The position numbers were made by a program, and so were the translations under genes. The notes beneath the pieces are model-generated. The model was given only the letters and a program-made list of their open reading frames with translations, was not told the DNA's origin and did not search any database. This document shows, piece after piece, positions 1 to 64,000 of a stretch of DNA of 64,000 nt. Source of the DNA: Solidesulfovibrio fructosivorans JJ]. Its GTDB lineage: Bacteria; Desulfobacterota; Desulfovibrionia; Desulfovibrionales; Desulfovibrionaceae. Each line of letters starts with the position of its first letter. Positions within the stretch are counted from its first letter, which is position 1. Location of the stretch: positions 1-64,000 of the forward strand of contig NZ_AECZ01000006.1 of NCBI RefSeq assembly GCF_000179555.1, in the 5' to 3' direction.

Positions 1-206
1 AACTTGCCGCCGCCGGTGGTGACGCCCGAAATTTTCGAACCCTGGATCTTGACGGAGACCACATCGCCGGCATTCACTTTCTGGATGAAATCGGAATAGG
101 AAAGCTTGGCGCTTTGGGTCTGCGGCTGGTTGAACAAGTTGAACAGGACGACCATGACCAGGGATATGGCCGCCCAAAGCATGAGATTTTTCGCAAAACT
201 GTTCAA
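1..206 (-). CDS. ftsH: FtsH membrane protease, N-terminal part (runs off the left edge)
   Basis: First 68 codons of the ATP-dependent AAA+ zinc protease FtsH, which degrades misfolded and regulatory membrane proteins at the inner membrane. The protein begins with a short basic segment and one membrane span (about residues 8-26, LMLWAAISLVMVVLFNLF), followed by the start of the periplasmic FtsH_ext domain with the family-typical YSDFIQKVNAGDVVSVKI. The start is a TTG at 206, chosen because a strong ribosome site (GGAGGA, complement of 214-219) lies 7 bases upstream and because the family begins MNxFxKNLxLW. An ATG at 182 would remove most of that segment. The AAA and protease domains lie outside the window. 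Confidence 0.88.
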   Translation of the reverse strand, partial: MNSFAKNLMLWAAISLVMVVLFNLFNQPQTQSAKLSYSDFIQKVNAGDVVSVKIQGSKISGVTTGGGK

Positions 207-427
207 ACTGGAGTCCTCCAGGAGTCGGGCAAGGAAGGGTGGGGCCCGCGAGTTGTAAAGGTGATGGGCATAGCACAGCCGTATCCGGGCTGTCCACGCG
301 GCAAAAACGGTTTTCCTTTGCCGCCGTGCATGAGTCGGAAATGCCCGGGCAAGGCTTGCCAAGGCCGTCGTAGCTTCATATTGTGATTCATAATAAGCGT
401 CCAGGACGCGCCCGGCAAGGAGCGGCG

Positions 428-793
428 ATGCCTCATAAACGTATTTTGACGGTCGACGACGCAAAAAGCGTGCGTGGACTCGTCTCCCAAACGCTGCGCC
501 AGGCGGGCTACGACATCGCCGAGGCCGTGGACGGCGCCGACGCCTTGGAAAAGGCATCGGAGGGGATCGATATGGTCATCACCGACCTCAACATGCCGGG
601 CATGGGCGGCCTGGAACTCATCACCCGGCTGCGGGAGCGGGCGGATACCCGCTTCACCCCGATCCTGGTCCTGACCACCGAATCCCAGAGCGACACGCGC
701 CGCCGGGCCGTTTCGGCCGGCGCTTCGGGCTGGATCGTCAAACCGTTCGCCCCGGAAGTGCTGCTGGCCCTGGTGCGCCGCTTCCTGTGCTGA
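428..793 (+). CDS. single-domain response regulator (CheY-like)
   Basis: Stand-alone receiver of 121 residues with no output domain. It has the acidic pair in ILTVDDAKSV, the phospho-acceptor Asp in VITDLNMPGMGG, the Thr of LVLTTES and the Lys of IVKPFAP, so it should be phosphorylatable. The start at 428 is preceded by AAGGAG; an in-frame ATG at 383 would add a basic tail with no family similarity. It ends 24 bases before the HD-GYP phosphodiesterase gene on the same strand, so the two are probably cotranscribed. Inference: it relays a phosphate signal to the cyclic-di-GMP enzyme or to chemotaxis-like partners. Confidence 0.9.
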   Translation: MPHKRILTVDDAKSVRGLVSQTLRQAGYDIAEAVDGADALEKASEGIDMVITDLNMPGMGGLELITRLRERADTRFTPILVLTTESQSDTRRRAVSAGASGWIVKPFAPEVLLALVRRFLC

Positions 794-817
794 GCAGCCC
801 CCCCGGACAAGCCAAAG

Positions 818-2218
818 ATGGCAGACACACCCCAGGACCACTATACCTTGCCCGACCTCGACGCCGCCGGCATGGACAGCGGAGCCCTGCTCTTCCACGA
901 CGCCCCGCTGGCCGTGTATCTGCGCGGCACGGACGGCGCCCTGCTCGACGCCAACATGGCCATGGCCGTGCTGTTCGGCTTCGACGACCCGGCGGCGTTC
1001 CTGGAGGCCATGGCCGCGATCCCGGACCAATATTACCTGGACCCGGACACCCGCGCCTCGGTCCTTTCCACCCTGGCCCGCGACGGCCGCGTGACCGGCC
1101 GGCAGTTCCAGGCGCTCGGCCAGGACGGCTTCGTCATCTGGGTGGAGGAATCGGCCCGGCGGATCGTCTCCCCGGCCGGCGAAACCTTCTATTTCGGTTA
1201 CCTGCGCGACATCACGGCCGAAAAGAGCACGCGCTGGGCGCTGACCGAAATCGAGGAAAAATTCCGGGGCATTTTCGAAAACGCCGTGGAAGGCCTTTTC
1301 CAGATGACGCCCGGCGGCCGCTTCGTCACGGTCAACATCGCCCTGGCACGCATGCTCGCCTATGCGGCCCCCGAAAACCTGACCGCCATGTCCAACGCCG
1401 CCGAGCATGTCTTCGTTTCCCCCGCCGACTGGCGCGAGTTGGGAGCCGTCCTCGACGCCGAAGGCATGGTGCGGGGGCACGAGGTGGAACTTTTCCGGGC
1501 CGACGGGACGCGCATCTTCGCTTCGATCCACGCCCGGGCCGTGCGCGACGTCGACGGCGGCATCGTGCTGTTCGAAGGCTCCATGGAAGACGTGACGGAA
1601 CGCCGCCAGTCCCAGGAGCAACTGCGCCAGAGCCTGGCCCGGACCAGCACCCTTTTTCACCAAACCGTCAAATCCCTGGCCACGACCGTGCGCTTCCGCG
1701 ACCCCTACACCGCCAGCCACCAGGACAACGTGGCCCGGCTCGCCGAGGCCATGGCCCGGACCATGGGGCTGTGCGAAGACATGACGGCCGGCATCCGGGT
1801 GGCCGGGCAGCTGCACGACATCGGCAAGATCAACGTGCCCGTGCGCTACCTCAGCAAGCCGGGCCGGCTGGTCGGCCTGGAGTGGGAATTCATGAAGCGG
1901 CACGCCCAGACCGGCTACGAGATACTCAAGGACATCGATTTCCCCTGGCCGGTGGCGGAAATCGTCTGGGCCCACCACGAACGCCTGGACGGTTCGGGCT
2001 ACCCGCGCGGGCTTACCGGCGCGGCCATCGGCATCGAGGCGCGCATCCTGGCCGTGGCCGACGTGCTGGACGCCATGGCCTCCAACCGCCCCTACCGGCC
2101 GGCGCTCGGCGTGGAGGCGGCGCTTGCGGAGCTGATCCGGCACCGGGGCGCGACCTTCGACCCGGACGCCGTGGACGCCGCCAGGTCCGTGATCCGCGAC
2201 GGCGTGGTCCGGTACTGA
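818..2218 (+). CDS. PAS-PAS-HD-GYP domain protein, putative cyclic-di-GMP phosphodiesterase
   Basis: Cytoplasmic protein of 466 residues without membrane spans. Two PAS sensor domains (about residues 20-130 and 140-265) precede an HD-GYP domain (about 285-460). The HD-GYP signature is intact: the HD pair in LHDIGKINVP, the downstream metal-binding His residues in KRHAQTGYEIL and WAHHERLDGSGYP, and the GYP motif. The family hydrolyses cyclic-di-GMP to GMP and so lowers the level of this second messenger. The PAS domains could bind a redox or small-molecule ligand; no cofactor-binding residue was assigned. The gene follows a single-domain response regulator by 24 bases, suggesting a two-gene signalling unit. 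Confidence 0.88.
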   Translation: MADTPQDHYTLPDLDAAGMDSGALLFHDAPLAVYLRGTDGALLDANMAMAVLFGFDDPAAFLEAMAAIPDQYYLDPDTRASVLSTLARDGRVTGRQFQALGQDGFVIWVEESARRIVSPAGETFYFGYLRDITAEKSTRWALTEIEEKFRGIFENAVEGLFQMTPGGRFVTVNIALARMLAYAAPENLTAMSNAAEHVFVSPADWRELGAVLDAEGMVRGHEVELFRADGTRIFASIHARAVRDVDGGIVLFEGSMEDVTERRQSQEQLRQSLARTSTLFHQTVKSLATTVRFRDPYTASHQDNVARLAEAMARTMGLCEDMTAGIRVAGQLHDIGKINVPVRYLSKPGRLVGLEWEFMKRHAQTGYEILKDIDFPWPVAEIVWAHHERLDGSGYPRGLTGAAIGIEARILAVADVLDAMASNRPYRPALGVEAALAELIRHRGATFDPDAVDAARSVIRDGVVRY

Positions 2219-2269
2219 TTTCCCCGCCTTCCTGCAATCTTGTCGGGCCGTTTTTTACCACAACATTTT

Positions 2270-2288
2270 TGTCGCACCCTTTGCGACA
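2270..2288. promoter_or_regulatory. palindrome upstream of the nif promoter, candidate activator site
   Basis: Inverted repeat TGTCGCA-N5-TGCGACA with perfect 7-base arms, centred about 140 bases upstream of the predicted nif transcription start. That is the usual distance for an enhancer-binding protein acting on sigma-54 RNA polymerase. It does not fit the classical NifA site TGT-N10-ACA, because 13 bases separate TGT and ACA. The binding protein is unknown; a CRP/FNR-family protein is an alternative. Confidence 0.45.
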
Positions 2289-2343
2289 TTTTTGTCTCCA
2301 ATACGATCCCCTTGGTTGTCGTCCGCCTGCCCTGAAAAAATAA

Positions 2344-3276
<933 letters not shown>

Positions 3277-3333
3277 TCATCGCGCCGCATCCAGCGAACA
3301 CGACACCCACACACGCACGTAAGGAGCACAGTC

Positions 3334-3663
3334 ATGCAGACCATGGTGAGAGCCATCGTTCGTCCCGAGAAATGCGATGAAGTCCTGGCGGCCCTGATGG
3401 ACGCCGGTTTCCCGGCCGTGACCAAATTCAACGTCGCCGGACGCGGCAAGCAGCGCGGCATCAAGATCGGCGAGATCCAGTACGACGAGATTCCCAAAGT
3501 CATGCTGATCTGCGTCGTGGACGAAAAAGACAAGGACTTCGTGGTCAAGACCGTTATGGAAAGCGCCCGCACCGGCACCAAGGGAGCCTTCGGCGACGGC
3601 AAGATCTTCGTGAACCCCGTTGAGGAAATGTACACCATTTCGTCCGGCGTGAAGGAATCCTAG
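3334..3663 (+). CDS. nifI1: nitrogenase-regulating PII-like protein NifI1
   Basis: PII-family protein of 109 residues (MQTMVRAIVRPEKCDEV, then VAGRGKQRGIKIG ahead of the T-loop region). NifI1 and NifI2 form a complex that binds the MoFe protein and switches nitrogenase off after ammonium addition, with 2-oxoglutarate and ATP relieving inhibition; this is known mainly from methanogens and anaerobic bacteria. The ribosome site AAGGAG (3321-3326) supports the start. It lies between nifH and nifD, the diagnostic position of nifI genes, and 9 bases ahead of nifI2. Confidence 0.95.
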   Translation: MQTMVRAIVRPEKCDEVLAALMDAGFPAVTKFNVAGRGKQRGIKIGEIQYDEIPKVMLICVVDEKDKDFVVKTVMESARTGTKGAFGDGKIFVNPVEEMYTISSGVKES

Positions 3664-3672
3664 GAGGGCGTC

Positions 3673-4047
3673 ATGAAGGAGATCATGGCGATTATCCGCA
3701 TGAATAAGATGAACCAGACCAAAAAAGTCCTGGCCGACTCCGGCATGCCGGCCTTCGTGGCCCGCGAGGGGTACGGCCGCGGCAAGGGCCTGGTCAATCA
3801 GGCGGTGCTCGAGGGCGCCGCCGCCGGCAACGAGGAAGCCATCGCGCTTCTCGGCACCAAGGGCCGGCTGTACCCCAAGCGCATCCTGTCCATCGTTGTC
3901 CCGGACGCCGAAGTGGGCAAGGTCGTGGATGCCATCTTATCCGTCAACAAGACCGGTCAGGCCGGCGACGGCAAGATCTTCGTGCTGCCCGTCACCGATT
4001 CCATCCGGGTCCGGACCGGCGAGGACGGCGACGCGGCCATTATCTAA
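3673..4047 (+). CDS. nifI2: nitrogenase-regulating PII-like protein NifI2
   Basis: Second PII-like subunit, 124 residues (MKEIMAIIRMNKMNQTKKVL, with GYGRGKGL and the C-terminal GDGKIFVLPV). It pairs with NifI1 to give post-translational ammonium switch-off of nitrogenase by direct binding to NifDK. The ribosome site is the AGGAGG just after the nifI1 stop codon (3661-3668), so translation is closely coupled. The T-loop differs from GlnB/GlnK, and no uridylylation Tyr in the GlnB position was recognised, consistent with control by metabolite binding alone. Confidence 0.95.
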   Translation: MKEIMAIIRMNKMNQTKKVLADSGMPAFVAREGYGRGKGLVNQAVLEGAAAGNEEAIALLGTKGRLYPKRILSIVVPDAEVGKVVDAILSVNKTGQAGDGKIFVLPVTDSIRVRTGEDGDAAII

Positions 4048-4104
4048 AAGGCGGCCCCTGCGGACGTCCCCGGACCTATACCGAGATAACGAGGAAGCAT
4101 CCAA

Positions 4105-5727
4105 ATGAGCAGCAAGCCCATTAATGTAGAAGAAATCAAGAAGGAACTCATCGCCAAGATGCCGACCAAGGTCGCGCGCAAGCGGGCCAAGGCCATTGTC
4201 CCGGGCGCGGGCGGCGGCGAGGAGATTCCCGAGATCCAGGCCAACGTCCGCACCATTCCGGGCATCATCACCCAGCGCGGCTGCACCTACGCCGGCTGCA
4301 AGGGCGTCGTGCTGGGTCCCTCACGCGACATCGTCAACCTGACCCACGGCCCCATCGGCTGCGGCTTCTACTCCTGGCTGACCCGCCGCAACGAGACCGA
4401 CGCCGGTCCCGACGGGGACAACTTCATCCCCTACTGCTTCTCCACGGACATGACCGAGCACGACATCGTGTTCGGCGGCATGAAGAAGCTGTCCGCGGCC
4501 ATCCAAGAAGCCTACGACAACTTCCATCCCAAGGCGATTTCCGTCTTCTCCACCTGCCCGGTCGGCCTCATCGGCGACGACATCCACGCCGTGGCCCGGC
4601 AGATGCAGGAAAAGCTCGGCATCACCGTGTTCGCCAACTCCTGCGAAGGCTACCGCGGCGTGTCCCAGTCCGCCGGCCACCACATCGCCAACAACCAGAT
4701 CATGAAGCACATCATCGGCACGAACGACACGCCGGTGGAGGGCAAATACAAGATCAACATCCTTGGCGAGTACAACATCGGCGGCGACGCTTTCGAGATC
4801 GAACGCATCCTGGAGAAGTGCGGCATCACGCTGATCTCCACCTTCTCCGGCAACTCCACGGTGGAATCCTTCCGCAGGGCCCACTTCGCCGACCTCAACA
4901 CCGTCATGTGCCACCGCTCCCTCAACTACGTGGCCGAGATGATGGAGACCAAGTTCGGGATTCCCTGGATCAAGGTGAACTTCATCGGCGCCCATGCCAC
5001 GGCCAAGTCGCTGCGCCGCATCGCCACCTACTTCGAGGACCAGGACCTCATCGACAAGGTCGAGCAGGTCATCGCCGAGGAGATGCCCGCCATCGAAGCG
5101 ACGATCAAGGACATCCGCCCCCGCACCGAAGGCAAGACGGCCATGATGTTCGTGGGCGGCTCCCGGGCGCACCATTACCAGGAACTGTTCGGCGAACTGG
5201 GCATGAAGGTCCTGTGCGCCGGCTACGAGTTCGCCCACCGCGACGACTACGAAGGCCGCCACGTGCTGCCCAAGATCAAGGTCGACGCCGACTCGCGCAA
5301 TATCGAGGAGCTGGAAGTCGAGAAGGACGCGACCCGCTACAATCCCCGCAAGACGCCCGAACAGCTCGAGGCGCTCAAGGCCAAGGGCGTCGAGGTCAAG
5401 GACTACGACGGCATGATCGGCCAGATGTCCAAGGACGCGCTGATCATCGACGACATCAGCCAGTACGAGACCGAAAAGATCATCGAGATCATGAAGCCCG
5501 ACATCTTCTGCGCCGGCATCAAGGAAAAGTACATCATCCAGAAGATGGGCATGCCCATGAAGCAGCTGCACAACTACGACATCGGCGGCCCCTACGCCGG
5601 GTTTGTCGGAGCCGTCAACTGGTACCGGGACATCGACCGCATGGTGAATTCCAAGATCTGGGCGCTGACCAAGGCCCCCTGGCAGATGGAAGGGCCCGAG
5701 CTCGAAGCCAGCTACGTGGCGGAATAA
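4105..5727 (+). CDS. nifD: nitrogenase molybdenum-iron protein alpha chain
   Basis: Alpha subunit of the MoFe protein, 540 residues, carrying the active-site FeMo-cofactor and half of the P-cluster ligands. P-cluster Cys residues are at 65 (YAGCKG), 86 (GPIGCGF) and 151 (FSTCPVG). The substrate-gating Gln188 and His192 lie in VSQSAGHHIA. Cofactor ligands are Cys269 (VMCHRSLNY) and His489 (KQLHNYDIGGP). The chain is about 50 residues longer than the Azotobacter protein because of an insert near residues 380-436, a known feature of anaerobe-type NifD. No delta-subunit gene follows, which argues against a V- or Fe-only enzyme. It is followed by nifK after a 31-base gap. Confidence 0.97.
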   Translation: MSSKPINVEEIKKELIAKMPTKVARKRAKAIVPGAGGGEEIPEIQANVRTIPGIITQRGCTYAGCKGVVLGPSRDIVNLTHGPIGCGFYSWLTRRNETDAGPDGDNFIPYCFSTDMTEHDIVFGGMKKLSAAIQEAYDNFHPKAISVFSTCPVGLIGDDIHAVARQMQEKLGITVFANSCEGYRGVSQSAGHHIANNQIMKHIIGTNDTPVEGKYKINILGEYNIGGDAFEIERILEKCGITLISTFSGNSTVESFRRAHFADLNTVMCHRSLNYVAEMMETKFGIPWIKVNFIGAHATAKSLRRIATYFEDQDLIDKVEQVIAEEMPAIEATIKDIRPRTEGKTAMMFVGGSRAHHYQELFGELGMKVLCAGYEFAHRDDYEGRHVLPKIKVDADSRNIEELEVEKDATRYNPRKTPEQLEALKAKGVEVKDYDGMIGQMSKDALIIDDISQYETEKIIEIMKPDIFCAGIKEKYIIQKMGMPMKQLHNYDIGGPYAGFVGAVNWYRDIDRMVNSKIWALTKAPWQMEGPELEASYVAE

Positions 5728-5758
5728 ACAAGCTTTTCGCTAGAGAAGGAACGCATTT

Positions 5759-7144
5759 ATGGCTCTCCTCAGACATACCACCGGCGAGATCAAGGAACGC
5801 AAGGCGCTCACCGTCAACCCGGCCAAGACCTGCCAGCCCATCGGCGCCATGTATGCCGCGCTCGGGGTGCACAATTGCTTCCCCCACAGCCACGGCTCCC
5901 AGGGCTGCTGCGCCTACCACCGCTCCACCCTGACCCGCCATTACAAGGAGCCCATCGTCGCCGGCACCTCGTCGTTCACCGAAGGCTCCTCGGTCTTCGG
6001 CGGCCAGTCGAACCTGATCACGGCCATCGACAACATCTTCACCCTCTACGACCCCGAAATCATCGCGGTCCACACCACCTGCCTGTCGGAGACCATCGGC
6101 GACGACCTGATGCAGATCTCCCAAAAGGCCAAGGACGACGGCAAGGTGCCCGAGGGCAAGGTCCTCATCTACGCCAGCACCCCGAGCTATGTCGGCACCC
6201 ACATCACGGGCTACTCCAACATGGTCAAGGGCATCCTCAAGGGCTTCGCCGCCAAGACCGGCACGCCCAACGGGAAGCTCAACATCATCCCCGGCTTCTG
6301 CGAGCCCTCGGACATGGCCGAAGTCCGCCGCCTGTGCGCGATGATGGGCATCGACATCATCATGGTCCCGGACACCAACGGCGTGGTCAACGGCCCGCTC
6401 ACCGGCAAGTACGAGATGTTCCCCAAGGGCGGCGCCACCAGGGAAGAGATCGCTTCCATGGGCGACTCCATGGGCACCGTCGGCCTGGGCCGGTGGGCCA
6501 CCACCGACGGCGTCAACTTCCTGGACGCCGAGTTCAAGGTGCCCGGCACCATCCTTGGCATGCCAATCGGCCTCCAGGCCACGGACCGGTTCATCGAGAC
6601 CCTGCACAAGCTGACCGGCAAGCCGGTCCCCGAGGCCATCACCTTCGAGCGCGGCCAGATGGTCGACATCATCTCCGACTACGACCAGTACCTCTACGGC
6701 AAGAAGGTGGCCCTGGCCGGCGATCCGGATCAGCTGCTGCCCCTGGTCGAGCTGATCGTCACCCTGGGCATGATCCCGGCCTACGTCGTGTCCGGCACGG
6801 CCGGCAAGTACTTCGATGACCGCATGGCCGAGCTGACCAAGGACGTGCCCTACGACTGCAAGTACAAGTGCGGTCCCCTGGCCGACATGTACCTGCTGCA
6901 CCAGTGGATCAAAAACGATCCGGTCGACCTGCTCATCGGCAACACCTACCTCAAGTACATCGCCCGCGACGAGGACATCCCACTGCTGCGCCACGGCTTC
7001 CCGATCCTCGACCGCATGGGGCACCAGTACTTCCCGACCTTCGGCTACACCGGCGGCATGCGCCTTCTGGAGAAAATCCTGGCCGCCATCATGGACCGCC
7101 AGGACCGCGACGCCCCCGAGACCCGCTTCGAACTGCAGATGTAA
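5759..7144 (+). CDS. nifK: nitrogenase molybdenum-iron protein beta chain
   Basis: Beta subunit of the MoFe protein, 461 residues. It supplies the other P-cluster ligands: Cys25 (PAKTCQPIGA), Cys50 (GSQGCCAYHR) and Cys108 (VHTTCLSETIGDDL). The N-terminus is about 45-50 residues shorter than in proteobacterial type I NifK, as usual for NifK paired with the longer anaerobe-type NifD. Cofactor-assembly genes nifE, nifN and nifB are not in the window and must be elsewhere if the enzyme is active. The ribosome site is AGAAGGAA upstream of the ATG. Confidence 0.97.
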   Translation: MALLRHTTGEIKERKALTVNPAKTCQPIGAMYAALGVHNCFPHSHGSQGCCAYHRSTLTRHYKEPIVAGTSSFTEGSSVFGGQSNLITAIDNIFTLYDPEIIAVHTTCLSETIGDDLMQISQKAKDDGKVPEGKVLIYASTPSYVGTHITGYSNMVKGILKGFAAKTGTPNGKLNIIPGFCEPSDMAEVRRLCAMMGIDIIMVPDTNGVVNGPLTGKYEMFPKGGATREEIASMGDSMGTVGLGRWATTDGVNFLDAEFKVPGTILGMPIGLQATDRFIETLHKLTGKPVPEAITFERGQMVDIISDYDQYLYGKKVALAGDPDQLLPLVELIVTLGMIPAYVVSGTAGKYFDDRMAELTKDVPYDCKYKCGPLADMYLLHQWIKNDPVDLLIGNTYLKYIARDEDIPLLRHGFPILDRMGHQYFPTFGYTGGMRLLEKILAAIMDRQDRDAPETRFELQM

Positions 7145-7180
7145 CGGAACCGAAACTTCAAGGGAGAGGAGACGAGACGC

Positions 7181-7492
7181 ATGGCCATCGAAAAGCCGCA
7201 ATACTTGATCAACGTCTGCGCGAGCTTTCGCGTCAAAGGCGAGGCCAAGGGCATCTGCCACAAAAAAGGCTCGCACAACCTGATGGGATACTTCGAAGAG
7301 GGTGTGCTCGACCGGGGCATCGACGCCCGAATCGTCAGCACCGGCTGCATGAAACAGTGCGAGGAAGGCCCCATTGTGGTCGTGATGCCCGAGAACTGGT
7401 GGTACCGGGGCATCGACAGCGAGGACAAGGTGGACGAGATCCTGGACGCCCTGGAAAACGGCGAGGCCTGCGAGGAACATCTGCTCCCCTAA
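7181..7492 (+). CDS. thioredoxin-fold [2Fe-2S] ferredoxin of the nif operon
   Basis: Small protein of 103 residues with the four-Cys pattern of thioredoxin-like [2Fe-2S] ferredoxins: one Cys in LINVCASF, a second in KGICHKKGS, and the pair in STGCMKQCEEGP. It has no signal peptide and is acidic towards the C-terminus, as expected for a soluble electron carrier. It is the last gene of the nif operon, 36 bases after nifK, with AGGGAGAGGAG upstream of its ATG. Inference: it donates electrons to NifH or serves cofactor assembly; related ferredoxins occur next to nif genes in other diazotrophs. Confidence 0.85.
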   Translation: MAIEKPQYLINVCASFRVKGEAKGICHKKGSHNLMGYFEEGVLDRGIDARIVSTGCMKQCEEGPIVVVMPENWWYRGIDSEDKVDEILDALENGEACEEHLLP

Positions 7493-7537
7493 CCGAAAGC
7501 CGGTTTGCCAACCGTTTGGATTGGACTCCCATAGAAA

Positions 7538-7573
7538 AAGCCGCCCCGCTGTCACGGACCAGCGGGGCGGCTT
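7538..7573. terminator. terminator closing the nif operon
   Basis: Perfect 13-base inverted repeat (AAGCCGCCCCGCT at 7538-7550 and its complement at 7561-7573) with a 10-base loop. It is flanked by an A-run on the left and TTCATTTT on the right, so it can act in both directions. It separates the nif operon from the convergent minus-strand gene ending at 7593. Confidence 0.9.
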
Positions 7574-7592
7574 CATTTTGCGCGGCTTCGCT

Positions 7593-7904
7593 TCATACAA
7601 GCGTCGCTTCCACAACCTCATAGTGCCGCACCACCGTTTCGGGCACGATCGCGTAGGCGTCGTCGCCGGGATAGAGCACCGCCCGGCCGATGTCCGCGCC
7701 GGCAAAAGCCTTGATGGCGGCCAGGGACTCCCAGTAGCTGACGAAGGTCACCTCGACCATGCCGTCGACTTCGCGTGTGAGAATCTGGTGCCCCCGATAC
7801 CCCGGCGTCGCCGACGTCTCGGCCACGCCCGTGGCGACCAGATGGGCCAAAAACCCGTCCCTATGGACCGGCGGACACAGACATTTCCATTCCCTGGCAA
7901 GCAT
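7593..7904 (-). CDS. antibiotic biosynthesis monooxygenase (ABM)-fold protein
   Basis: Small dimeric alpha/beta-barrel type protein of 103 residues. The ABM pattern is seen in VTFVSYWESLAAIKAFAGAD and the following EVVEATLV. Family members include quinol monooxygenases, haem-degrading enzymes and many of unknown substrate. The ATG at 7904 shares its first base with the last base of the upstream molybdopterin oxidoreductase stop (TGATG), so translation is coupled; a GTG one codon earlier (7907) is equally possible. The coupling suggests a shared function, which cannot be named. Confidence 0.75.
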   Translation of the reverse strand: MLAREWKCLCPPVHRDGFLAHLVATGVAETSATPGYRGHQILTREVDGMVEVTFVSYWESLAAIKAFAGADIGRAVLYPGDDAYAIVPETVVRHYEVVEATLV

Positions 7905-9859
7905 CACGGCAACCTCTCCACATCGACGACCGCTTCGTAATAGGGCGTGCCCTGTCCCACGGCGCTGACCATATCCGGGATGATCGTGTTGATCCCCTGC
8001 CCGGCCTTGATCCAGCCGCCCCGTTCACAACAGACCACGTCCGGGCGCAGGGCCGGATCGTGGCGCACGGTCACGGGAAGCGAACCGAGTTCGCCGACCA
8101 GTCTGGCCGGGCCGCCGTCGGCAATGCCGCACCGCGTCGCTTCCGAGGCGGCCATGGCCAGCACAATGGGGCCGCCATGATCCCCCGGCACCCGCTCGGA
8201 GCACAGATGCTTGGCCATGCCCGGGGTGAGCAGCCGATACGGGTAGCGCGTGGCGACCCGGCAGTCGTCGCAGCCCGCGACGTCCGTCAGGAGCTGGAAT
8301 CGGCCGCTCGGGGTATCGAATTTCCCGTCCGCCCAGGGCACCATGGGGGCGTTTGGAATGCGCACCGGCCCTTTCCACAAATCGTCCCAGGCCACGCCCT
8401 GCTCAAGCAGTGGCCGCAGGATCAGCCGCAGCCACGCCTCGTCGCTTTTGATGAACGCGTCGGCAAAAGGAAAGCGTCTGGCCAGGTCCATGAAGATGTC
8501 GAACTGGGACCGGCACTGCCCGGGTGGCGGCGCGGCCGGAAGGAGCGGCCCTACGTGGTTGTGGCCGAAGCTGGCCACGATGTCGCGCTGCTCGAAAAAG
8601 GCGGCGCAGGGCAGAAACAGGTCGCAGTGGCCGGCCGTGTCGTCGAGAAAGAGGTTCATGTCCACGACAAAGGGCACGGCGTCGAGCGCCTTGGCCACCA
8701 GATTGGAATTGGGGGCCATGCACACCGGGTTGGCGGCGCTTATGACCGCCATTTCGATGGGCGGGTCCTTGGCTGCCAGAATCTCCCGGCCGATTTGCGG
8801 CATGAGGAGCTTGCGGCGCGGCGGATGGAGCCCCTCCCCCCACATTTCCTGGTCGTACGGGCCCCATTCCTCGAAGCCCTGGGACACGCCGCCGCCGGGA
8901 ATGCCAATGTTGCCGGAAACGGCCCCCAACGCATCCACCGCCCGCACCAGCTCATGGCCCAGCGTGAAGCGGTGCAGGCCCCAGCCTAAAAGCGTGGCCG
9001 TGGGCCGGCCGGCCGCGTAGGCCTCGGCCAGCGCGTCGACGAGATCCGGCTCCACATCGCAGGCCCGGCGCAGCTGTTCCGGGGAATAGCGATGCAACAG
9101 CGCCAGATAGGCGTCCAGGTTATCACAACGGTGGGCAAGGAATTCCCGATCCTCCCGGCCGGTGTCCACGATGCGCCGGGCCACGGCCAAGGCCAGAAAG
9201 GCGTCGCGGCCGGGCCGGGGCGCGATGTGCAGGTCGGCCAGGGGCACCGATTCGCACGGGCGCGGGTCGATGAGGAGGATGCGGGCGCCGCGTTTTTTGG
9301 CCTCGCGCAGATGGACCATGATCCCGGGCTGGGTGGCCACGGGATTGCGGCCCCACAAGACGATGGTGCGGGCGTTTAAAATATCCAGGGGATCGTGGGA
9401 AACGCGCGGCCCGTAATCGAGGCTTTGGGCGGCGTAGCCCGTGCCGCCGCAAAGCGTGCCGGCCAGGGTGGTCACCCCGCCGAGGTGGGCGAAAAAGCGG
9501 GCATTGACGATTTTCAGGGCCGTGCGCTCGCCAAAGCCCATGTAATAGAGGATGGACTCCGGGCCGTATGTGGCCACGCAGGCTTTCAGCCGGTCGGCCA
9601 TCTCGTCCAGGGCATCGTCCCAGGTGACCGGGACAAAAGTGTCACCCCGCCGTCGAAGCGGCGTCAACACGCGCTCAGGGCTGTAGAAGCGGCGCAAAAA
9701 GGCCGGGGCCTTGCGGCAGATCGTCCCTTTGTTGACGGGGTGGTCGGGGTTGCCGGTCAATTTCACCACCCGGTCCCCTTCCACATGGGCGAGCAGGCCG
9801 CAGGCGCTGGGGCAATCCCGGGTGCAGGTGGCGACGAAGATTTTCGCGCCGTCTTTCAT
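7904..9859 (-). CDS. molybdopterin-dependent oxidoreductase, DMSO-reductase superfamily
   Basis: Cytoplasmic Mo/W-bisMGD enzyme of 651 residues. The N-terminal [4Fe-4S] motif is CTRDCPSACG followed by a fourth Cys in TICRKAPAF. The Asp/Gly-rich bis-MGD contacts appear in WGRNPVATQPG and LLIDPRPCESVPLADLH, and the C-terminal barrel starts near FDTPSGRFQLL. A Cys in TLAGTLCGGTGYA sits where the metal-coordinating residue is expected. There is no twin-arginine signal, and no electron-transfer or membrane-anchor gene beside it, unlike respiratory PhsABC/PsrABC systems. The start at 9859 is supported by GGAGGA at 9863-9868; an upstream ATG is rejected. Substrate unknown; acetylene hydratase-like or thiosulfate/polysulfide reductase-like activity cannot be told apart here. 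Confidence 0.85.
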   Translation of the reverse strand: MKDGAKIFVATCTRDCPSACGLLAHVEGDRVVKLTGNPDHPVNKGTICRKAPAFLRRFYSPERVLTPLRRRGDTFVPVTWDDALDEMADRLKACVATYGPESILYYMGFGERTALKIVNARFFAHLGGVTTLAGTLCGGTGYAAQSLDYGPRVSHDPLDILNARTIVLWGRNPVATQPGIMVHLREAKKRGARILLIDPRPCESVPLADLHIAPRPGRDAFLALAVARRIVDTGREDREFLAHRCDNLDAYLALLHRYSPEQLRRACDVEPDLVDALAEAYAAGRPTATLLGWGLHRFTLGHELVRAVDALGAVSGNIGIPGGGVSQGFEEWGPYDQEMWGEGLHPPRRKLLMPQIGREILAAKDPPIEMAVISAANPVCMAPNSNLVAKALDAVPFVVDMNLFLDDTAGHCDLFLPCAAFFEQRDIVASFGHNHVGPLLPAAPPPGQCRSQFDIFMDLARRFPFADAFIKSDEAWLRLILRPLLEQGVAWDDLWKGPVRIPNAPMVPWADGKFDTPSGRFQLLTDVAGCDDCRVATRYPYRLLTPGMAKHLCSERVPGDHGGPIVLAMAASEATRCGIADGGPARLVGELGSLPVTVRHDPALRPDVVCCERGGWIKAGQGINTIIPDMVSAVGQGTPYYEAVVDVERLP

Positions 9860-9949
9860 GTCTCCTCCGGATGCGGGCGTGACCGTTGGCGTCACCCCGC
9901 CAACCGGCGTCAATACCGGGAGAAGACTATCGGCGCAAGCCGCGTCGGG

Positions 9950-11911
9950 TCACGCCTGAAGAGGCTCGGTCCCGGCAAGCGGCAGAGTCAGAAAAAAGGT
10001 CGTGCCCTGGCCCGGCCGGCTGACGAAATCCACCACCGCCTTGTGGCGGGCCATGATGGCGTGGACGATGGCCAATCCCTGGCCCGTGCCCTTGCCCACC
10101 GGTTTGGTGGTGAAAAAGGGGTCGAACACGCGGGCGCGCGCCGTTTCCGGAATGCCGGTCCCGGTATCGGCAATGGCGATGCGCACGGCGTTCCCTTGGC
10201 GGGCGGCGCTGACGCTGATGACGCCCTTGTCCCCGGTCCCGGCGTTTTTTTCCTCGATGGCCTGGGCCGCATTGACGATAATGTTCAAAAGCGCTTGGTT
10301 GAATTCGCCGGACACGAACGGCACCAAGGGCAGGTCGTCTTCGATGTCCGTTTCCACGTCGGCCACGTATTTCCAGGCGCTGCGGGAAACGGCCAGGGCG
10401 TCGTCTATGGCTTCGGCCACGTCGATGGGCCGCGAGCCCTCCAGGTCCGGATGGGCGAAGCGCTTCATGGAGCCGACGATGGCGGCCACCCGGTCGAGGC
10501 CCTCGCGGGATTCGCGGATGGCCGCCGGCGTTTCCTCGAGCACAAAGCGCAGGTCTTCGTCGGCCAGCATGGCGGCGAGCTGTTCCGGCAGGTCTTGCGC
10601 TCCGGCCCGGGAGGCCAGGACCAGGGCGCTTTGCTTGTCGAGCAATTCCACGAGCCGGCTCAAGGCGTTGGCCAGAAATTCAAGGTTCCCGCTGACATAC
10701 TGCACCGGGGTATTGATCTCGTGGGCAATGCCGGCCGCAAGCTGCCCCAGGGATTCCATCTTGAGCGCATGGGCCAGTTGGCGTTCCATGTCCTTTTGAG
10801 CGGTGACGTCGACCACACTCGCCACCACTTCGTCGATGGTCCCGTCCGGGCCGATCAAAGGCGCGGCGCTGACGGACACGAAACGCCGCCCGCCTTTGGG
10901 CCGGGCGATGGAAAGCACCATGTCGTAGACCGGCTTTCCCGTGGCCATGACCCGATCGAAGGGATACCCACCCGGGGGCAGGGGATGGCCCTCGAGGGTC
11001 TCGGGGAAAAATCCCGGATCGTTATAGGCCAGGGAGCCCGAACCGCGCGCCGCCAACTCCAAAATGTCCTCGGCCCGTGGGTTGCAAAAAACGATGGTTC
11101 CCTTCCTGTCGAACCGGACCACGCCGCCCGGCAGCGTGTCCATGAGCAGGGCGGAGTATTCCCGCTCCCGGCGCAGGGCCTCGTCGCCGCGAAGGCGCAT
11201 CATGGTGCGCTCGAGACGTTCGGCGACGACCCGGACGAACTCCGTCTCCTCGGGCGAAAAGGGCGCGTCGGCGTAATGCGCTTCCAAGAGGGCGTCCGGC
11301 TGCCCGGACCGGGCCAGGAGAAACGACACACGATGCGGCCCCGGCGCGAAGCCAGGGGAAGCGAACGCCTGGCCGTCGGCCAAAATGCGCGCTCCGGCGG
11401 CCTGCGGGCGTTCCATAGCCGACGGCAGCAAGGCCGCGATGCCGCGAAAAAGCCTTTCCCGGGGCTGGTCGAACCGCTGGATCACGGCATGGACGTCGGC
11501 CAGGCAGGCGAGCGTCTTGATGTTGCGCGCAAGGACCGCCCGCTCCTCCCGGGCCTCGAGGCGGCAGCGGCGCAAATCCCAAAGCAGGCGCAGCCGCGCG
11601 GTCAGCTCGGCCGGCCCGACCGGCTCGCGCACGACCTCGTCGGCGACGGCAAGCGCCCGGGCAACCGTCCCCTCGTCGGCGTCGGGCGGCAGCACGGCCA
11701 CCACCGGAAAGCGGTCGGGCTCTCCCTCGCGAAGCGTCTTCACGACGGCGGCATGTCGGTCGAGGTGCGCCAGATCGGCCACCAGCCCCCGGCACTCCCC
11801 GGGCAGGGAAGCGCTGTCGGCCACCGTCCGTACGAAAAACCCCGCCGCCTCCAAACCGGCGGCAAGATCGGCCCCCGCCTTCCCGTCACGCCACACGCCG
11901 ATCACGCTCAT
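9950..11911 (-). CDS. PAS-domain sensor histidine kinase with degenerate receiver-like N-terminus
   Basis: Soluble histidine kinase of 653 residues. An N-terminal receiver-like region (about 1-110) lacks a clear acidic pocket. A GAF-like region and a PAS domain (about 265-390) follow. The catalytic core has the H-box in GIAHEINTPVQY, N-box NIIVNAAQAIEE, G1 ADTGTGIP, F-box FDPFFTTKPVG and G2 GTGQGLAIV. The start at 11911 has GAGG upstream; the longer frame reaches into lemA and is rejected. It lies 90 bases before the molybdopterin oxidoreductase gene on the same strand, so it may be the head of that transcript. No partner response regulator is adjacent. Confidence 0.87.
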   Translation of the reverse strand: MSVIGVWRDGKAGADLAAGLEAAGFFVRTVADSASLPGECRGLVADLAHLDRHAAVVKTLREGEPDRFPVVAVLPPDADEGTVARALAVADEVVREPVGPAELTARLRLLWDLRRCRLEAREERAVLARNIKTLACLADVHAVIQRFDQPRERLFRGIAALLPSAMERPQAAGARILADGQAFASPGFAPGPHRVSFLLARSGQPDALLEAHYADAPFSPEETEFVRVVAERLERTMMRLRGDEALRREREYSALLMDTLPGGVVRFDRKGTIVFCNPRAEDILELAARGSGSLAYNDPGFFPETLEGHPLPPGGYPFDRVMATGKPVYDMVLSIARPKGGRRFVSVSAAPLIGPDGTIDEVVASVVDVTAQKDMERQLAHALKMESLGQLAAGIAHEINTPVQYVSGNLEFLANALSRLVELLDKQSALVLASRAGAQDLPEQLAAMLADEDLRFVLEETPAAIRESREGLDRVAAIVGSMKRFAHPDLEGSRPIDVAEAIDDALAVSRSAWKYVADVETDIEDDLPLVPFVSGEFNQALLNIIVNAAQAIEEKNAGTGDKGVISVSAARQGNAVRIAIADTGTGIPETARARVFDPFFTTKPVGKGTGQGLAIVHAIMARHKAVVDFVSRPGQGTTFFLTLPLAGTEPLQA

Positions 11912-12031
11912 GTCCACCTCATTGGCGCTTGCGCCCGTGTCCGATGGCGGGGCCGTTGCCCAACACCACACAATTCCTGTATACGGCAGAGGACAATCCC
12001 ATTCCCAAGCCCCGATTCCAAGGAGAACCCC

Positions 12032-12604
12032 ATGACCGCATTGGCCATCCTGGCAGCGATCCTCGTTTTGGCCGGCGCTTGGCTCGTCGCCATCTACAAC
12101 GGCCTGGTGCGCGGCCGCAACCTGGCCGCCGAGGCCCAAAGCGGCATGGACGTGCAGCTTAAGCGCCGCGCGGACCTGATTCCCAATCTCGTTTCCACGG
12201 TCAAAGGCTATATGGACCACGAACGCGGCGTTTTGGAGTCGGTCACGGCACTGCGCGCCAAGATCGACGTCGCGCCGGACGCCGCCGCCCGTTTCCAACT
12301 CGAAGGCGAGCTTTCCACGGCGCTCGGTCGGTTCATGGCCGTGGCGGAAAACTATCCGGCCCTGCGGGCCAGCGAAAACTTCCTGGCCCTGCAACAGGAG
12401 CTGGCGGCCATTGAAAACGAAATACAGCTTGCCCGCCGCTATTACAACGGCGCGGCCCGGGCCCAGAACAACCGGGTGCAGTCGTTTCCGACCAACCTGC
12501 TCGCCCCGGCCTTCGGTTTCACCACCTTTCCCTATTTCGAGATCGCCGACCCGGCCGACCGGGCCGTGCCCAAGGTCGGCTTCGACGCGGGAGGCGGGTC
12601 GTGA
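12032..12604 (+). CDS. lemA: LemA family protein
   Basis: Membrane-anchored helical protein of 190 residues. An N-terminal span (LAILAAILVLAGAWLVAIYN) is followed by the LemA core: RGRNLAAEAQSGMDVQLKRR, LIPNLVSTVKGYMDHE, and the C-terminal YYNGAARAQNNRVQSFPTN. The function of the family is not settled. It is usually paired with a DUF2207 or TPM-domain membrane protein, as here. AAGGAG lies 7 bases before the ATG. Its stop codon overlaps the GTG start of the next gene (GTGA at 12601-12604). Confidence 0.92.
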   Translation: MTALAILAAILVLAGAWLVAIYNGLVRGRNLAAEAQSGMDVQLKRRADLIPNLVSTVKGYMDHERGVLESVTALRAKIDVAPDAAARFQLEGELSTALGRFMAVAENYPALRASENFLALQQELAAIENEIQLARRYYNGAARAQNNRVQSFPTNLLAPAFGFTTFPYFEIADPADRAVPKVGFDAGGGS

Positions 12605-14499
12605 ACACCCGGCGCATCCTGCTGTGCGCCGCCATCCTGACTTTTTTCGCGGCCGGCGTCACCGTGGCCCGGGCCGACACGCCCTCGGAACGCATCCTGT
12701 CCTTTGACAGCCGCATCGTCATCGCCCCGGACGCCGCCCTCACCGTGACCGAAACCATCGAGGCCCAGACCGCCGGCAAGACCATCCGCCACGGCCTCGT
12801 GCGGGAGTTTCCCACCCGCTACCGCGCGCCAGGCGGCAAAACCGTCACCGTCGGCTTCAAGGTCCTCTCCGTCAGCCGCGACGGACATAAGGAAGCTTAC
12901 CACATCAGAGACGTGTCCAACGGCAAGAAGGTGTACATGGGCCAAAAGGACGCCCTGCTGCCGCCAGGGCGGCACACCTACGTCCTGACCTACCGCACCG
13001 ACGGGCAGGTCGGGCAGTTTCCCGAATTCGACGAGCTCTACTGGAACGTGACGGGCAACGGCTGGCGGCTGCCCATCGACGCGGCCACGGCCGCAATCGT
13101 GCTGCCGGAAGGGGCGACGGTCACGCGCTATGCCGCCTACACCGGCAGGCAAGGAAAAAAAGGGCGCGACTATACGGCCCAAAAAGCTCCGGGCATGATG
13201 ACCTTCGCCACGACCGCCCCGCTGCCCCCGGGCGAGGGGCTCACCGTGGCCGTGGCCTTTCCCAAGGGCTTCGTCCATCCGCCTTCGACCACGAAACGAC
13301 TGCTCACGGCACCGGCCTTTCTGACCGCGGCGCTCGGCCTCCTGCTCGTGACCGCCTATTTCCTTTTCGTCTGGTGGAAAGTCGGACGCGACCCGCGCCA
13401 GGGCATTCTGATCCCGCTTTTTGCGCCGCCAAACGACATGTCGGCCCCGGGAACGCGCTATGTGCGGCGTATGGGTTTCGACGACAAGACCTTTGCCGCC
13501 GGCCTCGTGCAGATGGCCGTGGAAGGCGGACTCGTCATCGAACGCGTCAAGCGGGTCTATGTCCTTACGCGCGGGCAAAAGGATTTTCCGGGCGGCTCCT
13601 GGCAGGGGGCCGTGTCGCAAAAGCTTCTTGGCGCGGCCGACAGCATCCGCCTGGAACGGGCCAACCACGCCACCCTCAAGGCGGCCCGGAAAAGCCTGCG
13701 CACGTCCCTGGAACTGGCCTACCGGGGGAAGCTCTTCCATGCCAACAGGCCGCAGTTTTTCCTCGGCGTGGCCCTCTCGGCGGGCGTGATGGCGCTGACC
13801 GCCAAGCTGGCCGACGAACCGGCCGCGGCCGGCGCGATGATCGCCTTTCTGTGCGTCTGGACCTTCGGCGCCGCCGTGACCACGTTCCGGTGGATCGCCG
13901 CCCTAGGCCAGGCCAAAAACCGTCCCAGGTTCCGGACCATCGGCGGCGCGATCATCCTCACGCTCTTCGCCATCCCCATGTGGATCGCGGCCGTCTTCAT
14001 CGCCGGCCTGCTGTCCACGGCCGTATCCATTCCGGCCGCCGTGGCCCTGGCAGCCATCGGCGGCATGAACGCGGTCTTCTGGCAGTTGCTCAAGGCCCCG
14101 ACGCCCGAAGGCCGCCGGGTCATGGACGCCATCGAGGGCTTTCGCCTGTATCTTGCCGTGGGCGAAAAAGAGCGGCTCGAATTGCTCAACCCGCCCGATC
14201 GCACGGTGGAGCTTTTCGAGCGCTACCTCCCCTATGCCCTGGCGCTGGGCGTGGAAAACGCCTGGGCGGCCCAGTTCAAGGACGCCCTGGCCCGGGCGGA
14301 GGCGGCGGGCTCCGCTCCGATCTGGTATACCGGGCAGTCCTGGAGTTCCCTCGGCTCTTCCGACTTCGCGAGTGGATTCGCCGACGGGTTTTCCTCGGCC
14401 ATCTCCGCCGCGTCCTCTGCCCCGGGATCGAGTTCGGGAAGCGGCGGCGGCGGCAGTTCCGGCGGAGGGGGAGGAGGAGGTGGCGGCGGCGGCTGGTAG
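12601..14499 (+). CDS. DUF2207 membrane protein with glycine-rich tail
   Basis: Exported membrane protein of 632 residues. A signal peptide (1-25, ending ARA) is followed by an extracytoplasmic DUF2207 domain, then membrane segments around 240-262 (LLTAPAFLTAALGLLLVTAYF) and several near 385-490. The last 50 residues are Ser/Gly-rich and end in a long glycine run followed by Trp; such tails are common in this family. The GTG start overlaps the lemA stop codon, so the two are translationally coupled. Function unknown; a role with LemA in envelope maintenance is inference from the conserved pairing. Confidence 0.88.
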   Translation: MNTRRILLCAAILTFFAAGVTVARADTPSERILSFDSRIVIAPDAALTVTETIEAQTAGKTIRHGLVREFPTRYRAPGGKTVTVGFKVLSVSRDGHKEAYHIRDVSNGKKVYMGQKDALLPPGRHTYVLTYRTDGQVGQFPEFDELYWNVTGNGWRLPIDAATAAIVLPEGATVTRYAAYTGRQGKKGRDYTAQKAPGMMTFATTAPLPPGEGLTVAVAFPKGFVHPPSTTKRLLTAPAFLTAALGLLLVTAYFLFVWWKVGRDPRQGILIPLFAPPNDMSAPGTRYVRRMGFDDKTFAAGLVQMAVEGGLVIERVKRVYVLTRGQKDFPGGSWQGAVSQKLLGAADSIRLERANHATLKAARKSLRTSLELAYRGKLFHANRPQFFLGVALSAGVMALTAKLADEPAAAGAMIAFLCVWTFGAAVTTFRWIAALGQAKNRPRFRTIGGAIILTLFAIPMWIAAVFIAGLLSTAVSIPAAVALAAIGGMNAVFWQLLKAPTPEGRRVMDAIEGFRLYLAVGEKERLELLNPPDRTVELFERYLPYALALGVENAWAAQFKDALARAEAAGSAPIWYTGQSWSSLGSSDFASGFADGFSSAISAASSAPGSSSGSGGGGSSGGGGGGGGGGGW

Positions 14500-14861
14500 C
14501 GGAATCCGGCGGGAAAGCCGCTGTCCTTCGGCCATGAGCCCGCCATGGCCCTTGGTTTCGGGGCCAAGACATGTTAGGCAACCACAGGCTTTTCGGGCAA
14601 CCCTTTCTTTCCCGGGTGCAAGCGCCGCAGCAGGACGCCCCCGTCAAGCAACCGGGCAAGCACGATCACACCGTGCGTCGTGCACGACACGGCTTTTCGG
14701 ATGCCATCCCATGCCCAGCGCGTGCGACACCGCGCCGACAGACTTTTGCCTTGCCGCCGTGTTTCGTTTACACCCGGCGCAAACGCGTTTCGGCGACTGT
14801 CTCCGTCCGCCGCCTTATCCGTAAACGTTGCAACGTTTCCAGTCCGTCCCCGCGAGCCACC
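14500..14861. other. intergenic region with no supported gene
   Basis: About 360 bases between the DUF2207 gene and the next TPR gene. The plus-strand frame stays open but codes for nothing recognisable. It holds a 7-base inverted repeat GGCCATG/CATGGCC at 14530-14550 and a perfect palindrome at 14823-14838, listed separately. Confidence 0.6.
14823..14838. promoter_or_regulatory. perfect 16-base palindrome, candidate operator
   Basis: AAACGTTGCAACGTTT is a perfect palindrome ending 23 bases before the ATG of the receiver-TPR gene. Its A/T-CG-rich form resembles operators of dimeric repressors such as the LacI family. No such regulator is encoded nearby, so the binding protein is unknown. Confidence 0.4.
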
Positions 14862-15941
14862 ATGGATAGAAGCGAAATTTCCGTCGCCATACTGACCAAC
14901 AACCAGCATCATGCGACCCGGGACAAGCAGTGCCTGGTCAAGCTCAACGTCAAGAGCATCAAGGTGTTCGACGATCCGGAAGACGTGCTGGAGTCGGTGC
15001 GGCAACAGGAGGTGCAACTCGTACTCATCGACGCGGCCGTCAGGAACATGACCGGCAGCGCCTGCCTGCGGGCCCTGCGCAAGGCGGCGAACACCGCTCT
15101 CCTGCCGGCGATCATGGTCACGCCGGAAAGCCAGCTCCAAGCCGTGGTCGACGCCATCGCCGCCGGTTGCAACGGCTATGTCATCCGCCCCTATTCCCTG
15201 CAAACCTTCGAACGCCATCTGCGCATGGCCTTCGAGTCCATGAGCGGCGACAGCATCGAGACGGCCCAGTTGGACGCGGCCACCGAGCTGGTCGCCCAGG
15301 GCCGCTTCGACGAGGCCATCAGCGAATTCAACGAACTGGTGGAAGAGGAAAACGAGGCCGTTGCCTTCTTCAACAAAGGCATGGACTACCTGCGCCGTCG
15401 GAAGTTCGGCAAGGCCATCCTGGCCTTCAACAAGGCCGTGGCGCTCAATTCCATGTACGCCGAGGCCTACAAGGGCATGGCCTACGCCTATAAGGGCAAA
15501 GGCGACGACGCGGGTTTCCGGGCCTGCCTGGACAAGTCGGCATCCATACTGGCCATGCAGGACCGCCTCGACGAACTCAAGGAGCTTTTCGCCGAAATCC
15601 TGCAGGCCAATCCCGACGCGATCAACCCCTACAACACCATGGGCATCGACCTGCGCAAAAAAGGCGACTACGTCGGCGCGATGCACGCCTACACCCAGGC
15701 ACTGACGCTGACGCCAAACGACGAAAACCTGCACTACAACATCGCCAAGGCCTGCATCTTCTCCAAGGACTACGACGCGGCCATGGAGCATCTGGAAAAA
15801 GCGGCCGGACTGCGCCAGGATTTCGAAGAGGCCAAACGGCTGCTTGCCAAGCTTCGGGCCAAGCAATACGATTCCTTAGGCGTTTCAAACGGCGCGGCCC
15901 GGAGCCCTTCCGGACGGGACGGCCTGGCCATGGACTCCTGA
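14862..15941 (+). CDS. degenerate receiver domain fused to TPR repeats
   Basis: Soluble protein of 359 residues. Residues 1-125 have the response-regulator fold (VQLVLIDAAVRNMTGSACL, ending NGYVIRPYSLQTFE). The acidic pair is missing (ILTNNQHH in its place) and the conserved Lys is replaced by Arg in IRPY. An Asp remains at the phospho-acceptor position. Several tetratricopeptide repeats follow (about 140-340), for example AFFNKGMDYLRRRKFGKAIL and INPYNTMGIDLRKKGDYVG. It is probably a protein-protein scaffold rather than a normal phosphorylated regulator. It is 19 bases upstream of a second TPR gene with a similar repeat, so the two likely act together. Confidence 0.8.
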   Translation: MDRSEISVAILTNNQHHATRDKQCLVKLNVKSIKVFDDPEDVLESVRQQEVQLVLIDAAVRNMTGSACLRALRKAANTALLPAIMVTPESQLQAVVDAIAAGCNGYVIRPYSLQTFERHLRMAFESMSGDSIETAQLDAATELVAQGRFDEAISEFNELVEEENEAVAFFNKGMDYLRRRKFGKAILAFNKAVALNSMYAEAYKGMAYAYKGKGDDAGFRACLDKSASILAMQDRLDELKELFAEILQANPDAINPYNTMGIDLRKKGDYVGAMHAYTQALTLTPNDENLHYNIAKACIFSKDYDAAMEHLEKAAGLRQDFEEAKRLLAKLRAKQYDSLGVSNGAARSPSGRDGLAMDS

Positions 15942-15960
15942 CCGGTTCCCGCGGCGCGAC

Positions 15961-16695
15961 ATGGAGCAAGAAAACCGCATAAACGGCATCTTTTCCCGCA
16001 AAACCACCCTCAAGGTCGGTTTCGGCACGACAAAGCATGCCGCCCTTTCGGAAACCTACTGGTTCGTCAAGGAACAGGACTCGGGACAGTTCCAGGTGCA
16101 AAGCCTGGACATGGACTTCAAGCCCCAAGGCCAGCCTTTCACCATTTCCCGGGCCAAGCTCTTCGAGGACTACCACCTGGAACCGGACCTGAGCTACCGG
16201 CTCCTCAGCCAGCCGCTGCTCGTGGGCGACCATTACCGGTCCACGGCCAAATACGGGAGCGCCGAGCAGGAATACCTCAAGATCAAACGCATCGACGAGG
16301 ACAACATCCGGGCCAATTTCGGATTGGGGCTGATCTACCTGGCTCTCGAGAAGACCGACAAGGCCACCTACATCTTCGACCGGCTGGTGCGGCTGGAGGA
16401 AACCTTCGAGCCCAAGCACAAGCACCTCTTCAACGAGTTCGGCATCAACCTGCGCAAAAAAGGCCTCTACGAGGAAGCCCTCAAGTACTACTTCAGGGCG
16501 CGCGAACTCTCTCCCAACGACGACCATCTATTGCTCAACATCGCCCGCGTCCACTACGAGCAAAACAGACTGCCCGAAGCCGAAGCCGCCGCACGCGAAG
16601 CCCTGGCCATGAATCCCGACCTCGTCGAGGCCAGACGGCTGCTCAACCGCATCTGGGACGGCCCGCCGCGCGTAAAACCCCTGCCCGGCATTTGA
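15961..16695 (+). CDS. TPR repeat protein
   Basis: Soluble protein of 244 residues. An N-terminal region of about 100 residues without a recognised domain precedes TPR units (RANFGLGLIYLALEKTDKAT, FGINLRKKGLYEEALKYYF, LLLNIARVHYEQNRLPEAEA). One unit is close in wording to a unit of the preceding gene (INLRKKG and IDLRKKG; LSPNDDH and LTPNDEN), which suggests partial common descent. TPR proteins mediate protein binding; the partner is unknown. No clear ribosome site was seen, so expression may depend on coupling with the gene 19 bases upstream. Confidence 0.75.
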   Translation: MEQENRINGIFSRKTTLKVGFGTTKHAALSETYWFVKEQDSGQFQVQSLDMDFKPQGQPFTISRAKLFEDYHLEPDLSYRLLSQPLLVGDHYRSTAKYGSAEQEYLKIKRIDEDNIRANFGLGLIYLALEKTDKATYIFDRLVRLEETFEPKHKHLFNEFGINLRKKGLYEEALKYYFRARELSPNDDHLLLNIARVHYEQNRLPEAEAAAREALAMNPDLVEARRLLNRIWDGPPRVKPLPGI

Positions 16696-16787
16696 AAATC
16701 CGGCCGCGAAAACCGCCGCGCCGGTCTACCGCCGTCGCCGGGCCTGTGTTACAATACGGGTGACGACCCGCGAATACAGGAGGCGCC

Positions 16788-17186
16788 ATGACCAAGATCG
16801 CATCGTTTACCAAGCTGGAAAACGCCCTGGTCCCCCGCTTCCGGGAAAGCATGTCCCGGGCGCAGTCCACGGCCGACGCGCAAAAATTCTTCGTCTACAC
16901 CATGCTGGAGCTGCTCAACAGCGTCCTGGCCGATGCCGCCGCCGGTTTCGAGCTGCGCTACGAGGACATCTGGCTGACCCCGGACGATGAGGCCGGGCCG
17001 GGCTATGCCCTCTCGCCGCGCCTGGCCGAGAACGAAGCCCTGGCCGAGCTCCTCGCCTCCTCGGACCTGCCCGCCATTCTGGCCCGATTCGCGGCCGTGG
17101 CCGTCAAACGCTACCAGTATCTGGCCCAGAAGCCCGAAAAGACCGAAGCCAAGATGTACCACGGCACCGGCCGCGCCGCGCGGTAG
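16788..17186 (+). CDS. small conserved hypothetical protein
   Basis: Soluble acidic protein of 132 residues, not assigned to a family. It has a helical central part (FVYTMLELLNSVLADAAAG) and no signal peptide or Cys motif. A good ribosome site (AGGAGG, 7 bases before the ATG) and codon use like its neighbours support it as real. It stands alone, followed by a convergent-gene hairpin module and then lhr on the other strand. Confidence 0.6.
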   Translation: MTKIASFTKLENALVPRFRESMSRAQSTADAQKFFVYTMLELLNSVLADAAAGFELRYEDIWLTPDDEAGPGYALSPRLAENEALAELLASSDLPAILARFAAVAVKRYQYLAQKPEKTEAKMYHGTGRAAR

Positions 17187-17227
17187 GCGGTAGGCGGTAG
17201 GCGTAGGAAGTATTTGGGAGAGAGGAA

Positions 17228-17391
17228 CCGGGGGGAAACCTTTCTGGAGAAAGGTTCTCCCCCCGGCCCCCCTTCCAAAGACTCTTCATAATGACGGCAT
17301 GTTACCCGCATGCCACCCATCACCGTCAGAAAATTTAGGAAAGGGAGAGCGCGAGAGGGGAGAACCCTTTTTAAAGGGTTTCCCCTCTCGC
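17228..17391. terminator. two-hairpin module between convergent genes, copy 1
   Basis: Hairpin A (17228-17266) has C/G-run arms around AAACCTTTCT and AGAAAGGTT and is followed by a C-rich CTTCCAAAGACTCTT stretch. Hairpin B (17351-17391) has 20-base arms starting GCGAGAGGGG with one mismatch. Hairpin A lies after the plus-strand gene ending at 17186 and hairpin B beside the minus-strand lhr stop at 17404. The same pair recurs at 32300-32460. The rest of 17187-17403 holds a short tandem GGTAGGC repeat (near 17183-17204) and no gene. Confidence 0.75.
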
Positions 17392-17403
17392 ATCCTCTTT
17401 CTT

Positions 17404-20400
17404 TTACCTCTTCCTAAAAAGTGTCACGCCCTTGCGCTCTTGGACGGCTTCGAAAAGCTGTCGCAGCAGCGCGGCGTAGGGGCTCTTTTCAGCGGGGGTA
17501 CCGTTGATGGTCGTCAGGGTGAGACGCGGCACGGGGGCAACGCGGCGCGTAAGCAGGTGCGTCAGGGGCGCGAGGGCTGCGGGAAGCGCGGCGTCTTCGG
17601 GCGAAAGTTTTATGGTGAGCCTGCCGGGGCCGGTTTCGAGGGTCAGGACGGGGTCCGGGCCGATGAAGGCGACATACGCGCCGGCGGCCCGGCGCGGCAG
17701 GGACAATGCCCCGTCTTGCGGCGTCCCCCCCCACAAGGCGGCGGGATCGCGGCCGCAGCACCACCAGGATTCGCTTCCCGAAAGGCCGCCGCTTATAAGG
17801 CGCACGGCACGGGCGGCGGCGAACTGCGGCCCGGAGAGGCCGGCGAAAAATTCCCCTGAGACGACCTCGCCGGAAAGCTCCATGCGCCGCAGCGCCCGGA
17901 ACACTCCGGGCCAGGCGAATGCTTTGTTCTCCTTGGCGATGGTCTCCCGGCAGACCACGCCGTAGCGCGCCAGAAGAAGCCTGGCCCGGTCCATGGCCAG
18001 CTCTTCGCGGGCCAGCGGATCGTCCGGCGGCTCGGGAACGCGCAGCGCCCGCCACATGCCGGCCGTGGGCAGCGCGGCGGCAAACCGGGCCGGCGCGGTG
18101 CGGCGGATGGCGCGCCGGCCGCGTATGGCCCCTTTGTAGGTCGCGGCCTCAGGCGTGAAATCCGTGGCCACGCCCCGGCGCAGCACGGCCAGGGAATCGC
18201 AGGTCGCCTGTGCGGCAAAAGCCGCCTGCCACAACGCCTTGGCCAGCTCCGACGGCGGCAGGCCGGTGATTTCCAGCAAAGCGGAGAAATCGTAGCCGGC
18301 CCGGGGATCGGGAAAGAGCTCTTCCGTCCCCTTGGACGGCGTGAATCCGGCCAGGTCCAGGTCGTCCGGCAAGGCGAAAAGCACCCGCTTGGGGCCAGCC
18401 CCGTACCACCCCATGCCGGTCGCGCCGAGGGCCACATCGAGCCAAGCCGGATCGTAGCCCACGCTTCGCGCCGGCAGCACATCGGCTTCCCACAGCGCGG
18501 CGGGAAGCGGCAGGCAGGCGAGCTGTACCAGGCGGTCGGCCAGACCGTCGGCATCCTGGGCCGGCTTGGCCAAACCCTGCCAGATGGCGGCGAAATACGG
18601 CAGCCGGTCGGCCGCAAGCGCCACCACCCGGGGACGCCGGGCCGCCCGGGCCAGGCGCAGCAGGGTCTCGAAATTGGCCGCGTCGCACCAGCGCGCTTCC
18701 GGGCTGCCGGAAACGAGTTCCCCGGACACCCACTTGCCGGCAATGGTCAGGTCCTCGGCCGCCCCGGCCACGCTCTCCGGCGCGATGGCGAGCAGTTCAC
18801 CCATACGGCCAAGCGACATGGGGCCGTAAAAGGACATCCACTCCGTAAAAAGCGATTCCCGCGCGGCGGCGAGATCCTCCTCGGAAATGCCGGCCCGGCG
18901 CGGCAGCTTTCCCTTTTCCGAAAACGGCCGGGCCAAGGCGGCGCCGCCGTACAGCGCCAGGGCGATCTCCCCGGCCCGCTCCAAGGCGGCCAGACGCGGC
19001 TCCGCGTCCCCCGGCGCGTCGATGCGGGCCAGTTTCGGGGAGAGCGCCGCTTCGAGCGCCTCCGGTTCCCCGCCACCGTCGCGATGGGCGGCGGCGAGCA
19101 TTTCCCGCCACTGACCGCGCGTCACCAGCACCCGTTCCTTGAGCCATTCGAGCAGTTCCGCCGGCGTGGTCGGGGCGTAGCCGGGAAAAAGCCGCTGCCG
19201 CTTGGCCTCGAACGCCGCCACCACCGCGTCGGGCACGGCCGGCCGCACCGGCCCCCGGGCCACCTCGGCCACAAGGTCGGGCCGGGCTCCGGTCGGACCG
19301 GCCGTGGTGCCGGCATCTGTCAGGTACATGTACTCGGTGATGTGCCGCCAGACGAGGTCGGCGGCAAAGGGGCTCTGGACGCGGGTGCGGACGATGCTGA
19401 CGGCCACGTCCCCGGCCCGCAACGCGGCCAGGAAGCCGGCCAAACCTTCGATGTCAAATATCTCGCCAAGACACGTGCGCCAGGCTTCGAGCACCATGGG
19501 GAAATCGCCGCTATGGGCCACGGCGGCGAGCAGCTTTCGGGCCCGAAGCCGCGTGATCCAAAGCGGCTGGCGCTTGCCGAAGCCGTCCTTGGGCAACAGG
19601 AGCGCCCGGCCGGCCGCTTCCCGAAAGGCCAGGCCGAAGGCGCCCGACCCTTCGAGGCGCGAGCGCAGCATGGGGGTCACATCCCCGACCGGCAGCGCGG
19701 CGAGCACGGCCTGCGGATCGATTTCCCGGGGCAGGGTCACGGCCACGCAGTCGTTGCCGGCAAAAACCGGGGCAGTCTCTCCCAGTCGTTCAGCTAGCTT
19801 CGCCTCAAGGATAAGGGACAACGGCGCGGTGACGGCAAGCCCGAGGGGCGCATGCAGGATCACCTGGCTGCCGGGCGCGCCGCCGGGACCGGTGGCCGTG
19901 ACCTCGACCACCAGATGCCGGGCATGGGGCAGGCCGACGCCGGTGGCCTCTTTCTGGCCGCGCAGGTAATCGACGAGTTCCCCGGCCGCCTGGGGCTCCA
20001 TGGCATATTGGGTTTCCAGCTCCCGGCGGAAATCGGGGTCGTCGAGCCGGGTGTCGGCTTCCTCCAGAAAATCGGCCAAGAGCTTCGAGAAATGACGGTC
20101 GCGCGAACGGCCGTCGCCGATCCAGAACGGTGCCGGCACGGTCCCGGTCGGAGCCGGCGACACGAAGACTTCGGCGTCGGTGATGCGCTCGATGCGCCAG
20201 TTCTGCGCGCCAAAGGCGAAAATCTGGCCAAGCCGCGCCTCCCAGACAAAGACCTCGTCCAGCTCGCCAAGCCTGGCCCCGCTCTCCTGGCGGCGCAGGG
20301 CATAGTAGCCCCGGTCGGCGATGACCCCGCCCGAGGCATACAGCCGCAACAGCGCCCCCTTGCGGGCGGAGACCGTACTGTCCAGGCCGTCCACGGCCAC

Positions 20401-21825
20401 AAGCGGGGCCAGTTCGCGAATGCGCGTGGCGGCATAGCGCCCGGCCAGCATGCCGAGCGTCAGGTCGAAGGCCGTGCGGGACAGGTCGCGGTAGGCCCAT
20501 ACGCGGCGCACGGCCTGATAGAGCGCGGCAACCTCCCAGGTTTCCACGCCGCACATGGCCACAAGGGTCTGGGCCAACACATCGAGGGGCGCCAGGACCG
20601 GGCGCAGGGGCTCGATGTCGCGGGCATTGGCCGCCCGGGCCATGACCGCCGCCTCGAGCAGATCCTTGCCGCCGGTCGGCAGAAAAACGGCCTTGCTCAC
20701 CTCGCCCACGCGGTGGCCCGAGCGGCCGATGCGCTGCACGGCGGAACTCACCGTGGGCGGGCATTCCACCAACAGCACCGCGTCCACGGCCCCGACGTCG
20801 ATGCCGAGTTCCAGGGAATTGGTGGCCACCACGGCCCGCAGCTCGCCGGCCTTGAGCCGGGTTTCCACGGCCTGGCGCAGTTCCCGGGAAAGGGAGCCGT
20901 GATGGGCGTAGGCCAGCGGCTCGTCGGCTTCGGCGTTTATGAGCCGGGCCAGCTTTTCGCACAGCCTTCGGTTGTTGACGAAGACCAGCGTCGTGCCGGC
21001 GGAAAGGATGCGCGCCCGGATGTCGTCGGCCAGGGCCTTGATGTAGCCGCCTTGGGTTTCGCCGGCCGGCCAGGGGATGCGGCGCACGCCAAGGGACATG
21101 CGCTTCTCGGCCCGGCTGGTCACGATGGAGACCGGACGCGGGACAAGCTGCAAGTCGTCGGGATCGACCGGATCGGGCGCAGGGGCAAATCCCCCGACCA
21201 TAGCCGCAACCGCCTCCAGGGGCGAGACCGTGGCCGAGAGGGCCACGCGCTGGAACTCGCCGGCAAGCAGAGCCAGCCGCTCCACGGCGGCCAGCAGGAA
21301 CACGCCGCGCTTGCTGCCGGCCACGGCATGAATCTCGTCGAGAATGACCAGCCGCACGTCGCCGAGCATGCCCCGGCCGCCCCGGGAACTGAGCAGCAGG
21401 TTCAAGGATTCCGGCGTGGTGATGAGGATCTCCGGCGGCTGGCGCAGCATGCGGCGTCTGGCCTCGGGCGCGGTGTCTCCGGTGCGGACCTCGGCCCGGA
21501 TGGGGGGCATGGTCCGGCCGGCGGCCACGAAAGCCCGGCGCAGCCCGGCCAGGGGCACGAGCAGATTGGCCCGCACATCCGTGCCCAGGGCCTTGAGCGG
21601 TGAGACGTAGACCACCGAGACCCGGCCGGACGGCCAGACGCCCGTGGCCAGCTTGTCCAGGGCGCACAAAAAGGCGGTCAACGTCTTGCCCGAACCGGTC
21701 GGGGCCACGGCCAGCACATGCTCGCCGGCGGCGATGCGCGGCCAGGCGCGCTCCTGGATGTCCGTGGGCGCGCCGACATGCGCGCCAAACCAGTCCGCGA
21801 CAAGGGGATCGAACGGAATGCCCAT
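17404..21825 (-). CDS. lhr: Lhr-family large ATP-dependent helicase
   Basis: Superfamily 2 helicase of 1473 residues, the length of full Lhr (about 1500). The core is at about 1-860: Walker A in APTGSGKTLTAF, Walker B DEIH, motif III-like SATVSP, and motif VI QRIGRSGH. It is followed by the winged-helix and beta-barrel parts and a long C-terminal region as in Escherichia coli Lhr. The family unwinds DNA and RNA-DNA hybrids by 3'-5' translocation and is linked to DNA repair. It is a single gene on the minus strand, with an unusual repeat-bearing upstream region (21932-22016). Confidence 0.92.
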   Translation of the reverse strand: MGIPFDPLVADWFGAHVGAPTDIQERAWPRIAAGEHVLAVAPTGSGKTLTAFLCALDKLATGVWPSGRVSVVYVSPLKALGTDVRANLLVPLAGLRRAFVAAGRTMPPIRAEVRTGDTAPEARRRMLRQPPEILITTPESLNLLLSSRGGRGMLGDVRLVILDEIHAVAGSKRGVFLLAAVERLALLAGEFQRVALSATVSPLEAVAAMVGGFAPAPDPVDPDDLQLVPRPVSIVTSRAEKRMSLGVRRIPWPAGETQGGYIKALADDIRARILSAGTTLVFVNNRRLCEKLARLINAEADEPLAYAHHGSLSRELRQAVETRLKAGELRAVVATNSLELGIDVGAVDAVLLVECPPTVSSAVQRIGRSGHRVGEVSKAVFLPTGGKDLLEAAVMARAANARDIEPLRPVLAPLDVLAQTLVAMCGVETWEVAALYQAVRRVWAYRDLSRTAFDLTLGMLAGRYAATRIRELAPLVAVDGLDSTVSARKGALLRLYASGGVIADRGYYALRRQESGARLGELDEVFVWEARLGQIFAFGAQNWRIERITDAEVFVSPAPTGTVPAPFWIGDGRSRDRHFSKLLADFLEEADTRLDDPDFRRELETQYAMEPQAAGELVDYLRGQKEATGVGLPHARHLVVEVTATGPGGAPGSQVILHAPLGLAVTAPLSLILEAKLAERLGETAPVFAGNDCVAVTLPREIDPQAVLAALPVGDVTPMLRSRLEGSGAFGLAFREAAGRALLLPKDGFGKRQPLWITRLRARKLLAAVAHSGDFPMVLEAWRTCLGEIFDIEGLAGFLAALRAGDVAVSIVRTRVQSPFAADLVWRHITEYMYLTDAGTTAGPTGARPDLVAEVARGPVRPAVPDAVVAAFEAKRQRLFPGYAPTTPAELLEWLKERVLVTRGQWREMLAAAHRDGGGEPEALEAALSPKLARIDAPGDAEPRLAALERAGEIALALYGGAALARPFSEKGKLPRRAGISEEDLAAARESLFTEWMSFYGPMSLGRMGELLAIAPESVAGAAEDLTIAGKWVSGELVSGSPEARWCDAANFETLLRLARAARRPRVVALAADRLPYFAAIWQGLAKPAQDADGLADRLVQLACLPLPAALWEADVLPARSVGYDPAWLDVALGATGMGWYGAGPKRVLFALPDDLDLAGFTPSKGTEELFPDPRAGYDFSALLEITGLPPSELAKALWQAAFAAQATCDSLAVLRRGVATDFTPEAATYKGAIRGRRAIRRTAPARFAAALPTAGMWRALRVPEPPDDPLAREELAMDRARLLLARYGVVCRETIAKENKAFAWPGVFRALRRMELSGEVVSGEFFAGLSGPQFAAARAVRLISGGLSGSESWWCCGRDPAALWGGTPQDGALSLPRRAAGAYVAFIGPDPVLTLETGPGRLTIKLSPEDAALPAALAPLTHLLTRRVAPVPRLTLTTINGTPAEKSPYAALLRQLFEAVQERKGVTLFRKR

Positions 21826-21931
21826 GGCCGGCAGGATATGCCGGAGAGCGGGCAGGAGGCAAAAGGCTTTCCAGCCCGCGTGAAAATTATTTTATCGTAT
21901 CATTTCGATATACTACTCAACTTACGCACAG

Positions 21932-22016
21932 AAAAGGAACACACCGGGAACAATTGCCGCCCCAAAAGGAACAGCAAAGCGACAATACGGACCGCGAAAG
22001 GAACACGGAAGGAACA
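21932..22016. repeat. four direct AAGGAACA repeats upstream of lhr
   Basis: AAGGAACA occurs at about 21934, 21966, 21998 and 22009, with the first three spaced 32 bases apart, close to three helical turns. A related GGGAACA lies near 21946. The segment is AT-richer than its surroundings and lies upstream of lhr on the minus strand. It could be a set of regulator sites. The rest of 21826-22065 shows no gene. Confidence 0.4.
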
Positions 22017-22065
22017 GATTGCGCACAAACCCGCACCCGTAACGAACACGATGCGAACACGTTCC

Positions 22066-22338
22066 CTACACCTCCTCGCCAAAGGCCCGGCGCACCCGCA
22101 CCTCCACGCCCCGGCCGGAAAGATAGGCGGCGTACGCCTCGGCCGAAGCCGCATCGGCAAAGGCCCGCACCACCAGCTGGGCCCGGTCGGTTTCGTCCCA
22201 GACCCAGACGTACTCGTCCGGCACAATGGCCAGCAGCAGCAACTCCTGGCGCAACCGCACCCTGGCCGTCTCGCGCACCTCGAAATCATCGGGATCGTAC
22301 GCTCCGCCGAGCGCCAGCACCCACCACCCCTCAGCCAT
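22066..22338 (-). CDS. small hypothetical protein
   Basis: Soluble protein of 90 residues, no family recognised. It has the look of an alpha/beta domain (VWVWDETDRAQLVVRAFADA, then YLSGRGVEVRVRRAFGEEV) resembling small putative signal-transducing or DUF2007-like folds, but this is only an impression. The ATG at 22338 is chosen over a TTG at 22344 because GAGGG lies 6 bases upstream. It begins 9 bases after the frame-corrected stop of the methyltransferase pseudogene, so it was probably part of the same transcript. Confidence 0.55.
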   Translation of the reverse strand: MAEGWWVLALGGAYDPDDFEVRETARVRLRQELLLLAIVPDEYVWVWDETDRAQLVVRAFADAASAEAYAAYLSGRGVEVRVRRAFGEEV

Positions 22339-22347
22339 CCGCAACCC

Positions 22348-23147
22348 TCACTTCACGCCGATGCGCATGGTATAGCCCCAATGAAACGGCACCTCGCCAA
22401 GCGCCGCCGCCTCCCGGCGCAGCACGTCCAGCCCGAACGCGGACTCCTCCACCCCATGGGCCAAAAGCGTCGCCACGCCGCCATGGACAAGGCCAGCTCC
22501 ACCAGCCGCGCGCCGCTGCCCGGCTCCACATGATGCGCCAAGACCTCCCGCGTGTAGCGAAATTGCCCCGACGCGACCATGCGGCCCAGATGCCCCGCCT
22601 TGTCCCAGCGCCTGACCGGCGTCAACCGCAGCTTGTTCTCCAGCTCCCGGTGCCGACGCCTGAGCATCAAAAACGCCTCCTCGGCCGGACCGCCAAACGA
22701 CGGCGTCATGTCCGCGTCAATGGCCGCGAACACCCCGCACGGCCGCAATATCCGGGCCGCCTCGGCAAACGTCGGATGCGGGTCCATCCAATGCAGACTC
22801 TGGCTGCACGTCACGATATCCGCGCACCCGGACATCAGCCCCGTATCGTCGCCATAGCCCTTGCGAAACGAAATGATCTCCCCGCCCGGAATCCGGGTCG
22901 CGACCTCCTCCGCCCGACGCCGCATGTCGTCCCCCGGCTCGATGCCAACCACACGCCCGGCCAGGCCGATCCACATCCGCGTTGCCAGCCCCGTGCCGCT
23001 GCCAAGATCCACCACCAGCTCCGGCCGCTCCACCCCCGCATACCGGCACAACAATCGCGCCAGGACCACCGGCGGCGCGGGACGACTCGCCTCGTACACC
23101 GTTGCCAGCCCCTCGAACCGATCCGCATTGGATTGCAAATTTGTCAT
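22348..23147 (-). pseudogene. class I SAM-dependent methyltransferase with a C-terminal frameshift
   Basis: Methyltransferase of the UbiE/type 11 kind. The SAM-binding motif I is VVDLGSGTGLATRMW, followed by VVGIEPGDDM and the ADIVTCSQSLHWMD motif. After LVELALSMA (near 22482) the annotated frame becomes a Trp/Arg-rich tail. Restoring one G in the ATGG tract near 22480-22484 gives GGVATLLAHGVEES...FHWGYTMRIGVK and a stop at 22348. That is a natural end, placed just before the next gene's ribosome site. As read, the protein has lost its true last 45 or so residues. A sequencing error is possible; the product may also retain activity because motif I is intact. Confidence 0.75.
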
Positions 23148-23704
23148 AATAGTTTCCTCTTGAAACTATTATATCGCGTCCATTTCGACTTCTCAACCGG
23201 GGCTCTGCCCCGGACCCCGCCGGGAGGCCACGGGCCCCCCGGGCCCCCCTTTTCGGCTCTGGCCTGGCGGGAGTGGGGTTGGCGGGCAAGAGGGCGGCTG
23301 GGTGAAGATGGAGGCGGAATTTGTCGGGACGGTGCCGCCGCTTCGCGGCAGGCTCGTCCCAAACAAATTCCGCCTCCACCACGCCGGTCGCCCCAAGGGG
23401 GCGACAAATTGAGAAAAAACTTCCCATATTTTTCTTAAAATGCGGCGCTTCGCCGCTGGCGCGGTTGTTGCCGCAATCGCGTCCGGCGTCGAGGGGCGAA
23501 AGCCCTTCGTGCCGCCGGGCCGATTGCGGCAACAAACCTACGGCGTCCCGCCGCCCACCAACACCAAACCAACCCTGCCCTCTCCCATACTCCCACCGCA
23601 CCAACCCAACCCGGTAAAAGGGGGTCCGGGGGACATCAAGTCCCCCGGCGGAGGGGTGCAGGGGAGGCAGAGCCTCCCCTGCCCGCCCTGTCCACTCTGC
23701 CCGC
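23148..23704. other. intergenic region of nested inverted repeats, no gene
   Basis: About 560 bases without a supported gene. It contains a near-perfect inverted repeat (arms at 23309-23331 and 23355-23378, sharing CAAATTCCGCCTCCA) with a smaller hairpin in its loop. A second repeat (15-base perfect arms at 23465-23479 and 23521-23535) encloses about 40 bases. A short GCGGCG/CGCCGC hairpin lies near 23443, and GGGCTCTGCCCC-type hairpins near 23200. The right end is the exporter terminator. Confidence 0.65.
23626..23682 (-). terminator. tandem hairpin terminator of the ABC exporter operon
   Basis: Two perfect hairpins: GCAGGGGAGGC-AGA-GCCTCCCCTGC (23658-23682) and CCGGGGGAC-N5-GTCCCCCGG (23626-23648). 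Read on the minus strand they follow the permease stop at 23705 and end in CCCCCTTTTACC. They form a plausible factor-independent terminator, although the T-run is short. Confidence 0.6.
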
Positions 23705-24847
23705 CTAATCCAGCGTCTGCCGGTAGCGCACGACGCCGATGCCGAGGGAGACGAGCAGAAACAGGCCGATGGGCCACATATGGGGCGCGATTTCGATCCA
23801 GGTATTGCCCTTGAGCACGATGCCGCGCACGACGCGCAGAAAATGGGTCAGCGGCAGGACCGAGCCGATCCACTGTGCCCATTCGGGCATGCCTTGAAAG
23901 GGGAACATGAAGCCCGAGAGCAGGATGGAGGGCAGAAAGAAGAAAAAGGACATCTGGACGGCCTGGAGTTGGTTCTGGGCGATGGTTGAAAAAGTGATGC
24001 CGACGCCGAGGTTGGCGGCGATGAAGGGAAAGGAGACGAGGAGGAGCAGCGGCAGGCTGCCGACGAAGGGGACGTGGAAGAGGAATTTGGCGGCGATGAT
24101 GATGAGTATCATCTGAAGATAGCCGACAACAATGTAGGGCAGGATTTTGCCGAGCAGCACCTCCACCGGCCGCACCGGAGTGATGAGCAGGTTCTCCATG
24201 GTGCCGCGCTCGCGTTCGCGGGTGATGGCGAGCGAAGTGATGATGACCAGCGTCATGGTGAGGACCACGCCCATGAGTCCGGGCACGATGTTGAACTGGG
24301 TGATGGCCTCGGGGTTGTAGCGGGCGTGCATGCGCAGGTCGACGAGGCCGTCGCCGGTGCGAAGCGGCAGAAGCGGCCCGGTAAGGTCGCGGTTGAAGGC
24401 TTCGCTTGCGGCCTGGCGGACGGCGGCCACGGCGTTGGAAGTGGCCGAAGGGTCGGTGGCGTCGGCTTCGAGGAGCACCACCGGCCGGTCGCCGCGAACA
24501 AGGTCGCGGCCGAAATTCTGGGGAATGGTCAGCACGAACTGGATGCGGCCCAGGCGCAGCAGCTCGTCGGCCTCGGCCTCTGTCGTGAGTTCCTTGGTGA
24601 ACTTGAAGTAGAGGCTGTTTTTCATGGCCGCGGCCATGTCGCGGGAAAAGGTCGACCGGTCGTTGTCCAGGATGGCTGTGGGCAGGTGTTTGGGATCGGA
24701 GTTGATGGCGTAGCCAAAGAGGATGAGCTGGAGCAGCGGGATGCCGACCATCATGCCGAAGGTGACGTGGTCGCGGCGCATCTGGGTGAATTCCTTGGCC
24801 ACCATGGCCGCGAACCGCTTGGGGGAGAAGCTGAGGAAACGCGCCAT
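23705..24847 (-). CDS. ABC-2 type exporter permease (YbhR/YbhS-like)
   Basis: Inner-membrane permease of 380 residues. One N-terminal span near residues 28-48 (FGMMVGIPLLQLILFGYAI) precedes a large extracytoplasmic domain (about 50-175). Five C-terminal spans follow (GLMGVVLTMTLVIITSLAI onward), with the ABC-2 signature ERERGTMENLLITPVRP. It works with the ATPase encoded just upstream and the membrane-fusion protein to export drugs or other hydrophobic compounds. The ATG at 24847 overlaps the ATPase stop (TGATG), so the two are translationally coupled. Only one permease gene is present, so a homodimer is expected. Confidence 0.9.
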   Translation of the reverse strand: MARFLSFSPKRFAAMVAKEFTQMRRDHVTFGMMVGIPLLQLILFGYAINSDPKHLPTAILDNDRSTFSRDMAAAMKNSLYFKFTKELTTEAEADELLRLGRIQFVLTIPQNFGRDLVRGDRPVVLLEADATDPSATSNAVAAVRQAASEAFNRDLTGPLLPLRTGDGLVDLRMHARYNPEAITQFNIVPGLMGVVLTMTLVIITSLAITRERERGTMENLLITPVRPVEVLLGKILPYIVVGYLQMILIIIAAKFLFHVPFVGSLPLLLLVSFPFIAANLGVGITFSTIAQNQLQAVQMSFFFFLPSILLSGFMFPFQGMPEWAQWIGSVLPLTHFLRVVRGIVLKGNTWIEIAPHMWPIGLFLLVSLGIGVVRYRQTLD

Positions 24848-25767
24848 CAGGACACCGCCTTGCGCATGAGGCTGATGAAGACCTCTTCGAGGTTGGGAGG
24901 AATCTCGTGCAGACCAAGGGGCGGCTTCGTATAGGGCGCGAGGCTTTTTTCCAAAGCCGGCCCGTCCCGGCCGCTGACGTGGAGCGTCACGCCGAAGGCC
25001 ACCACCTGTTCCACACCGGGAAGTCCCCGCAGCTTGTCGATGAGGCTGTAAAGTTCCGGACCGCTGATTTCGAAGGTGGTCAGGCCCTCGGCAGCAACGA
25101 TTTCGCTGACGGCGCCGGTGGCGAGAAGATGGCCGTAGGCGATGTAGGCCAGCCGGTGACAGCGTTCGGCCTCGTCCATGTAGTGGGTGGAAATAAGCGC
25201 CGTAATGCCCTCGCCGGCGAGCTTGTGCACCTCGTCCCAGAAATCGCGCCGGGCCATGGGGTCCACGCCGGCCGTGGGCTCGTCGAGGAGCAGGAGCTTC
25301 GGCTCGTGGATCATGCAGGCGGAAAGGGCCAAGCGCTGTTTCCAGCCGCCGGAGAGCGTGCCGGCGAGCTGGTTGGCGAAGCGGCCGAGGTTCATGCGTT
25401 CGATGGTGCGGCCAACGGCTTGCCGGCGATCCGCCACCCCGTACATACGGGCGATGAACTTCAAATTTTCCCGCACGGTCATGTCCTCGTAAAGGGAAAA
25501 CCGCTGGGACATGTAGCCGACGTGGGGTTTTATAAGCTCGGCCTGTTCCCGGACATCGAACCCCAGGCAGGTGCCGCTGCCGTCGTCCGGGCGCAACAGT
25601 CCGCACAGCATGCGGATAAACGTGGTTTTGCCCGAGCCGTTGGGGCCGAGAAAGCCGTAGATCTCGCCGCGCGAGACCCGCATGTCGATATGGTCGACCA
25701 CGGTTTTGTGGCCGAAGATCTTGGTCAGCCCGGTCACGTCGATGACCGACGACGCCGGGGCGTTCAT
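24847..25767 (-). CDS. ABC exporter ATP-binding protein
   Basis: ATPase of 306 residues. Walker A is GPNGSGKTT (about residues 41-49), the signature motif is LSGGWKQRLAL (a Trp in place of the usual Gln), Walker B is LLLLDEPTAGVDP, and the switch His is in LISTHYMDEAERC. A C-terminal extension after the nucleotide-binding domain is typical of ABC-2 exporters of the YbhF type. It overlaps the membrane-fusion gene (ATGA at 25764-25767) and the permease gene at its other end, giving a tightly coupled tetR-mfp-ATPase-permease operon. Confidence 0.93.
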   Translation of the reverse strand: MNAPASSVIDVTGLTKIFGHKTVVDHIDMRVSRGEIYGFLGPNGSGKTTFIRMLCGLLRPDDGSGTCLGFDVREQAELIKPHVGYMSQRFSLYEDMTVRENLKFIARMYGVADRRQAVGRTIERMNLGRFANQLAGTLSGGWKQRLALSACMIHEPKLLLLDEPTAGVDPMARRDFWDEVHKLAGEGITALISTHYMDEAERCHRLAYIAYGHLLATGAVSEIVAAEGLTTFEISGPELYSLIDKLRGLPGVEQVVAFGVTLHVSGRDGPALEKSLAPYTKPPLGLHEIPPNLEEVFISLMRKAVS

Positions 25768-26753
25768 GCGTCGCCTCCGGCCTTAGCGGCCGGCGCGGCC
25801 GGCTCCAGGGACACATCCACGGGCTGGCCGGGGTGCATGCCCACGGCCACATCCGGGGCGAAACGCGCCTCGATCATGATGACGAGCTTTTCCCGGAAGG
25901 TCTGGCTGTAGATGACCGGCGGCGTGTATTCGACACTCGGGGCGATATAGGAGATGGACGCCATGACGGGCGCTTTGCCGCCGTCCCAGGAAACGCGGAT
26001 CTTTTGACCGACGGCCAGCGCGCCGGCCACGGCCTCGGGCACGAAAAAGCGCACCTTGACGTTGCCCGGCGGCAAAAGGACCACAACCGGACTGCCGGCC
26101 GCCACCCATTCGCCCCCGTAGCGCAGCACGTCGTAGACGAATCCGGAAACGCCGGCCTGCTGGGTCATCTGATCCAGGTTCCATCGGGCCTGCTCCACGG
26201 AGGCCTTGGCCGCGTCCGCGGCGGCCTGGGCGGCCCGGACCTGGTCGATGCGGCTGGAAAGCTTGCCCGTGGCCAGCTGGGCCTCCAGGGCTTTGACCTG
26301 CTGCTTGTCGCGGTCGTGGGTGGCCCGGGCGTTGTCGAGCTCCTCCTTGGCGATGGTGGCGTCGGCGTAGAGCTTGACCCGGCGATTAAATTCCAGGGTC
26401 GACAAGGTCCGGGCGGCCTCGGCCCGGCGCAGGTCGGCCACGATCTGGTCGATCTCCTCCGGACGCAGCCCCTTTTCCTTGTCGCGAAGCGTGTCCTCGG
26501 CCTGGCGCAGTTGGGCCTGGGCCAGGGCCAACCCTTCGGTCTCGTAGGCATGCTCCAGCACGTACAGCGTCTGTCCGGAGGTGACGGTCTGCCCCCGAGC
26601 CACGCGCAAATCGTCCAGCCGGCCGGCGATCTTGCCGGCCACGTACACGAACTCGCCCTCGACATAGCCCTGCCAGACGGCGGGCTTTTCCGCCTCGCAG
26701 CCGGCCAGGAGAAAGACCATGGCCGCAAGCAGCGCCGTAAGGATGTTACGCAT
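25764..26753 (-). CDS. HlyD/YbhG-type membrane-fusion lipoprotein
   Basis: Periplasmic adaptor of 329 residues linking the inner-membrane exporter to an outer-membrane channel. The N-terminus is a lipoprotein signal (MRNILTALLAAMVFLLAGC, lipobox LAGC). A biotinyl-lipoyl-like half domain flanks a coiled-coil hairpin (about residues 70-190, rich in AEAARTLSTLEFNRRVKLYA-type heptads), and a beta-barrel domain follows. The ATG at 26753 is preferred over 26759 because GGAGGGG sits at a proper distance from it only. The start lies inside the end of the tetR gene (8-base overlap). No TolC-like gene is in the window. Confidence 0.88.
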   Translation of the reverse strand: MRNILTALLAAMVFLLAGCEAEKPAVWQGYVEGEFVYVAGKIAGRLDDLRVARGQTVTSGQTLYVLEHAYETEGLALAQAQLRQAEDTLRDKEKGLRPEEIDQIVADLRRAEAARTLSTLEFNRRVKLYADATIAKEELDNARATHDRDKQQVKALEAQLATGKLSSRIDQVRAAQAAADAAKASVEQARWNLDQMTQQAGVSGFVYDVLRYGGEWVAAGSPVVVLLPPGNVKVRFFVPEAVAGALAVGQKIRVSWDGGKAPVMASISYIAPSVEYTPPVIYSQTFREKLVIMIEARFAPDVAVGMHPGQPVDVSLEPAAPAAKAGGDA

Positions 26754-27429
26754 CTCCATGCCCCTCCGTCCCGGCCGTGTTCACGGGCGTTTCGCCAACC
26801 GCCGCGTCTGGCCGCAACCCCCGGCCGATCAAATCGCCCAAAAAAGCGGCCGCCTCGGCCAGGGGCGCGTCGAGACGCACGTCCATTTCCTGGACCGCGT
26901 CGGCGAAACGCCGGCGCAGCGGCTCGGACAGGCTGTACACGACCAGCGTGCCAACAAGCGCCATGTGGACGAAGGCGGGATTGGCCGGGCGCATGACGCC
27001 GGTTTCCTGCCCCTGACGCAAGATATCGCGGGTCGCGCCGAAAATGCGGCGAAACTCGGCCAAAGCCGCCAGGGGCATGGTGCGCGCGCCAGAGGCCATC
27101 TCCATGGTCATGATGCGCGGCAGCACGGGCAGGCGGGAAAAAAGCCCGGCCATGGCGGAGGCCAGGGCGGAGAGCGCGGCCACGGGGTCAGGCCCGGCCT
27201 TGGCCGCCTGCTCCAGGGTCCCGGCCACCTGGGCGAAGAGTTGGAGCAACACGGTCTCGTAGAGCTTTTCCTTGTTGCCGACGTGGTAATACAGCGCCGC
27301 CTTGTTGACCCCGGCCCGGCGGGCGATGGCGTCCACCTTGGCCCCGGAAAAGCCGACCCGGCCGAACTCTTCGGCCGCCGCATCCAGGATGCGGGCCAGG
27401 ACCGACGTGGATTCCTCGCTTTCGACCAT
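26746..27429 (-). CDS. TetR-family repressor of the exporter operon
   Basis: Regulator of 227 residues. The N-terminal helix-turn-helix is ILDAAAEEFGRVGFSGAKVD with the recognition helix in GVNKAALYYHVGNKEKLYE. A TetR C-terminal ligand-binding domain, of the kind found next to YbhFSR-type exporters, makes up the rest. It is the first gene of the exporter operon, and its own start codon is overlapped by a copy of the palindromic operator, so autorepression with ligand release is likely. The inducing ligand is unknown. Confidence 0.9.
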   Translation of the reverse strand: MVESEESTSVLARILDAAAEEFGRVGFSGAKVDAIARRAGVNKAALYYHVGNKEKLYETVLLQLFAQVAGTLEQAAKAGPDPVAALSALASAMAGLFSRLPVLPRIMTMEMASGARTMPLAALAEFRRIFGATRDILRQGQETGVMRPANPAFVHMALVGTLVVYSLSEPLRRRFADAVQEMDVRLDAPLAEAAAFLGDLIGRGLRPDAAVGETPVNTAGTEGHGDA

Positions 27430-27464
27430 TTGGTTTAACCTCTTCGTTTAACCATTTGGTTAAA
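27426..27464. promoter_or_regulatory. TetR operator pair
   Basis: TTTAACCATTTGGTTAAA (27447-27464) is a perfect palindrome with 8-base arms. A second, partly matching copy, ACCATTTGGTTTAACC, covers 27426-27440 and overlaps the tetR start codon at 27429. The sites lie between tetR and the divergent mlaE gene (ATG at 27576), so one repressor could affect both transcripts. Confidence 0.75.
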
Positions 27465-27575
27465 ACATGTGGTCAACCGAGTCAAGCACCCCTGATCGCT
27501 TCCCATTCGAGGTAAAGAAGTGTAACCGACAGTCGCGGTCGGACCGCAAAAACCAAAGGCCAGGCCGGATTAACC

Positions 27576-28382
27576 ATGACCGACGCGCTACAGATCCTTT
27601 TCTCCCCCGTCACCTGGCTTGGCCGGACGGCGCTTTCCATCCTGTCCGAACTGGGTGGTTTTTTCATTTTCCTGTGCCAGGGATTGTGGCGCATCCTCGT
27701 GCCGTTTCCATCGGTGCCGAAAATCGTGCAGCAGGTGTATTTCATCGGGGTCAAATCGATCTTCGTCATCGTGCTCATCGGGCTTTTCACGGGCATGGTG
27801 CTGGGGTTGCAGGGCTACTACACCCTGGTCAAGTTCGGCTCGGAAGGGCTTCTCGGCGCGGCCGTGGCCCTGTCCATCATCCGGGAGCTGGGGCCGGTGC
27901 TGACGGCCATCATGCTCACGGGCCGGGCCGGATCGTCCATCGCGGCCGAAATCGGCATCATGCGCATTTCCGAACAGATCGACGCGCTGACCACCATGGG
28001 GATCAACCCCATGCGGTTCCTCATCGCGCCCCGCCTCGCCGCGTCGCTTATCTGCTTTCCGCTTTTGACGGCCATTTTCGACGTGGTCGGCATCGGCGGC
28101 GGGTATCTGACGGGCGTGGTGCTTCTGGGCATCAACCCCGGCGTCTATTTCGACCGCATCGACGCGGCGGTGGAGCTTGCCGACGTGACCGGCGGCTTCG
28201 AGAAATCCATCGTCTTCGCCTTGCTCGTGGCGGCCATCTGCTGCTACGAAGGCTACTTCACCCATACCCGGCGGGAAGGCTTTGGCGCCAAAGGGGTCAG
28301 CCTCGCCACGACATCGGCCGTGGTCGTGTCCTGCGTCACCGTATTGGTGGCGGACTACGTGCTCACGTCGTTTTTACTGTGA
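27576..28382 (+). CDS. mlaE: MlaE-family phospholipid ABC transporter permease
   Basis: Inner-membrane permease of 268 residues with about five to six spans. Family wording is clear: LIGLFTGMVLGLQGYYTL, IRELGPVLTAIMLTGRAGSS, and AAEIGIMRISEQIDALTTMG. It forms the membrane core of the Mla system, which moves phospholipids between the outer and inner membranes. It is followed by mlaD after 57 bases and then mlaC and mlaA. The ATPase mlaF that normally lies beside mlaE is absent from this cluster. Confidence 0.93.
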   Translation: MTDALQILFSPVTWLGRTALSILSELGGFFIFLCQGLWRILVPFPSVPKIVQQVYFIGVKSIFVIVLIGLFTGMVLGLQGYYTLVKFGSEGLLGAAVALSIIRELGPVLTAIMLTGRAGSSIAAEIGIMRISEQIDALTTMGINPMRFLIAPRLAASLICFPLLTAIFDVVGIGGGYLTGVVLLGINPGVYFDRIDAAVELADVTGGFEKSIVFALLVAAICCYEGYFTHTRREGFGAKGVSLATTSAVVVSCVTVLVADYVLTSFLL

Positions 28383-28439
28383 AGACACGGAGCCAAGCGT
28401 GTTGCATCTTCGACGGGTTCGCCGTAAAAGGCCACTGGC

Positions 28440-28889
28440 ATGAAAAAATACACGATGGAAACCACGGTCGGGGTTTTCGTTCTGGCCGGGCTTTTATGCG
28501 TGGCCTACCTGACCATCAAGCTCGGCAAGCTCGAAGTCATCGGCGGCGACAGCTACTCGGTGACAGCCCGGTTCAAGGACGTGACCGGGCTTAAAAGCGG
28601 CGCCTACGTGGAGATGGCCGGCGTGCGCATCGGCCGGGTGACCGGCATCAGGCTTGATCCCAAAAACAATATGGCCATGGTCACCCTGGACATCCAGAAC
28701 GGCGTGCGCTTAACCGACGATTCCATCGCCTCCATCAAGACCAGCGGCCTTATCGGCGACAAGTTCGTCAAGGTTTCGCCGGGCGGTTCGGACGATATCC
28801 TGAAGCCCGGAGGGCTGATCGTCGAAACCGAGTCGTCGGTCGATCTCGGCGACCTCATCGGCAAATACGTGTTCGGGGGCGTGAAATAG
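28440..28889 (+). CDS. mlaD: MlaD-family phospholipid transport lipid-binding protein
   Basis: Membrane-anchored periplasmic protein of 149 residues. A single N-terminal span (TVGVFVLAGLLCVAYLTIKL) is followed by one MCE domain (about 38-115: YSVTARFKDVTGLKSGAYVE, AGVRIGRVTGI). It is expected to form a hexameric ring that binds phospholipid and contacts MlaE. The length equals a one-MCE-domain MlaD. No strong ribosome site is visible, so translation may be coupled to mlaE. Confidence 0.93.
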   Translation: MKKYTMETTVGVFVLAGLLCVAYLTIKLGKLEVIGGDSYSVTARFKDVTGLKSGAYVEMAGVRIGRVTGIRLDPKNNMAMVTLDIQNGVRLTDDSIASIKTSGLIGDKFVKVSPGGSDDILKPGGLIVETESSVDLGDLIGKYVFGGVK

Positions 28890-28941
28890 CCGGCCCTGCC
28901 GACTGTCCCAACCATCTACCCCAAAAGAGTGGACTGGCCGT

Positions 28942-29532
28942 ATGCATCGCATCCTGCTTCGCTTGTTTCTTGCCCTGTTGGTCGTCGTCGCCACCGCCCT
29001 CCCGGCGGCGGCCGGTTCGGCCACGGAAACGCTTTCCGCCTCCGTGGACCGCATCATCTCCCTGCTGGCCGATCCGGCCTACAAGAACCCCCAGACCCGG
29101 CCGGCCATGCGGGCCAAGCTCATCACCTCCATCGACGGCATCTTCGACATGAAGGAGCTGTCCCGCCGGGCGCTCGGCGCGCAGTGGAACACGTTCACCC
29201 CCGAGCAGCAAAAAAGGTTCGTGACCGCGTTCGGCAATCTGCTCCAGCGCACCTACCTTGACAAAATCGAAAGCTACACCGATGAAAAGGTGCAGTATCT
29301 CAAAGAGCAGGAACTTGGGCCGGAAAAGGCCGAAGTCGACACCACGGTGGTCGGCAAGGGCAAGGAGATCCCCATCACCTATCGGCTTATCGACCATAGC
29401 GGATGGAAGATCTACGACGTGATCATCGAGGGGGTAAGCCTCGTGCAAAACTATCGCACCCAGTTCGGCCAGATTCTCACCAACGAGACTCCGGACGCGC
29501 TGATCGCGAAAATATCGGCGAAGATGTCCTGA
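28942..29532 (+). CDS. mlaC: MlaC-family periplasmic phospholipid-binding protein
   Basis: Soluble periplasmic shuttle of 196 residues. The signal peptide is residues 1-24 (LFLALLVVVATALPAAAG). The mature part has the MlaC/Ttg2D pattern: FDMKELSRRALGAQWNTFTP, FGNLLQRTYLDKIESY, and GWKIYDVIIEGVSLVQNYR. It would carry phospholipid between outer-membrane MlaA and the inner-membrane complex. Its place between mlaD and mlaA fits. Confidence 0.93.
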   Translation: MHRILLRLFLALLVVVATALPAAAGSATETLSASVDRIISLLADPAYKNPQTRPAMRAKLITSIDGIFDMKELSRRALGAQWNTFTPEQQKRFVTAFGNLLQRTYLDKIESYTDEKVQYLKEQELGPEKAEVDTTVVGKGKEIPITYRLIDHSGWKIYDVIIEGVSLVQNYRTQFGQILTNETPDALIAKISAKMS

Positions 29533-29623
29533 CGCCGCGAACCCAACCCGTCCAGGAAGACAGCACAGGGAAGCTCGGATCGGCCCATGTGCCGGCCCGA
29601 CAGGACAACTCCCGGAGAATTCC

Positions 29624-30496
29624 ATGAACGTCATGCCGCGACGCCTCATCATCTTTCCCCTGCTTGCCGCCATGCTCTTGGCGGGATTCGATTGTTACGC
29701 CGCACCCCAGACAGGGGCCGCGGACAAAGACGCCACGCCTGCGGTGTCCAAGGTCGCCAAGCCGTTTATCCCTTCCGCCACGGCGGAATCGGCGGCCCAA
29801 CCGTCCGTGGCCGCGCCGAAAGCGACGACCCCGGCCGACGACGAGTACGACGCCGCTCCGGCCCCTGTCGCCGATCCGCTCTACCGCTGGAACAAGTTCT
29901 GGTTCGGTTTCAACAACCTCTTTTACAGCGGCCTGATGCGTCCCTTCGCCAAGGGCTACGCCTACGTCGTGCCCAAGCCCCTGCGCCAGGGACTCACCAA
30001 CGCCTACCAGAACTTCATCTTCCCCATCCGTTTCTTGAACGCCCTGCTCCAGCTCGACTTCACCAAGGCGTCCCGGGAATTCGGCCGGTTCATGATCAAC
30101 TCCACCCTCGGCATCGGCGGCCTGATGGACGTGGCCAAGGCTGATCCGAACCTCCAGCCCGGCAATGAGGATTTCGGCCAGACCCTCGGCCATTACGGCA
30201 TGGGCGACGGCTTTTACATCGTGTGGCCGCTGCTTGGCCCGTCGAGCGTGCGCGACAGCATAGGCCTCGTCGGCGACGCCGCCGCCAATCCGCTCACCTG
30301 GATCTTCGGCCCCTGGGCCATCCACGACGATTACAACCCCTGGTACTGGTCCTACATCATCAAGGCCGGCGACGTGTTCAACAACCTGCCCGGCACGCTT
30401 GAGGCCTACGACAGCGTGGTGGGACCGGCCGTCGATCCCTACAGCGCCATGAAGGACGCCTACATCCAGTATCGCCGCAACGCCGTCAGCAAGTAA
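29624..30496 (+). CDS. mlaA: MlaA/VacJ-family outer-membrane lipid-asymmetry protein
   Basis: Protein of 290 residues. A signal segment is followed by a low-complexity Ala/Pro linker (about 27-85) and the MlaA domain (DPLYRWNKFWFGFNNLFYSG, FGRFMINSTLGIGGLMDVA, GQTLGHYGMGDGFYIVWPLL, and the C-terminal SYIIKAGDV). MlaA removes misplaced phospholipid from the outer leaflet of the outer membrane. The signal segment reads LAGFDCYA, so the usual lipobox is disrupted and it may be cleaved by ordinary signal peptidase rather than lipidated. It is the last gene of the mla operon. Confidence 0.92.
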   Translation: MNVMPRRLIIFPLLAAMLLAGFDCYAAPQTGAADKDATPAVSKVAKPFIPSATAESAAQPSVAAPKATTPADDEYDAAPAPVADPLYRWNKFWFGFNNLFYSGLMRPFAKGYAYVVPKPLRQGLTNAYQNFIFPIRFLNALLQLDFTKASREFGRFMINSTLGIGGLMDVAKADPNLQPGNEDFGQTLGHYGMGDGFYIVWPLLGPSSVRDSIGLVGDAAANPLTWIFGPWAIHDDYNPWYWSYIIKAGDVFNNLPGTLEAYDSVVGPAVDPYSAMKDAYIQYRRNAVSK

Positions 30497-30524
30497 ACCG
30501 CACGCGGTCCGGGCCGAAACCGAC

Positions 30525-31379
30525 ATGACCGGCCGACGCGACACGCCTTCCCGATCGACAGTCACAGCCCGCCCGCTCCCTCTGGGAACGGGCGGGCTGG
30601 CGCTTTGGGCCAGCTACAGCGACCAGCGCTTCGCCCGCCATGCCCACGAAGGCTACGCCCTGGGCGTGATCGAGGCCGGGGGACTGGCCTTCCGCTACCG
30701 GGGCAGCCGCCTCGTCGCCCCGGCCGGCAGCGTCAATCTGGTCCAGCCGGGCGTTCCCCACGACGGCGAACCCGCCCTGCCCGGCGGCTGGCGCTACCGC
30801 ATGCTCTATATCCCGGTCGAGGTCCTGGCCATGGTCCAAGCCCAAGGCGTGTCGCCGCCCTACTTCCGCCAGGGCGTGATCGAAGACCCGGAACTGGCCG
30901 GACTGGTCGCCGACGTCCACAAAATGCTTTTCGACGCCGAGGCGGACGCCCTAGCCCGGCAAGCGCGGCTTTTGTCGTTGCTCGCCTATTGGGTGCGCCG
31001 CCATGCCACCGAGGGAAGGACCGCACGGGCGCCCGGTCCCGAACCGCGCGCCGTGCGGCGCGCCCTGGAGGTCATCGCCGAGCGCTTCGCCGAGCCCATA
31101 ACCCTGGCCGACCTGTCCGCCGCGACCGGCCTTTCGCCCTGGCACCTGACCCGGGTCGTGGCCCGGTCCACGGGCCTGCCGCCCCACGCCCACCTGCTCG
31201 CCAGGCGATTGCGCGCCGCCAAGGACGCGCTCACCAGCCAGGCGCGGCTCGCCGACATCGCCGCCGCAAGCGGCTTTGCCGACCAAAGCCACCTGACCCG
31301 GGCCTTTGTGGCCCATTTCGGCATGCCGCCCGGGGCCTACCGCAAGATTGTTCAAAACAGCGGCCGCGACCAGGGCTAG
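30525..31379 (+). CDS. AraC-family transcriptional regulator
   Basis: Regulator of 284 residues. An N-terminal cupin-like ligand domain (about 20-150: ARHAHEGYALGVIEAGGLAF, GSVNLVQPGVPHDG) precedes two helix-turn-helix motifs (about 185-280: ITLADLSAATGLSPWHLTRV and LADIAAASGFADQSHLTRAF). This architecture is typical of activators next to a transporter gene. It is followed after 32 bases by an EamA transporter gene on the same strand, which is the likely target. The ligand is not known. Confidence 0.9.
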   Translation: MTGRRDTPSRSTVTARPLPLGTGGLALWASYSDQRFARHAHEGYALGVIEAGGLAFRYRGSRLVAPAGSVNLVQPGVPHDGEPALPGGWRYRMLYIPVEVLAMVQAQGVSPPYFRQGVIEDPELAGLVADVHKMLFDAEADALARQARLLSLLAYWVRRHATEGRTARAPGPEPRAVRRALEVIAERFAEPITLADLSAATGLSPWHLTRVVARSTGLPPHAHLLARRLRAAKDALTSQARLADIAAASGFADQSHLTRAFVAHFGMPPGAYRKIVQNSGRDQG

Positions 31380-31411
31380 CCTGCCTTCCGCATCAACGCG
31401 GGAGGTTTCTC

Positions 31412-32362
31412 ATGCACGCGCGCACGTTCGCCGTGGCCGCCCTGGTCGCGGCCATGATCCTGGTCGGTTCGTCCGTGGCCGTGGGCCGCATCCTGGCGAC
31501 CACACTGCCCATCCACTTCGCGTCCATGGTCCGCTTCGCCCTGGCGTCGCTGGTCCTCGTTCCCCTGACCATCGTCATGGAGGGACGTTTCCCCAAAATC
31601 GCCCCAAGAACCCTGGGCATTTTGACGGCCCAGTCCCTTTGCGGATCGTTTCTCTTTACGGTTTGTCTGCTTGAAGGCCTGCGTCTGACCGGAGCGGCCG
31701 ACGCCGGCGTGGTGGCGGCGGCAACGCCGGCCATGGTGGCGCTGCTGGGCTGGCTGTTGTTCCATGAACGACCGAACCGGCGCGCCGTGATCGGCATCGC
31801 GGCCACGGTGGCGGGCGTGGCCGCCGTCAACGCCGCTCCGTCAAGCGCCCACGGGACCTCGGCCCTCCTCGGCAACGGACTGGTCTGTCTGGCCGTCGTG
31901 TTCGAGGCCGCCTTTTTGCTGCTGCGCCGGGCGGTCGACGAACCGCTTTCCCCGTTGGCCGCCGCCATGTGGGTGTCGCTGCTGGGCTTTTTCCTCTTTC
32001 TGATCCCAGGGATATGGCAAATGGGAGCGCTTCCGGCCGGGGGGCTGACGCCTTGGGACATGGCCGAGCTGGTCTACTACGGCCTCGGCGTCACGGCCGT
32101 GGCCTACATCTTATGGTTTTACGGCGTGGTGCGGGTGGAGGCGGCCACGGCCGGCGTGGTCACGGGCGTCATGCCCGTGGCGGCCCTGGCCTTTGTCGCC
32201 TGGCTGTGCGGCGAAGGGATCGGCGCGCGGCAACTCGCCGGTTGCGCCGGGGTTCTTGCCGGCATCGCCATTTTGTCCGGGATGGGCAGAAAAAAAAGAC
32301 CGGGGGGAAACCTTTCTTGCAGAAAGGTTCTCCCCCCGGGCCCCCTTTCCAAAGATTTTTAA
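31412..32362 (+). CDS. EamA/DMT-family membrane transporter
   Basis: Transporter of 316 residues with ten predicted spans in two EamA halves (for example VAALVAAMILVGSSVAVGRI and LVYYGLGVTAVAYILWFYGV). Family members export amino acids or other metabolites. The start at 31412 has GGGAGG upstream; earlier in-frame starts overlap the araC gene. The true membrane protein ends near AGIAILSGMG. The last 25 residues (beginning RKKRPGGNLSC) are encoded by the dispersed hairpin described at 32300, so the C-terminal tail is probably acquired and not functional. Confidence 0.85.
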   Translation: MHARTFAVAALVAAMILVGSSVAVGRILATTLPIHFASMVRFALASLVLVPLTIVMEGRFPKIAPRTLGILTAQSLCGSFLFTVCLLEGLRLTGAADAGVVAAATPAMVALLGWLLFHERPNRRAVIGIAATVAGVAAVNAAPSSAHGTSALLGNGLVCLAVVFEAAFLLLRRAVDEPLSPLAAAMWVSLLGFFLFLIPGIWQMGALPAGGLTPWDMAELVYYGLGVTAVAYILWFYGVVRVEAATAGVVTGVMPVAALAFVAWLCGEGIGARQLAGCAGVLAGIAILSGMGRKKRPGGNLSCRKVLPPGPLSKDF

Positions 32363-32460
32363 TAGGATAATTGGCCTATTACGGACAAATTCACCCTATT
32401 CCTATTATAAAGGAGAGCGCGAGAGGGGAGAACCCTTTGCAAAAGGGTTTCCCCTCTCGC
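32300..32460. terminator. two-hairpin module between convergent genes, copy 2
   Basis: Hairpin A (32300-32339) and hairpin B (32419-32460) match the pair at 17228-17391 nearly base for base, including the CTTTCCAAAGA tail after hairpin A. Hairpin A lies inside the last codons of the EamA gene. Hairpin B sits 14 bases from the stop of the minus-strand SPOR gene at 32475. The 58 bases between the hairpins are AT-rich and not conserved. Confidence 0.75.
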
Positions 32461-32474
32461 ATGTTCATGCTCCT

Positions 32475-33257
32475 CTATTCCTTATTCTTGGGAGGCGGCG
32501 GCACGTAGCCGTCCGGCAAGGGCGGGGCCGGCTCCACCACGGGGGGCGCGTAGCGCACCGGAGGCTTTGCCGTGGCGGCGGGCGCCGGTTTCGCGACGAC
32601 GGGAACCGGCTGCGCGGCTGTGGCTGACGCCGGCTGCGCGGCCGGCGCGGCGGCCTTTTGACCGGCGGGCGCGGCGCTGCCAAGCGGACGCTCCGCGGCC
32701 AGACGCGGCTCGCTCACGCCAAGGGCGAACAGTTCACCCTCAAGAGCCGCCCTGGTTCCCTCCTTGGTGGCGAAGACCTTGTAAAACGTCTTTCTGTTGA
32801 GCGTCCCCTGCTCGACCCGCACGCTGTAGCCCTTGCCCTGGAGCGTGGCCATGAGCTGGTTGGCCGTCTGGGCATGGGCGAACGCCCCCACCTGGAAGGT
32901 GAAAAGCGAACCGTGCTGCGCCCCGTGGACAGGCGTCGCCGACTTGGTCGGGGAAACGGGGGCGGGAGCGGGGCTCGCCTGGGCCGGCGTAAAGAGCTTG
33001 GGCGCGGCGGGCTCCTCCGCCGGCCCATGAGGCGTGGCGACAGGGGCTGTCCCTGCGGGAACAGGCTCGGGCGCGGGCGCGGCGCTCGGCGGCGGGGGGG
33101 GAGGCGGTGGTGGCGTCGCCGGCGCACGGGACCAGCCCGTATCGGTCGGCGACGGGGGAGCCTGATGCCCCAGGATTTCCTTTTCAAACGATTTGTCCGT
33201 GGCGCACCCGGACAGGCAAAGGGCCAGCACGGCCACTGCCGACAACAAACGCCGCAT
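32475..33257 (-). CDS. SPOR-domain lipoprotein
   Basis: Envelope protein of 260 residues. The lipoprotein signal is residues 1-18 (lipobox LSGC). A Pro/Ala-rich linker includes a run of nine prolines. A SPOR domain follows (about 115-190: LFTFQVGAFAHAQTANQLMA, GYSVRVEQGTLNRKTFYKV), then a second Pro/Ala-rich tail. SPOR domains bind denuded peptidoglycan at the division site. The ATG at 33257 is chosen because AAAGGAG lies 6 bases upstream; a start 18 bases earlier is less likely. Confidence 0.85.
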   Translation of the reverse strand: MRRLLSAVAVLALCLSGCATDKSFEKEILGHQAPPSPTDTGWSRAPATPPPPPPPPPSAAPAPEPVPAGTAPVATPHGPAEEPAAPKLFTPAQASPAPAPVSPTKSATPVHGAQHGSLFTFQVGAFAHAQTANQLMATLQGKGYSVRVEQGTLNRKTFYKVFATKEGTRAALEGELFALGVSEPRLAAERPLGSAAPAGQKAAAPAAQPASATAAQPVPVVAKPAPAATAKPPVRYAPPVVEPAPPLPDGYVPPPPKNKE

Positions 33258-33294
33258 GGGCACTCCTTTCGTCATGTTGCGGCCCGGGGGATTG

Positions 33295-33675
33295 TCAACG
33301 CTGCTGTATGCCGACCAGACGGCAAAGCGTTTCCCGGGCCGTGCGCAGCGCGGCCATGGCGGCGTCGAGGGCTTGGCGATCGCCGGCCTCGGCCGCCCGC
33401 TCCACCGCGGCGGCGGCGCGGCAAAGGCCCTCCGCGCCGATGGTCGCGGCTGCGCTTTTGATGGTATGGGCCTGCAGCCCGATCCGCTTGAAATCCCCGG
33501 CCTGCCAGGCGGCGTCGATCAAGGTGCGGCGCTCGGACACCTCGCGCCAGATATGTTCGAACACGCGGCCAAAGCCGGCCCGGTCGACGCCCATGCGCCG
33601 CCTCGCGCCCTCGGGATCGAAGACGGACAGGACATCCTCGGGCAACGACGCGCCGCAAGGATACATCGCTTTCAT
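33295..33675 (-). CDS. stand-alone HPt (histidine phosphotransfer) protein
   Basis: Four-helix HPt domain protein of 126 residues. The phospho-accepting His is in LQAHTIKSAAATIGAEGL, the canonical HxxKSxxxxxG pattern. It would shuttle phosphate between a hybrid kinase and a response regulator. AAGGAG lies 6 bases before the ATG at 33675. No hybrid kinase is adjacent, so its partners are encoded elsewhere or are the kinases at 36.3 kb or 9.9 kb, which lack intact receivers. Confidence 0.85.
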   Translation of the reverse strand: MKAMYPCGASLPEDVLSVFDPEGARRRMGVDRAGFGRVFEHIWREVSERRTLIDAAWQAGDFKRIGLQAHTIKSAAATIGAEGLCRAAAAVERAAEAGDRQALDAAMAALRTARETLCRLVGIQQR

Positions 33676-33735
33676 GCGTCTCCTTCCCCGGGCCCCCGGG
33701 GAACTCCCTCCACGTGGCGGACGACCGGGCCTTTC

Positions 33736-34476
33736 CTACTGCAAAAAGACCACTTCCGTTCCCACATCCAGGAGCTTGGCCATTTCCTTGCCCTCGTCGT
33801 TGCGCATGCGGATGCAGCCGCTGGTGACGGGACGACCGATGGAGCGAGGGTTGTTGTTGCCGTGAATACGAAACCCCATGCCGTGGGACAAAAATATCTT
33901 GAACGTGCCCATGGGGTTTTCCCTGACCCCGGGCGGCACCGCCGTGGGCAGCGTCTTGCCCTTTTTGCGGGCCCGCTCCTTCATGGCCAGCGTCGGGTGC
34001 CACCAGGGCTCGAAGCTGATGCCGGTCACCACGCCCCAGCCCTGCGGCGCTTCCATGTCCCGGCTCGGCACGGCGACGGTGTAGACGCGGTCCAGCCGCC
34101 GGGTGCCGTCGGGCAGGTTTTCATACAGGTACAACCTCCTCCGGGAGAGACGCACCTCAATGGAGTACCGGTTACTGCTGGCGGCAAAATCGGCGATACG
34201 CGCATCGAACGCCGTCCCCGCCGGGCTCCGGGCCGTTTTCCCCAGGTTGGCGATATAAAGGTCCAACCCGCCCCCGTCGGCAACCGGCGCGTAGGCCGGC
34301 CCGTGTGCGCCCGGATGCGCCGCCCCGCCTGGCGCGGGAGCCCGGGCGTCGGGCATGTCCTTCGGCAACGACGCAACCTGCTTGAAAATTGGCGCATCCG
34401 CGGCCACGACGAATCGCGGCCAAGCCATCGCCAGCCCCAGCGTCAAGGCCAAGGCCCAAAAAAGCCTGCCCCGCAT
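33736..34476 (-). CDS. L,D-transpeptidase (YkuD/ErfK family)
   Basis: Exported peptidoglycan cross-linking enzyme of 246 residues. The signal peptide is residues 1-25 (LFWALALTLGLAMAWP, ending VVA). The YkuD catalytic motif is near the C-terminus: HGMGFRIHGNN followed by PVTSGCIRMRN, with the nucleophilic Cys. An upstream strand reads YSIEVRLSRRRLYLYENLPD. Such enzymes form 3-3 cross-links or attach lipoproteins to peptidoglycan. The ATG at 34476 has GGGGAGGGG upstream; longer open frames are discarded. Neighbouring SPOR and NlpC/P60 genes also concern the wall. Confidence 0.9.
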   Translation of the reverse strand: MRGRLFWALALTLGLAMAWPRFVVAADAPIFKQVASLPKDMPDARAPAPGGAAHPGAHGPAYAPVADGGGLDLYIANLGKTARSPAGTAFDARIADFAASSNRYSIEVRLSRRRLYLYENLPDGTRRLDRVYTVAVPSRDMEAPQGWGVVTGISFEPWWHPTLAMKERARKKGKTLPTAVPPGVRENPMGTFKIFLSHGMGFRIHGNNNPRSIGRPVTSGCIRMRNDEGKEMAKLLDVGTEVVFLQ

Positions 34477-34562
34477 CGTTACCCCTCCCCAAAACGTCGG
34501 CATCCCCGGCCCCCGCCGGAAATACCCCCCGGACGTTTCGGAATGGACTCGCCCGCCTGCCC

Positions 34563-35468
34563 TCAGGCGGTCTGATAGCGCACGATCGGCCGCCGCCGAA
34601 ACGTGTGCCGCAAAAACGTCACATCCGGCCACCCGAGCGCCACCACGGCATGCACGGCTTCCCCGGTCGGCAACCCCGCCGCCGCCCGGACCCTCTTGTC
34701 GTGACGTATGGCCTCGACCGCATAGCCGATGAGGCAGGAGCCAAGGCCCATGGCATGCCCGGCCAGCAGCATATTCTGGGCGGCCAGCAGCGCATCCTCG
34801 GTCGGACAGCTCGCCCCCGGCACCGACCCGATGACGATGGCCGCCGTGGCCCCGTGAAAAAGCAGATCCGTCCGGTCCCGGTCCCATTTGACCAGCGCCG
34901 CGGCCACGGAAGGATAATGCTCGCGAAAGTAGTTTTCAAGCTCCGGCCGGCCGATCAGAGCGTAGCCCTTGCGCACGACGGGGTTGGCGGCAAGCTTGTT
35001 TATGCGCCGGAAAAAGCCGGCCACGGCCTCGCCAAGGCGCATGACCGCCGCCCGCGACGTCAGCACCGTAAACGTCCAGGCCTGGGAATTGGTGCCCGAC
35101 GGAGCGGTCACGGCCGCGCGCACGAGGTCCTCGAGCATGGGGCCGGGCACGGGATCGGACGTGTAGCACCGGCAGGAGCGCCTGGAGCGCATGAGGTCCA
35201 CCAGTTCGGCCGGGGAAAATTCGCCGGGCGCGACGACCTTGCCCGGGGCGTCGATGGTGGCGAAGGCGGCCGTCCAGTTTTCCCCGGCCGAAACGGTCAC
35301 GGCCTCGGCCGGACACAGGGCCGCGCAATGCCCGCAGCCGATGCAGCCCTCGGCGACGACCGAGGCCTTCCGCCCGTCGAAACCCAAAACGCCCGAAGGG
35401 CACACCGCGGCGCAAGCGCCGCAGCCCAGACATGCCTCGGCATCGATCCGGGGAACGCAGTTTTTCAT
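34563..35468 (-). CDS. ferredoxin-nitroreductase fusion protein
   Basis: Cytoplasmic protein of 301 residues. Two [4Fe-4S] ferredoxin motifs are at the N-terminus (CLGCGACAAVCPSG and CIGCGHCAALCPAEA, residues 13-55). A nitroreductase FMN domain follows (about 80-290: RSRRSCRCYTSDPVPG, VTAPSGTNSQAWTF, GLGSCLIGYAVEAI). This class passes low-potential electrons from ferredoxin clusters to FMN. The substrate is unknown; the fusion is common in anaerobes. It has its own intergenic space and no evident operon partner. Confidence 0.92.
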   Translation of the reverse strand: MKNCVPRIDAEACLGCGACAAVCPSGVLGFDGRKASVVAEGCIGCGHCAALCPAEAVTVSAGENWTAAFATIDAPGKVVAPGEFSPAELVDLMRSRRSCRCYTSDPVPGPMLEDLVRAAVTAPSGTNSQAWTFTVLTSRAAVMRLGEAVAGFFRRINKLAANPVVRKGYALIGRPELENYFREHYPSVAAALVKWDRDRTDLLFHGATAAIVIGSVPGASCPTEDALLAAQNMLLAGHAMGLGSCLIGYAVEAIRHDKRVRAAAGLPTGEAVHAVVALGWPDVTFLRHTFRRRPIVRYQTA

Positions 35469-35510
35469 GAAAGCTCCATCAGCCGCTTTTCTCGCGCGGC
35501 CCCCGCCGTG

Positions 35511-36272
35511 TTATCGACCCGCCCGCGTCACGGCCGCCGTTTCCACCCGGGCCAGACGCCTTGCCCCCACGAACCAGCGCGCATAGTCCGTTCCGGGCAG
35601 CCGGTCCACGCCGACGCCGCCCCGGCGGGGACTGGAGTGGAGCATGCGCCCGCCGCCGAGGTAAATGCCCACGTGACTTATGCCCGCGCTTCGATCCGGG
35701 GCGAAAAAGAGCAGGTCCCCGGCCTCGAGTTCGCCCGGCGCGACAGGCTTGCCGCGCTCGGCCTGCAGCCGGCTCTGGCGCGGCAGATCGCAGCCGAACC
35801 CGGCGAAGACGGCCTTGGTCAGCCCGGAGCAATCGATGCCGGCCGGGGTGTCGCCGCCAAGCCGGTAGGGCGCGCCGAGATAGGGCTTGGCCAGGCTCAT
35901 GATGCGCTCGCCGCGCTCGGACAGCGGCCCGAGATCCACCGGCAGCGCGGCGACCGGCCGGGGCGGCGTCGGTCCGCCGATGGCGTCTTTGTCCTTGAGC
36001 GCCCGCATCAGGGTCTCGTGGTCGGCCTTGCCCGTATAAAGCAGCTTGTAGTGGGCGTTTCGCTTGACCGGGCTCGTATGCAGCATGCCGCAATCGTCCT
36101 CGTAGCCGTAGACGGCCCGCCCCTTGTCCTTCGGACCGGCCACAGCCGGCGAGGCGGCCGTCGTCAAGCCGGCCAGGGCCAGGGAGCAAAGCAAAAGCCC
36201 CCGCACGAAACGCCCGCGCCCGCCAGACGGGGAAATACCCTGCCCATACACTTCGAATGCTCTACTTCTCAT
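35511..36272 (-). CDS. NlpC/P60 family peptidoglycan endopeptidase
   Basis: Exported hydrolase of 253 residues. A long basic N-region precedes the hydrophobic signal core (LLLCSLALAGLTTAASPAVA). The C-terminal NlpC/P60 domain (about 125-240) has the catalytic Cys in GGDTPAGIDCSGLTKAVF, the His in AGISHVGIYLGGGRMLHSS and a third polar residue after it. The family cuts stem peptides of peptidoglycan. The start is uncertain: ATG at 36272 or 36284, or a GTG nearer the signal core; none has a convincing ribosome site. The gene lies 34 bases downstream of a histidine kinase gene on the same strand. Confidence 0.85.
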   Translation of the reverse strand: MRSRAFEVYGQGISPSGGRGRFVRGLLLCSLALAGLTTAASPAVAGPKDKGRAVYGYEDDCGMLHTSPVKRNAHYKLLYTGKADHETLMRALKDKDAIGGPTPPRPVAALPVDLGPLSERGERIMSLAKPYLGAPYRLGGDTPAGIDCSGLTKAVFAGFGCDLPRQSRLQAERGKPVAPGELEAGDLLFFAPDRSAGISHVGIYLGGGRMLHSSPRRGGVGVDRLPGTDYARWFVGARRLARVETAAVTRAGR

Positions 36273-36306
36273 AAAAAACGGCATCGGGATCGCCGACCAG
36301 CCCCCT

Positions 36307-37674
36307 TCAGGCCGGACCGTCGTTATTCCCGCCATAGGTGATGCGGCGCACATCGCCGATACGGGTCGTCTTCACGCATTCACGGCGGAAGGCGCACAGT
36401 TCCTGGCCGCAGCGGTCGTGCACGCCCCAGGCGAAACACGGGGCGAAGCCTTCCTTTTTCTGGATGGCCCGCACGGCGTCGATGGTCGTGAGTCCCGTGA
36501 CGTCGAGTCCCAGTTCCCGGGCCTTGGTCTTGATCTCGCGCACGTCGAGGCCCATGGGCCCGCAAAAGGCCTCCCGGCCGAGCCCGGCCTCGGGGGTGTC
36601 GAAAAGGCGCATGGAGACGGTCGTGCCGCCGCCTTCGGCCGGACGCACGTCGATTTCGCCGTTGTGCTCCGACACGGCCCGCCGGGCCAGGGTCAGGCCG
36701 ATGCCCGCGCCCCGGGCCTTGGTGGTGAAAAACGGGTCGAACACGAAGGAAAGCAGATCGGGGCGCACGCCCGGGCCGTCGTCGGTCACGGCCAAAAGGA
36801 CGCTGTCGTCGCGCCGGGCCAGGGTGATGGCGGCGCGCACGGTGTCGCGGCCGGAAAATTCCAGGGCGTTGAGCAGGATTTCATGCAGCGCCTGCCCGAG
36901 CAGGCTGCCGTCGGCCACGATCTCGACATCCTCCAGGGACAAGGAGCACTCGAAGCGCTTGTGCAGGGACTCGGCCGCCTGTTCGGCCCTTGCCGTGGCC
37001 TCCTCCACCAACCCGGCCAGCGGCAAGGCGGTCAGGCGCGGATGGGGCAGCGACGACAGCCGCACCACCGCCGCCACCAGTTCCTCGAGGCGTCTGGCCT
37101 CCTGAAAGATGATGTCGGGATATTCCGTCGGCAGATGCCGCTCCTTGTGCTCGCGCAAGAGCTTCAGGGAGAAGCCGCCTATTGCCGCGGCCGGATTGCG
37201 GATCTGGTGGGCCACGGACAAGGCCAGGTTGTTGAGGCTTTCGATCATGTCGTATTGCAGGCGGTTTTTCTCCCGCAATATGGCCGTCTCGCGTTCCCGG
37301 CTCCGGTAAAGCGCCGTGACGTCGTCAAGCAGAAAGGTCACGCCGGCCCGCTTGCCGCCGTTTTCGGCGCAGGAAGCGGTCATGGAAAAACGGCGCGGCT
37401 GCCCGTCCGGACATTGGTAATCCGTGAGGCAATGGCGGAAGGCCCGGCCCTTTTCCACGGCGTCGACGACGTTGCGGTTGAATTGTTCGTTGGCCGACTC
37501 GGGGCGGATGAGCGTGCGCCAGTTCTTGCCTTCCAGGCTCTCCGCCGGAATGCCGAGCAGCACGCCCGCCGAAGGGCTGGCCACCATCACGTCTCCCTTC
37601 GGGTCGATGACGATGAGGCCCACGGGCAGAAATTTAATGACGTTTTGGACGAGTATCTGTCTGACGCTTGGCAT
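36307..37674 (-). CDS. PAS sensor histidine kinase with a C-terminal four-Cys module
   Basis: Soluble kinase of 455 residues. The PAS domain is at about 15-125 (KFLPVGLIVIDPKGDVMVAS). The kinase core has the H-box in ALSVAHQIRNPAAAIGG, G1 VTDDGPGVRPD, F-box FDPFFTTKARG and G2 AGIGLTLARR. The extra C-terminal region (about 365-455) holds a SAP-like segment (ELGLDVTGLTTIDAVRAIQK) and four Cys at about 413, 422, 427 and 433, then a basic tail. The Cys set could bind a metal or an Fe-S cluster, which is inference. The start at 37674 is favoured because the PAS domain begins soon after; a start at 37740 is possible. Confidence 0.85.
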   Translation of the reverse strand: MPSVRQILVQNVIKFLPVGLIVIDPKGDVMVASPSAGVLLGIPAESLEGKNWRTLIRPESANEQFNRNVVDAVEKGRAFRHCLTDYQCPDGQPRRFSMTASCAENGGKRAGVTFLLDDVTALYRSRERETAILREKNRLQYDMIESLNNLALSVAHQIRNPAAAIGGFSLKLLREHKERHLPTEYPDIIFQEARRLEELVAAVVRLSSLPHPRLTALPLAGLVEEATARAEQAAESLHKRFECSLSLEDVEIVADGSLLGQALHEILLNALEFSGRDTVRAAITLARRDDSVLLAVTDDGPGVRPDLLSFVFDPFFTTKARGAGIGLTLARRAVSEHNGEIDVRPAEGGGTTVSMRLFDTPEAGLGREAFCGPMGLDVREIKTKARELGLDVTGLTTIDAVRAIQKKEGFAPCFAWGVHDRCGQELCAFRRECVKTTRIGDVRRITYGGNNDGPA

Positions 37675-37814
37675 GGCACGACCTGGCCGTAAAAGGCCTT
37701 CGGGATATCTCTCCATAGGCCGGGCGGGCCCGGTTGACAAGCCCGCCCGGGGGGGGGAGGATTCCTTCCCTGTTCCGCCGCGATGCCGCCCGCGTCGGGG
37801 ACGGGTTCGCGGCG

Positions 37815-38597
37815 TCAGGGCTTTTGGGTCGCGGCCGCCTTGGGGTTCTTGGCCACGGCCACATATTCTTCAAGGATATCGAGCGGCACAGCTCCACGCA
37901 CCGCCGCGCCGTTGATCAGGAAGATGGGGGTGCCGGCAAAGCCGAAGCCCCGGGCTTCCTTCACGTCGGCCTTGATGCGCTCGGCAAGGTCCTTGCGGGT
38001 CAGGTCCTTGGCCAGCCGGTTCATGTCCACGCCGAGTTCCTTGGCCATGGCCGAAAGGGCTTCGTCACCTTTGTTGGCCACGGCTTCCTGGTCGGCGAAG
38101 GCCTTGTCCATGAAGGCCCAGGCCTTCTTCGGGTCCTGGAGGTTGATGGCCTCGAAGTAGAGGGCGGCCCGGGCGTCGTTTTTCCCGGTGGCGAAGTGCT
38201 TGAAGACGAGGCGCACGTCGTCCGGATGCTTTTTGAGCAGGGCCTTGACCGTGCCGTTGGCCTGGGCGCAGAAATGGCACAGGAAATCGGAATATTCGAC
38301 GATGGTCACCGGAGCGTTGGCCGGTCCGAGGGAGGCGCGGCCGGGCTCCAGCGCGGGTTTCAGCGGTTTGGCCAGCTCGGCGGCGAAACGGGCGCGCTCG
38401 AGATCGCGTTGCCGGGCCCTGGCCGTATTTTCGATCACTTCCAGCACGGCCGGTCCTTGGGCCTTGATGGCCTCCAGGACGATCTCGGGGTGCTCCCTTA
38501 GCACCTTGCGCACCCGGTCCACATCGTCATCGGCCCGTGCGGGCGCGGCCACGCAGGCAACCAGGGCGGCCGCAAGCAGCCAGTTCCATTTTCGCAT
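37815..38597 (-). CDS. DsbA-family thiol:disulfide oxidoreductase
   Basis: Periplasmic protein of 260 residues. The signal peptide is residues 1-22 (ending ARA). A helical N-terminal extension (23-85) precedes a thioredoxin-fold domain with the redox motif CHFC at residues 107-110 (VEYSDFLCHFCAQ) and the cis-Pro loop GFAGTPIFLING. This resembles ScsC/BdbD/DsbA-like proteins that oxidise or isomerise disulfides. No DsbB or DsbD partner is in the window. It stands alone, with space on both sides. Confidence 0.9.
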   Translation of the reverse strand: MRKWNWLLAAALVACVAAPARADDDVDRVRKVLREHPEIVLEAIKAQGPAVLEVIENTARARQRDLERARFAAELAKPLKPALEPGRASLGPANAPVTIVEYSDFLCHFCAQANGTVKALLKKHPDDVRLVFKHFATGKNDARAALYFEAINLQDPKKAWAFMDKAFADQEAVANKGDEALSAMAKELGVDMNRLAKDLTRKDLAERIKADVKEARGFGFAGTPIFLINGAAVRGAVPLDILEEYVAVAKNPKAAATQKP

Positions 38598-38716
38598 GTG
38601 TCCTCCAATAGAGCTTCAAAAGGCTATGGCAACTGTCGCCGTCAGATAGATCGTTTTGGCGCGGCTGTCATCTCTTGCCCATCGACGCGGGGGGCGAGGC
38701 GTGGTAGACTCATACC

Positions 38717-38806
38717 ATGGAATATTTGGTTCTCATGGCGGCCATCGTCATCGGCGTTGTCGGGTTTTGTCTGACCGGGGACAAGGCGAGCCCGGGGGGA
38801 ACATGA
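38717..38806 (+). CDS. 29-residue putative membrane micro-protein
   Basis: Short frame starting MEYLVLMAAIVIGVVGFC and ending LTGDKASPGGT. It has one hydrophobic span with a negatively charged start and a polar tail. Its stop codon overlaps the ATG of the rhodanese lipoprotein (ATGA at 38803-38806), the usual sign of translational coupling in this genome. The ribosome site is weak (GAGG about 17 bases upstream). It may be a real single-span micro-protein or a leader for rhodanese translation. Confidence 0.45.
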   Translation: MEYLVLMAAIVIGVVGFCLTGDKASPGGT

Positions 38807-39414
38807 TTGCCCGAAACCTGCCGCCGGGGGCGGCGGGAAATCAAGGAACTCTCCCCGGCCCGAAACGCCGGGTCGGACAAAAACGGATCATAAGCCGGGC
38901 CGGGCTGGCCACGGCGCTTGCCGTGCTTGCGGCCCTGTTCGTGACCGCCGCCTGTTCCCGACCGCCGGCCGACGACGCCGCGCGCAAGGCCCGCGTCTAC
39001 GAACTGTTCGCCCAGTACAAAAAGGATTTTCCGAACGCCCCGGAAGTGTCGGCCGAGGACGCCGTGTCGCTGTGGCGACAGGGCAAGCTCCTGCCCATCG
39101 ACGTACGCGAGCCGACCGAGCGGGCCGTGTCCACCCTGCCCGGAGCCGTCACGGCCGAGGAGTACCTGGCCGATCCCGGTCGCTTTGGCGACAAACGGCC
39201 GGTGGCCTACTGCACCATCGGCTACCGCAGCGGCCAATGGGCCGAGGCCAAGGCCAGGGAGGGCCTTCCCGTGGCCAACATGGCCGCCGGCCTGCTCGGC
39301 TGGCTGCACGCCGGCGGCACGCTGGTCGACGCCAAGGGCGAGCCGACCAAGACGGTCAACGTCTACGGCCGCACCTGGGACCTTGCGCCCAAGGGCTATA
39401 TCGGGGTCTGGTGA
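38803..39414 (+). CDS. rhodanese-domain putative lipoprotein
   Basis: Exported protein of 203 residues. A long basic N-region precedes a hydrophobic core (ATALAVLAALFVTAAC) with a possible lipobox at Cys51. A rhodanese domain follows (about 80-185) with the active-site Cys137 in VAYCTIGYRSG, the Asp/Arg of LPIDVREPTE and the GLLGWLHAGG end motif. Rhodaneses transfer sulfane sulfur; the periplasmic location in a sulfate reducer suggests handling of extracellular sulfur species, which is inference. Its start overlaps the micro-gene stop codon. Its 3' end overlaps the convergent glycosyltransferase gene by 19 bases. Confidence 0.82.
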   Translation: MIARNLPPGAAGNQGTLPGPKRRVGQKRIISRAGLATALAVLAALFVTAACSRPPADDAARKARVYELFAQYKKDFPNAPEVSAEDAVSLWRQGKLLPIDVREPTERAVSTLPGAVTAEEYLADPGRFGDKRPVAYCTIGYRSGQWAEAKAREGLPVANMAAGLLGWLHAGGTLVDAKGEPTKTVNVYGRTWDLAPKGYIGVW

Positions 39415-41462
39415 GGCGGCCGGCCATAGTAGCGCCGGAAGTGGCGCACGCCCGTCGGATCGCCAAGCCCCAGACGACGCCCCAGGAGATAGCCGATAAA
39501 AAGCGTGAGCACCCGGACCAGGTTGGGACCAAATCCCCGGCCGGCCCACCGTCTGGCCGAAACCGTTAGCCCGCCGCCGAGGGAGGCCGTCTCGCCGGCC
39601 TCGCGCAGCTTGAGCGCCAGTTCCACATCCTCCATGAGCGCCATGTCCGGAAAGCCGCCCACGGCATCGAGGGCCTCGCGCCGGAAAAATTGCCCCTGAT
39701 CGCCAAAGCTTATGCCCGTGGCCCGGGCGCGCAGGGCGTTTAAGGCGGCAATGCCCCAAAGCCCGAAGCCGCCGCCGGAAAAATCCATGCCCACCGCCCC
39801 GCCCGAAAGGCGCGGGTCCCGGTTGAGGGCGAAAAGCACCCGCTCCGGCACGTCCGGCCGGCACACCGCGTCGGCGTGAACCACCAGCACGGCCTCGCCG
39901 GGGCAAACAGCCACGGCGGCCGCGATCTGTCCCCCCCGGCCGCCCATCGCCGCGACCACCCGCGCCCCGTGGGCGGCGGCCACTGCGGCCGTGGCGTCGC
40001 TCGAACCGCCGTCGGCCACCACCACCCCGGCGATGGTTCCCGCGGCACGCCCCGGAGCCAGGGACGTCAGGCAGGCCCCGAGCCGATCGGCCTCGTTTCT
40101 GGCCGGAATCACCACCCAACACCGCGCAACCGGCGCGAAAGGCCTGTCGGCGACCAGAAGCAGCGGGCGTCGCCAGCCAAGGACCGTCAAAGCGACAAAC
40201 GGCAGCCAGACGGCCGCCATGGCCCAGCCCTCGCCGCCAAGTCCGCCGGCCCGCAGCCAGGAAGGCGTGGTCACCAGGCATTGGCCGGCCAAAAGCCACC
40301 AGTACGCCCAGCCCGGCCGGGCCGAAAAAAGCGGCACGACCGGCAGAAAGTACCAGGGATAGAGCGTTGGCAGGCAGGCGAGCCCGACGGTCAGCCCGGC
40401 GATGGGGCCGCGCCTGTCGTCCTGGAGGGAGAGCCACAGCACGGCCAGGGTCGCCGCGCCAAGGAACAGGGACGCCCACGGCGCAAGCCCCCCCAAAAGT
40501 GGTCGCAGCCCGGCCGCGACCGGCCCGCCATGGGCGATGTAGCCGGCGAAGGCGGCCAGGGAGGTGAAGTAATGGCCCCCGGCCGAGGCATACACCATGA
40601 AAAAAGCCAGAGGGAGCAATGCCGCCCAGGCCTGGCGGGCGTTGCTTCGATGCAAAAAGAAGGGAATGAGAAGCGCGGCCGGGTATTTCACCATGGCCGC
40701 CGCGCCAAGCAGGAAAAAGCCCGCGCGGTCCCGCCTGGACGCGAATGCGCCCATGGCCAGGGCCACGCCAAGGGCCGCGACCGCGTCGCAGTGCCCCTCC
40801 CCGGCCGCCATGGCCAGCGAGAGCGGATTGGCCACGCACAAAAGCAAAAGCGCTGCCGGACGTCCCGTGCGCCACACCCAGACGGCCACGGCCAGGCATA
40901 CCCCCCAGTCCGCCAGAGCGGCCGCTGTCTGAAATGCGACCCGGGTGGGGGAAATCGCGGCCACCAGCCGGCAATAAAGTTCGGCCAGGGGCGGATAGGC
41001 GGCAGAAAGCTCCGGGTGGTTGACCCGGGCCAACACCGGGCGCAGGGCTTCGGGCAAAAGCCGCGCCGCTCCCGGGTCGCCCGGAGCCAGCAAATAGGGA
41101 TTGCCGCCCACCGTCTGGAGCGCGCCTTCGACGATGTAGCGGTTGACGTCGGAATCGGCCGGCCAAGCCCACACGAAGGCGAACCGCAACACCAGCCCCA
41201 ACGTGAGCAGGGCAAACGTTGCCCTGCCCCGCCCCATCGCCGGAAACCGGACCGCCGTCCAGGCCAGACCGCCAAAGGACGCCAGCCACCAGAAGGCATA
41301 CCACCCACGCCCCGCTTCGAGCCTCCCGCAAAGCGCCAACCCGGCCAGCGCGCAAAGCAAAAGGACAACGGGCGTCGCTTCCCTTGATCGCCAGCATCGC
41401 GTGGCCGCTTCCCCGGGCTCCTTCGAGCACAAATCAGCGGGCCTGACGCAAGACATGGTCAT
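39396..41462 (-). CDS. membrane GT87-like mannosyltransferase fused to a GT2 glycosyltransferase
   Basis: Protein of 688 residues in two parts. Residues 1-430 form a polytopic membrane module with the Asp-containing loop WPADSDVNRYIVEGALQT, as in polyprenol-phosphate-dependent glycosyltransferases of the GT-C fold. Residues 445-688 are a GT2 domain: CWVVIPARNEADRLGACLTS, VVVADGGSSDATAA, VLVVHADAVCRPD and FPDMALMEDVELALKLREAG. The GT2 half resembles the TIGR04283 group. One chain could make and use a lipid-linked sugar. The ATG at 41462 overlaps the DUF547 stop (ATGA), so the genes are coupled. Confidence 0.82.
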   Translation of the reverse strand: MTMSCVRPADLCSKEPGEAATRCWRSREATPVVLLLCALAGLALCGRLEAGRGWYAFWWLASFGGLAWTAVRFPAMGRGRATFALLTLGLVLRFAFVWAWPADSDVNRYIVEGALQTVGGNPYLLAPGDPGAARLLPEALRPVLARVNHPELSAAYPPLAELYCRLVAAISPTRVAFQTAAALADWGVCLAVAVWVWRTGRPAALLLLCVANPLSLAMAAGEGHCDAVAALGVALAMGAFASRRDRAGFFLLGAAAMVKYPAALLIPFFLHRSNARQAWAALLPLAFFMVYASAGGHYFTSLAAFAGYIAHGGPVAAGLRPLLGGLAPWASLFLGAATLAVLWLSLQDDRRGPIAGLTVGLACLPTLYPWYFLPVVPLFSARPGWAYWWLLAGQCLVTTPSWLRAGGLGGEGWAMAAVWLPFVALTVLGWRRPLLLVADRPFAPVARCWVVIPARNEADRLGACLTSLAPGRAAGTIAGVVVADGGSSDATAAVAAAHGARVVAAMGGRGGQIAAAVAVCPGEAVLVVHADAVCRPDVPERVLFALNRDPRLSGGAVGMDFSGGGFGLWGIAALNALRARATGISFGDQGQFFRREALDAVGGFPDMALMEDVELALKLREAGETASLGGGLTVSARRWAGRGFGPNLVRVLTLFIGYLLGRRLGLGDPTGVRHFRRYYGRPPHQTPI

Positions 41463-42205
41463 CGGCCGTTGAGCGACCAATCGTACGGGTCATAGACCAG
41501 TTCATGGCGGGGCGCGGCATCCATCTCCCGGGCCAGGGCCGGATCGGCGAAACGGCGGATGAACGTCCACACCCCGGTCGCGCCGCCGAAATCCTCGCCG
41601 TACCAGTCGAAGATGCGGCTGACATGGAGCGCGCCATCCTTGAAAAAGGTGTTCTTCGGGTTGTTGATGAAGGCCTTGGTCGCGGCGTCGAGCTGGGCGT
41701 CAAGCGTCTCACCGCGATACGGCGCGTCGGCCAGGGGCGGACAGCTTTTGGAGGCGCAATTGACGGCGAAATGCACGCGCGGGTCATGGAAACGCGACCG
41801 CAGGATGCCGTGCTCGATGTCGTCGAGACTCACCACCCCGTCCCGCAGACGCACAAATGACCGTTTCCACGGCGAACGAAAAAAACTCCCCGCCTCCTTG
41901 ATGGAACGAATGCCCGGGTAATGCTCCAGGATCAGCTTCAGGGTCCAGGCGTTATAGACATTAATATAATAGGCGAATTGCGCCTGGGGCGAGAGCGCGG
42001 CCGGATCGACCCGGGACATGGCCTCCAAGGCCGCGTCGAGTCGCGCCTCATCTGTTTTCAGCCCGGCATAATCCACGCGCCCGTCCGCGACATGACGCAT
42101 CAAAAGCCCACCATAGCCCGCATCGTCGCCGGCGGCGGCCAGGGCGGATACGGCGACCGCCAGCAGCAGCGATGCCGCCACGATCAAGAGGAAGCGTTTT
42201 TTCAT
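41459..42205 (-). CDS. DUF547 exported protein
   Basis: Exported protein of 248 residues. The signal peptide is about residues 1-25 (FLLIVAASLLLAVAVSALAA). A DUF547 domain fills the rest: FAYYINVYNAWTLKLILEHY, FHDPRVHFAVNCASKSCPPL, and TFFKDGALHVSRIFDWYGED. The conserved Cys/His/Asp arrangement suggests a thiol-peptidase-like fold, but no activity is established for the family. DUF547 genes often lie beside glycosyltransferases or sulfurtransferases in anaerobes, as here. Coupled to the downstream glycosyltransferase by a 4-base overlap. Confidence 0.9.
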   Translation of the reverse strand: MKKRFLLIVAASLLLAVAVSALAAAGDDAGYGGLLMRHVADGRVDYAGLKTDEARLDAALEAMSRVDPAALSPQAQFAYYINVYNAWTLKLILEHYPGIRSIKEAGSFFRSPWKRSFVRLRDGVVSLDDIEHGILRSRFHDPRVHFAVNCASKSCPPLADAPYRGETLDAQLDAATKAFINNPKNTFFKDGALHVSRIFDWYGEDFGGATGVWTFIRRFADPALAREMDAAPRHELVYDPYDWSLNGR

Positions 42206-42349
42206 AACAGGAGCCCGGAAGTTTCGTCATTTCCGTTTCCCTAAGCCTGCCACAGGCACTTTCCTATTGTCACCAGGCAGAGGGATTGTTTTTTGCGGAA
42301 TCCCATTGAACCTGGCGGAAAAAAGTCCCATAGTAAAAATACCGTGAAG

Positions 42350-42416
42350 TGTTCGACATTCGTTGTTCGATATTTGGCGACAATACAAGCCGTTATTATT
42401 TATAAATAAATAATAA
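42350..42416. promoter_or_regulatory. AT-rich palindrome and direct repeats upstream of a response regulator
   Basis: A perfect 10-base inverted repeat (TTATTATTTA at 42393-42402 and TAAATAATAA at 42407-42416) ends 10 bases before the ATG at 42427. Two direct repeats TGTTCGACATT and TGTTCGATATT start at 42350 and 42364, 14 bases apart. The region is much richer in A and T than its surroundings. It may hold regulator sites or limit translation by pairing near the start. Confidence 0.4.
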
Positions 42417-42426
42417 GAAATAGATT

Positions 42427-42978
42427 ATGCCAACGCATGCCCATCCACCGAGGCGTCCATGTAACGGTCGACGCGCTTTGCCCGAAGCGCCCTTGCCGGC
42501 CCCATGCCTGGATATGAGGGTCGAAGACGCGCCGAACACGCCTTCGGACGCAAAAACCGCCCCCACCGGGACGACATGGCCCACCGGCGGCCCCTGGAAG
42601 GTGCTCGTGGTCGACGATTCCAGCGTCAACCGGCAGATCGTGCGGCTATATCTGGAAGAAGCGCCCATTGTCCTGGAAGAGGCCCAAAACGGCCGGGAGG
42701 CCTTGGAGCGGTTTGTCGCCGGGGCCTACGACTGCGTCATCATGGACAATATCATGCCGGTCATGGATGGTCTGGAGGCCACGCGCCGCATCCGCGCCTA
42801 CGAGGTAGTGCACGGCCTGCCCCCGACCCCCATCGTGGGGATCTCGGGCAAGGCCCAAACCGCGGACGAGACCGCCTGCCTGGACGCCGGCTATACCTTG
42901 TACCTACGCAAACCCGTGCGCAAGGCGATGCTGCTCGCCGCCCTGACCGGACTTTTTGCCCAAGGAGCCTCTTCGTGA
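42427..42978 (+). CDS. response regulator receiver protein
   Basis: Protein of 183 residues. A Pro-rich N-terminal tail of about 55 residues without a known domain precedes a complete receiver (about 57-178): acidic pair in VLVVDDSSVNRQ, phospho-acceptor in CVIMDNIMPVMDGLEA, Ser in VGISGKA and Lys in YLRKPVRKA. This is the receiver type seen at the end of hybrid kinases. There is no output domain. The start could instead be the ATG at 42514, which would drop 29 residues; neither has a clear ribosome site. Confidence 0.82.
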   Translation: MPTHAHPPRRPCNGRRALPEAPLPAPCLDMRVEDAPNTPSDAKTAPTGTTWPTGGPWKVLVVDDSSVNRQIVRLYLEEAPIVLEEAQNGREALERFVAGAYDCVIMDNIMPVMDGLEATRRIRAYEVVHGLPPTPIVGISGKAQTADETACLDAGYTLYLRKPVRKAMLLAALTGLFAQGASS

Positions 42979-42995
42979 CGCCCCTCGAAAAGAGG

Positions 42996-43033
42996 CTGGG
43001 GGAACCCTTTCCGCGGAAAACTTCTCCCCCCAG
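42996..43033. terminator. hairpin between convergent genes, copy 3
   Basis: CTGGGGGAA and TTCTCCCCCCAG arms enclose a smaller TTTCCGCGGAAA stem, followed by GGCCCCCCTTCCAACGACTC. The tail matches the one after hairpin A at 17266 and 32339. As in those copies, it lies between a plus-strand gene (ending 42978) and a minus-strand gene (ending 43118). Hairpin B is not present here. Confidence 0.65.
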
Positions 43034-43117
43034 GCCCCCCTTCCAACGACTCTGTATAACGCTGTATTGCTACCGAACGAACAGGAATCGACGGGTATTT
43101 GGATAAACCTGGTCCAT

Positions 43118-43522
43118 CTATTCCAGTTCCAGACAAAGCGCCTGGCCCAACCCCCCATGGCGCAAGGGGCGCCAGGGCACGCCCGGCGTGGCCACGGTCC
43201 GTTCGAGCAGCTTTCCGCTGACACCGATCCAGGCCGCCGCGTTGCGTTTGAGGCGTCTGCCGGCGCAGTCGAGCAGGATGCGCTCCACGCTGTAGGCAAT
43301 GGGCTCGCCGTCGCCGTGCTCGGCGGCCAGTTCCCGGCCTTCGTCCTCGGAAAAGACCCGCTTCACTCGAACACGCACGGTGTTCCCGGACACCCGCACG
43401 GAATGACGGTCATAATATAGTTCCACGGACTGGTCGTCGTGCGCGCTCAAAAAGACCCAATCCGTGGCCAGGGCCGGACTGGCCACCGCCACGGCAAAAG
43501 CCATGAAAAGGCAGGTCCGCAT
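43118..43522 (-). CDS. exported surface-adhesin-E-like protein
   Basis: Small exported protein of 134 residues. The signal peptide is about residues 1-19 (CLFMAFAVAVASPALA). The mature part follows the pattern of the surface-adhesin E-like domain: WVFLSAHDDQSVELYYDRHS, then GNTVRVRVKRVFSEDEGREL and YSVERILLDCAGRRL. Such domains are widespread and of unknown role, despite the name. The ATG at 43522 has GGGAGG upstream; longer frames are discarded. Confidence 0.8.
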   Translation of the reverse strand: MRTCLFMAFAVAVASPALATDWVFLSAHDDQSVELYYDRHSVRVSGNTVRVRVKRVFSEDEGRELAAEHGDGEPIAYSVERILLDCAGRRLKRNAAAWIGVSGKLLERTVATPGVPWRPLRHGGLGQALCLELE

Positions 43523-43678
43523 CACGCCGCCTCCCGATAATGTCGTGCCATTTCCCATGGTTTCCGTGTAGCACCGGCGTGACGCGGACACAAGCCGCCG
43601 ACCGGAAAGATCACCGGAATGGGCCGCCGATTCCCCCAATTGCTTTGACGCGCGGCGGAAACGGTCTTATGGGATTTC

Positions 43679-44041
43679 GGGGAGTCGGACAGGTCGTCGT
43701 CGCGGGCCTTTTGGCCCGGGGAGGAAAGTCCGGGCTCCGCAGGGCGGGACGCTGGGTAACCCCCAGCGGGAGCGATCCCGGGAGAGCGCCACAGAAAGCA
43801 AACCGCCGGCGCTTGCGCCGGTAAGGGTGAAACGGTGGGGTAAGAGCCCACCAGTTGCCGCGGTGACGCGGCAAGCTCGGCAAGCCCCGTTCGGAGCAAA
43901 ACCAAATAGGAGGGCGTCAAGGCTGGCCCGGCCGTGCCCTCGGGTAGGTTGCTTGAGGCCGCGGGCAATCGCGGTCCTAGAGGAATGACGACCGCCCCGG
44001 AATCTCCGGGGAACAGAACCCGGCTTATCGGCCGGCTCCCC
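43679..44041 (+). ncRNA. rnpB: RNase P RNA, bacterial class A
   Basis: Catalytic RNA that matures tRNA 5' ends. Conserved segments are present in order: GAGGAAAGTCCGGGCTCC, the ACAGAAAGCAAACCGCC region, GGGTGAAACGGTGGGGTAAG, AGAGGAATGACGACCGCC, and ACAGAACCCGGCTTATCG. The ends pair as helix P1 (GGGGAGTCGG at 43679 with CCGGCTCCCC at 44032-44041), which fixes the boundaries. The T-run CCTTTTTTCC at 44041-44050 would end transcription. It lies 38 bases before ispDF. Confidence 0.97.
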
Positions 44042-44079
44042 CTTTTTTCCACCTTCTACCTGATTATCGAGGATACCCC

Positions 44080-45282
44080 GTGTCCGTTTGGACCGTTCTG
44101 CTCGCCGCCGGTTCGGGAACCCGGCTCGCCGAAGCCTCGGGCGGCGTCAAAAAACAGTTTCTGCGCCTTGGCGGCAAGCCGCTGTACTGGCGGTCGCTTT
44201 CCACCTTTGCCCGCTGCCCGGACATTGCCGGCGTGATGGTGGTGTTTCCGCCGGCCGATCTGGACGCAGCCCGAAAGGCGTTGGCCGGACTGCTCGCCGC
44301 CCATGATCCGGGCGTGGCGGTTCTCACCACGGCCGGAGGCGTTCGCCGGCAGGATTCGGTCCAAAACGGCCTTGCCGCGCTGCCCTCAGACTGCCGCTTC
44401 GTGCTCGTCCACGACGCGGCGCGGCCCTTTGTCGATCCCGCGCTTGTCGGCCGGGTCATAACCGCCCTTCGCGAGGGACACGAGGCCGTCATTCCGGTGC
44501 TGCCCGTCACGGACACCATCAAGGAAGTGCGCGAAGAAACGGTGCTGGCCACCTTTGACCGCAGCCGGCTGGCCGCCGTGCAGACCCCGCAAGGCTTTGA
44601 CGCGGCCCTTTTGCGCCAGGCCTTCGCCCACGCCGGCGAGGAGTTCACCGTCACCGACGACGCAAGCCTCGTCGAGCACCTCGGCCGTCCCGTCCACACC
44701 GTGCCCGGCCACCCGGACAACCGGAAAATCACCAATCCCGAGGATCTGGCCTTGCTCGAAGACGCCACTCCGTCGCCCGTGCCCGTGGTCGGCTACGGCT
44801 ACGACGTGCACCGCTACGCCAACCCGGCCCATCCCGGCAAACAGCCGGCCCGGCCCATGAAGCTCGGCGGCTATCCCATCCTCGGCGCGCCCGAGGTGCT
44901 GGCCCATTCCGACGGCGACGTGCTGCTGCACGCGCTGACCGACGCCATTCTCGGCTGCGTGGCCGGCGGCGACATCGGCCAGCTTTTTCCGGACAGCAAT
45001 CCCGACTTCGACAACATGGCCTCGGGGGTGTTCGTCAGCGAGGCGCTGCTCCTGGCGCGCGAAGCGGGGCTGACCATCACCCACGTGGACCTGACCATCA
45101 TCGCCCAGGTTCCACGCATCGGCCCCCACGCCCAGGCCATCCGCCTGAACGTGGCGGCGCTTCTTAGCCTCGACAAATCCCGCGTGAACCTGAAAGCCAC
45201 GACCGAGGAAGGACTGGGATTTACCGGCGAGAAAAAAGGCATCAAGGCCATCGCCCTGGTCACGGGCTGGAAGCGCAGTTAA
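44080..45282 (+). CDS. ispDF: bifunctional IspD/IspF of the MEP isoprenoid pathway
   Basis: Fusion enzyme of 400 residues catalysing two non-consecutive steps of isoprenoid precursor synthesis. Residues 1-232 are IspD (CDP-ME synthase): LLAAGSGTRL, FVLVHDAARPFV, LAAVQTPQGFD, ENPEDL-like ITNPEDLAL. Residues 238-400 are IspF (MECDP synthase): GYGYDVHRYA with the metal-binding Asp and His, VLAHSDGDVLLHALTDAILG, and NLKATTEEGLGFTG. The GTG at 44080 has GAGGA 6 bases upstream. The fusion is common in delta- and epsilonproteobacteria. Confidence 0.97.
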   Translation: MSVWTVLLAAGSGTRLAEASGGVKKQFLRLGGKPLYWRSLSTFARCPDIAGVMVVFPPADLDAARKALAGLLAAHDPGVAVLTTAGGVRRQDSVQNGLAALPSDCRFVLVHDAARPFVDPALVGRVITALREGHEAVIPVLPVTDTIKEVREETVLATFDRSRLAAVQTPQGFDAALLRQAFAHAGEEFTVTDDASLVEHLGRPVHTVPGHPDNRKITNPEDLALLEDATPSPVPVVGYGYDVHRYANPAHPGKQPARPMKLGGYPILGAPEVLAHSDGDVLLHALTDAILGCVAGGDIGQLFPDSNPDFDNMASGVFVSEALLLAREAGLTITHVDLTIIAQVPRIGPHAQAIRLNVAALLSLDKSRVNLKATTEEGLGFTGEKKGIKAIALVTGWKRS

Positions 45283-45364
45283 AGGGTGTGGGAAAAGGCC
45301 TGCCGTTTTTTTGGGGGAAGGTTCTCCCCAGGCCGGCAGTACACTCCAAGGAGACACCTTCCTT

Positions 45365-45697
45365 TTGATCGCCCATACGCCAACACCGCCGTATTATGCG
45401 GTCATCTTCACCTCGATCCGCACAGAGGGCGATAACGGGTATGCCGCCATGGCGGACAGAATGCTTGCCCTGGCGGCCGGCCAACCCGGCTATCTCGGCG
45501 TGGAATCGGCAAGGGATGCTGTGGGGATCACGGTTTCCTATTGGTCGGATCTCGAATCCATCACTCGATGGAAGCAAAATCTTCACCACCAAAATGCGCA
45601 GCGGCTTGGCCGGGAGAAATGGTATACGGCATTCCAAACGCGGGTGGTCAAAGTGGAGCGGGACAGCGGCATGAAGGAGCCGGAAAGCGGAACCTGA
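45365..45697 (+). CDS. antibiotic biosynthesis monooxygenase (ABM)-fold protein
   Basis: Small protein of 110 residues of the ABM fold: YYAVIFTSIRTEGDNGYAAM, GYLGVESARDAVGITVSYWS and DLESITRWKQNLHHQNAQRL. The last part with the HH pair is typical of a subgroup found in many bacteria; no activity is known. The start is set at TTG 45365 because AAGGAG lies 11 bases before it; an in-frame ATG at 45311 falls in a hairpin-rich stretch. Its 3' end overlaps the convergent acetyltransferase frame by 115 bases. Confidence 0.75.
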   Translation: MIAHTPTPPYYAVIFTSIRTEGDNGYAAMADRMLALAAGQPGYLGVESARDAVGITVSYWSDLESITRWKQNLHHQNAQRLGREKWYTAFQTRVVKVERDSGMKEPESGT

Positions 45698-46227
45698 TTG
45701 CAACGTCGCGGCAGCCCACAAACTCTATCTTTTCCCCTCAAGTATAGAACATATCTCGCATAAGGCGCTCCGGCAAAGGGCTCCAAATCCCTGTCCTTCA
45801 CGAATCCCATGCGTAAATAGAGCGGCAATGCGACGGTCATGATCGGACTGGTATGCAGGCCGATGCACGCGGAACCGTCCTGCTTGGCCCGCGCAATGCA
45901 AGCCTCCATGAGACGCCTTCCGATCCCCATGTTCCGATAGGCCGGTCGGGTCACCAACATGCGAATGGAAGGCCATCCTTCCGGAAAAACGACAGGGTCA
46001 GAGGCATTGGGCGGCAGGTAGGCCACAACGCCCAAAATGGTTTCGGAATTTCTGGCAACGATCAACCGCCCGTTTTCGGACAGCTTTGACATGCCACCAA
46101 TGGCCAGAAGGAGGCTTTCCCATTTTTCGGGAGCGTAACCGCTTTTGAGAACCTGCCAGCCCTCCACGGCCAGTGCGTCGATCGCCGGGTGGTCCTGGGC
46201 TTTCGCGTCCGTTATTTCGTAATGCAT
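45583..46227 (-). CDS. GNAT-family N-acetyltransferase with an over-long C-terminus
   Basis: Acetyl-CoA-dependent acetyltransferase, 214 residues as read. The GNAT core is at about 45-150: GRLIVARNSETILGVVAYL, SIRMLVTRPAYRNMGIGRRL (the acetyl-CoA P-loop) and IGLHTSPIMTVALPLYLRMG. The recognisable domain ends near ARYVLYLRG. The following 45 residues (Ser/Arg-rich) are read antisense to the ABM gene and match no family, so the original stop codon was probably lost. The substrate is unknown. Confidence 0.75.
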   Translation of the reverse strand: MHYEITDAKAQDHPAIDALAVEGWQVLKSGYAPEKWESLLLAIGGMSKLSENGRLIVARNSETILGVVAYLPPNASDPVVFPEGWPSIRMLVTRPAYRNMGIGRRLMEACIARAKQDGSACIGLHTSPIMTVALPLYLRMGFVKDRDLEPFAGAPYARYVLYLRGKDRVCGLPRRCNQVPLSGSFMPLSRSTLTTRVWNAVYHFSRPSRCAFWW

Positions 46228-46364
46228 TCCCTGGGCTCTCCGGACAGGCTGCCGCCCGGACAGCGATTAGCCGCCTTCCGGGCACACTATTATGGTTTCA
46301 GGAAGGGACGCACGCAAGCCGGGAGGACAAAGGTTTCCCTCCCGCGCTTTGCCCGCGAAACAGC

Positions 46365-47003
46365 TTACCGTGCGGCTTCCACGCGGAGGAGCCGTGGGCC
46401 GTGGTAGGTTCCGTCCGGGCCGAAATCGAGGGACAGCAGGGCCTGGCCGAGCACGGCGCAGGCGTGGCAGCCGTTTAAGAGCGGATAGGTGAAGACGAAG
46501 CCCTGGCCGCCGCCGGGCGGGGTGTCCACGGCGCTCGGGCCTTCGCCGGTCGGCCAGAACATGAGTTCGGGATGGGCCTTTTGCAAGGCGGCGTAAGTCG
46601 GGTCGGCGGCAAGCGGCAGGTCGGCAGGCTCGATTTCGCTCGAAACGAGCGTCGGCGAACCGTTGACCAGGTAGGTCACGGCGTTGGTGTTGGCCCGCAA
46701 CGGAAAAACCATCACCGCCACGTCCACTCGTCCCATTTCCTGAAAAGTTTCCATGTAGCCCTCGCCGTCGAGCATTTTGTTTACGGCCAGGGCTTCCGGC
46801 GTCGCGCCGGTCTGACGCATGATGCGGGCCAGGCAGTCGGTTGCGTCCTGCGCCTTTTGCAGACAGTCGGTCCAGGCGGCCTCGGGCAGCTTCCAGACGC
46901 CCTTCGGGCCGATGGTTTCCGCATCGCCGGCCAGGGCGATGCCTTGGCCCAAAAGCGTCCAGACGACCAGCCACACGATAATGCGACCATGCTTGGGTCC
47001 CAT
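46365..47003 (-). CDS. exported protein of unknown function
   Basis: Exported protein of 212 residues, not assigned to a family. The signal peptide is about residues 1-26 (IIVWLVVWTLLGQGIALAGD). The mature part is about 185 residues with four Cys, two of them in NGCHACAVLG near residue 180, which could form a disulfide or bind a ligand. AAGGAG lies 6 bases before the ATG. The wording CLARIMRQTGATPEALAVNK recalls periplasmic hypothetical proteins of Desulfovibrio. It stands alone. Confidence 0.6.
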   Translation of the reverse strand: MGPKHGRIIVWLVVWTLLGQGIALAGDAETIGPKGVWKLPEAAWTDCLQKAQDATDCLARIMRQTGATPEALAVNKMLDGEGYMETFQEMGRVDVAVMVFPLRANTNAVTYLVNGSPTLVSSEIEPADLPLAADPTYAALQKAHPELMFWPTGEGPSAVDTPPGGGQGFVFTYPLLNGCHACAVLGQALLSLDFGPDGTYHGPRLLRVEAAR

Positions 47004-47153
47004 GGGGTCTCCTTTTCCAACTTCCTACCGACATAGGGAGAATCGGGAGACTTCGCAAGCGGGGCGGCGCATCGGCGTCCAAGCGCCGTTGCGGCCGGTA
47101 GCGCCGGGCGTTAGGTTTTTTTTGACCGCCCGTTCAGGAATGCAAGGAGCCCC

Positions 47154-47966
47154 ATGCACGAAAAAACACTCGCCGCGAAGCCCCGGCCCGCTTTTGGCCG
47201 GGCGATCGGCATCGATTATTCCGGGGCCGCCACGGCGGAAACGGGGTTGGCGGGATTGCGCGTCTACACGGCGCAAGGGACCGCTCCGCCGACCGAGGCG
47301 CATACGCCGGAGTATGGCCGGAAGCATTGGTCGCGCCGGGAGCTGGCCGTCTGGCTCACGCAACGTCTTGGCGAGGATGTCCCGACCATTGTCGGCATCG
47401 ACCACGGGTTTTCCTTTCCCCTGCCCTACTTCGAGCGATACGGCTCGCCGCGCGATTGGCCGGCTTTTCTGGATGATTTCCAGGCATTCTGGCCGACCGA
47501 CGCGCCTTCGGTCACCGTGCAGCAGATCCGCGACGGCGCATATGGCAAGGAAGGGACGCGACCGGGCAACGCCCGCTGGCGGCGTCTGTCCGAGATCCGC
47601 ACGGGCCGGGCCAAGTCGGTGTTTCATTTCGATGTGCCGGGATCGGTGGCCAAGTCCACCCACGCCGGCCTGCCCTGGCTGCGATTTCTGCGGCGCGAGC
47701 TTGGCGACCGGGTGCATTTCTGGCCGTTTGACGGCTGGGATTTTCCGAGCGGGAAATCGGTCGTGGCCGAATGCTATCCCGCCTTGTGGAGCCGGAGCTT
47801 TCCGAGGGAAGGCCGCACCCAGGACCAGCAGGACGCGTACAGTCTGGCGGCATGGTTGCGCCGGGCTGATGCCGACGGCGCTTTGGCGGCGTGTTGCCGC
47901 CCCGCGCTGACCGCTTCGGAGCGGGCGACGGCGGCCATCGAGGGCTGGATTCTGGGAGTCGCCTAA
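47154..47966 (+). CDS. DUF429-like protein, putative RNase H-fold nuclease
   Basis: Soluble protein of 270 residues. The start of the domain, GRAIGIDYSGAATAETGLAG, has the Asp-containing first strand of the RNase H-like fold. VGIDHGFSFPLPYFERYG and the C-terminal QDQQDAYSLAAWLRRADAD supply further acidic residues in the expected order. DUF429 members are predicted nucleases with no settled role. AAGGAG precedes the ATG. It lies next to the CRISPR type I-C remnant, but no link is implied. Confidence 0.7.
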   Translation: MHEKTLAAKPRPAFGRAIGIDYSGAATAETGLAGLRVYTAQGTAPPTEAHTPEYGRKHWSRRELAVWLTQRLGEDVPTIVGIDHGFSFPLPYFERYGSPRDWPAFLDDFQAFWPTDAPSVTVQQIRDGAYGKEGTRPGNARWRRLSEIRTGRAKSVFHFDVPGSVAKSTHAGLPWLRFLRRELGDRVHFWPFDGWDFPSGKSVVAECYPALWSRSFPREGRTQDQQDAYSLAAWLRRADADGALAACCRPALTASERATAAIEGWILGVA

Positions 47967-48001
47967 GCGGCATGCCTCTCCCCCGCCCGAGACGCGGCGA
48001 G

Positions 48002-48105
48002 GTTTGTCACCGCCTCCCGTTCGGGGGGAGGACTGGCCGCCATAATCATTGGAGACCTTGAAATCGTGGTTTCAATCCACGCCCCCGCGTGGGGGGGGGG
48101 GCGAC
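48002..48105 (-). CRISPR. type I-C CRISPR array remnant with one spacer
   Basis: The unit at 48069-48105 reads GTTTCAATCCACGCCCCCGC then TGGGG...GCGAC. This is the reverse complement of the type I-C repeat of Desulfovibrio, with its G-run expanded to 11. A degenerate second unit at 48002-48033 keeps GTTT, the central CCC, five Gs and the GAC end (18 of 32 positions). The gap is 35 bases, a normal type I-C spacer length. A leader-like inverted repeat (GTGCGAACC... and ...GGTTCGCAC near 48237-48291) lies on the side where the leader should be. No cas gene is in the window. Confidence 0.65.
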
Positions 48106-48613
48106 TGTCGGTCCCGATACCCGGACAACACGGGGTTCTCCCCCGCATCTCCGCGAACCGACGTCAAAATGTATCCCTATCTTCCCTTGGCAAAGAACTC
48201 TCACCAAACAATCTACCGAAATCATTCCCCTCCGCAACCGTGCGAACCTCCCCGGCAATCCCTCCCCACTTGGGGTTCGCACAGCCAACCGCATCATACA
48301 GTCACGAGCAAGGCCACGTCCACGCCGACCATGCGCGCACAGCCGCATCGTGATCCCCCCATCCCCAGCCGATCGGCCGCCCTGCCAGCCCCTCTCCCCT
48401 TGGCCAGATGTACGCCACGCAAAATACGCAATATGCCGGCAATACGCGACATCACCATTCCAGTAACAACCGTGACCCTATATGACGTCACTAAAAATCT
48501 TTCTCGCGTGACAATATTGCACTTTTGTCAAATCATGTTGTACTCCACGCAACAGTCTCATTTTCCCTTTTATTTTTACAAAACTGAATTACGATTATCA
48601 GGTACCAAATAAC
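48106..48613. other. leader-like and promoter region without a gene
   Basis: About 500 bases between the CRISPR remnant and the uptake operon. It holds an inverted repeat of GTGCGAACC and GGTTCGCAC around 48237-48291, reminiscent of type I-C leaders. It then becomes AT-rich (48470-48613), with promoter-like TTGTCA and TTGTACT elements near 48525-48545 and a GATTATCA stretch near 48592. A metal-repressor site could lie here, but no good Fur box was found. Confidence 0.45.
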
Positions 48614-49813
48614 ATGTCTGCAAATGTAAGCGACATTCTCGACTTCACTGTTCAACATTTTTTGCGGCAATACCCCGATGGACGCCATCTGCTGGAGCTG
48701 GCCGGACTGACGCAAGAACCTTCCCACGAACAAAATGACCCCTTGTCCGCGTATCTCACTCTGGGAAGTCTGCTGCGCCACCGCGGCCTTGATCCGCGGG
48801 CGTTTCTGGAACTGGTGGCGGCCCGGCACGAGATGGCGGAAACGACGGGCAGACCGCTTTGGGTGGAGGCAAACGTCCCCTGCGCCCTGAAAGCGCCGCT
48901 GGAAATCGCCCTGAAACAGGCCGGCGAAATCCAGGGACGTGGGACACCCCCCGAAGCCCGGATCACGGTGCAATCCGAAAACGAGTCGTCCATCAGCAAT
49001 CAAGGCGACACCATCACCGACCTCGCCCGCATGCCCGACCTGACCATGGCCGCCGGATACAACACCCTGCTCGACCATGCATTCATGCGGCGATGGGCCA
49101 CAAAGGAACATTTCGCCGCCAACCCCGGCCGAAAGGTCAACCCCGCCCTGGCTCCGTACGGCTTTGCCGATCCGCAGGGCATTTACCGGGCCATCGGAGT
49201 CAACGTCTTCGTCTTCGTCATCGATCCCGTGCTGGCCAAGGGACGGGAAACGCCTGACGCCTGGGAAAAACTGCTGGACGAGGCCTTCGTCCGGGACGTG
49301 GCCGTCTGCGGCATGGGGGACAAGGTCAGCGGCTCGCTCATGCTGCACATCCAGGCCAAATTCGGCGACGACGCCGTGCGCCGCTTGGGACGCAACGTCC
49401 GCTGCGGCATGCACCCCTCCCAGGTCATCAAATTTCTCGGCACGGGCAGTCCCCAGAGCCCGGCCGTGGCCGTCATGCCGTATTTTTTCGCCCGCCTTGC
49501 CGACATACGCCGGCCAGCCACGGTGGTCTGGCCCCGCGACGGGGCGGTGGCCATGCCCTTTTTCCAGCTCGTCAAACGCAACGGCCCGGAAAAACTCGCC
49601 ACTCTCGCCGCCCACATGGAAGGGGCGGAGGTCGGACGCGTGTGCTCCGGAGCCTTTTTCCCCTCCCTCCACCCGGACGTGCCATGCCCCCTGCCCGAGG
49701 AAGCCAGCCTAGCCTGGCTCGGCTGGGACACGCTGCGCGAAAACGATCTGGCCGCCCTGCGCCGTCGGGCGGCAACCCTCTTCGAGGAGGGGCGCGGCGA
49801 GACCCGGCCGTGA
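48614..49813 (+). CDS. signal-less substrate-binding-like protein with DUF1858-like N-terminus
   Basis: Protein of 399 residues. Residues 5-75 resemble the small helical DUF1858 domain (LDFTVQHFLRQYPDGRHLLE, then LGSLLRHRGLDPRAFLELVA). Residues 110-395 look like a type 2 periplasmic-binding fold (ITDLARMPDLTMAAGYNTLL, AIGVNVFVFVIDPVLAKGRE, AVMPYFFARLADIRR). There is no signal peptide or lipobox, so it should be cytoplasmic. It heads an operon of FecCD permease, ATPase, TonB receptor and a true periplasmic binding protein, and its stop overlaps the permease GTG. Inference: it handles the imported metal, chelate or corrinoid inside the cell, or senses it. Confidence 0.65.
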   Translation: MSANVSDILDFTVQHFLRQYPDGRHLLELAGLTQEPSHEQNDPLSAYLTLGSLLRHRGLDPRAFLELVAARHEMAETTGRPLWVEANVPCALKAPLEIALKQAGEIQGRGTPPEARITVQSENESSISNQGDTITDLARMPDLTMAAGYNTLLDHAFMRRWATKEHFAANPGRKVNPALAPYGFADPQGIYRAIGVNVFVFVIDPVLAKGRETPDAWEKLLDEAFVRDVAVCGMGDKVSGSLMLHIQAKFGDDAVRRLGRNVRCGMHPSQVIKFLGTGSPQSPAVAVMPYFFARLADIRRPATVVWPRDGAVAMPFFQLVKRNGPEKLATLAAHMEGAEVGRVCSGAFFPSLHPDVPCPLPEEASLAWLGWDTLRENDLAALRRRAATLFEEGRGETRP

Positions 49814-50814
49814 CGCGCGTACGTCCCCTGCTGGCCTGGGGAGGCCTGTCGGCCCTGCTTTTGGCCCTGGCCGCCTTGTCCTTGTGCCTCGGCAAAATGC
49901 CGGTCTCCGCCAAGGAACTGGGACAATACGCCCTGGGCGGGCTCGATCCCCGGCGAGAGGCGACGCTCTCCAATCTGCTGTGGGCCATACGCGGCCCGCG
50001 CATATTGGCCGCCCTGGCCGCCGGGGCCGCCCTGGCCGCATCCGGCTCGGCCTATCAAGCCCTGCTCGTCAATCCGCTGGTTTCCCCGGGCATACTGGGC
50101 GTCCTGGCCGGCGCGTCCTTCGGAGCGGCCCTGGGGCTGTTGTGGTCCTGGTCCCTGGCCGGGGTTCAGGGGCTGGCCTTCGGCTTCGGGCTGGCCGCCG
50201 CCGGACTGGCCGTGCTGTTGTCGCTTTTCCAGGGCGAGAAGGCCGTCATGTCCATCGTCCTTGGCGGTGTCATCAGCGGGGCGCTGTTTTCGGCCCTGGT
50301 GTCCCTGGTCAAATACGTGGCCGACCCCTACAACCAACTGCCGAGCATCGTATTTTTCCTCATGGGCTCCCTGGCGCTGGTGGACGGCCGCACGACGGCG
50401 CTCGCTTGCCTCCCCATGCTCGCGGCGGTTTGCGGCCTGCTGCTGCTGGCCCGGCCCCTGGACGCCATGACCATGGGCGACGATGAGGCCGCAAGCCTCG
50501 GCGTGCGGGTCGGGCAAGTGCGGGGCGGAGTCATCGCCCTGGCCACTTTGGCCTCGGCGCTCACCGTGGTGGTCGGCGGCGTCATCGGCTGGGTGGGGCT
50601 CATCGCCCCCCATCTGGCCAGACGGCTTGTCGGGCCGTCCATGACGCGGCTGCTGCCGGCCTCGGCCCTGGTCGGCGCGGCCTACCTTCTGGCCATGGAC
50701 ACCCTGGCCCGCACCGCTTTCCCGGTCGAAGCGCCAGTGGGTATCCTGACGGCCCTTTGCGGCATTCCCTGCTTTGTCCTGCTGCTGCGCGCCAGACGCG
50801 GGAATTTCGCGTGA
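49810..50814 (+). CDS. FecCD/BtuC-family ABC permease
   Basis: Inner-membrane permease of 334 residues with about ten spans. Family wording includes IRGPRILAALAAGAALAASG, YQALLVNPLVSPGILGVLAG, GVIGWVGLIAPHLARRLVG, and the coupling-loop region near RVGQVRGGVIALATLASALT. These permeases import ferric siderophores, haem or cobalamin. The GTG at 49810 overlaps the upstream stop (GTGA), and its own stop overlaps the ATPase GTG. Cargo cannot be set from the permease alone. Confidence 0.92.
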   Translation: MTRVRPLLAWGGLSALLLALAALSLCLGKMPVSAKELGQYALGGLDPRREATLSNLLWAIRGPRILAALAAGAALAASGSAYQALLVNPLVSPGILGVLAGASFGAALGLLWSWSLAGVQGLAFGFGLAAAGLAVLLSLFQGEKAVMSIVLGGVISGALFSALVSLVKYVADPYNQLPSIVFFLMGSLALVDGRTTALACLPMLAAVCGLLLLARPLDAMTMGDDEAASLGVRVGQVRGGVIALATLASALTVVVGGVIGWVGLIAPHLARRLVGPSMTRLLPASALVGAAYLLAMDTLARTAFPVEAPVGILTALCGIPCFVLLLRARRGNFA

Positions 50815-51608
50815 ACGCCCTGTTCGCCCTCGAAAACGTGCGTCTGGGCCACGGACGACGCACGGTGCTGCGCGAGCTATCCTTCCACGTGGAAGAAGGC
50901 GGGATCACGGCCCTGCTCGGCCCCAACGGCTCGGGCAAGACCACGTTGCTGCGGGCGCTTATGGGCGTGCTCGCCCCGAAAGCCGGCACCATCCGGTTTC
51001 GCGGCCGCGATATCCGCTCCCTTTCCAGGCGCGCTCTGGCCCGTCGGATCGCCTACCTGCCCCAGCAACACCGCCCCGTCTTCCCCTACACCGTGGAGGA
51101 AGTGGCGCGGCTGGGTCTGTTGCCGCGTCGCGGCCCCCTTGCGCCCTACACCGCCGCCGACCGCGCCCTTGTCCGGGACTGTCTCGCCGAGCTTGGACTC
51201 GAGGCGCTGGCCGGCCGCCCCTACACCGAAATCAGCGGCGGCGAACGCCAGCTCACCCTGCTTGCCAGGGCGCTCATCCAGGGCGCGGACGTGGCCGTCA
51301 TGGACGAACCGGAATCCGCCCTGGATTTCGGCAACCAGCGCCGCCTGCTCGTCCGCATCGCCGCCCTGGCGGACGGCGGGCGCAGCTGCGTCTTTTCCAC
51401 CCACCTGCCCGAGCACGCCCTGGCCGTAGCCGACAGGGCCGTGTTGCTGGCGGGGGGACGGGTGCTGGACGTCGGTCCGACCGCGTCCGTGGTTACGCCC
51501 GAGCATCTGGCCATCATGTACGGCATCGAGGCCAAGCTGGCCTTTGTGGAGGGGATGTGGCGGGTCCTGCCGCCGCCTGTCAGGAAACACGGAAGCCTTG
51601 AGGAGTGA
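50811..51608 (+). CDS. FecE/BtuD-like ABC transporter ATP-binding protein
   Basis: ATPase of 265 residues: Walker A GPNGSGKTTLL (about 36-46), Q-loop in YLPQQHRPVF, signature ISGGERQLTLLARAL, Walker B VAVMDEPESALDFGNQ, and switch His in FSTHLPEHAL. It powers the FecCD permease. The GTG start overlaps the permease stop codon. It is followed directly by the TonB-dependent receptor gene, with GAGGAG at the end of this gene serving as that gene's ribosome site. Confidence 0.94.
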   Translation: MNALFALENVRLGHGRRTVLRELSFHVEEGGITALLGPNGSGKTTLLRALMGVLAPKAGTIRFRGRDIRSLSRRALARRIAYLPQQHRPVFPYTVEEVARLGLLPRRGPLAPYTAADRALVRDCLAELGLEALAGRPYTEISGGERQLTLLARALIQGADVAVMDEPESALDFGNQRRLLVRIAALADGGRSCVFSTHLPEHALAVADRAVLLAGGRVLDVGPTASVVTPEHLAIMYGIEAKLAFVEGMWRVLPPPVRKHGSLEE

Positions 51609-51612
51609 TGTG

Positions 51613-53901
51613 ATGCGTACCCCCCGTTTTATCACGGCCGTCCTTGCCCTGCTGTGCCTGTTGCCGTGCGGCATGGCCCAAGGGCAGGACCGGGCGACAA
51701 GCGAATACGACATGGGCGAAGCCGTGGTCACCGGCAAGAAGACCCCCGGCCCCCTGCAGGAGGAGCAGTCCCAGCCGGCCACGGAAACGGTCCTCGACCA
51801 GGACACGGTGACCACCTTCGCCGGCCCGGGACAGACCAACCCCTACCGGGCGCTCAATCTCCTGCCCTCGGTCAACGCCGAAGGCACCGATCCCTACGGG
51901 CTCGTCCAGGATCAAAATTCCCTGCGCATCCGCGGCCAGTCCGCCTCGACCTACGGCCGGCTGTCCCGCACCATCGAAGGCCTGCCCATCGGCATCAACG
52001 TCGGCAACGGCAGCATGGGCAACTTCCTGGACATGGAAAACGTCTCCAGCCTCAGCCTGGGCCGGGGCCCCATCGCCGCGGACAAGGGCTTCGGCTTCGG
52101 CAACTCCGCCGGCGCCCTGGACATGCTGCTGCGAAAACCCGCCGACACCCCCGGAGCCACGTTCTCCGAGCAATACGGCTCCTTCGGCTTCACCCGCAGC
52201 TTCGCCCGCCTGGACACCGGCGAATCGCCCCTGCTCGGCACGCGCTTCCTCGGTTCCGCCTCCTACAGCCAGACCGACAAATGGCGCGGCAAAGGCTACA
52301 CCGACCGCACCAACATCATGGCCGGCCTGGCCCAGCCGCTGTTCTACGGCCATGTCCGCCTGGAGGCCTACGGCATCTACAACGCCTTCCACCAGGACGA
52401 ATACCGCCCCCTGACCTATGCCCAAACCCAAAACATGTCGCTGTACCGGGGCTTCGACTTCACCGGCGAACGAACCGGCGACACCACCACCGATTACGCC
52501 TATTACGGCTACAATTACCAGGACATGCAGGAGTGGACGGTCTTCGGCAAACTCGAAGCCGACCTCTGGTCCGGGGGGCTTTTCTCCTTCAAGCCCTATT
52601 ACGCCGGGGACGGCGGCTCGCGCCGATTCACCAACGTCACCTCCATCCCGTCCAAGGCCAAGCAGATCGGCTTCAACCTCAACGCAATGCGGGAAAGCCA
52701 GTGGGGCTTCGTGGCCCAGATCGAGCAGGACCTGCATCCCGTGAAACTCAAGGGCGGCTTCTGGTACCAGTACATCACGGCCTTTCCGCCTCCCGTGGCC
52801 GGACAGCGGTTCTACACCCTGCAGACCTGGGGCAATTCCTTTGGCGGCTGGAAGATGCTCAACACCGTGGGCGAACGGCTCTTCAAGGCTCCGTTCATCC
52901 AGGCCTCGGGCGACTTCGGGAAGCTCCACGCCACGGCCGGCCTCAAATACCTGTCCGCCTCCATGCCCCGGGTCACGAGCTACGACACCTCGGGCGTGCC
53001 CGACGTCTCCTACGACGACGCCCGGGACTACAGCTCCGGCGTCGTAACCAGCAAATCCACCGACGCCACCGAAAAGCACGCCTGGCTGCCCAATGTCGGC
53101 CTCAGCTACGACCTGACGGACAACCTCACCGCGCGCGCCATGTATGGCCGCAACTACGCCTATCCGCTCCAGGGTCCCCTCTACAGCGCCTATAACAGCA
53201 ATGCCGCCGCCTTCCTGGCCCAGGGCATCACCCTCCAGCATCTGTGGAACGACATCAAGCTCGAGACCTCGGACAACATCGACGTCGGCCTGCGCTACAA
53301 CAACGGCGTTTTTTCCATCGCCCCGACATTGTTTTACGCCTACTATCACCACAAGCAGGTCACGGCCTACGATTCGCTCATCGGCGCAAGCTACCTGCAA
53401 CCCGGCGCGGACGCCCGCTCCTTCGGCGCCGAGCTGGAAGTGTCCTGGAAGGCGTTGTCCTGGCTGACGCTCTTCGGTTCCGGCTCCTACAACAACTTCC
53501 AGTTCACCAAGAACATCAACTCCTCGCTCGGCACGACGCTGCGCGTGCGAAACAACCAGGTGCCGGACGTGCCGCTGTGGCTCGGCAAGCTCGGGGCCAC
53601 GGCCACCTATGACAAGTTCAAAGGCACGGTCCTGTACCGATACGTGGATTCGCGTTACGGCGATGTGCAGAACCACGATTACATCCGTCCTTACAACATC
53701 GTGGACCTGTATTTGAGCTACGATCTGCCGCCGGTCTTCCGCAACAAGGAATGCAAGCTGACCCTGGACGTGCTGAACCTCTTCGACGAACGCTACGTGG
53801 CCACTATCCGCAGCGCCTCGGACGATACGCAGACCGCTTCGGCGACTTACTACCCCGGCTCGCCGCTGACCGTGGTCGGCGGCATCACCATCACGTTTTA
53901 G
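51613..53901 (+). CDS. TonB-dependent outer-membrane receptor
   Basis: Outer-membrane receptor of 762 residues. The signal peptide is about residues 1-24 (FITAVLALLCLLPCGMAQ). A TonB-box-like segment follows (MGEAVVTGK), then the plug (about 45-160: RALNLLPSVNAEGTDPYG, SLRIRGQSASTYGRLSRTIE). A 22-strand-type barrel rich in aromatic residues ends in TVVGGITITF, with the C-terminal Phe needed for barrel assembly. It would import a metal chelate, haem or corrinoid using TonB energy. The adjacent ABC importer carries the cargo on. No tonB-exbBD genes are in the window. Confidence 0.93.
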   Translation: MRTPRFITAVLALLCLLPCGMAQGQDRATSEYDMGEAVVTGKKTPGPLQEEQSQPATETVLDQDTVTTFAGPGQTNPYRALNLLPSVNAEGTDPYGLVQDQNSLRIRGQSASTYGRLSRTIEGLPIGINVGNGSMGNFLDMENVSSLSLGRGPIAADKGFGFGNSAGALDMLLRKPADTPGATFSEQYGSFGFTRSFARLDTGESPLLGTRFLGSASYSQTDKWRGKGYTDRTNIMAGLAQPLFYGHVRLEAYGIYNAFHQDEYRPLTYAQTQNMSLYRGFDFTGERTGDTTTDYAYYGYNYQDMQEWTVFGKLEADLWSGGLFSFKPYYAGDGGSRRFTNVTSIPSKAKQIGFNLNAMRESQWGFVAQIEQDLHPVKLKGGFWYQYITAFPPPVAGQRFYTLQTWGNSFGGWKMLNTVGERLFKAPFIQASGDFGKLHATAGLKYLSASMPRVTSYDTSGVPDVSYDDARDYSSGVVTSKSTDATEKHAWLPNVGLSYDLTDNLTARAMYGRNYAYPLQGPLYSAYNSNAAAFLAQGITLQHLWNDIKLETSDNIDVGLRYNNGVFSIAPTLFYAYYHHKQVTAYDSLIGASYLQPGADARSFGAELEVSWKALSWLTLFGSGSYNNFQFTKNINSSLGTTLRVRNNQVPDVPLWLGKLGATATYDKFKGTVLYRYVDSRYGDVQNHDYIRPYNIVDLYLSYDLPPVFRNKECKLTLDVLNLFDERYVATIRSASDDTQTASATYYPGSPLTVVGGITITF

Positions 53902-53914
53902 GTCCGGAGCCGTC

Positions 53915-54970
53915 ATGCGCATTACCTCACTCGCTTTCCGTCCTTTGCGCGGGCGCGCCGGCTTGCTCGCCGCGACGGTTTTGTTGGCGGGATCGCTCGT
54001 CTGGCCGGGGTCCGCCCTGGCCAGGCGGGTCACGGACGGCTGCGGCCGCGCGGTGGATATTCCCGACGCCGTCGCGCGTGTGGTCACGGCCGGCGGCACG
54101 CCTTCGCTCAACGCGTTCCTGGTCGCCCTGGGCAAGGGCGGCGAAATCGTCAACGGACTGCCCCAGGGGCTCCATGGAGGGCAATGGAAGTATCAAGGCG
54201 TGTTCGCGCCCCAGGTGACGACGGCTCCGGTGGTCTCGTCCATGGGGCCGTCCTGGACGCCCGACCTCGAAGCGCTCATGGCCTTGCGCGCCGATCTGGT
54301 GCTCGTGGAATCGACGGCCACGGCCGACATGCTGTCGGCGAGGGGCTTTCCCGCCTACTGCCTGTCCTGGCGCGAACCGACGGCCGTAAGCCGGGCCCTT
54401 GCCGATCTTGGCGATGCGCTTGGCGCGACGGCGCGGGCCAAGGCGTTGCAGGCGGCGTTTGCGGCCAATCTGGACCGCGTGGCCCGGGCGACAGCGGACA
54501 TTCCGCCGGACAAGCGGGTCAAGGCGCTCTATATCCGGGCCTCAGGACTCATGATTCCCATGGTGTCCACGGCGAGGTTCCTGATTGAAAAAGCAGGCGG
54601 GACATACGCCGCGCCAGCCGGCCTGTCCCTGGAACATCCCCGCATCAGCCCAGAGCAGCTTTTGGCCTGGGACCCGGACGTGCTGCTCGTTTTCAACAAA
54701 AAGGAAGTCAACGAGGTGCTCTCCGACCCGCGCTACGCGACGCTTTCCGCGGTCAAGCGCCATGCGGTGGCGGCGGTTCCCTTCGGCATGCACGGCTACA
54801 CGCACTTCACGCCGGAGCAGATCCTGGCGGTGCTGTGGATGGGCAAGACCCTGTATCCGAAGCGCTTCAAGGACATGGACCTGGTTGCCGAGGCGAAGGA
54901 TTTCTACGCGCGCTTTTTCGGCCGCGAACTTACCGACGGCCAGGTCAGGGAGATCCTGCGCCTGCCGTAG
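53915..54970 (+). CDS. periplasmic substrate-binding protein (FepB/BtuF-like)
   Basis: Exported binding protein of 351 residues. The signal peptide is about residues 1-36 (LLAATVLLAGSLVWPGSALA). Two lobes are joined by a long helix as in the helical-backbone family: VTDGCGRAVDIPDAVARVVT, LEALMALRADLVLVESTATA, AGGTYAAPAGLSLEHPRISP, and LLAWDPDVLLVFNKKEVNEV. It delivers substrate to the FecCD permease. It is the last gene of the uptake operon, 13 bases after the receptor gene. Confidence 0.92.
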   Translation: MRITSLAFRPLRGRAGLLAATVLLAGSLVWPGSALARRVTDGCGRAVDIPDAVARVVTAGGTPSLNAFLVALGKGGEIVNGLPQGLHGGQWKYQGVFAPQVTTAPVVSSMGPSWTPDLEALMALRADLVLVESTATADMLSARGFPAYCLSWREPTAVSRALADLGDALGATARAKALQAAFAANLDRVARATADIPPDKRVKALYIRASGLMIPMVSTARFLIEKAGGTYAAPAGLSLEHPRISPEQLLAWDPDVLLVFNKKEVNEVLSDPRYATLSAVKRHAVAAVPFGMHGYTHFTPEQILAVLWMGKTLYPKRFKDMDLVAEAKDFYARFFGRELTDGQVREILRLP

Positions 54971-55391
54971 CGTCTTTCTTCAACAAAGGGTTCCAATGCG
55001 CTCAAACCATAAGGGACCGGGAGGTGGGCGGCGTGATGCGGCCCTTCTTGTGAACCGGACCGGGAGAAAGGCGAACCGGCTGGCCAGGCGCGATCATCCG
55101 CAAAACAATATTGTCTCATCAAACAACAATTCTGTTCCATAGCATGCGAAAACTGTCGGCTTGATGGAGTTGTCCGAGCCCTCCATTCCAGCTTCCCCCA
55201 ATTTTGCCTCCAGAAACTGACGAACCATTTCGCTCCTGGAATCGCCGTCGCGTCGGCCAAGAAATCCGCGAATCATAACAATACGCTTTTACAATGCGTT
55301 TTCGTTGGCGGCCTACATGCCGTCCGAACGCTCCTGCCGCCAATCCTCGCCGCCGCCCTTTCACGGGCCTCCAAGGCCTTGCCCCGGCTCC
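54971..55391. other. intergenic region upstream of the eut operon
   Basis: About 420 bases with no supported gene. Short minus-strand frames of 60-118 codons have no family likeness. The stretch includes ACAATATTGT (palindrome at 55105-55114), a tandem repeat at 55278-55302 and several GC-rich inverted repeats near 55370. A promoter follows at 55392. Confidence 0.5.
55278..55302. promoter_or_regulatory. tandem repeat, candidate activator site of the eut operon
   Basis: ACAATACGCTTTT is followed at once by ACAATGCGTTTT, two near-identical units. The centre is about 130 bases upstream of the start expected from the sigma-54 promoter at 55392. That is the usual place for an enhancer-binding protein. 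The protein is not encoded in the window. Confidence 0.35.
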
Positions 55392-55408
55392 TTGGCATGT
55401 CCCATGCA
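55392..55408 (+). promoter_or_regulatory. sigma-54-type promoter of the ethanolamine operon
   Basis: TTGGCATGTCCCATGCA keeps the -24 GG (55394-55395) and -12 GC (55406-55407) exactly 10 bases apart. It departs from consensus only in the base before the TGC. Transcription should begin near 55419, about 105 bases before the permease ATG. Confidence 0.7.
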
Positions 55409-55524
55409 AATAGTCCCAGTTATTCCGCGAAGCTGGGGCTGACATGCCCAACGCGCTTACGGCCGGGACCGCCCCCGAGGGAAGGGCGCGTCCCCCTCAT
55501 TTTATCTTACCGGAGGTCGGAGTT

Positions 55525-56895
55525 ATGAGTGGCGAAAAATCTACGCAACTGGAACGAAAATTAGGGCCATGGATGCTGTGGGGCCTCGGAGTGGGCTACG
55601 TGATCTCCGGGGAATATTTCGGCTGGAACCTGGGCCTGGAACAGGGGGGCACCCTGGGCTTGGCCATTGCCACCGGGTTTATCATCCTCATGTACCTGAC
55701 CTTCACCTTCTGCTACACGGAGATGGCCTGCGCCATCCCCAAGGCCGGCGGCGCGTTTGATTACGCCAGCCGGGGACTGGGCCGGAAACTCGGCGCTCTG
55801 GCCGGCATCGCCCAGGTCATCGAATTCGTGTTCGCGCCGCCGGCCATCGCCGCCGCCATCGGCGCCTACTTCAACCTGTTCTTCCCCAATGTGCCCTCCA
55901 CGGAAATCGCCATCGCCGCTTATGTTGTGTTCACGGCCCTGAACATTTACGGCGTCCAGGCCGCCGCCGGGTTCGAGCTGTTCGTCACCGTGCTGGCCGT
56001 GGGCGAACTGTTGCTGTTTTGCGGCGTCACCGCCCCCAGCTTCCACTGGCAGAACCTGACCGCCAATGCCCTGCCCCACGGCATAAGCGGCGCTTTCGCC
56101 GCCATTCCCTTCGCCATCTGGTTCTTCCTGGCCATCGAGGGCGTGGCCAACGTGGCCGAGGAAACGGTCAATCCCCAGCGCAACATCCTCATCGGCTTCG
56201 GCTCTGCCATTCTCACCCTGGTGGTCCTGGCCGTGCTCACCTTTGCCTGCTCCGTGGGCGTGTCCGGCTGGGAAGCCATCGTCTACCCCACCCCGGGCGC
56301 GGCGCCTTCGGACTCCCCCCTGCCCCTGGCCCTGAGCCACATCGTGGGCGACAGCCACCTGCTCTACCATATGCTCATCTTCGTGGGCCTGTTCGGGCTC
56401 ATCGCCTCCTTCCACGGCATCATCCTGGCCGCCGGCCGGGCTGTGATGGAAATGGGCCGGGTGGGCTACATGGCCCCGATACTCGGCAAGGTGAACAAGC
56501 GCTTCAAGACGCCGGCCAATGCCCTGATCGCCAACATGGTGGTGGGCATCATCGCCTTGCTTTCCGGCAAGACCGGGGACATCATCACCCTGTCGGTGTT
56601 CGGCGCCCTGACCCTCTACGTCATCTCCCTGGTCACCTACTTCGCCCTGCGCCGCAACGAACCGGACATGCCCCGGCCCTTCAAGGCGCCTTTCTACCCC
56701 GTGGCCCCGGCCGTGGGACTGGCCATCGCCGTGCTGGCCCTGGTGGCGGTGACTATTTATAACCTCTCCCTGGCCGTCATCTTCTTCGTCATTCTGTCCG
56801 CTTCCTATCTCTACTTCAGGGTCTTTTCCAAGGAAGCCGAAGAAGAGGAGGATATGGTGGAAGGACTCGAGGCGGTCTTCGTCGAGGAGAAATAA
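55525..56895 (+). CDS. ethanolamine permease (APC superfamily)
   Basis: Inner-membrane transporter of 456 residues with about twelve spans. Strong family wording includes LGPWMLWGLGVGYVISGEYF, GWNLGLEQGG, and FLAIEGVANVAEETVNPQRN, as in the ethanolamine permease branch of the amino acid-polyamine-organocation superfamily. The ATG at 55525 has GGAGG 8 bases upstream; an earlier ATG at 55444 lacks one. It lies 85 bases before eutB on the same strand, so it supplies the substrate of the ammonia-lyase. Confidence 0.92.
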   Translation: MSGEKSTQLERKLGPWMLWGLGVGYVISGEYFGWNLGLEQGGTLGLAIATGFIILMYLTFTFCYTEMACAIPKAGGAFDYASRGLGRKLGALAGIAQVIEFVFAPPAIAAAIGAYFNLFFPNVPSTEIAIAAYVVFTALNIYGVQAAAGFELFVTVLAVGELLLFCGVTAPSFHWQNLTANALPHGISGAFAAIPFAIWFFLAIEGVANVAEETVNPQRNILIGFGSAILTLVVLAVLTFACSVGVSGWEAIVYPTPGAAPSDSPLPLALSHIVGDSHLLYHMLIFVGLFGLIASFHGIILAAGRAVMEMGRVGYMAPILGKVNKRFKTPANALIANMVVGIIALLSGKTGDIITLSVFGALTLYVISLVTYFALRRNEPDMPRPFKAPFYPVAPAVGLAIAVLALVAVTIYNLSLAVIFFVILSASYLYFRVFSKEAEEEEDMVEGLEAVFVEEK

Positions 56896-56980
56896 CGACC
56901 GCCGCTAGAACCGCCCCCCGCGCGCCTTCCCGAAAAGGTGCGCGGGGGGACGCAACCCAAACCCCAAGAGGGCTACCGCT

Positions 56981-58363
56981 GTGTACTCCCTGACCATCGG
57001 CCCTCGCCGCTACAGCTTTGACGGACTGCGCCAACTGTTGGCCAAGGCCACGCCCGAACGCTCCGGCGACCAACTCGCCGGCATCGCCGCCCAAAGCGCC
57101 GAAGAGCGGGCGGCCGCCCAGATGCTCCTGGCCGACGTGCCGTTGACCGCCTTTCTGGAAGAGCTGCTGATTCCTTACGAAGCCGACGAGGTCACCCGGC
57201 TCATCCTGGACAGCCACGACGCCGCCGCCTTTTCCCCGGTCAAACACCTGAGCGTTGGAACCTTCCGCGAATGGCTGCTTTCGGATCAGGCCGACGAGGC
57301 CAGCCTAACGGCCCTGGCTCCTGGGCTCACGCCCGAGATGGTGGCGGCCACCTCCAAGATCATGCGCAACCAGGACCTCATCCTGGCGGCGGCAAAGACA
57401 CGGACCAACACGGCGTTTCGAACCAGCATCGGCCTGCCCGGCCGCCTGTCCACCCGGTTGCAGCCCAACCATCCCACGGACGACCCCAAGGGCATTCTGG
57501 CCACGATCATCGATGGCCTGATCCTGGGCTCCGGCGACGCCTGCATCGGCATCAATCCGGCGACCGACAATCTCCAGGGCGTCATCCGTCTTCTGGTCAT
57601 GCTCGACGAACTGCGCCAAAGCTACGCCATCCCCACTCAAAGCTGCGTACTCACCCACGTGACCACCACCATCGCCGCCATCGCCAAGGGCGCTCCGGTG
57701 GACCTGGTGTTCCAGTCCATCGGCGGCACCGAGGGCGTCAACGCCAGCTTCGGGGTGAACCTCTCCCTCCTGGCCGAGGGACGCGAGGCGGCCCTGTCCC
57801 TGGGACGCGGAACGGTGGGGGACAACGTCATGTATTTCGAAACGGGCCAGGGCTCGGCCCTGTCGGCGAACGCCCACCACGACGTGGACCAGCAGACCGT
57901 GGAGGCCCGGGCCTACGCCGTGGCGCGGGCCTTTTCCCCGTTTTTGGTCAACACCGTCGTGGGCTTCATCGGCCCGGAATACCTCCTGGACGGCAAGCAG
58001 ATCATTCGGGCCGGGCTCGAGGACAACTTCTGCGGCAAGCTCCTGGGCCTGCCCATGGGCGTGGACGTGTGCTACACCAACCACGCCGAGGCCGACCAGG
58101 ACGACATGGACGTGCTGCTCACCCTGCTCGGCGCGGCCGGCTGCGCCTATATCATGGGCATTCCCGGCTCGGACGACATCATGCTCAACTACCAAACCAC
58201 CTCCTTCCACGACGCCCTGTACCTGCGCCGGGTCCTGGGGCTCCGCCCCGCGCCCGAGTTCGAGAAGTGGCTCGTGGACATGGGCCTTTTCGACCGCGAC
58301 ATGCGGCCGCGGCCCCTGAGCCGGGAGAACATGAGGTTGGCTCTTCCCCATGCCATTGCCTAA
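56981..58363 (+). CDS. eutB: ethanolamine ammonia-lyase, large subunit
   Basis: Large (catalytic) subunit of the adenosylcobalamin-dependent enzyme that splits ethanolamine into acetaldehyde and ammonia, 460 residues (Escherichia coli EutB is about 453). Family blocks: GDACIGINPATDN, DLVFQSIGGTEGVNASFG, YFETGQGSALSANAHHDVDQ, FIGPEYLLDGKQIIRAGLED and MGIPGSDDIMLNYQTTSFHD. The start is GTG at 56981 with AAGAGG upstream. It overlaps eutC by 14 bases. Reactivase EutA, aldehyde dehydrogenase EutE and shell proteins are not in the window. Confidence 0.97.
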   Translation: MYSLTIGPRRYSFDGLRQLLAKATPERSGDQLAGIAAQSAEERAAAQMLLADVPLTAFLEELLIPYEADEVTRLILDSHDAAAFSPVKHLSVGTFREWLLSDQADEASLTALAPGLTPEMVAATSKIMRNQDLILAAAKTRTNTAFRTSIGLPGRLSTRLQPNHPTDDPKGILATIIDGLILGSGDACIGINPATDNLQGVIRLLVMLDELRQSYAIPTQSCVLTHVTTTIAAIAKGAPVDLVFQSIGGTEGVNASFGVNLSLLAEGREAALSLGRGTVGDNVMYFETGQGSALSANAHHDVDQQTVEARAYAVARAFSPFLVNTVVGFIGPEYLLDGKQIIRAGLEDNFCGKLLGLPMGVDVCYTNHAEADQDDMDVLLTLLGAAGCAYIMGIPGSDDIMLNYQTTSFHDALYLRRVLGLRPAPEFEKWLVDMGLFDRDMRPRPLSRENMRLALPHAIA

Positions 58364-59168
58364 CCACGATTCCGACGCCATCGTCACGCCGGCCCCCTGG
58401 GACCGGTTGCGCCAATTTACCGCCGCCCGGGTGGCTCTGGGCCAGGCCGGCGTCAGCCTGCCCACGGCCGCCCACCTGCGCTTTACCCTGGACCACGCCA
58501 AGGCCCGGGACGCCGTGCACCATCCCCTGGATACGCCCAGGTTTCTCGACGATCTGGCGCGGGAGGGAATCGCGGCCTTGCCCCTGGCCAGCCGGGTTCG
58601 GGATCGACGGGAATATCTGGCCCGGCCGGATCTGGGACGACGCCTGTCCGAGGCCGGCGCCACGACCTTGCGCCAGGCGAACCTCGCCCCCGTGGACCTC
58701 GCCCTGGTCGTGGCCGACGGGCTCTCGTCCTTTGCGGTCCAGCGTCAGGCCGTGCCCTTGCTGACAGCCTTTTCGCCCCTGGCCGAGGCCCGGGGACTTC
58801 GCCGCTCGCCGGTCATCCTGGTGGAGGGCGGACGCGTCGCCGTGGGTGACGAGGTCGGGCAAATCCTGGGGGCGCGGATCGTCATCGTGCTTATTGGCGA
58901 ACGGCCGGGACTCAGTTCGCCGGACAGCCTCGGCGTCTACCTGACCTACGCCCCGAAGCCGGGGCTGACCGACGAGCGCCGCAACTGCATTTCCAACATC
59001 CGGCCCCAGGGACTGCCCCATGATCGGGCGGCCCGGACCCTGGACTATCTCGTTGCCAAGTCCCTGGCCCTGGGCCTTTCCGGAGTGGACCTCAAAGACG
59101 AGCAACAGCTTACGGAAGGCGATCGTCAGGAGCTCGCCGGCTCGTGTCCCCCGCAGGCGCGGGGATGA
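58350..59168 (+). CDS. eutC: ethanolamine ammonia-lyase, small subunit, ending inside a CRISPR repeat
   Basis: Small subunit of ethanolamine ammonia-lyase, 272 residues, involved in binding adenosylcobalamin. Blocks: ARVALGQAGVSLPTAAHLRF, LALVVADGLSSFAVQ, LIGERPGLSSPDSLGVYLTY and RRNCISNIRPQGLPHDRAA. The family core ends near LSGVDLKDEQQL. The final residues (SCPPQARG) and the TGA stop at 59166-59168 are supplied by the first repeat of a type I-E CRISPR remnant at 59144. The natural C-terminus has therefore been replaced, probably with little effect because the core is complete. Confidence 0.92.
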   Translation: MPLPNHDSDAIVTPAPWDRLRQFTAARVALGQAGVSLPTAAHLRFTLDHAKARDAVHHPLDTPRFLDDLAREGIAALPLASRVRDRREYLARPDLGRRLSEAGATTLRQANLAPVDLALVVADGLSSFAVQRQAVPLLTAFSPLAEARGLRRSPVILVEGGRVAVGDEVGQILGARIVIVLIGERPGLSSPDSLGVYLTYAPKPGLTDERRNCISNIRPQGLPHDRAARTLDYLVAKSLALGLSGVDLKDEQQLTEGDRQELAGSCPPQARG

Positions 59169-59294
59169 TCCGTTCCGCTCCATTGATGCGTTCGATGCCA
59201 TGAGATGATCCCCGCGCCTGCGGGGATCATCCGGCCTCGACCGCCAACCTGCCCGTATAAACGCCGAAGTCCCCGCAGGAGCGGGACTGGCCGG
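59144..59294 (+). CRISPR. decayed type I-E CRISPR mini-array, three repeats and two spacers
   Basis: Repeat 1 (59144-59172) begins GTGTCCCCCGCAGGCGCGGG and ends GATGATCCG, two or three changes from the common type I-E repeat. Repeat 2 (59205-59233) begins ATGATCCCCGCGCCTGCGGG and has the same end. A degenerate repeat 3 (59266-59294) matches repeat 1 at 19 of 29 positions. Units are 29 bases and both spacers are 32 bases, so the period is exactly 61 as in type I-E. No leader and no cas genes are seen; the left neighbour is the eutC coding sequence. The rest of 59295-59463 shows no gene. Confidence 0.7.
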
Positions 59295-59463
59295 ACCGTC
59301 AAAGTCCCCTTTTGCCGCGCACGGCAACGCCGCTGTCCCCGGAGGCTTCCCGACGCGCCTCTCCCGCCGTATCGGTTCCCCGGCCTATCCCGGGAAACCA
59401 CCTTCAATTTCCGCCGCATATCTGCTATCTTTGCGTATCACCAGTCGCCCAAGGAGGTCCGCC

Positions 59464-60522
59464 ATGAAGAAACTGATCAATGCCGTGGAAAACGTTGTGC
59501 GGGAACAGTTGGAGGGCATGGCCCTGGCCCATCCCGAATTGGCCGTGAGCTTCGACCCCACCTTCATTCGCCGGGCCGACGCGCCGGTGGCGGGCAAGGT
59601 GGCGCTGGTTTCCGGCGGCGGCTCCGGCCACGATCCCATGCACGGCGGTTTTGTCGGCTCCGGCATGCTTGACGGAGCTTGTCCCGGCGAGGTGTTCACC
59701 TCCCCCACCCCGGACCAGATGGTCGCCTGCGCCAAGGCCGTGGACAGCGGAGAAGGCGTGCTGTTCGTGGTGAAAAACTACACCGGCGACGTGATGAATT
59801 TCGAAACGGCGGTGGAACTGCTCGCCGCCGAAGGGGTCAAAGTCCGAAACGTCCTCATCGACGACGACGTGGCCGTCAAAGACAGCCTGTACACGGCGGG
59901 CAGGCGCGGCGTGGGCACCACCGTGCTGGCCGAAAAGATCGTGGGCGGGGCGGCGGCGGCCGGCTACGACCTGGAGCGGTGCGCGACGCTTTGCCGCAAG
60001 GTGAGCCAGTACGGCCGTTCCTTCGGCGTGGCGTTAAGCTCCTGCACCGTTCCGGCGGCGGGCAAGCCCACCTTCGAACTGGGCGAAAACGAAGTCGAGA
60101 TGGGCATCGGCATCCACGGCGAGCCCGGCACCCACCGCATGCCCATCGAGCCCGTGGACGCGCTGACCGAATACGCGGCCGGGCAGATCATCGACGACCC
60201 CGCCTACACCCGAACGGTGCGCGAATGGGACGGAGGGGATTGGACGGAACGGACGCTCACCGACGCGCCCCTGGCCAAGGGTGACGCGGTCATCGCCTTC
60301 GTCAACGGCATGGGCGGCACCCCGGTGTCCGAACTCTACGCCGTGTACCGGAAGCTCCACGCGGTCTGCCGGGACAAAGGCCTCACCATCGCGCGCAACC
60401 TTATCGGCTCCTACATCACCTCCCTGGAGATGCAGGGTTTTTCCATCACGCTGCTGAAGGCCGACGACGAGATCCTGCGGTTCTGGGACGCGCCCGTGCA
60501 CACGCCCGGCCTGATCCGTTAA
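59464..60522 (+). CDS. dhaK: dihydroxyacetone kinase subunit DhaK (PEP-dependent)
   Basis: Substrate-binding subunit of 352 residues. It binds dihydroxyacetone covalently through His218 ([10 protein letters not shown]), at the same number as in Escherichia coli. The N-terminal glycine loop is [17 protein letters not shown] (residues 50-66), with His56. The start at 59464 has AAGGAGG 7 bases upstream. Together with DhaL and DhaM it converts dihydroxyacetone to its phosphate with PEP as donor. It opens a dhaKLM operon 295 bases after eutC. Confidence 0.97.
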
Positions 60523-60556
60523 AAGGCTTTCCATAACGCCACCCCGGAGGAATTCC

Positions 60557-61186
60557 ATGCCCATCAGCAAGGCCCAGGTCCTCGCCTGGCTCGGCAATCT
60601 GGATGCGGTCTACGCCGCGAAAAAGGGCTATCTCACCGAGCTTGACGCCGCCATCGGCGACGCCGACCACGGCATCAACATGCACCGCGGCTTCAGCAAG
60701 GTCATGGAGAAGCTGCCCGGGGTGGCGGACAAGGACATCGGCGAGATTTTAAAAACCGTGGGCATGACCCTCATGTCCAGCGTTGGCGGGGCCAGCGGCC
60801 CGCTTTACGGGACGTTCTGGATGAAGGGCGGCATGGCCGTGGCCGGCAAGGACGCCCTTTCCGTGGCCGATTTCCTGCGCTTCCTGGAAACGGGCGTGGA
60901 GGGCCTGCGCCAACGGGGCCGGGCCGAGCCCGGGGACAAGACCATGTACGACCTGTGGGCCCCGGTTCTTACGGAAGCCAGGACTTTCGCCCAAAACGGC
61001 GACGATGCGGCGGCCCTGGCCGAGGCGCTCGTGCCCGTGGGGGAAAAGGCCCTGGCCGCCACCATTCCCCTGCAAGCCAGGAAAGGCCGCGCCAGCTACC
61101 TTGGACCCCGTTCCGTGGGCCATCAGGACCCGGGCGCGACGTCTTCCTTCTATATGCTCGAAACCCTGCGGGAAGCATTGCGCTAA
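60557..61186 (+). CDS. dhaL: dihydroxyacetone kinase subunit DhaL (ADP-binding)
   Basis: Nucleotide-binding subunit of 209 residues. A permanently bound ADP is rephosphorylated by DhaM and phosphorylates dihydroxyacetone on DhaK. The magnesium-binding Asp residues lie in LTELDAAIGDADHGINMHRG (about 27-46). SVGGASGPLYGTFW and GRASYLGPRSVGHQDPGATS complete the ADP site. The ribosome site is GGAGG 8 bases before the ATG. It is 26 bases upstream of dhaM. Confidence 0.97.
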   Translation: MPISKAQVLAWLGNLDAVYAAKKGYLTELDAAIGDADHGINMHRGFSKVMEKLPGVADKDIGEILKTVGMTLMSSVGGASGPLYGTFWMKGGMAVAGKDALSVADFLRFLETGVEGLRQRGRAEPGDKTMYDLWAPVLTEARTFAQNGDDAAALAEALVPVGEKALAATIPLQARKGRASYLGPRSVGHQDPGATSSFYMLETLREALR

Positions 61187-61212
61187 TCCCCCGCACCGAA
61201 ACACAAGGCCCC

Positions 61213-63732
61213 ATGGCATCGGAGTCGCCCGTGATCGGCATCGTCATTGTTTCCCACAGCAAAAAGCTCGCCGAGGGCGTGCTCGAACTGGCCTCGCAAA
61301 TGACCCAAGGAGCCGTGCCCATGGAGGCTGTGGGCGGCATCGACGACCCCGACAATCCCATCGGCACCGACGCCATGCAGGTGTTGGCGGCCATCGAAAG
61401 CGTCGCCGGCCGGGCGGACGCCGGCGTGCTGGTGCTCATGGACCTCGGCAGCGCCCTTTTGAGCGCCGAAACGGCCCTCGATTTCCTGTCCGAGGAAGTC
61501 CGGGCAAAGATCCGCCTTTGCGCCGCTCCCCTTGTGGAAGGAACCGTGGCGGCGGCGGTGCAGGCGGCGGCTGGAACCTCGCTCAAGGAGGCCGGCGACG
61601 AGGCCGCCGCCGCGCTCCAGGCGAAAATCGCCCAGCTCGCGCCCCTGACCGGCGAAGCCTCGGCCCCCGATGCCCCGGTCGCCCAGGCGGCAGCCCAGGG
61701 AGAGACGCTCACTCTGGAACTTGCCATCGAAAATGCCCTGGGGCTCCACGCCCGGCCGGCGGCCAACCTCGTGACCACGGCCGGGAAATTCGCCTCCGTC
61801 ATCGAGGTGCATAAGGGCGGGGAGACCGCTTCCGCCAAGAGCATCAACCAGATCGCCCTGCTCGGCGTGCGCCACGGCGACACCATCACCATCACCGCTT
61901 CCGGGCCGGACGCCAAAGAGGCGGTGGAAGCCCTGCGCGCGCTGCACGCGGACCATTTCGGGGAACGGGAGGCGGACGTCGCGCAAAACGCGCCGGAGCC
62001 GGTCAAATCCGCTCAGGCCGACGGAGAGGGCCAGTTTTCCGGCGCGCCCGCCTCGGCCGGCTATGCCGTGGGACCGGCCCTGACGCACCTGGCCGACCTG
62101 CCGGAAGTGACGCGCCGGCAGGTGGCCGACGCCAAGGGCGAAATCGCCAGGCTCGATGCGGCCATCACCACGGCCCTGGACGAGCTCGACGTCCTGCGCC
62201 GGGAAACGGAAAAGACCGCCGGCAAGGCCAATGCCGCCATTTTCGAAGTGCACGGCCTGATTCTCGGCGACAGGGACCTGCGGGAAAAAGCCGTGGCGCG
62301 CGTCACCTCGGAAAACGTCGACGCCGCCTATGCCTGGTCCGAGGTGATCCATGCCGTGGCGGACGACTATCACCGCCTCGACGACGGGTACATGCGGGCC
62401 AGGGGCGACGACGTCCTGGACTGCGGCCGCCGCGTGTTGCGCATCCTCTCCGGCGAGGGCGCGCGCACCATTCGCCTGGACACGCCGTCCATCGTCATGG
62501 CCCATGATCTCGCGCCCTCCGACGTGGCCGGACTCGATGCGGCCATGGTGCTCGGCATCGTGACCGAAACCGGCGGCGCGACCTCCCATGCCGCCATCCT
62601 GGCCCGAGCGCTGGGCATCCCGGCGGTCATCGGCGTGGGTGATGTCATCGGCGGGGTCGCCGACGGTCAGGTCGTCGCCCTGGACGGCGTGGCCGGAACG
62701 GTCTGGACCGCGCCGGAACCGTCCGTGCGGGAGACGGTGGCGGCCAAGCGCACGGCCTGGCTCGCCGCGCGCGAAGCGGCCAAGGCCCGTGGCGCCGCTC
62801 CAGCCAAGACCCGCGACGGGACCGTGATCGCGGTCCTCGGCAACATCGGCGGTCCGGCCGATGCCGCGCGCGTTCTGGAATACGGCGCCGAGGGCGTGGG
62901 GCTTTTCCGCACCGAATTTCTTTTCCAGGACCGCGAGCAAGCCCCGGACGAGGACGAGCAGTACGAGGCCTATCTCGCGGCGGCCAGGGCCATGGACGGC
63001 CGGCCCGTCATCATCCGCACCCTGGATGTCGGCGGGGACAAGCCGCTTCGCTATCTCGACGTTCCCCAGGAGGCGAACCCCTTTCTCGGCGAACGGGGCA
63101 TCCGCTTTTGCCTGGCCCGGCCCGAACTGCTGCGCACCCAGCTGCGCGCCCTGCTTCGGGCGGCGGGGAGCGCCGACATCCGCATCATGTACCCCATGGT
63201 GTCCGACGCGGCCGAGCTTGCCTCGGTGCTGCGCTTCCAGGAGGACGTGCGCCGGGAACTCGCGGACGCGGGCCGGGCGATGCCTTCCCGGGTGCAGACC
63301 GGCATCATGGTCGAAGTGCCGGCCGCCGCGGCCATCGCCGGCAGGCTCGCCGGGCTGTGCGATTTTTTCAGCATCGGCACCAATGACCTGACCCAGTACG
63401 TCATGGCCGCCGACCGGGGCAATGCGGCGGTTTCCAAGCTCTGCGACAGTTACCATCCGGCCGTGTTGCGCATGATCGCCCTGACCTGCGAGGCGGGCAA
63501 GGCCGCCGGGATCGAAACGGGCGTGTGCGGGGAGCTTGCCGGCGACAGACTGGCCGCGCCGCTCCTGCTCGGCCTGGGAGTGACGGAGCTCAGCATGAGC
63601 GGGCCGGCCATCCCGGACGTCAAGGAAACCATCCGGTCCGTGGACATGGAGGCCTGCCGCGCTTTGGCGGCCAAGGCGCTCGCGGCGCAGAGCGCGCAAG
63701 CGGTGCGCGAACTCCTGCACGTTCACGCCTAA
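61213..63732 (+). CDS. dhaM: DhaM fused to HPr and a full-length enzyme I
   Basis: Phosphoryl-transfer protein of 839 residues in three parts. EIIA-Dha (1-125) has its active His15 in VIVSHSKKLAEG. HPr (about 165-250) has His179 in NALGLHARPAANL. Enzyme I (about 275-839) has His459 in TETGGATSHAAILARALG, GLFRTEFLFQDRE, SIGTNDLTQYVMAADRGN and the active-site Cys region ETGVCGELAGD. The Escherichia coli protein has only a truncated enzyme I part (472 residues in all), so this one could carry PEP phosphate to DhaL on its own. The start at 61213 follows the dhaL stop by 26 bases; no strong ribosome site is visible. Confidence 0.95.
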   Translation: MASESPVIGIVIVSHSKKLAEGVLELASQMTQGAVPMEAVGGIDDPDNPIGTDAMQVLAAIESVAGRADAGVLVLMDLGSALLSAETALDFLSEEVRAKIRLCAAPLVEGTVAAAVQAAAGTSLKEAGDEAAAALQAKIAQLAPLTGEASAPDAPVAQAAAQGETLTLELAIENALGLHARPAANLVTTAGKFASVIEVHKGGETASAKSINQIALLGVRHGDTITITASGPDAKEAVEALRALHADHFGEREADVAQNAPEPVKSAQADGEGQFSGAPASAGYAVGPALTHLADLPEVTRRQVADAKGEIARLDAAITTALDELDVLRRETEKTAGKANAAIFEVHGLILGDRDLREKAVARVTSENVDAAYAWSEVIHAVADDYHRLDDGYMRARGDDVLDCGRRVLRILSGEGARTIRLDTPSIVMAHDLAPSDVAGLDAAMVLGIVTETGGATSHAAILARALGIPAVIGVGDVIGGVADGQVVALDGVAGTVWTAPEPSVRETVAAKRTAWLAAREAAKARGAAPAKTRDGTVIAVLGNIGGPADAARVLEYGAEGVGLFRTEFLFQDREQAPDEDEQYEAYLAAARAMDGRPVIIRTLDVGGDKPLRYLDVPQEANPFLGERGIRFCLARPELLRTQLRALLRAAGSADIRIMYPMVSDAAELASVLRFQEDVRRELADAGRAMPSRVQTGIMVEVPAAAAIAGRLAGLCDFFSIGTNDLTQYVMAADRGNAAVSKLCDSYHPAVLRMIALTCEAGKAAGIETGVCGELAGDRLAAPLLLGLGVTELSMSGPAIPDVKETIRSVDMEACRALAAKALAAQSAQAVRELLHVHA

Positions 63733-63768
63733 GTGGGCGGCAGCCTGATCCGAGCCGCGCGTTTCAAC

Positions 63769-63999
63769 TCAGTATGGGCTGAGCCCTTTGGCTTTGACCA
63801 GCACATGCCATCCCGACACCTCGCTCGACAGCAACTGCGCCAATTCCTCCGCGAAATCGCCGAGCGCGGCAGAGTTCATCGAATGACTTTGTTCTAGAAA
63901 CTGCTCACGCTGTCCGAGCAAGGCCAGCATGCTTTTATAGCGACTGGCCAAACTTGGATATTCTCCCTGTGAACGCAAGGCGAAGGCCATGGAAGCCAC
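63769..63999 (-). CDS. hypothetical protein, possibly partial at the right edge
   Basis: Frame of 76 codons that ends at 63769 and is open to the right edge; GTG 63999 or ATG 63990 could be starts, or the gene may begin outside. It encodes a helical, charged sequence (YPSLASRYKSMLALLGQREQ, DFAEELAQLLSSEVSGWHVL). It matches nothing I recognise. The lower GC content compared with dhaM hints at a different origin. It is convergent with dhaM, 36 bases apart. Confidence 0.4.
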   Translation of the reverse strand: MASMAFALRSQGEYPSLASRYKSMLALLGQREQFLEQSHSMNSAALGDFAEELAQLLSSEVSGWHVLVKAKGLSPY

Positions 64000-64000
64000 A

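Follow-up and report, generated by a model that had tools for sequence, protein, structure and literature searches.

Does a single type I-C-like repeat with a leader, one spacer and a degenerate second repeat, found without cas genes at about 48 kb of the window (the 64,000-nucleotide stretch of the Solidesulfovibrio fructosivorans JJ genome analysed here), represent the relic of a lost CRISPR-Cas locus, a mini-array still in use, or a solitary repeat unit with some other role? The first-pass annotation had read the interval 48002-48300 as a type I-C remnant with one spacer on the minus strand; this span is correct to within about 10 bases, and the type, the orientation and the side assigned to the leader were all upheld by our tests. 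On the minus strand the parts follow one another, up to 48290, in the order leader, repeat, spacer and degenerate repeat (Table 1). The features by which an I-C array is recognised are present: a 32-nt repeat type ending in GTGGATTGAAAC, lengthened here to 37 nt owing to a C-run; at least two repeats at a spacing of 33-37 nt, the second here being degenerate and 35 nt away; and a homologous leader on the correct side. As argued below, the locus very probably preserves, in a decayed and non-functional state, the leader and trailer ends of what was once a type I-C CRISPR-Cas locus.

Table 1. Features of the I-C-like locus, its flanking genes and the I-E system of the same genome
Feature	Position	Strand	Evidence
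Left neighbour gene; 270-aa product with weak likeness to the PRK14495 C-terminal domain (function unknown); unrelated to CRISPR	47154..47966	+	
Degenerate leader-distal (terminal) I-C repeat, stem folding retained	48002..48033	-	Gapped alignment, folding
Spacer, 35 nt, CACGATTTCAAGGTCTCCAATGATTATGGCGGCCA	48034..48068	-	Protospacer searches: none found
Leader-proximal I-C repeat, 37 nt, C-run grown from 6 to 11	48069..48105	-	Core search, Rfam, relatives' arrays
I-C leader including inverted repeat	48106..48290	-	Global alignment to G001, G010 and G003 leaders
Right neighbour, encoding a 399-aa SBP_bac_6 solute-binding protein, with FecCD transport genes after it; unrelated to CRISPR	48614..49813	+	
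Type I-E CRISPR-Cas locus, same genome	L060:1246-11491 (contig C16)		Matches to Cas3, Cse1, Cse4, Cas5e, Cse3, Cas1e

The clear repeat, described at first as one with an expanded G-run, reads GTCGCCCCCCCCCCCACGCGGGGGCGTGGATTGAAAC on the minus strand, where the corresponding C-run is 5 nt longer than in the usual 32-nt repeat. Allowing up to 3 mismatches, a 24-nt core of this repeat has one occurrence in the window, none in 100 shuffles and one in the 4.67-Mb genome, where this is the sole full copy of the repeat. Rfam CRISPR-DR9 covers the full 37 nt at 24.2 bits, which is under its gathering score of 45. Furthermore, a 28-nt core matches exactly the long arrays of two relatives (G064 and G096), which are built of the repeat type GTCGCCCCCCACGCGGGGGCGTGGATTGAAAC or of a variant with one base changed at its 5' end. 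Folding shows that the loop of the repeat is enlarged by the expanded C-run; we read the growth of this run as slippage within a homopolymer under weakened selection.

The 185 bp to the right of the repeat show 66-70% identity to the leaders of I-C arrays in the congeners G001, G010 and G003, with z-scores of 10-11 over shuffles in global alignments. They are collinear with these leaders at an equal distance from the repeat (-179..-45 versus -177..-46), and the blocks AGGGATAC and CGTCGGTTCGCGG are likewise conserved at equal distances from the repeat in the congeners. The inverted repeat noticed earlier to the right of the array is of the canonical form GTGCGAACC ... GGTTCGCAC, lies at about 48239-48283, approximately 130-180 bp before the repeat, and belongs to this leader homologous with those of intact I-C arrays; the comparison with I-C leaders that had been proposed as a check of the first reading thus bore it out in three congeners. 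Weaker agreement was seen with the leaders of G096 (z 7), G064 (z 6) and both G005 and G011 (z 5-6). The divergence of this leader from those of its congeners does not exceed that of the leaders of G005 or G011, both of which front long arrays; the leader itself therefore shows no visible decay, which counts against the relic interpretation.

In G001, G003 and G010 the inverted repeat directly follows a stop codon (...CTTATCGTGTAG), presumably that of cas2 given the usual order of I-C genes. The window sequence upstream of the inverted repeat has no significant similarity to the cas2 regions of these congeners. One minus-strand frame, ending in VGVDVALLVTV before its stop where congeners have ends like PGVDQEGPLII, was considered as a relic of the cas2 C-terminus and rejected, as the 500 bp preceding the leader, aligned as DNA to the congeners' cas2 regions, scored within the shuffle range.

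At the other end of the locus, the degenerate repeat (GTCCTCCCCCCGAACGGGAGGCGGTGACAAAC on the minus strand) was said to lie one spacer length from the clear one, and both the gap of exactly 35 nt, which is within the range of I-C spacers, and a gapped match to the I-C repeat variant of G023 (GTCGCTCCCCCCGCGGGAGCGTGGATTGAAAC) agree with this. The score of that gapped match, 35, is reached otherwise only by the clear repeat itself among 127,936 positions on both strands, in a comparison that was not blind, the G023 variant having been picked after the element had been seen. Against the clear repeat's own type the gapped score is 29, a value that a few unrelated sites of the window also reach. 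Degenerate last repeats also close the arrays of relatives, for example those of G037 and G064. The same 32 nt might instead be a gene terminator or a chance hairpin, leaving a leader with a solitary repeat: the ungapped identity to the clear repeat type is just 18/32, a level attained at about 77 places in the window, and the element does fold into a hairpin. However, it has no T-run, a terminator search on both strands found none there, related copies of the upstream gene have no comparable hairpin beside them, and the G023-type score is unique in the window, the clear repeat aside, at precisely the expected distance. We therefore regard a terminator or chance hairpin as unlikely; it is in any case a variant of the relic interpretation, and the two can hold together.

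The first-pass annotation had left open whether the array had collapsed or is served by cas genes elsewhere, and here its two branches part. Cas5c is absent from the genome, while the relatives score strongly; so is Cas7c, carried at >300 bits by 8 of the 14 genus genomes, and so is Cas8c, for which G001 and G072 give >500 bits. A caveat is that the genome is a draft of 75 contigs, although its completeness is 100%; no assembly break conceals a cas locus next to the array, which is placed 48 kb into a contig of 191 kb. A type I-E system is the sole CRISPR-Cas system detected; it occupies a separate locus on contig 16, its Cas1 is the only one in the genome, and its array has at least 27 copies of a repeat, GGGACTACCCCCGCGCGAGCGGGGAAGAC, that differs from the I-C repeat. 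The I-E array and the I-C-like locus have no 13-mer in common. Collapse is upheld, whereas service by cas genes elsewhere is unsupported, since the genome has no type I-C interference genes and only an I-E system with an unrelated repeat.

The proposed spacer search against phage and plasmid sequences yielded no protospacer: the best phage match spans 25 nt at an E-value of 0.1, not beyond chance; plasmids gave no match, half-spacers gave none in IMG/VR, and none was found with up to 3 mismatches in the rest of the genome or in 58 relatives. These results bear on the possibility that the locus is an orphan mini-array still in use, with a leader-driven transcript processed in trans by an intermittent, perhaps plasmid-borne, set of cas genes or by the I-E system. 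Its leader motifs are well preserved, and the only two DNA matches to the repeat in the plasmid collection both lie on Nitratidesulfovibrio vulgaris plasmids; a detached mini-array 54 kb from an I-C operon in the relative G072, described below, indicates that use in trans is possible in the family. Against these points stand the lack of Cas5c, Cas7c and Cas8c, the different I-E repeat without a common 13-mer, the unmatched spacer and the enlarged loop of the repeat, and we consider continued use very unlikely.

The G072 mini-array (L082 about 5850-6150, minus strand; G072:C2 near 314.8-315.2 kb) has an I-C-like leader, two repeats whose C-runs are overlong and a third repeat that is worn; shrunken arrays are accordingly not unique in the family. 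In another genome, G042, which is without Cas5c, two near-identical I-C-like mini-arrays (L063 about 9434-9534 and L064 about 17644-17744) have upstream sequence in common at two places in the genome, and are possibly a mobile or duplicated remnant. It is conceivable that leader-keeping I-C mini-arrays with drifting repeat length, such as the present one and that of G072, are a recurrent element retained in the family, and that I-C systems gained and lost over time, for instance on plasmids, use them in trans, though we give this combined proposal very little credence.

The surroundings of the locus are those of an ordinary chromosome. Of 13 congeners, 8 have relatives of the left neighbour, in no case with an I-C array downstream, and the I-C loci of congeners are not beside such a relative; a scan of the genome collection with the right neighbour protein returned no relatives. 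The nearest prophage seen is Mu-like and starts about 18 kb to the right of the locus. This setting is relevant to a further possibility, that the locus is a solitary repeat unit acting as an RNA anti-CRISPR (Racr) or a regulatory crRNA-like RNA. Solitary repeat units without cas genes do occur on phages, and a type I-C Racr is reported to inhibit I-C immunity (PMC10651486); the present locus resembles these in having a single good I-C-like repeat and no cas genes. Yet Racrs are described as lone repeats of viral genomes, whereas here a genuine I-C leader, one spacer and a terminal repeat stand in array order between ordinary genes of a 191-kb contig with no sign of a phage or plasmid location, the I-C system to be inhibited is absent, and PAM-adjacent partial matches to the spacer in the window never exceed 8 of 12 seed bases. 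A role as Racr or regulatory RNA is accordingly very improbable.

The same contig bears a second I-C relic, 2 kb to the right of the window (C6 about 65966-66062; L098:5967-6062) and 18 kb from the first, in the same orientation; it has no leader and consists of a worn repeat, GATCGCCTCCCCGGTCACGGGGGCGCGGATTGAAAC, a 33-nt spacer and a terminal half-repeat. The repressor gene of the Mu-like prophage is some 160 bp away, and the 19-20 leading bases of the relic's spacer are common to two viral contigs, without a TTC PAM. A perfect 32-bp direct repeat, CAAATCAGTGCCAAATCGCGCGCCGCCTTACA, is present at L098 about 5843-5874 and L099 about 17673-17704 (C6 near 65.84 kb and 97.67 kb), with the second relic and the prophage between its copies, which are 31.8 kb apart. 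Both copies have a terminator-like hairpin after them, with a tRNA-Arg gene next to the right one, and the direct repeat is a candidate phage end motif or attachment site. The presence of a second worn I-C relic 18 kb away counts for the interpretation of the first as a relic.

Based on these observations we propose that the cas operon, which in congeners apparently ends with cas2 just before the inverted repeat, was deleted up to that inverted repeat, and that the array shrank, probably through recombination between repeats, to its leader-proximal repeat, one spacer and the old terminal repeat. That the locus arose by deletion, and not from a fragment transferred into the genome, is our inference, as is its loss of function. 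Without Cas5c a transcript would not receive processing of the right type, and without I-C Cas1-Cas2 no spacers would be gained; the Cas proteins needed to mature and exploit its RNA are all missing, and the locus is therefore most probably inert.

Compared with the I-C loci of G001, G003 and G010, which are Desulfovibrio-type bacteria, the repeat is alike save for a few differences and the C-run, as are the orientation, the leader with its inverted repeat and conserved blocks, and the spacer length; unlike them, the locus lacks cas genes and has a single spacer, a single good repeat and a C-run longer by 5. Orphan arrays without cas loci are known from Mycobacterium (PMC10333696) and P. aeruginosa PAO1 (PMC11687729), and in these, as here, an array has outlasted its cas genes; here, in addition, the leader can be aligned to those of relatives' full arrays and the array could not be any smaller. 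As orphan arrays and other remnants of CRISPR loci are already well known, the locus is an ordinary relic, well documented and unsurprising. It provides a clean example of array shrinkage with the leader still recognisable, useful for tools that call CRISPR arrays, and it records the loss of type I-C, whose Cas7 is encoded by over half of the sampled genomes of the genus, from a genome that retains type I-E.
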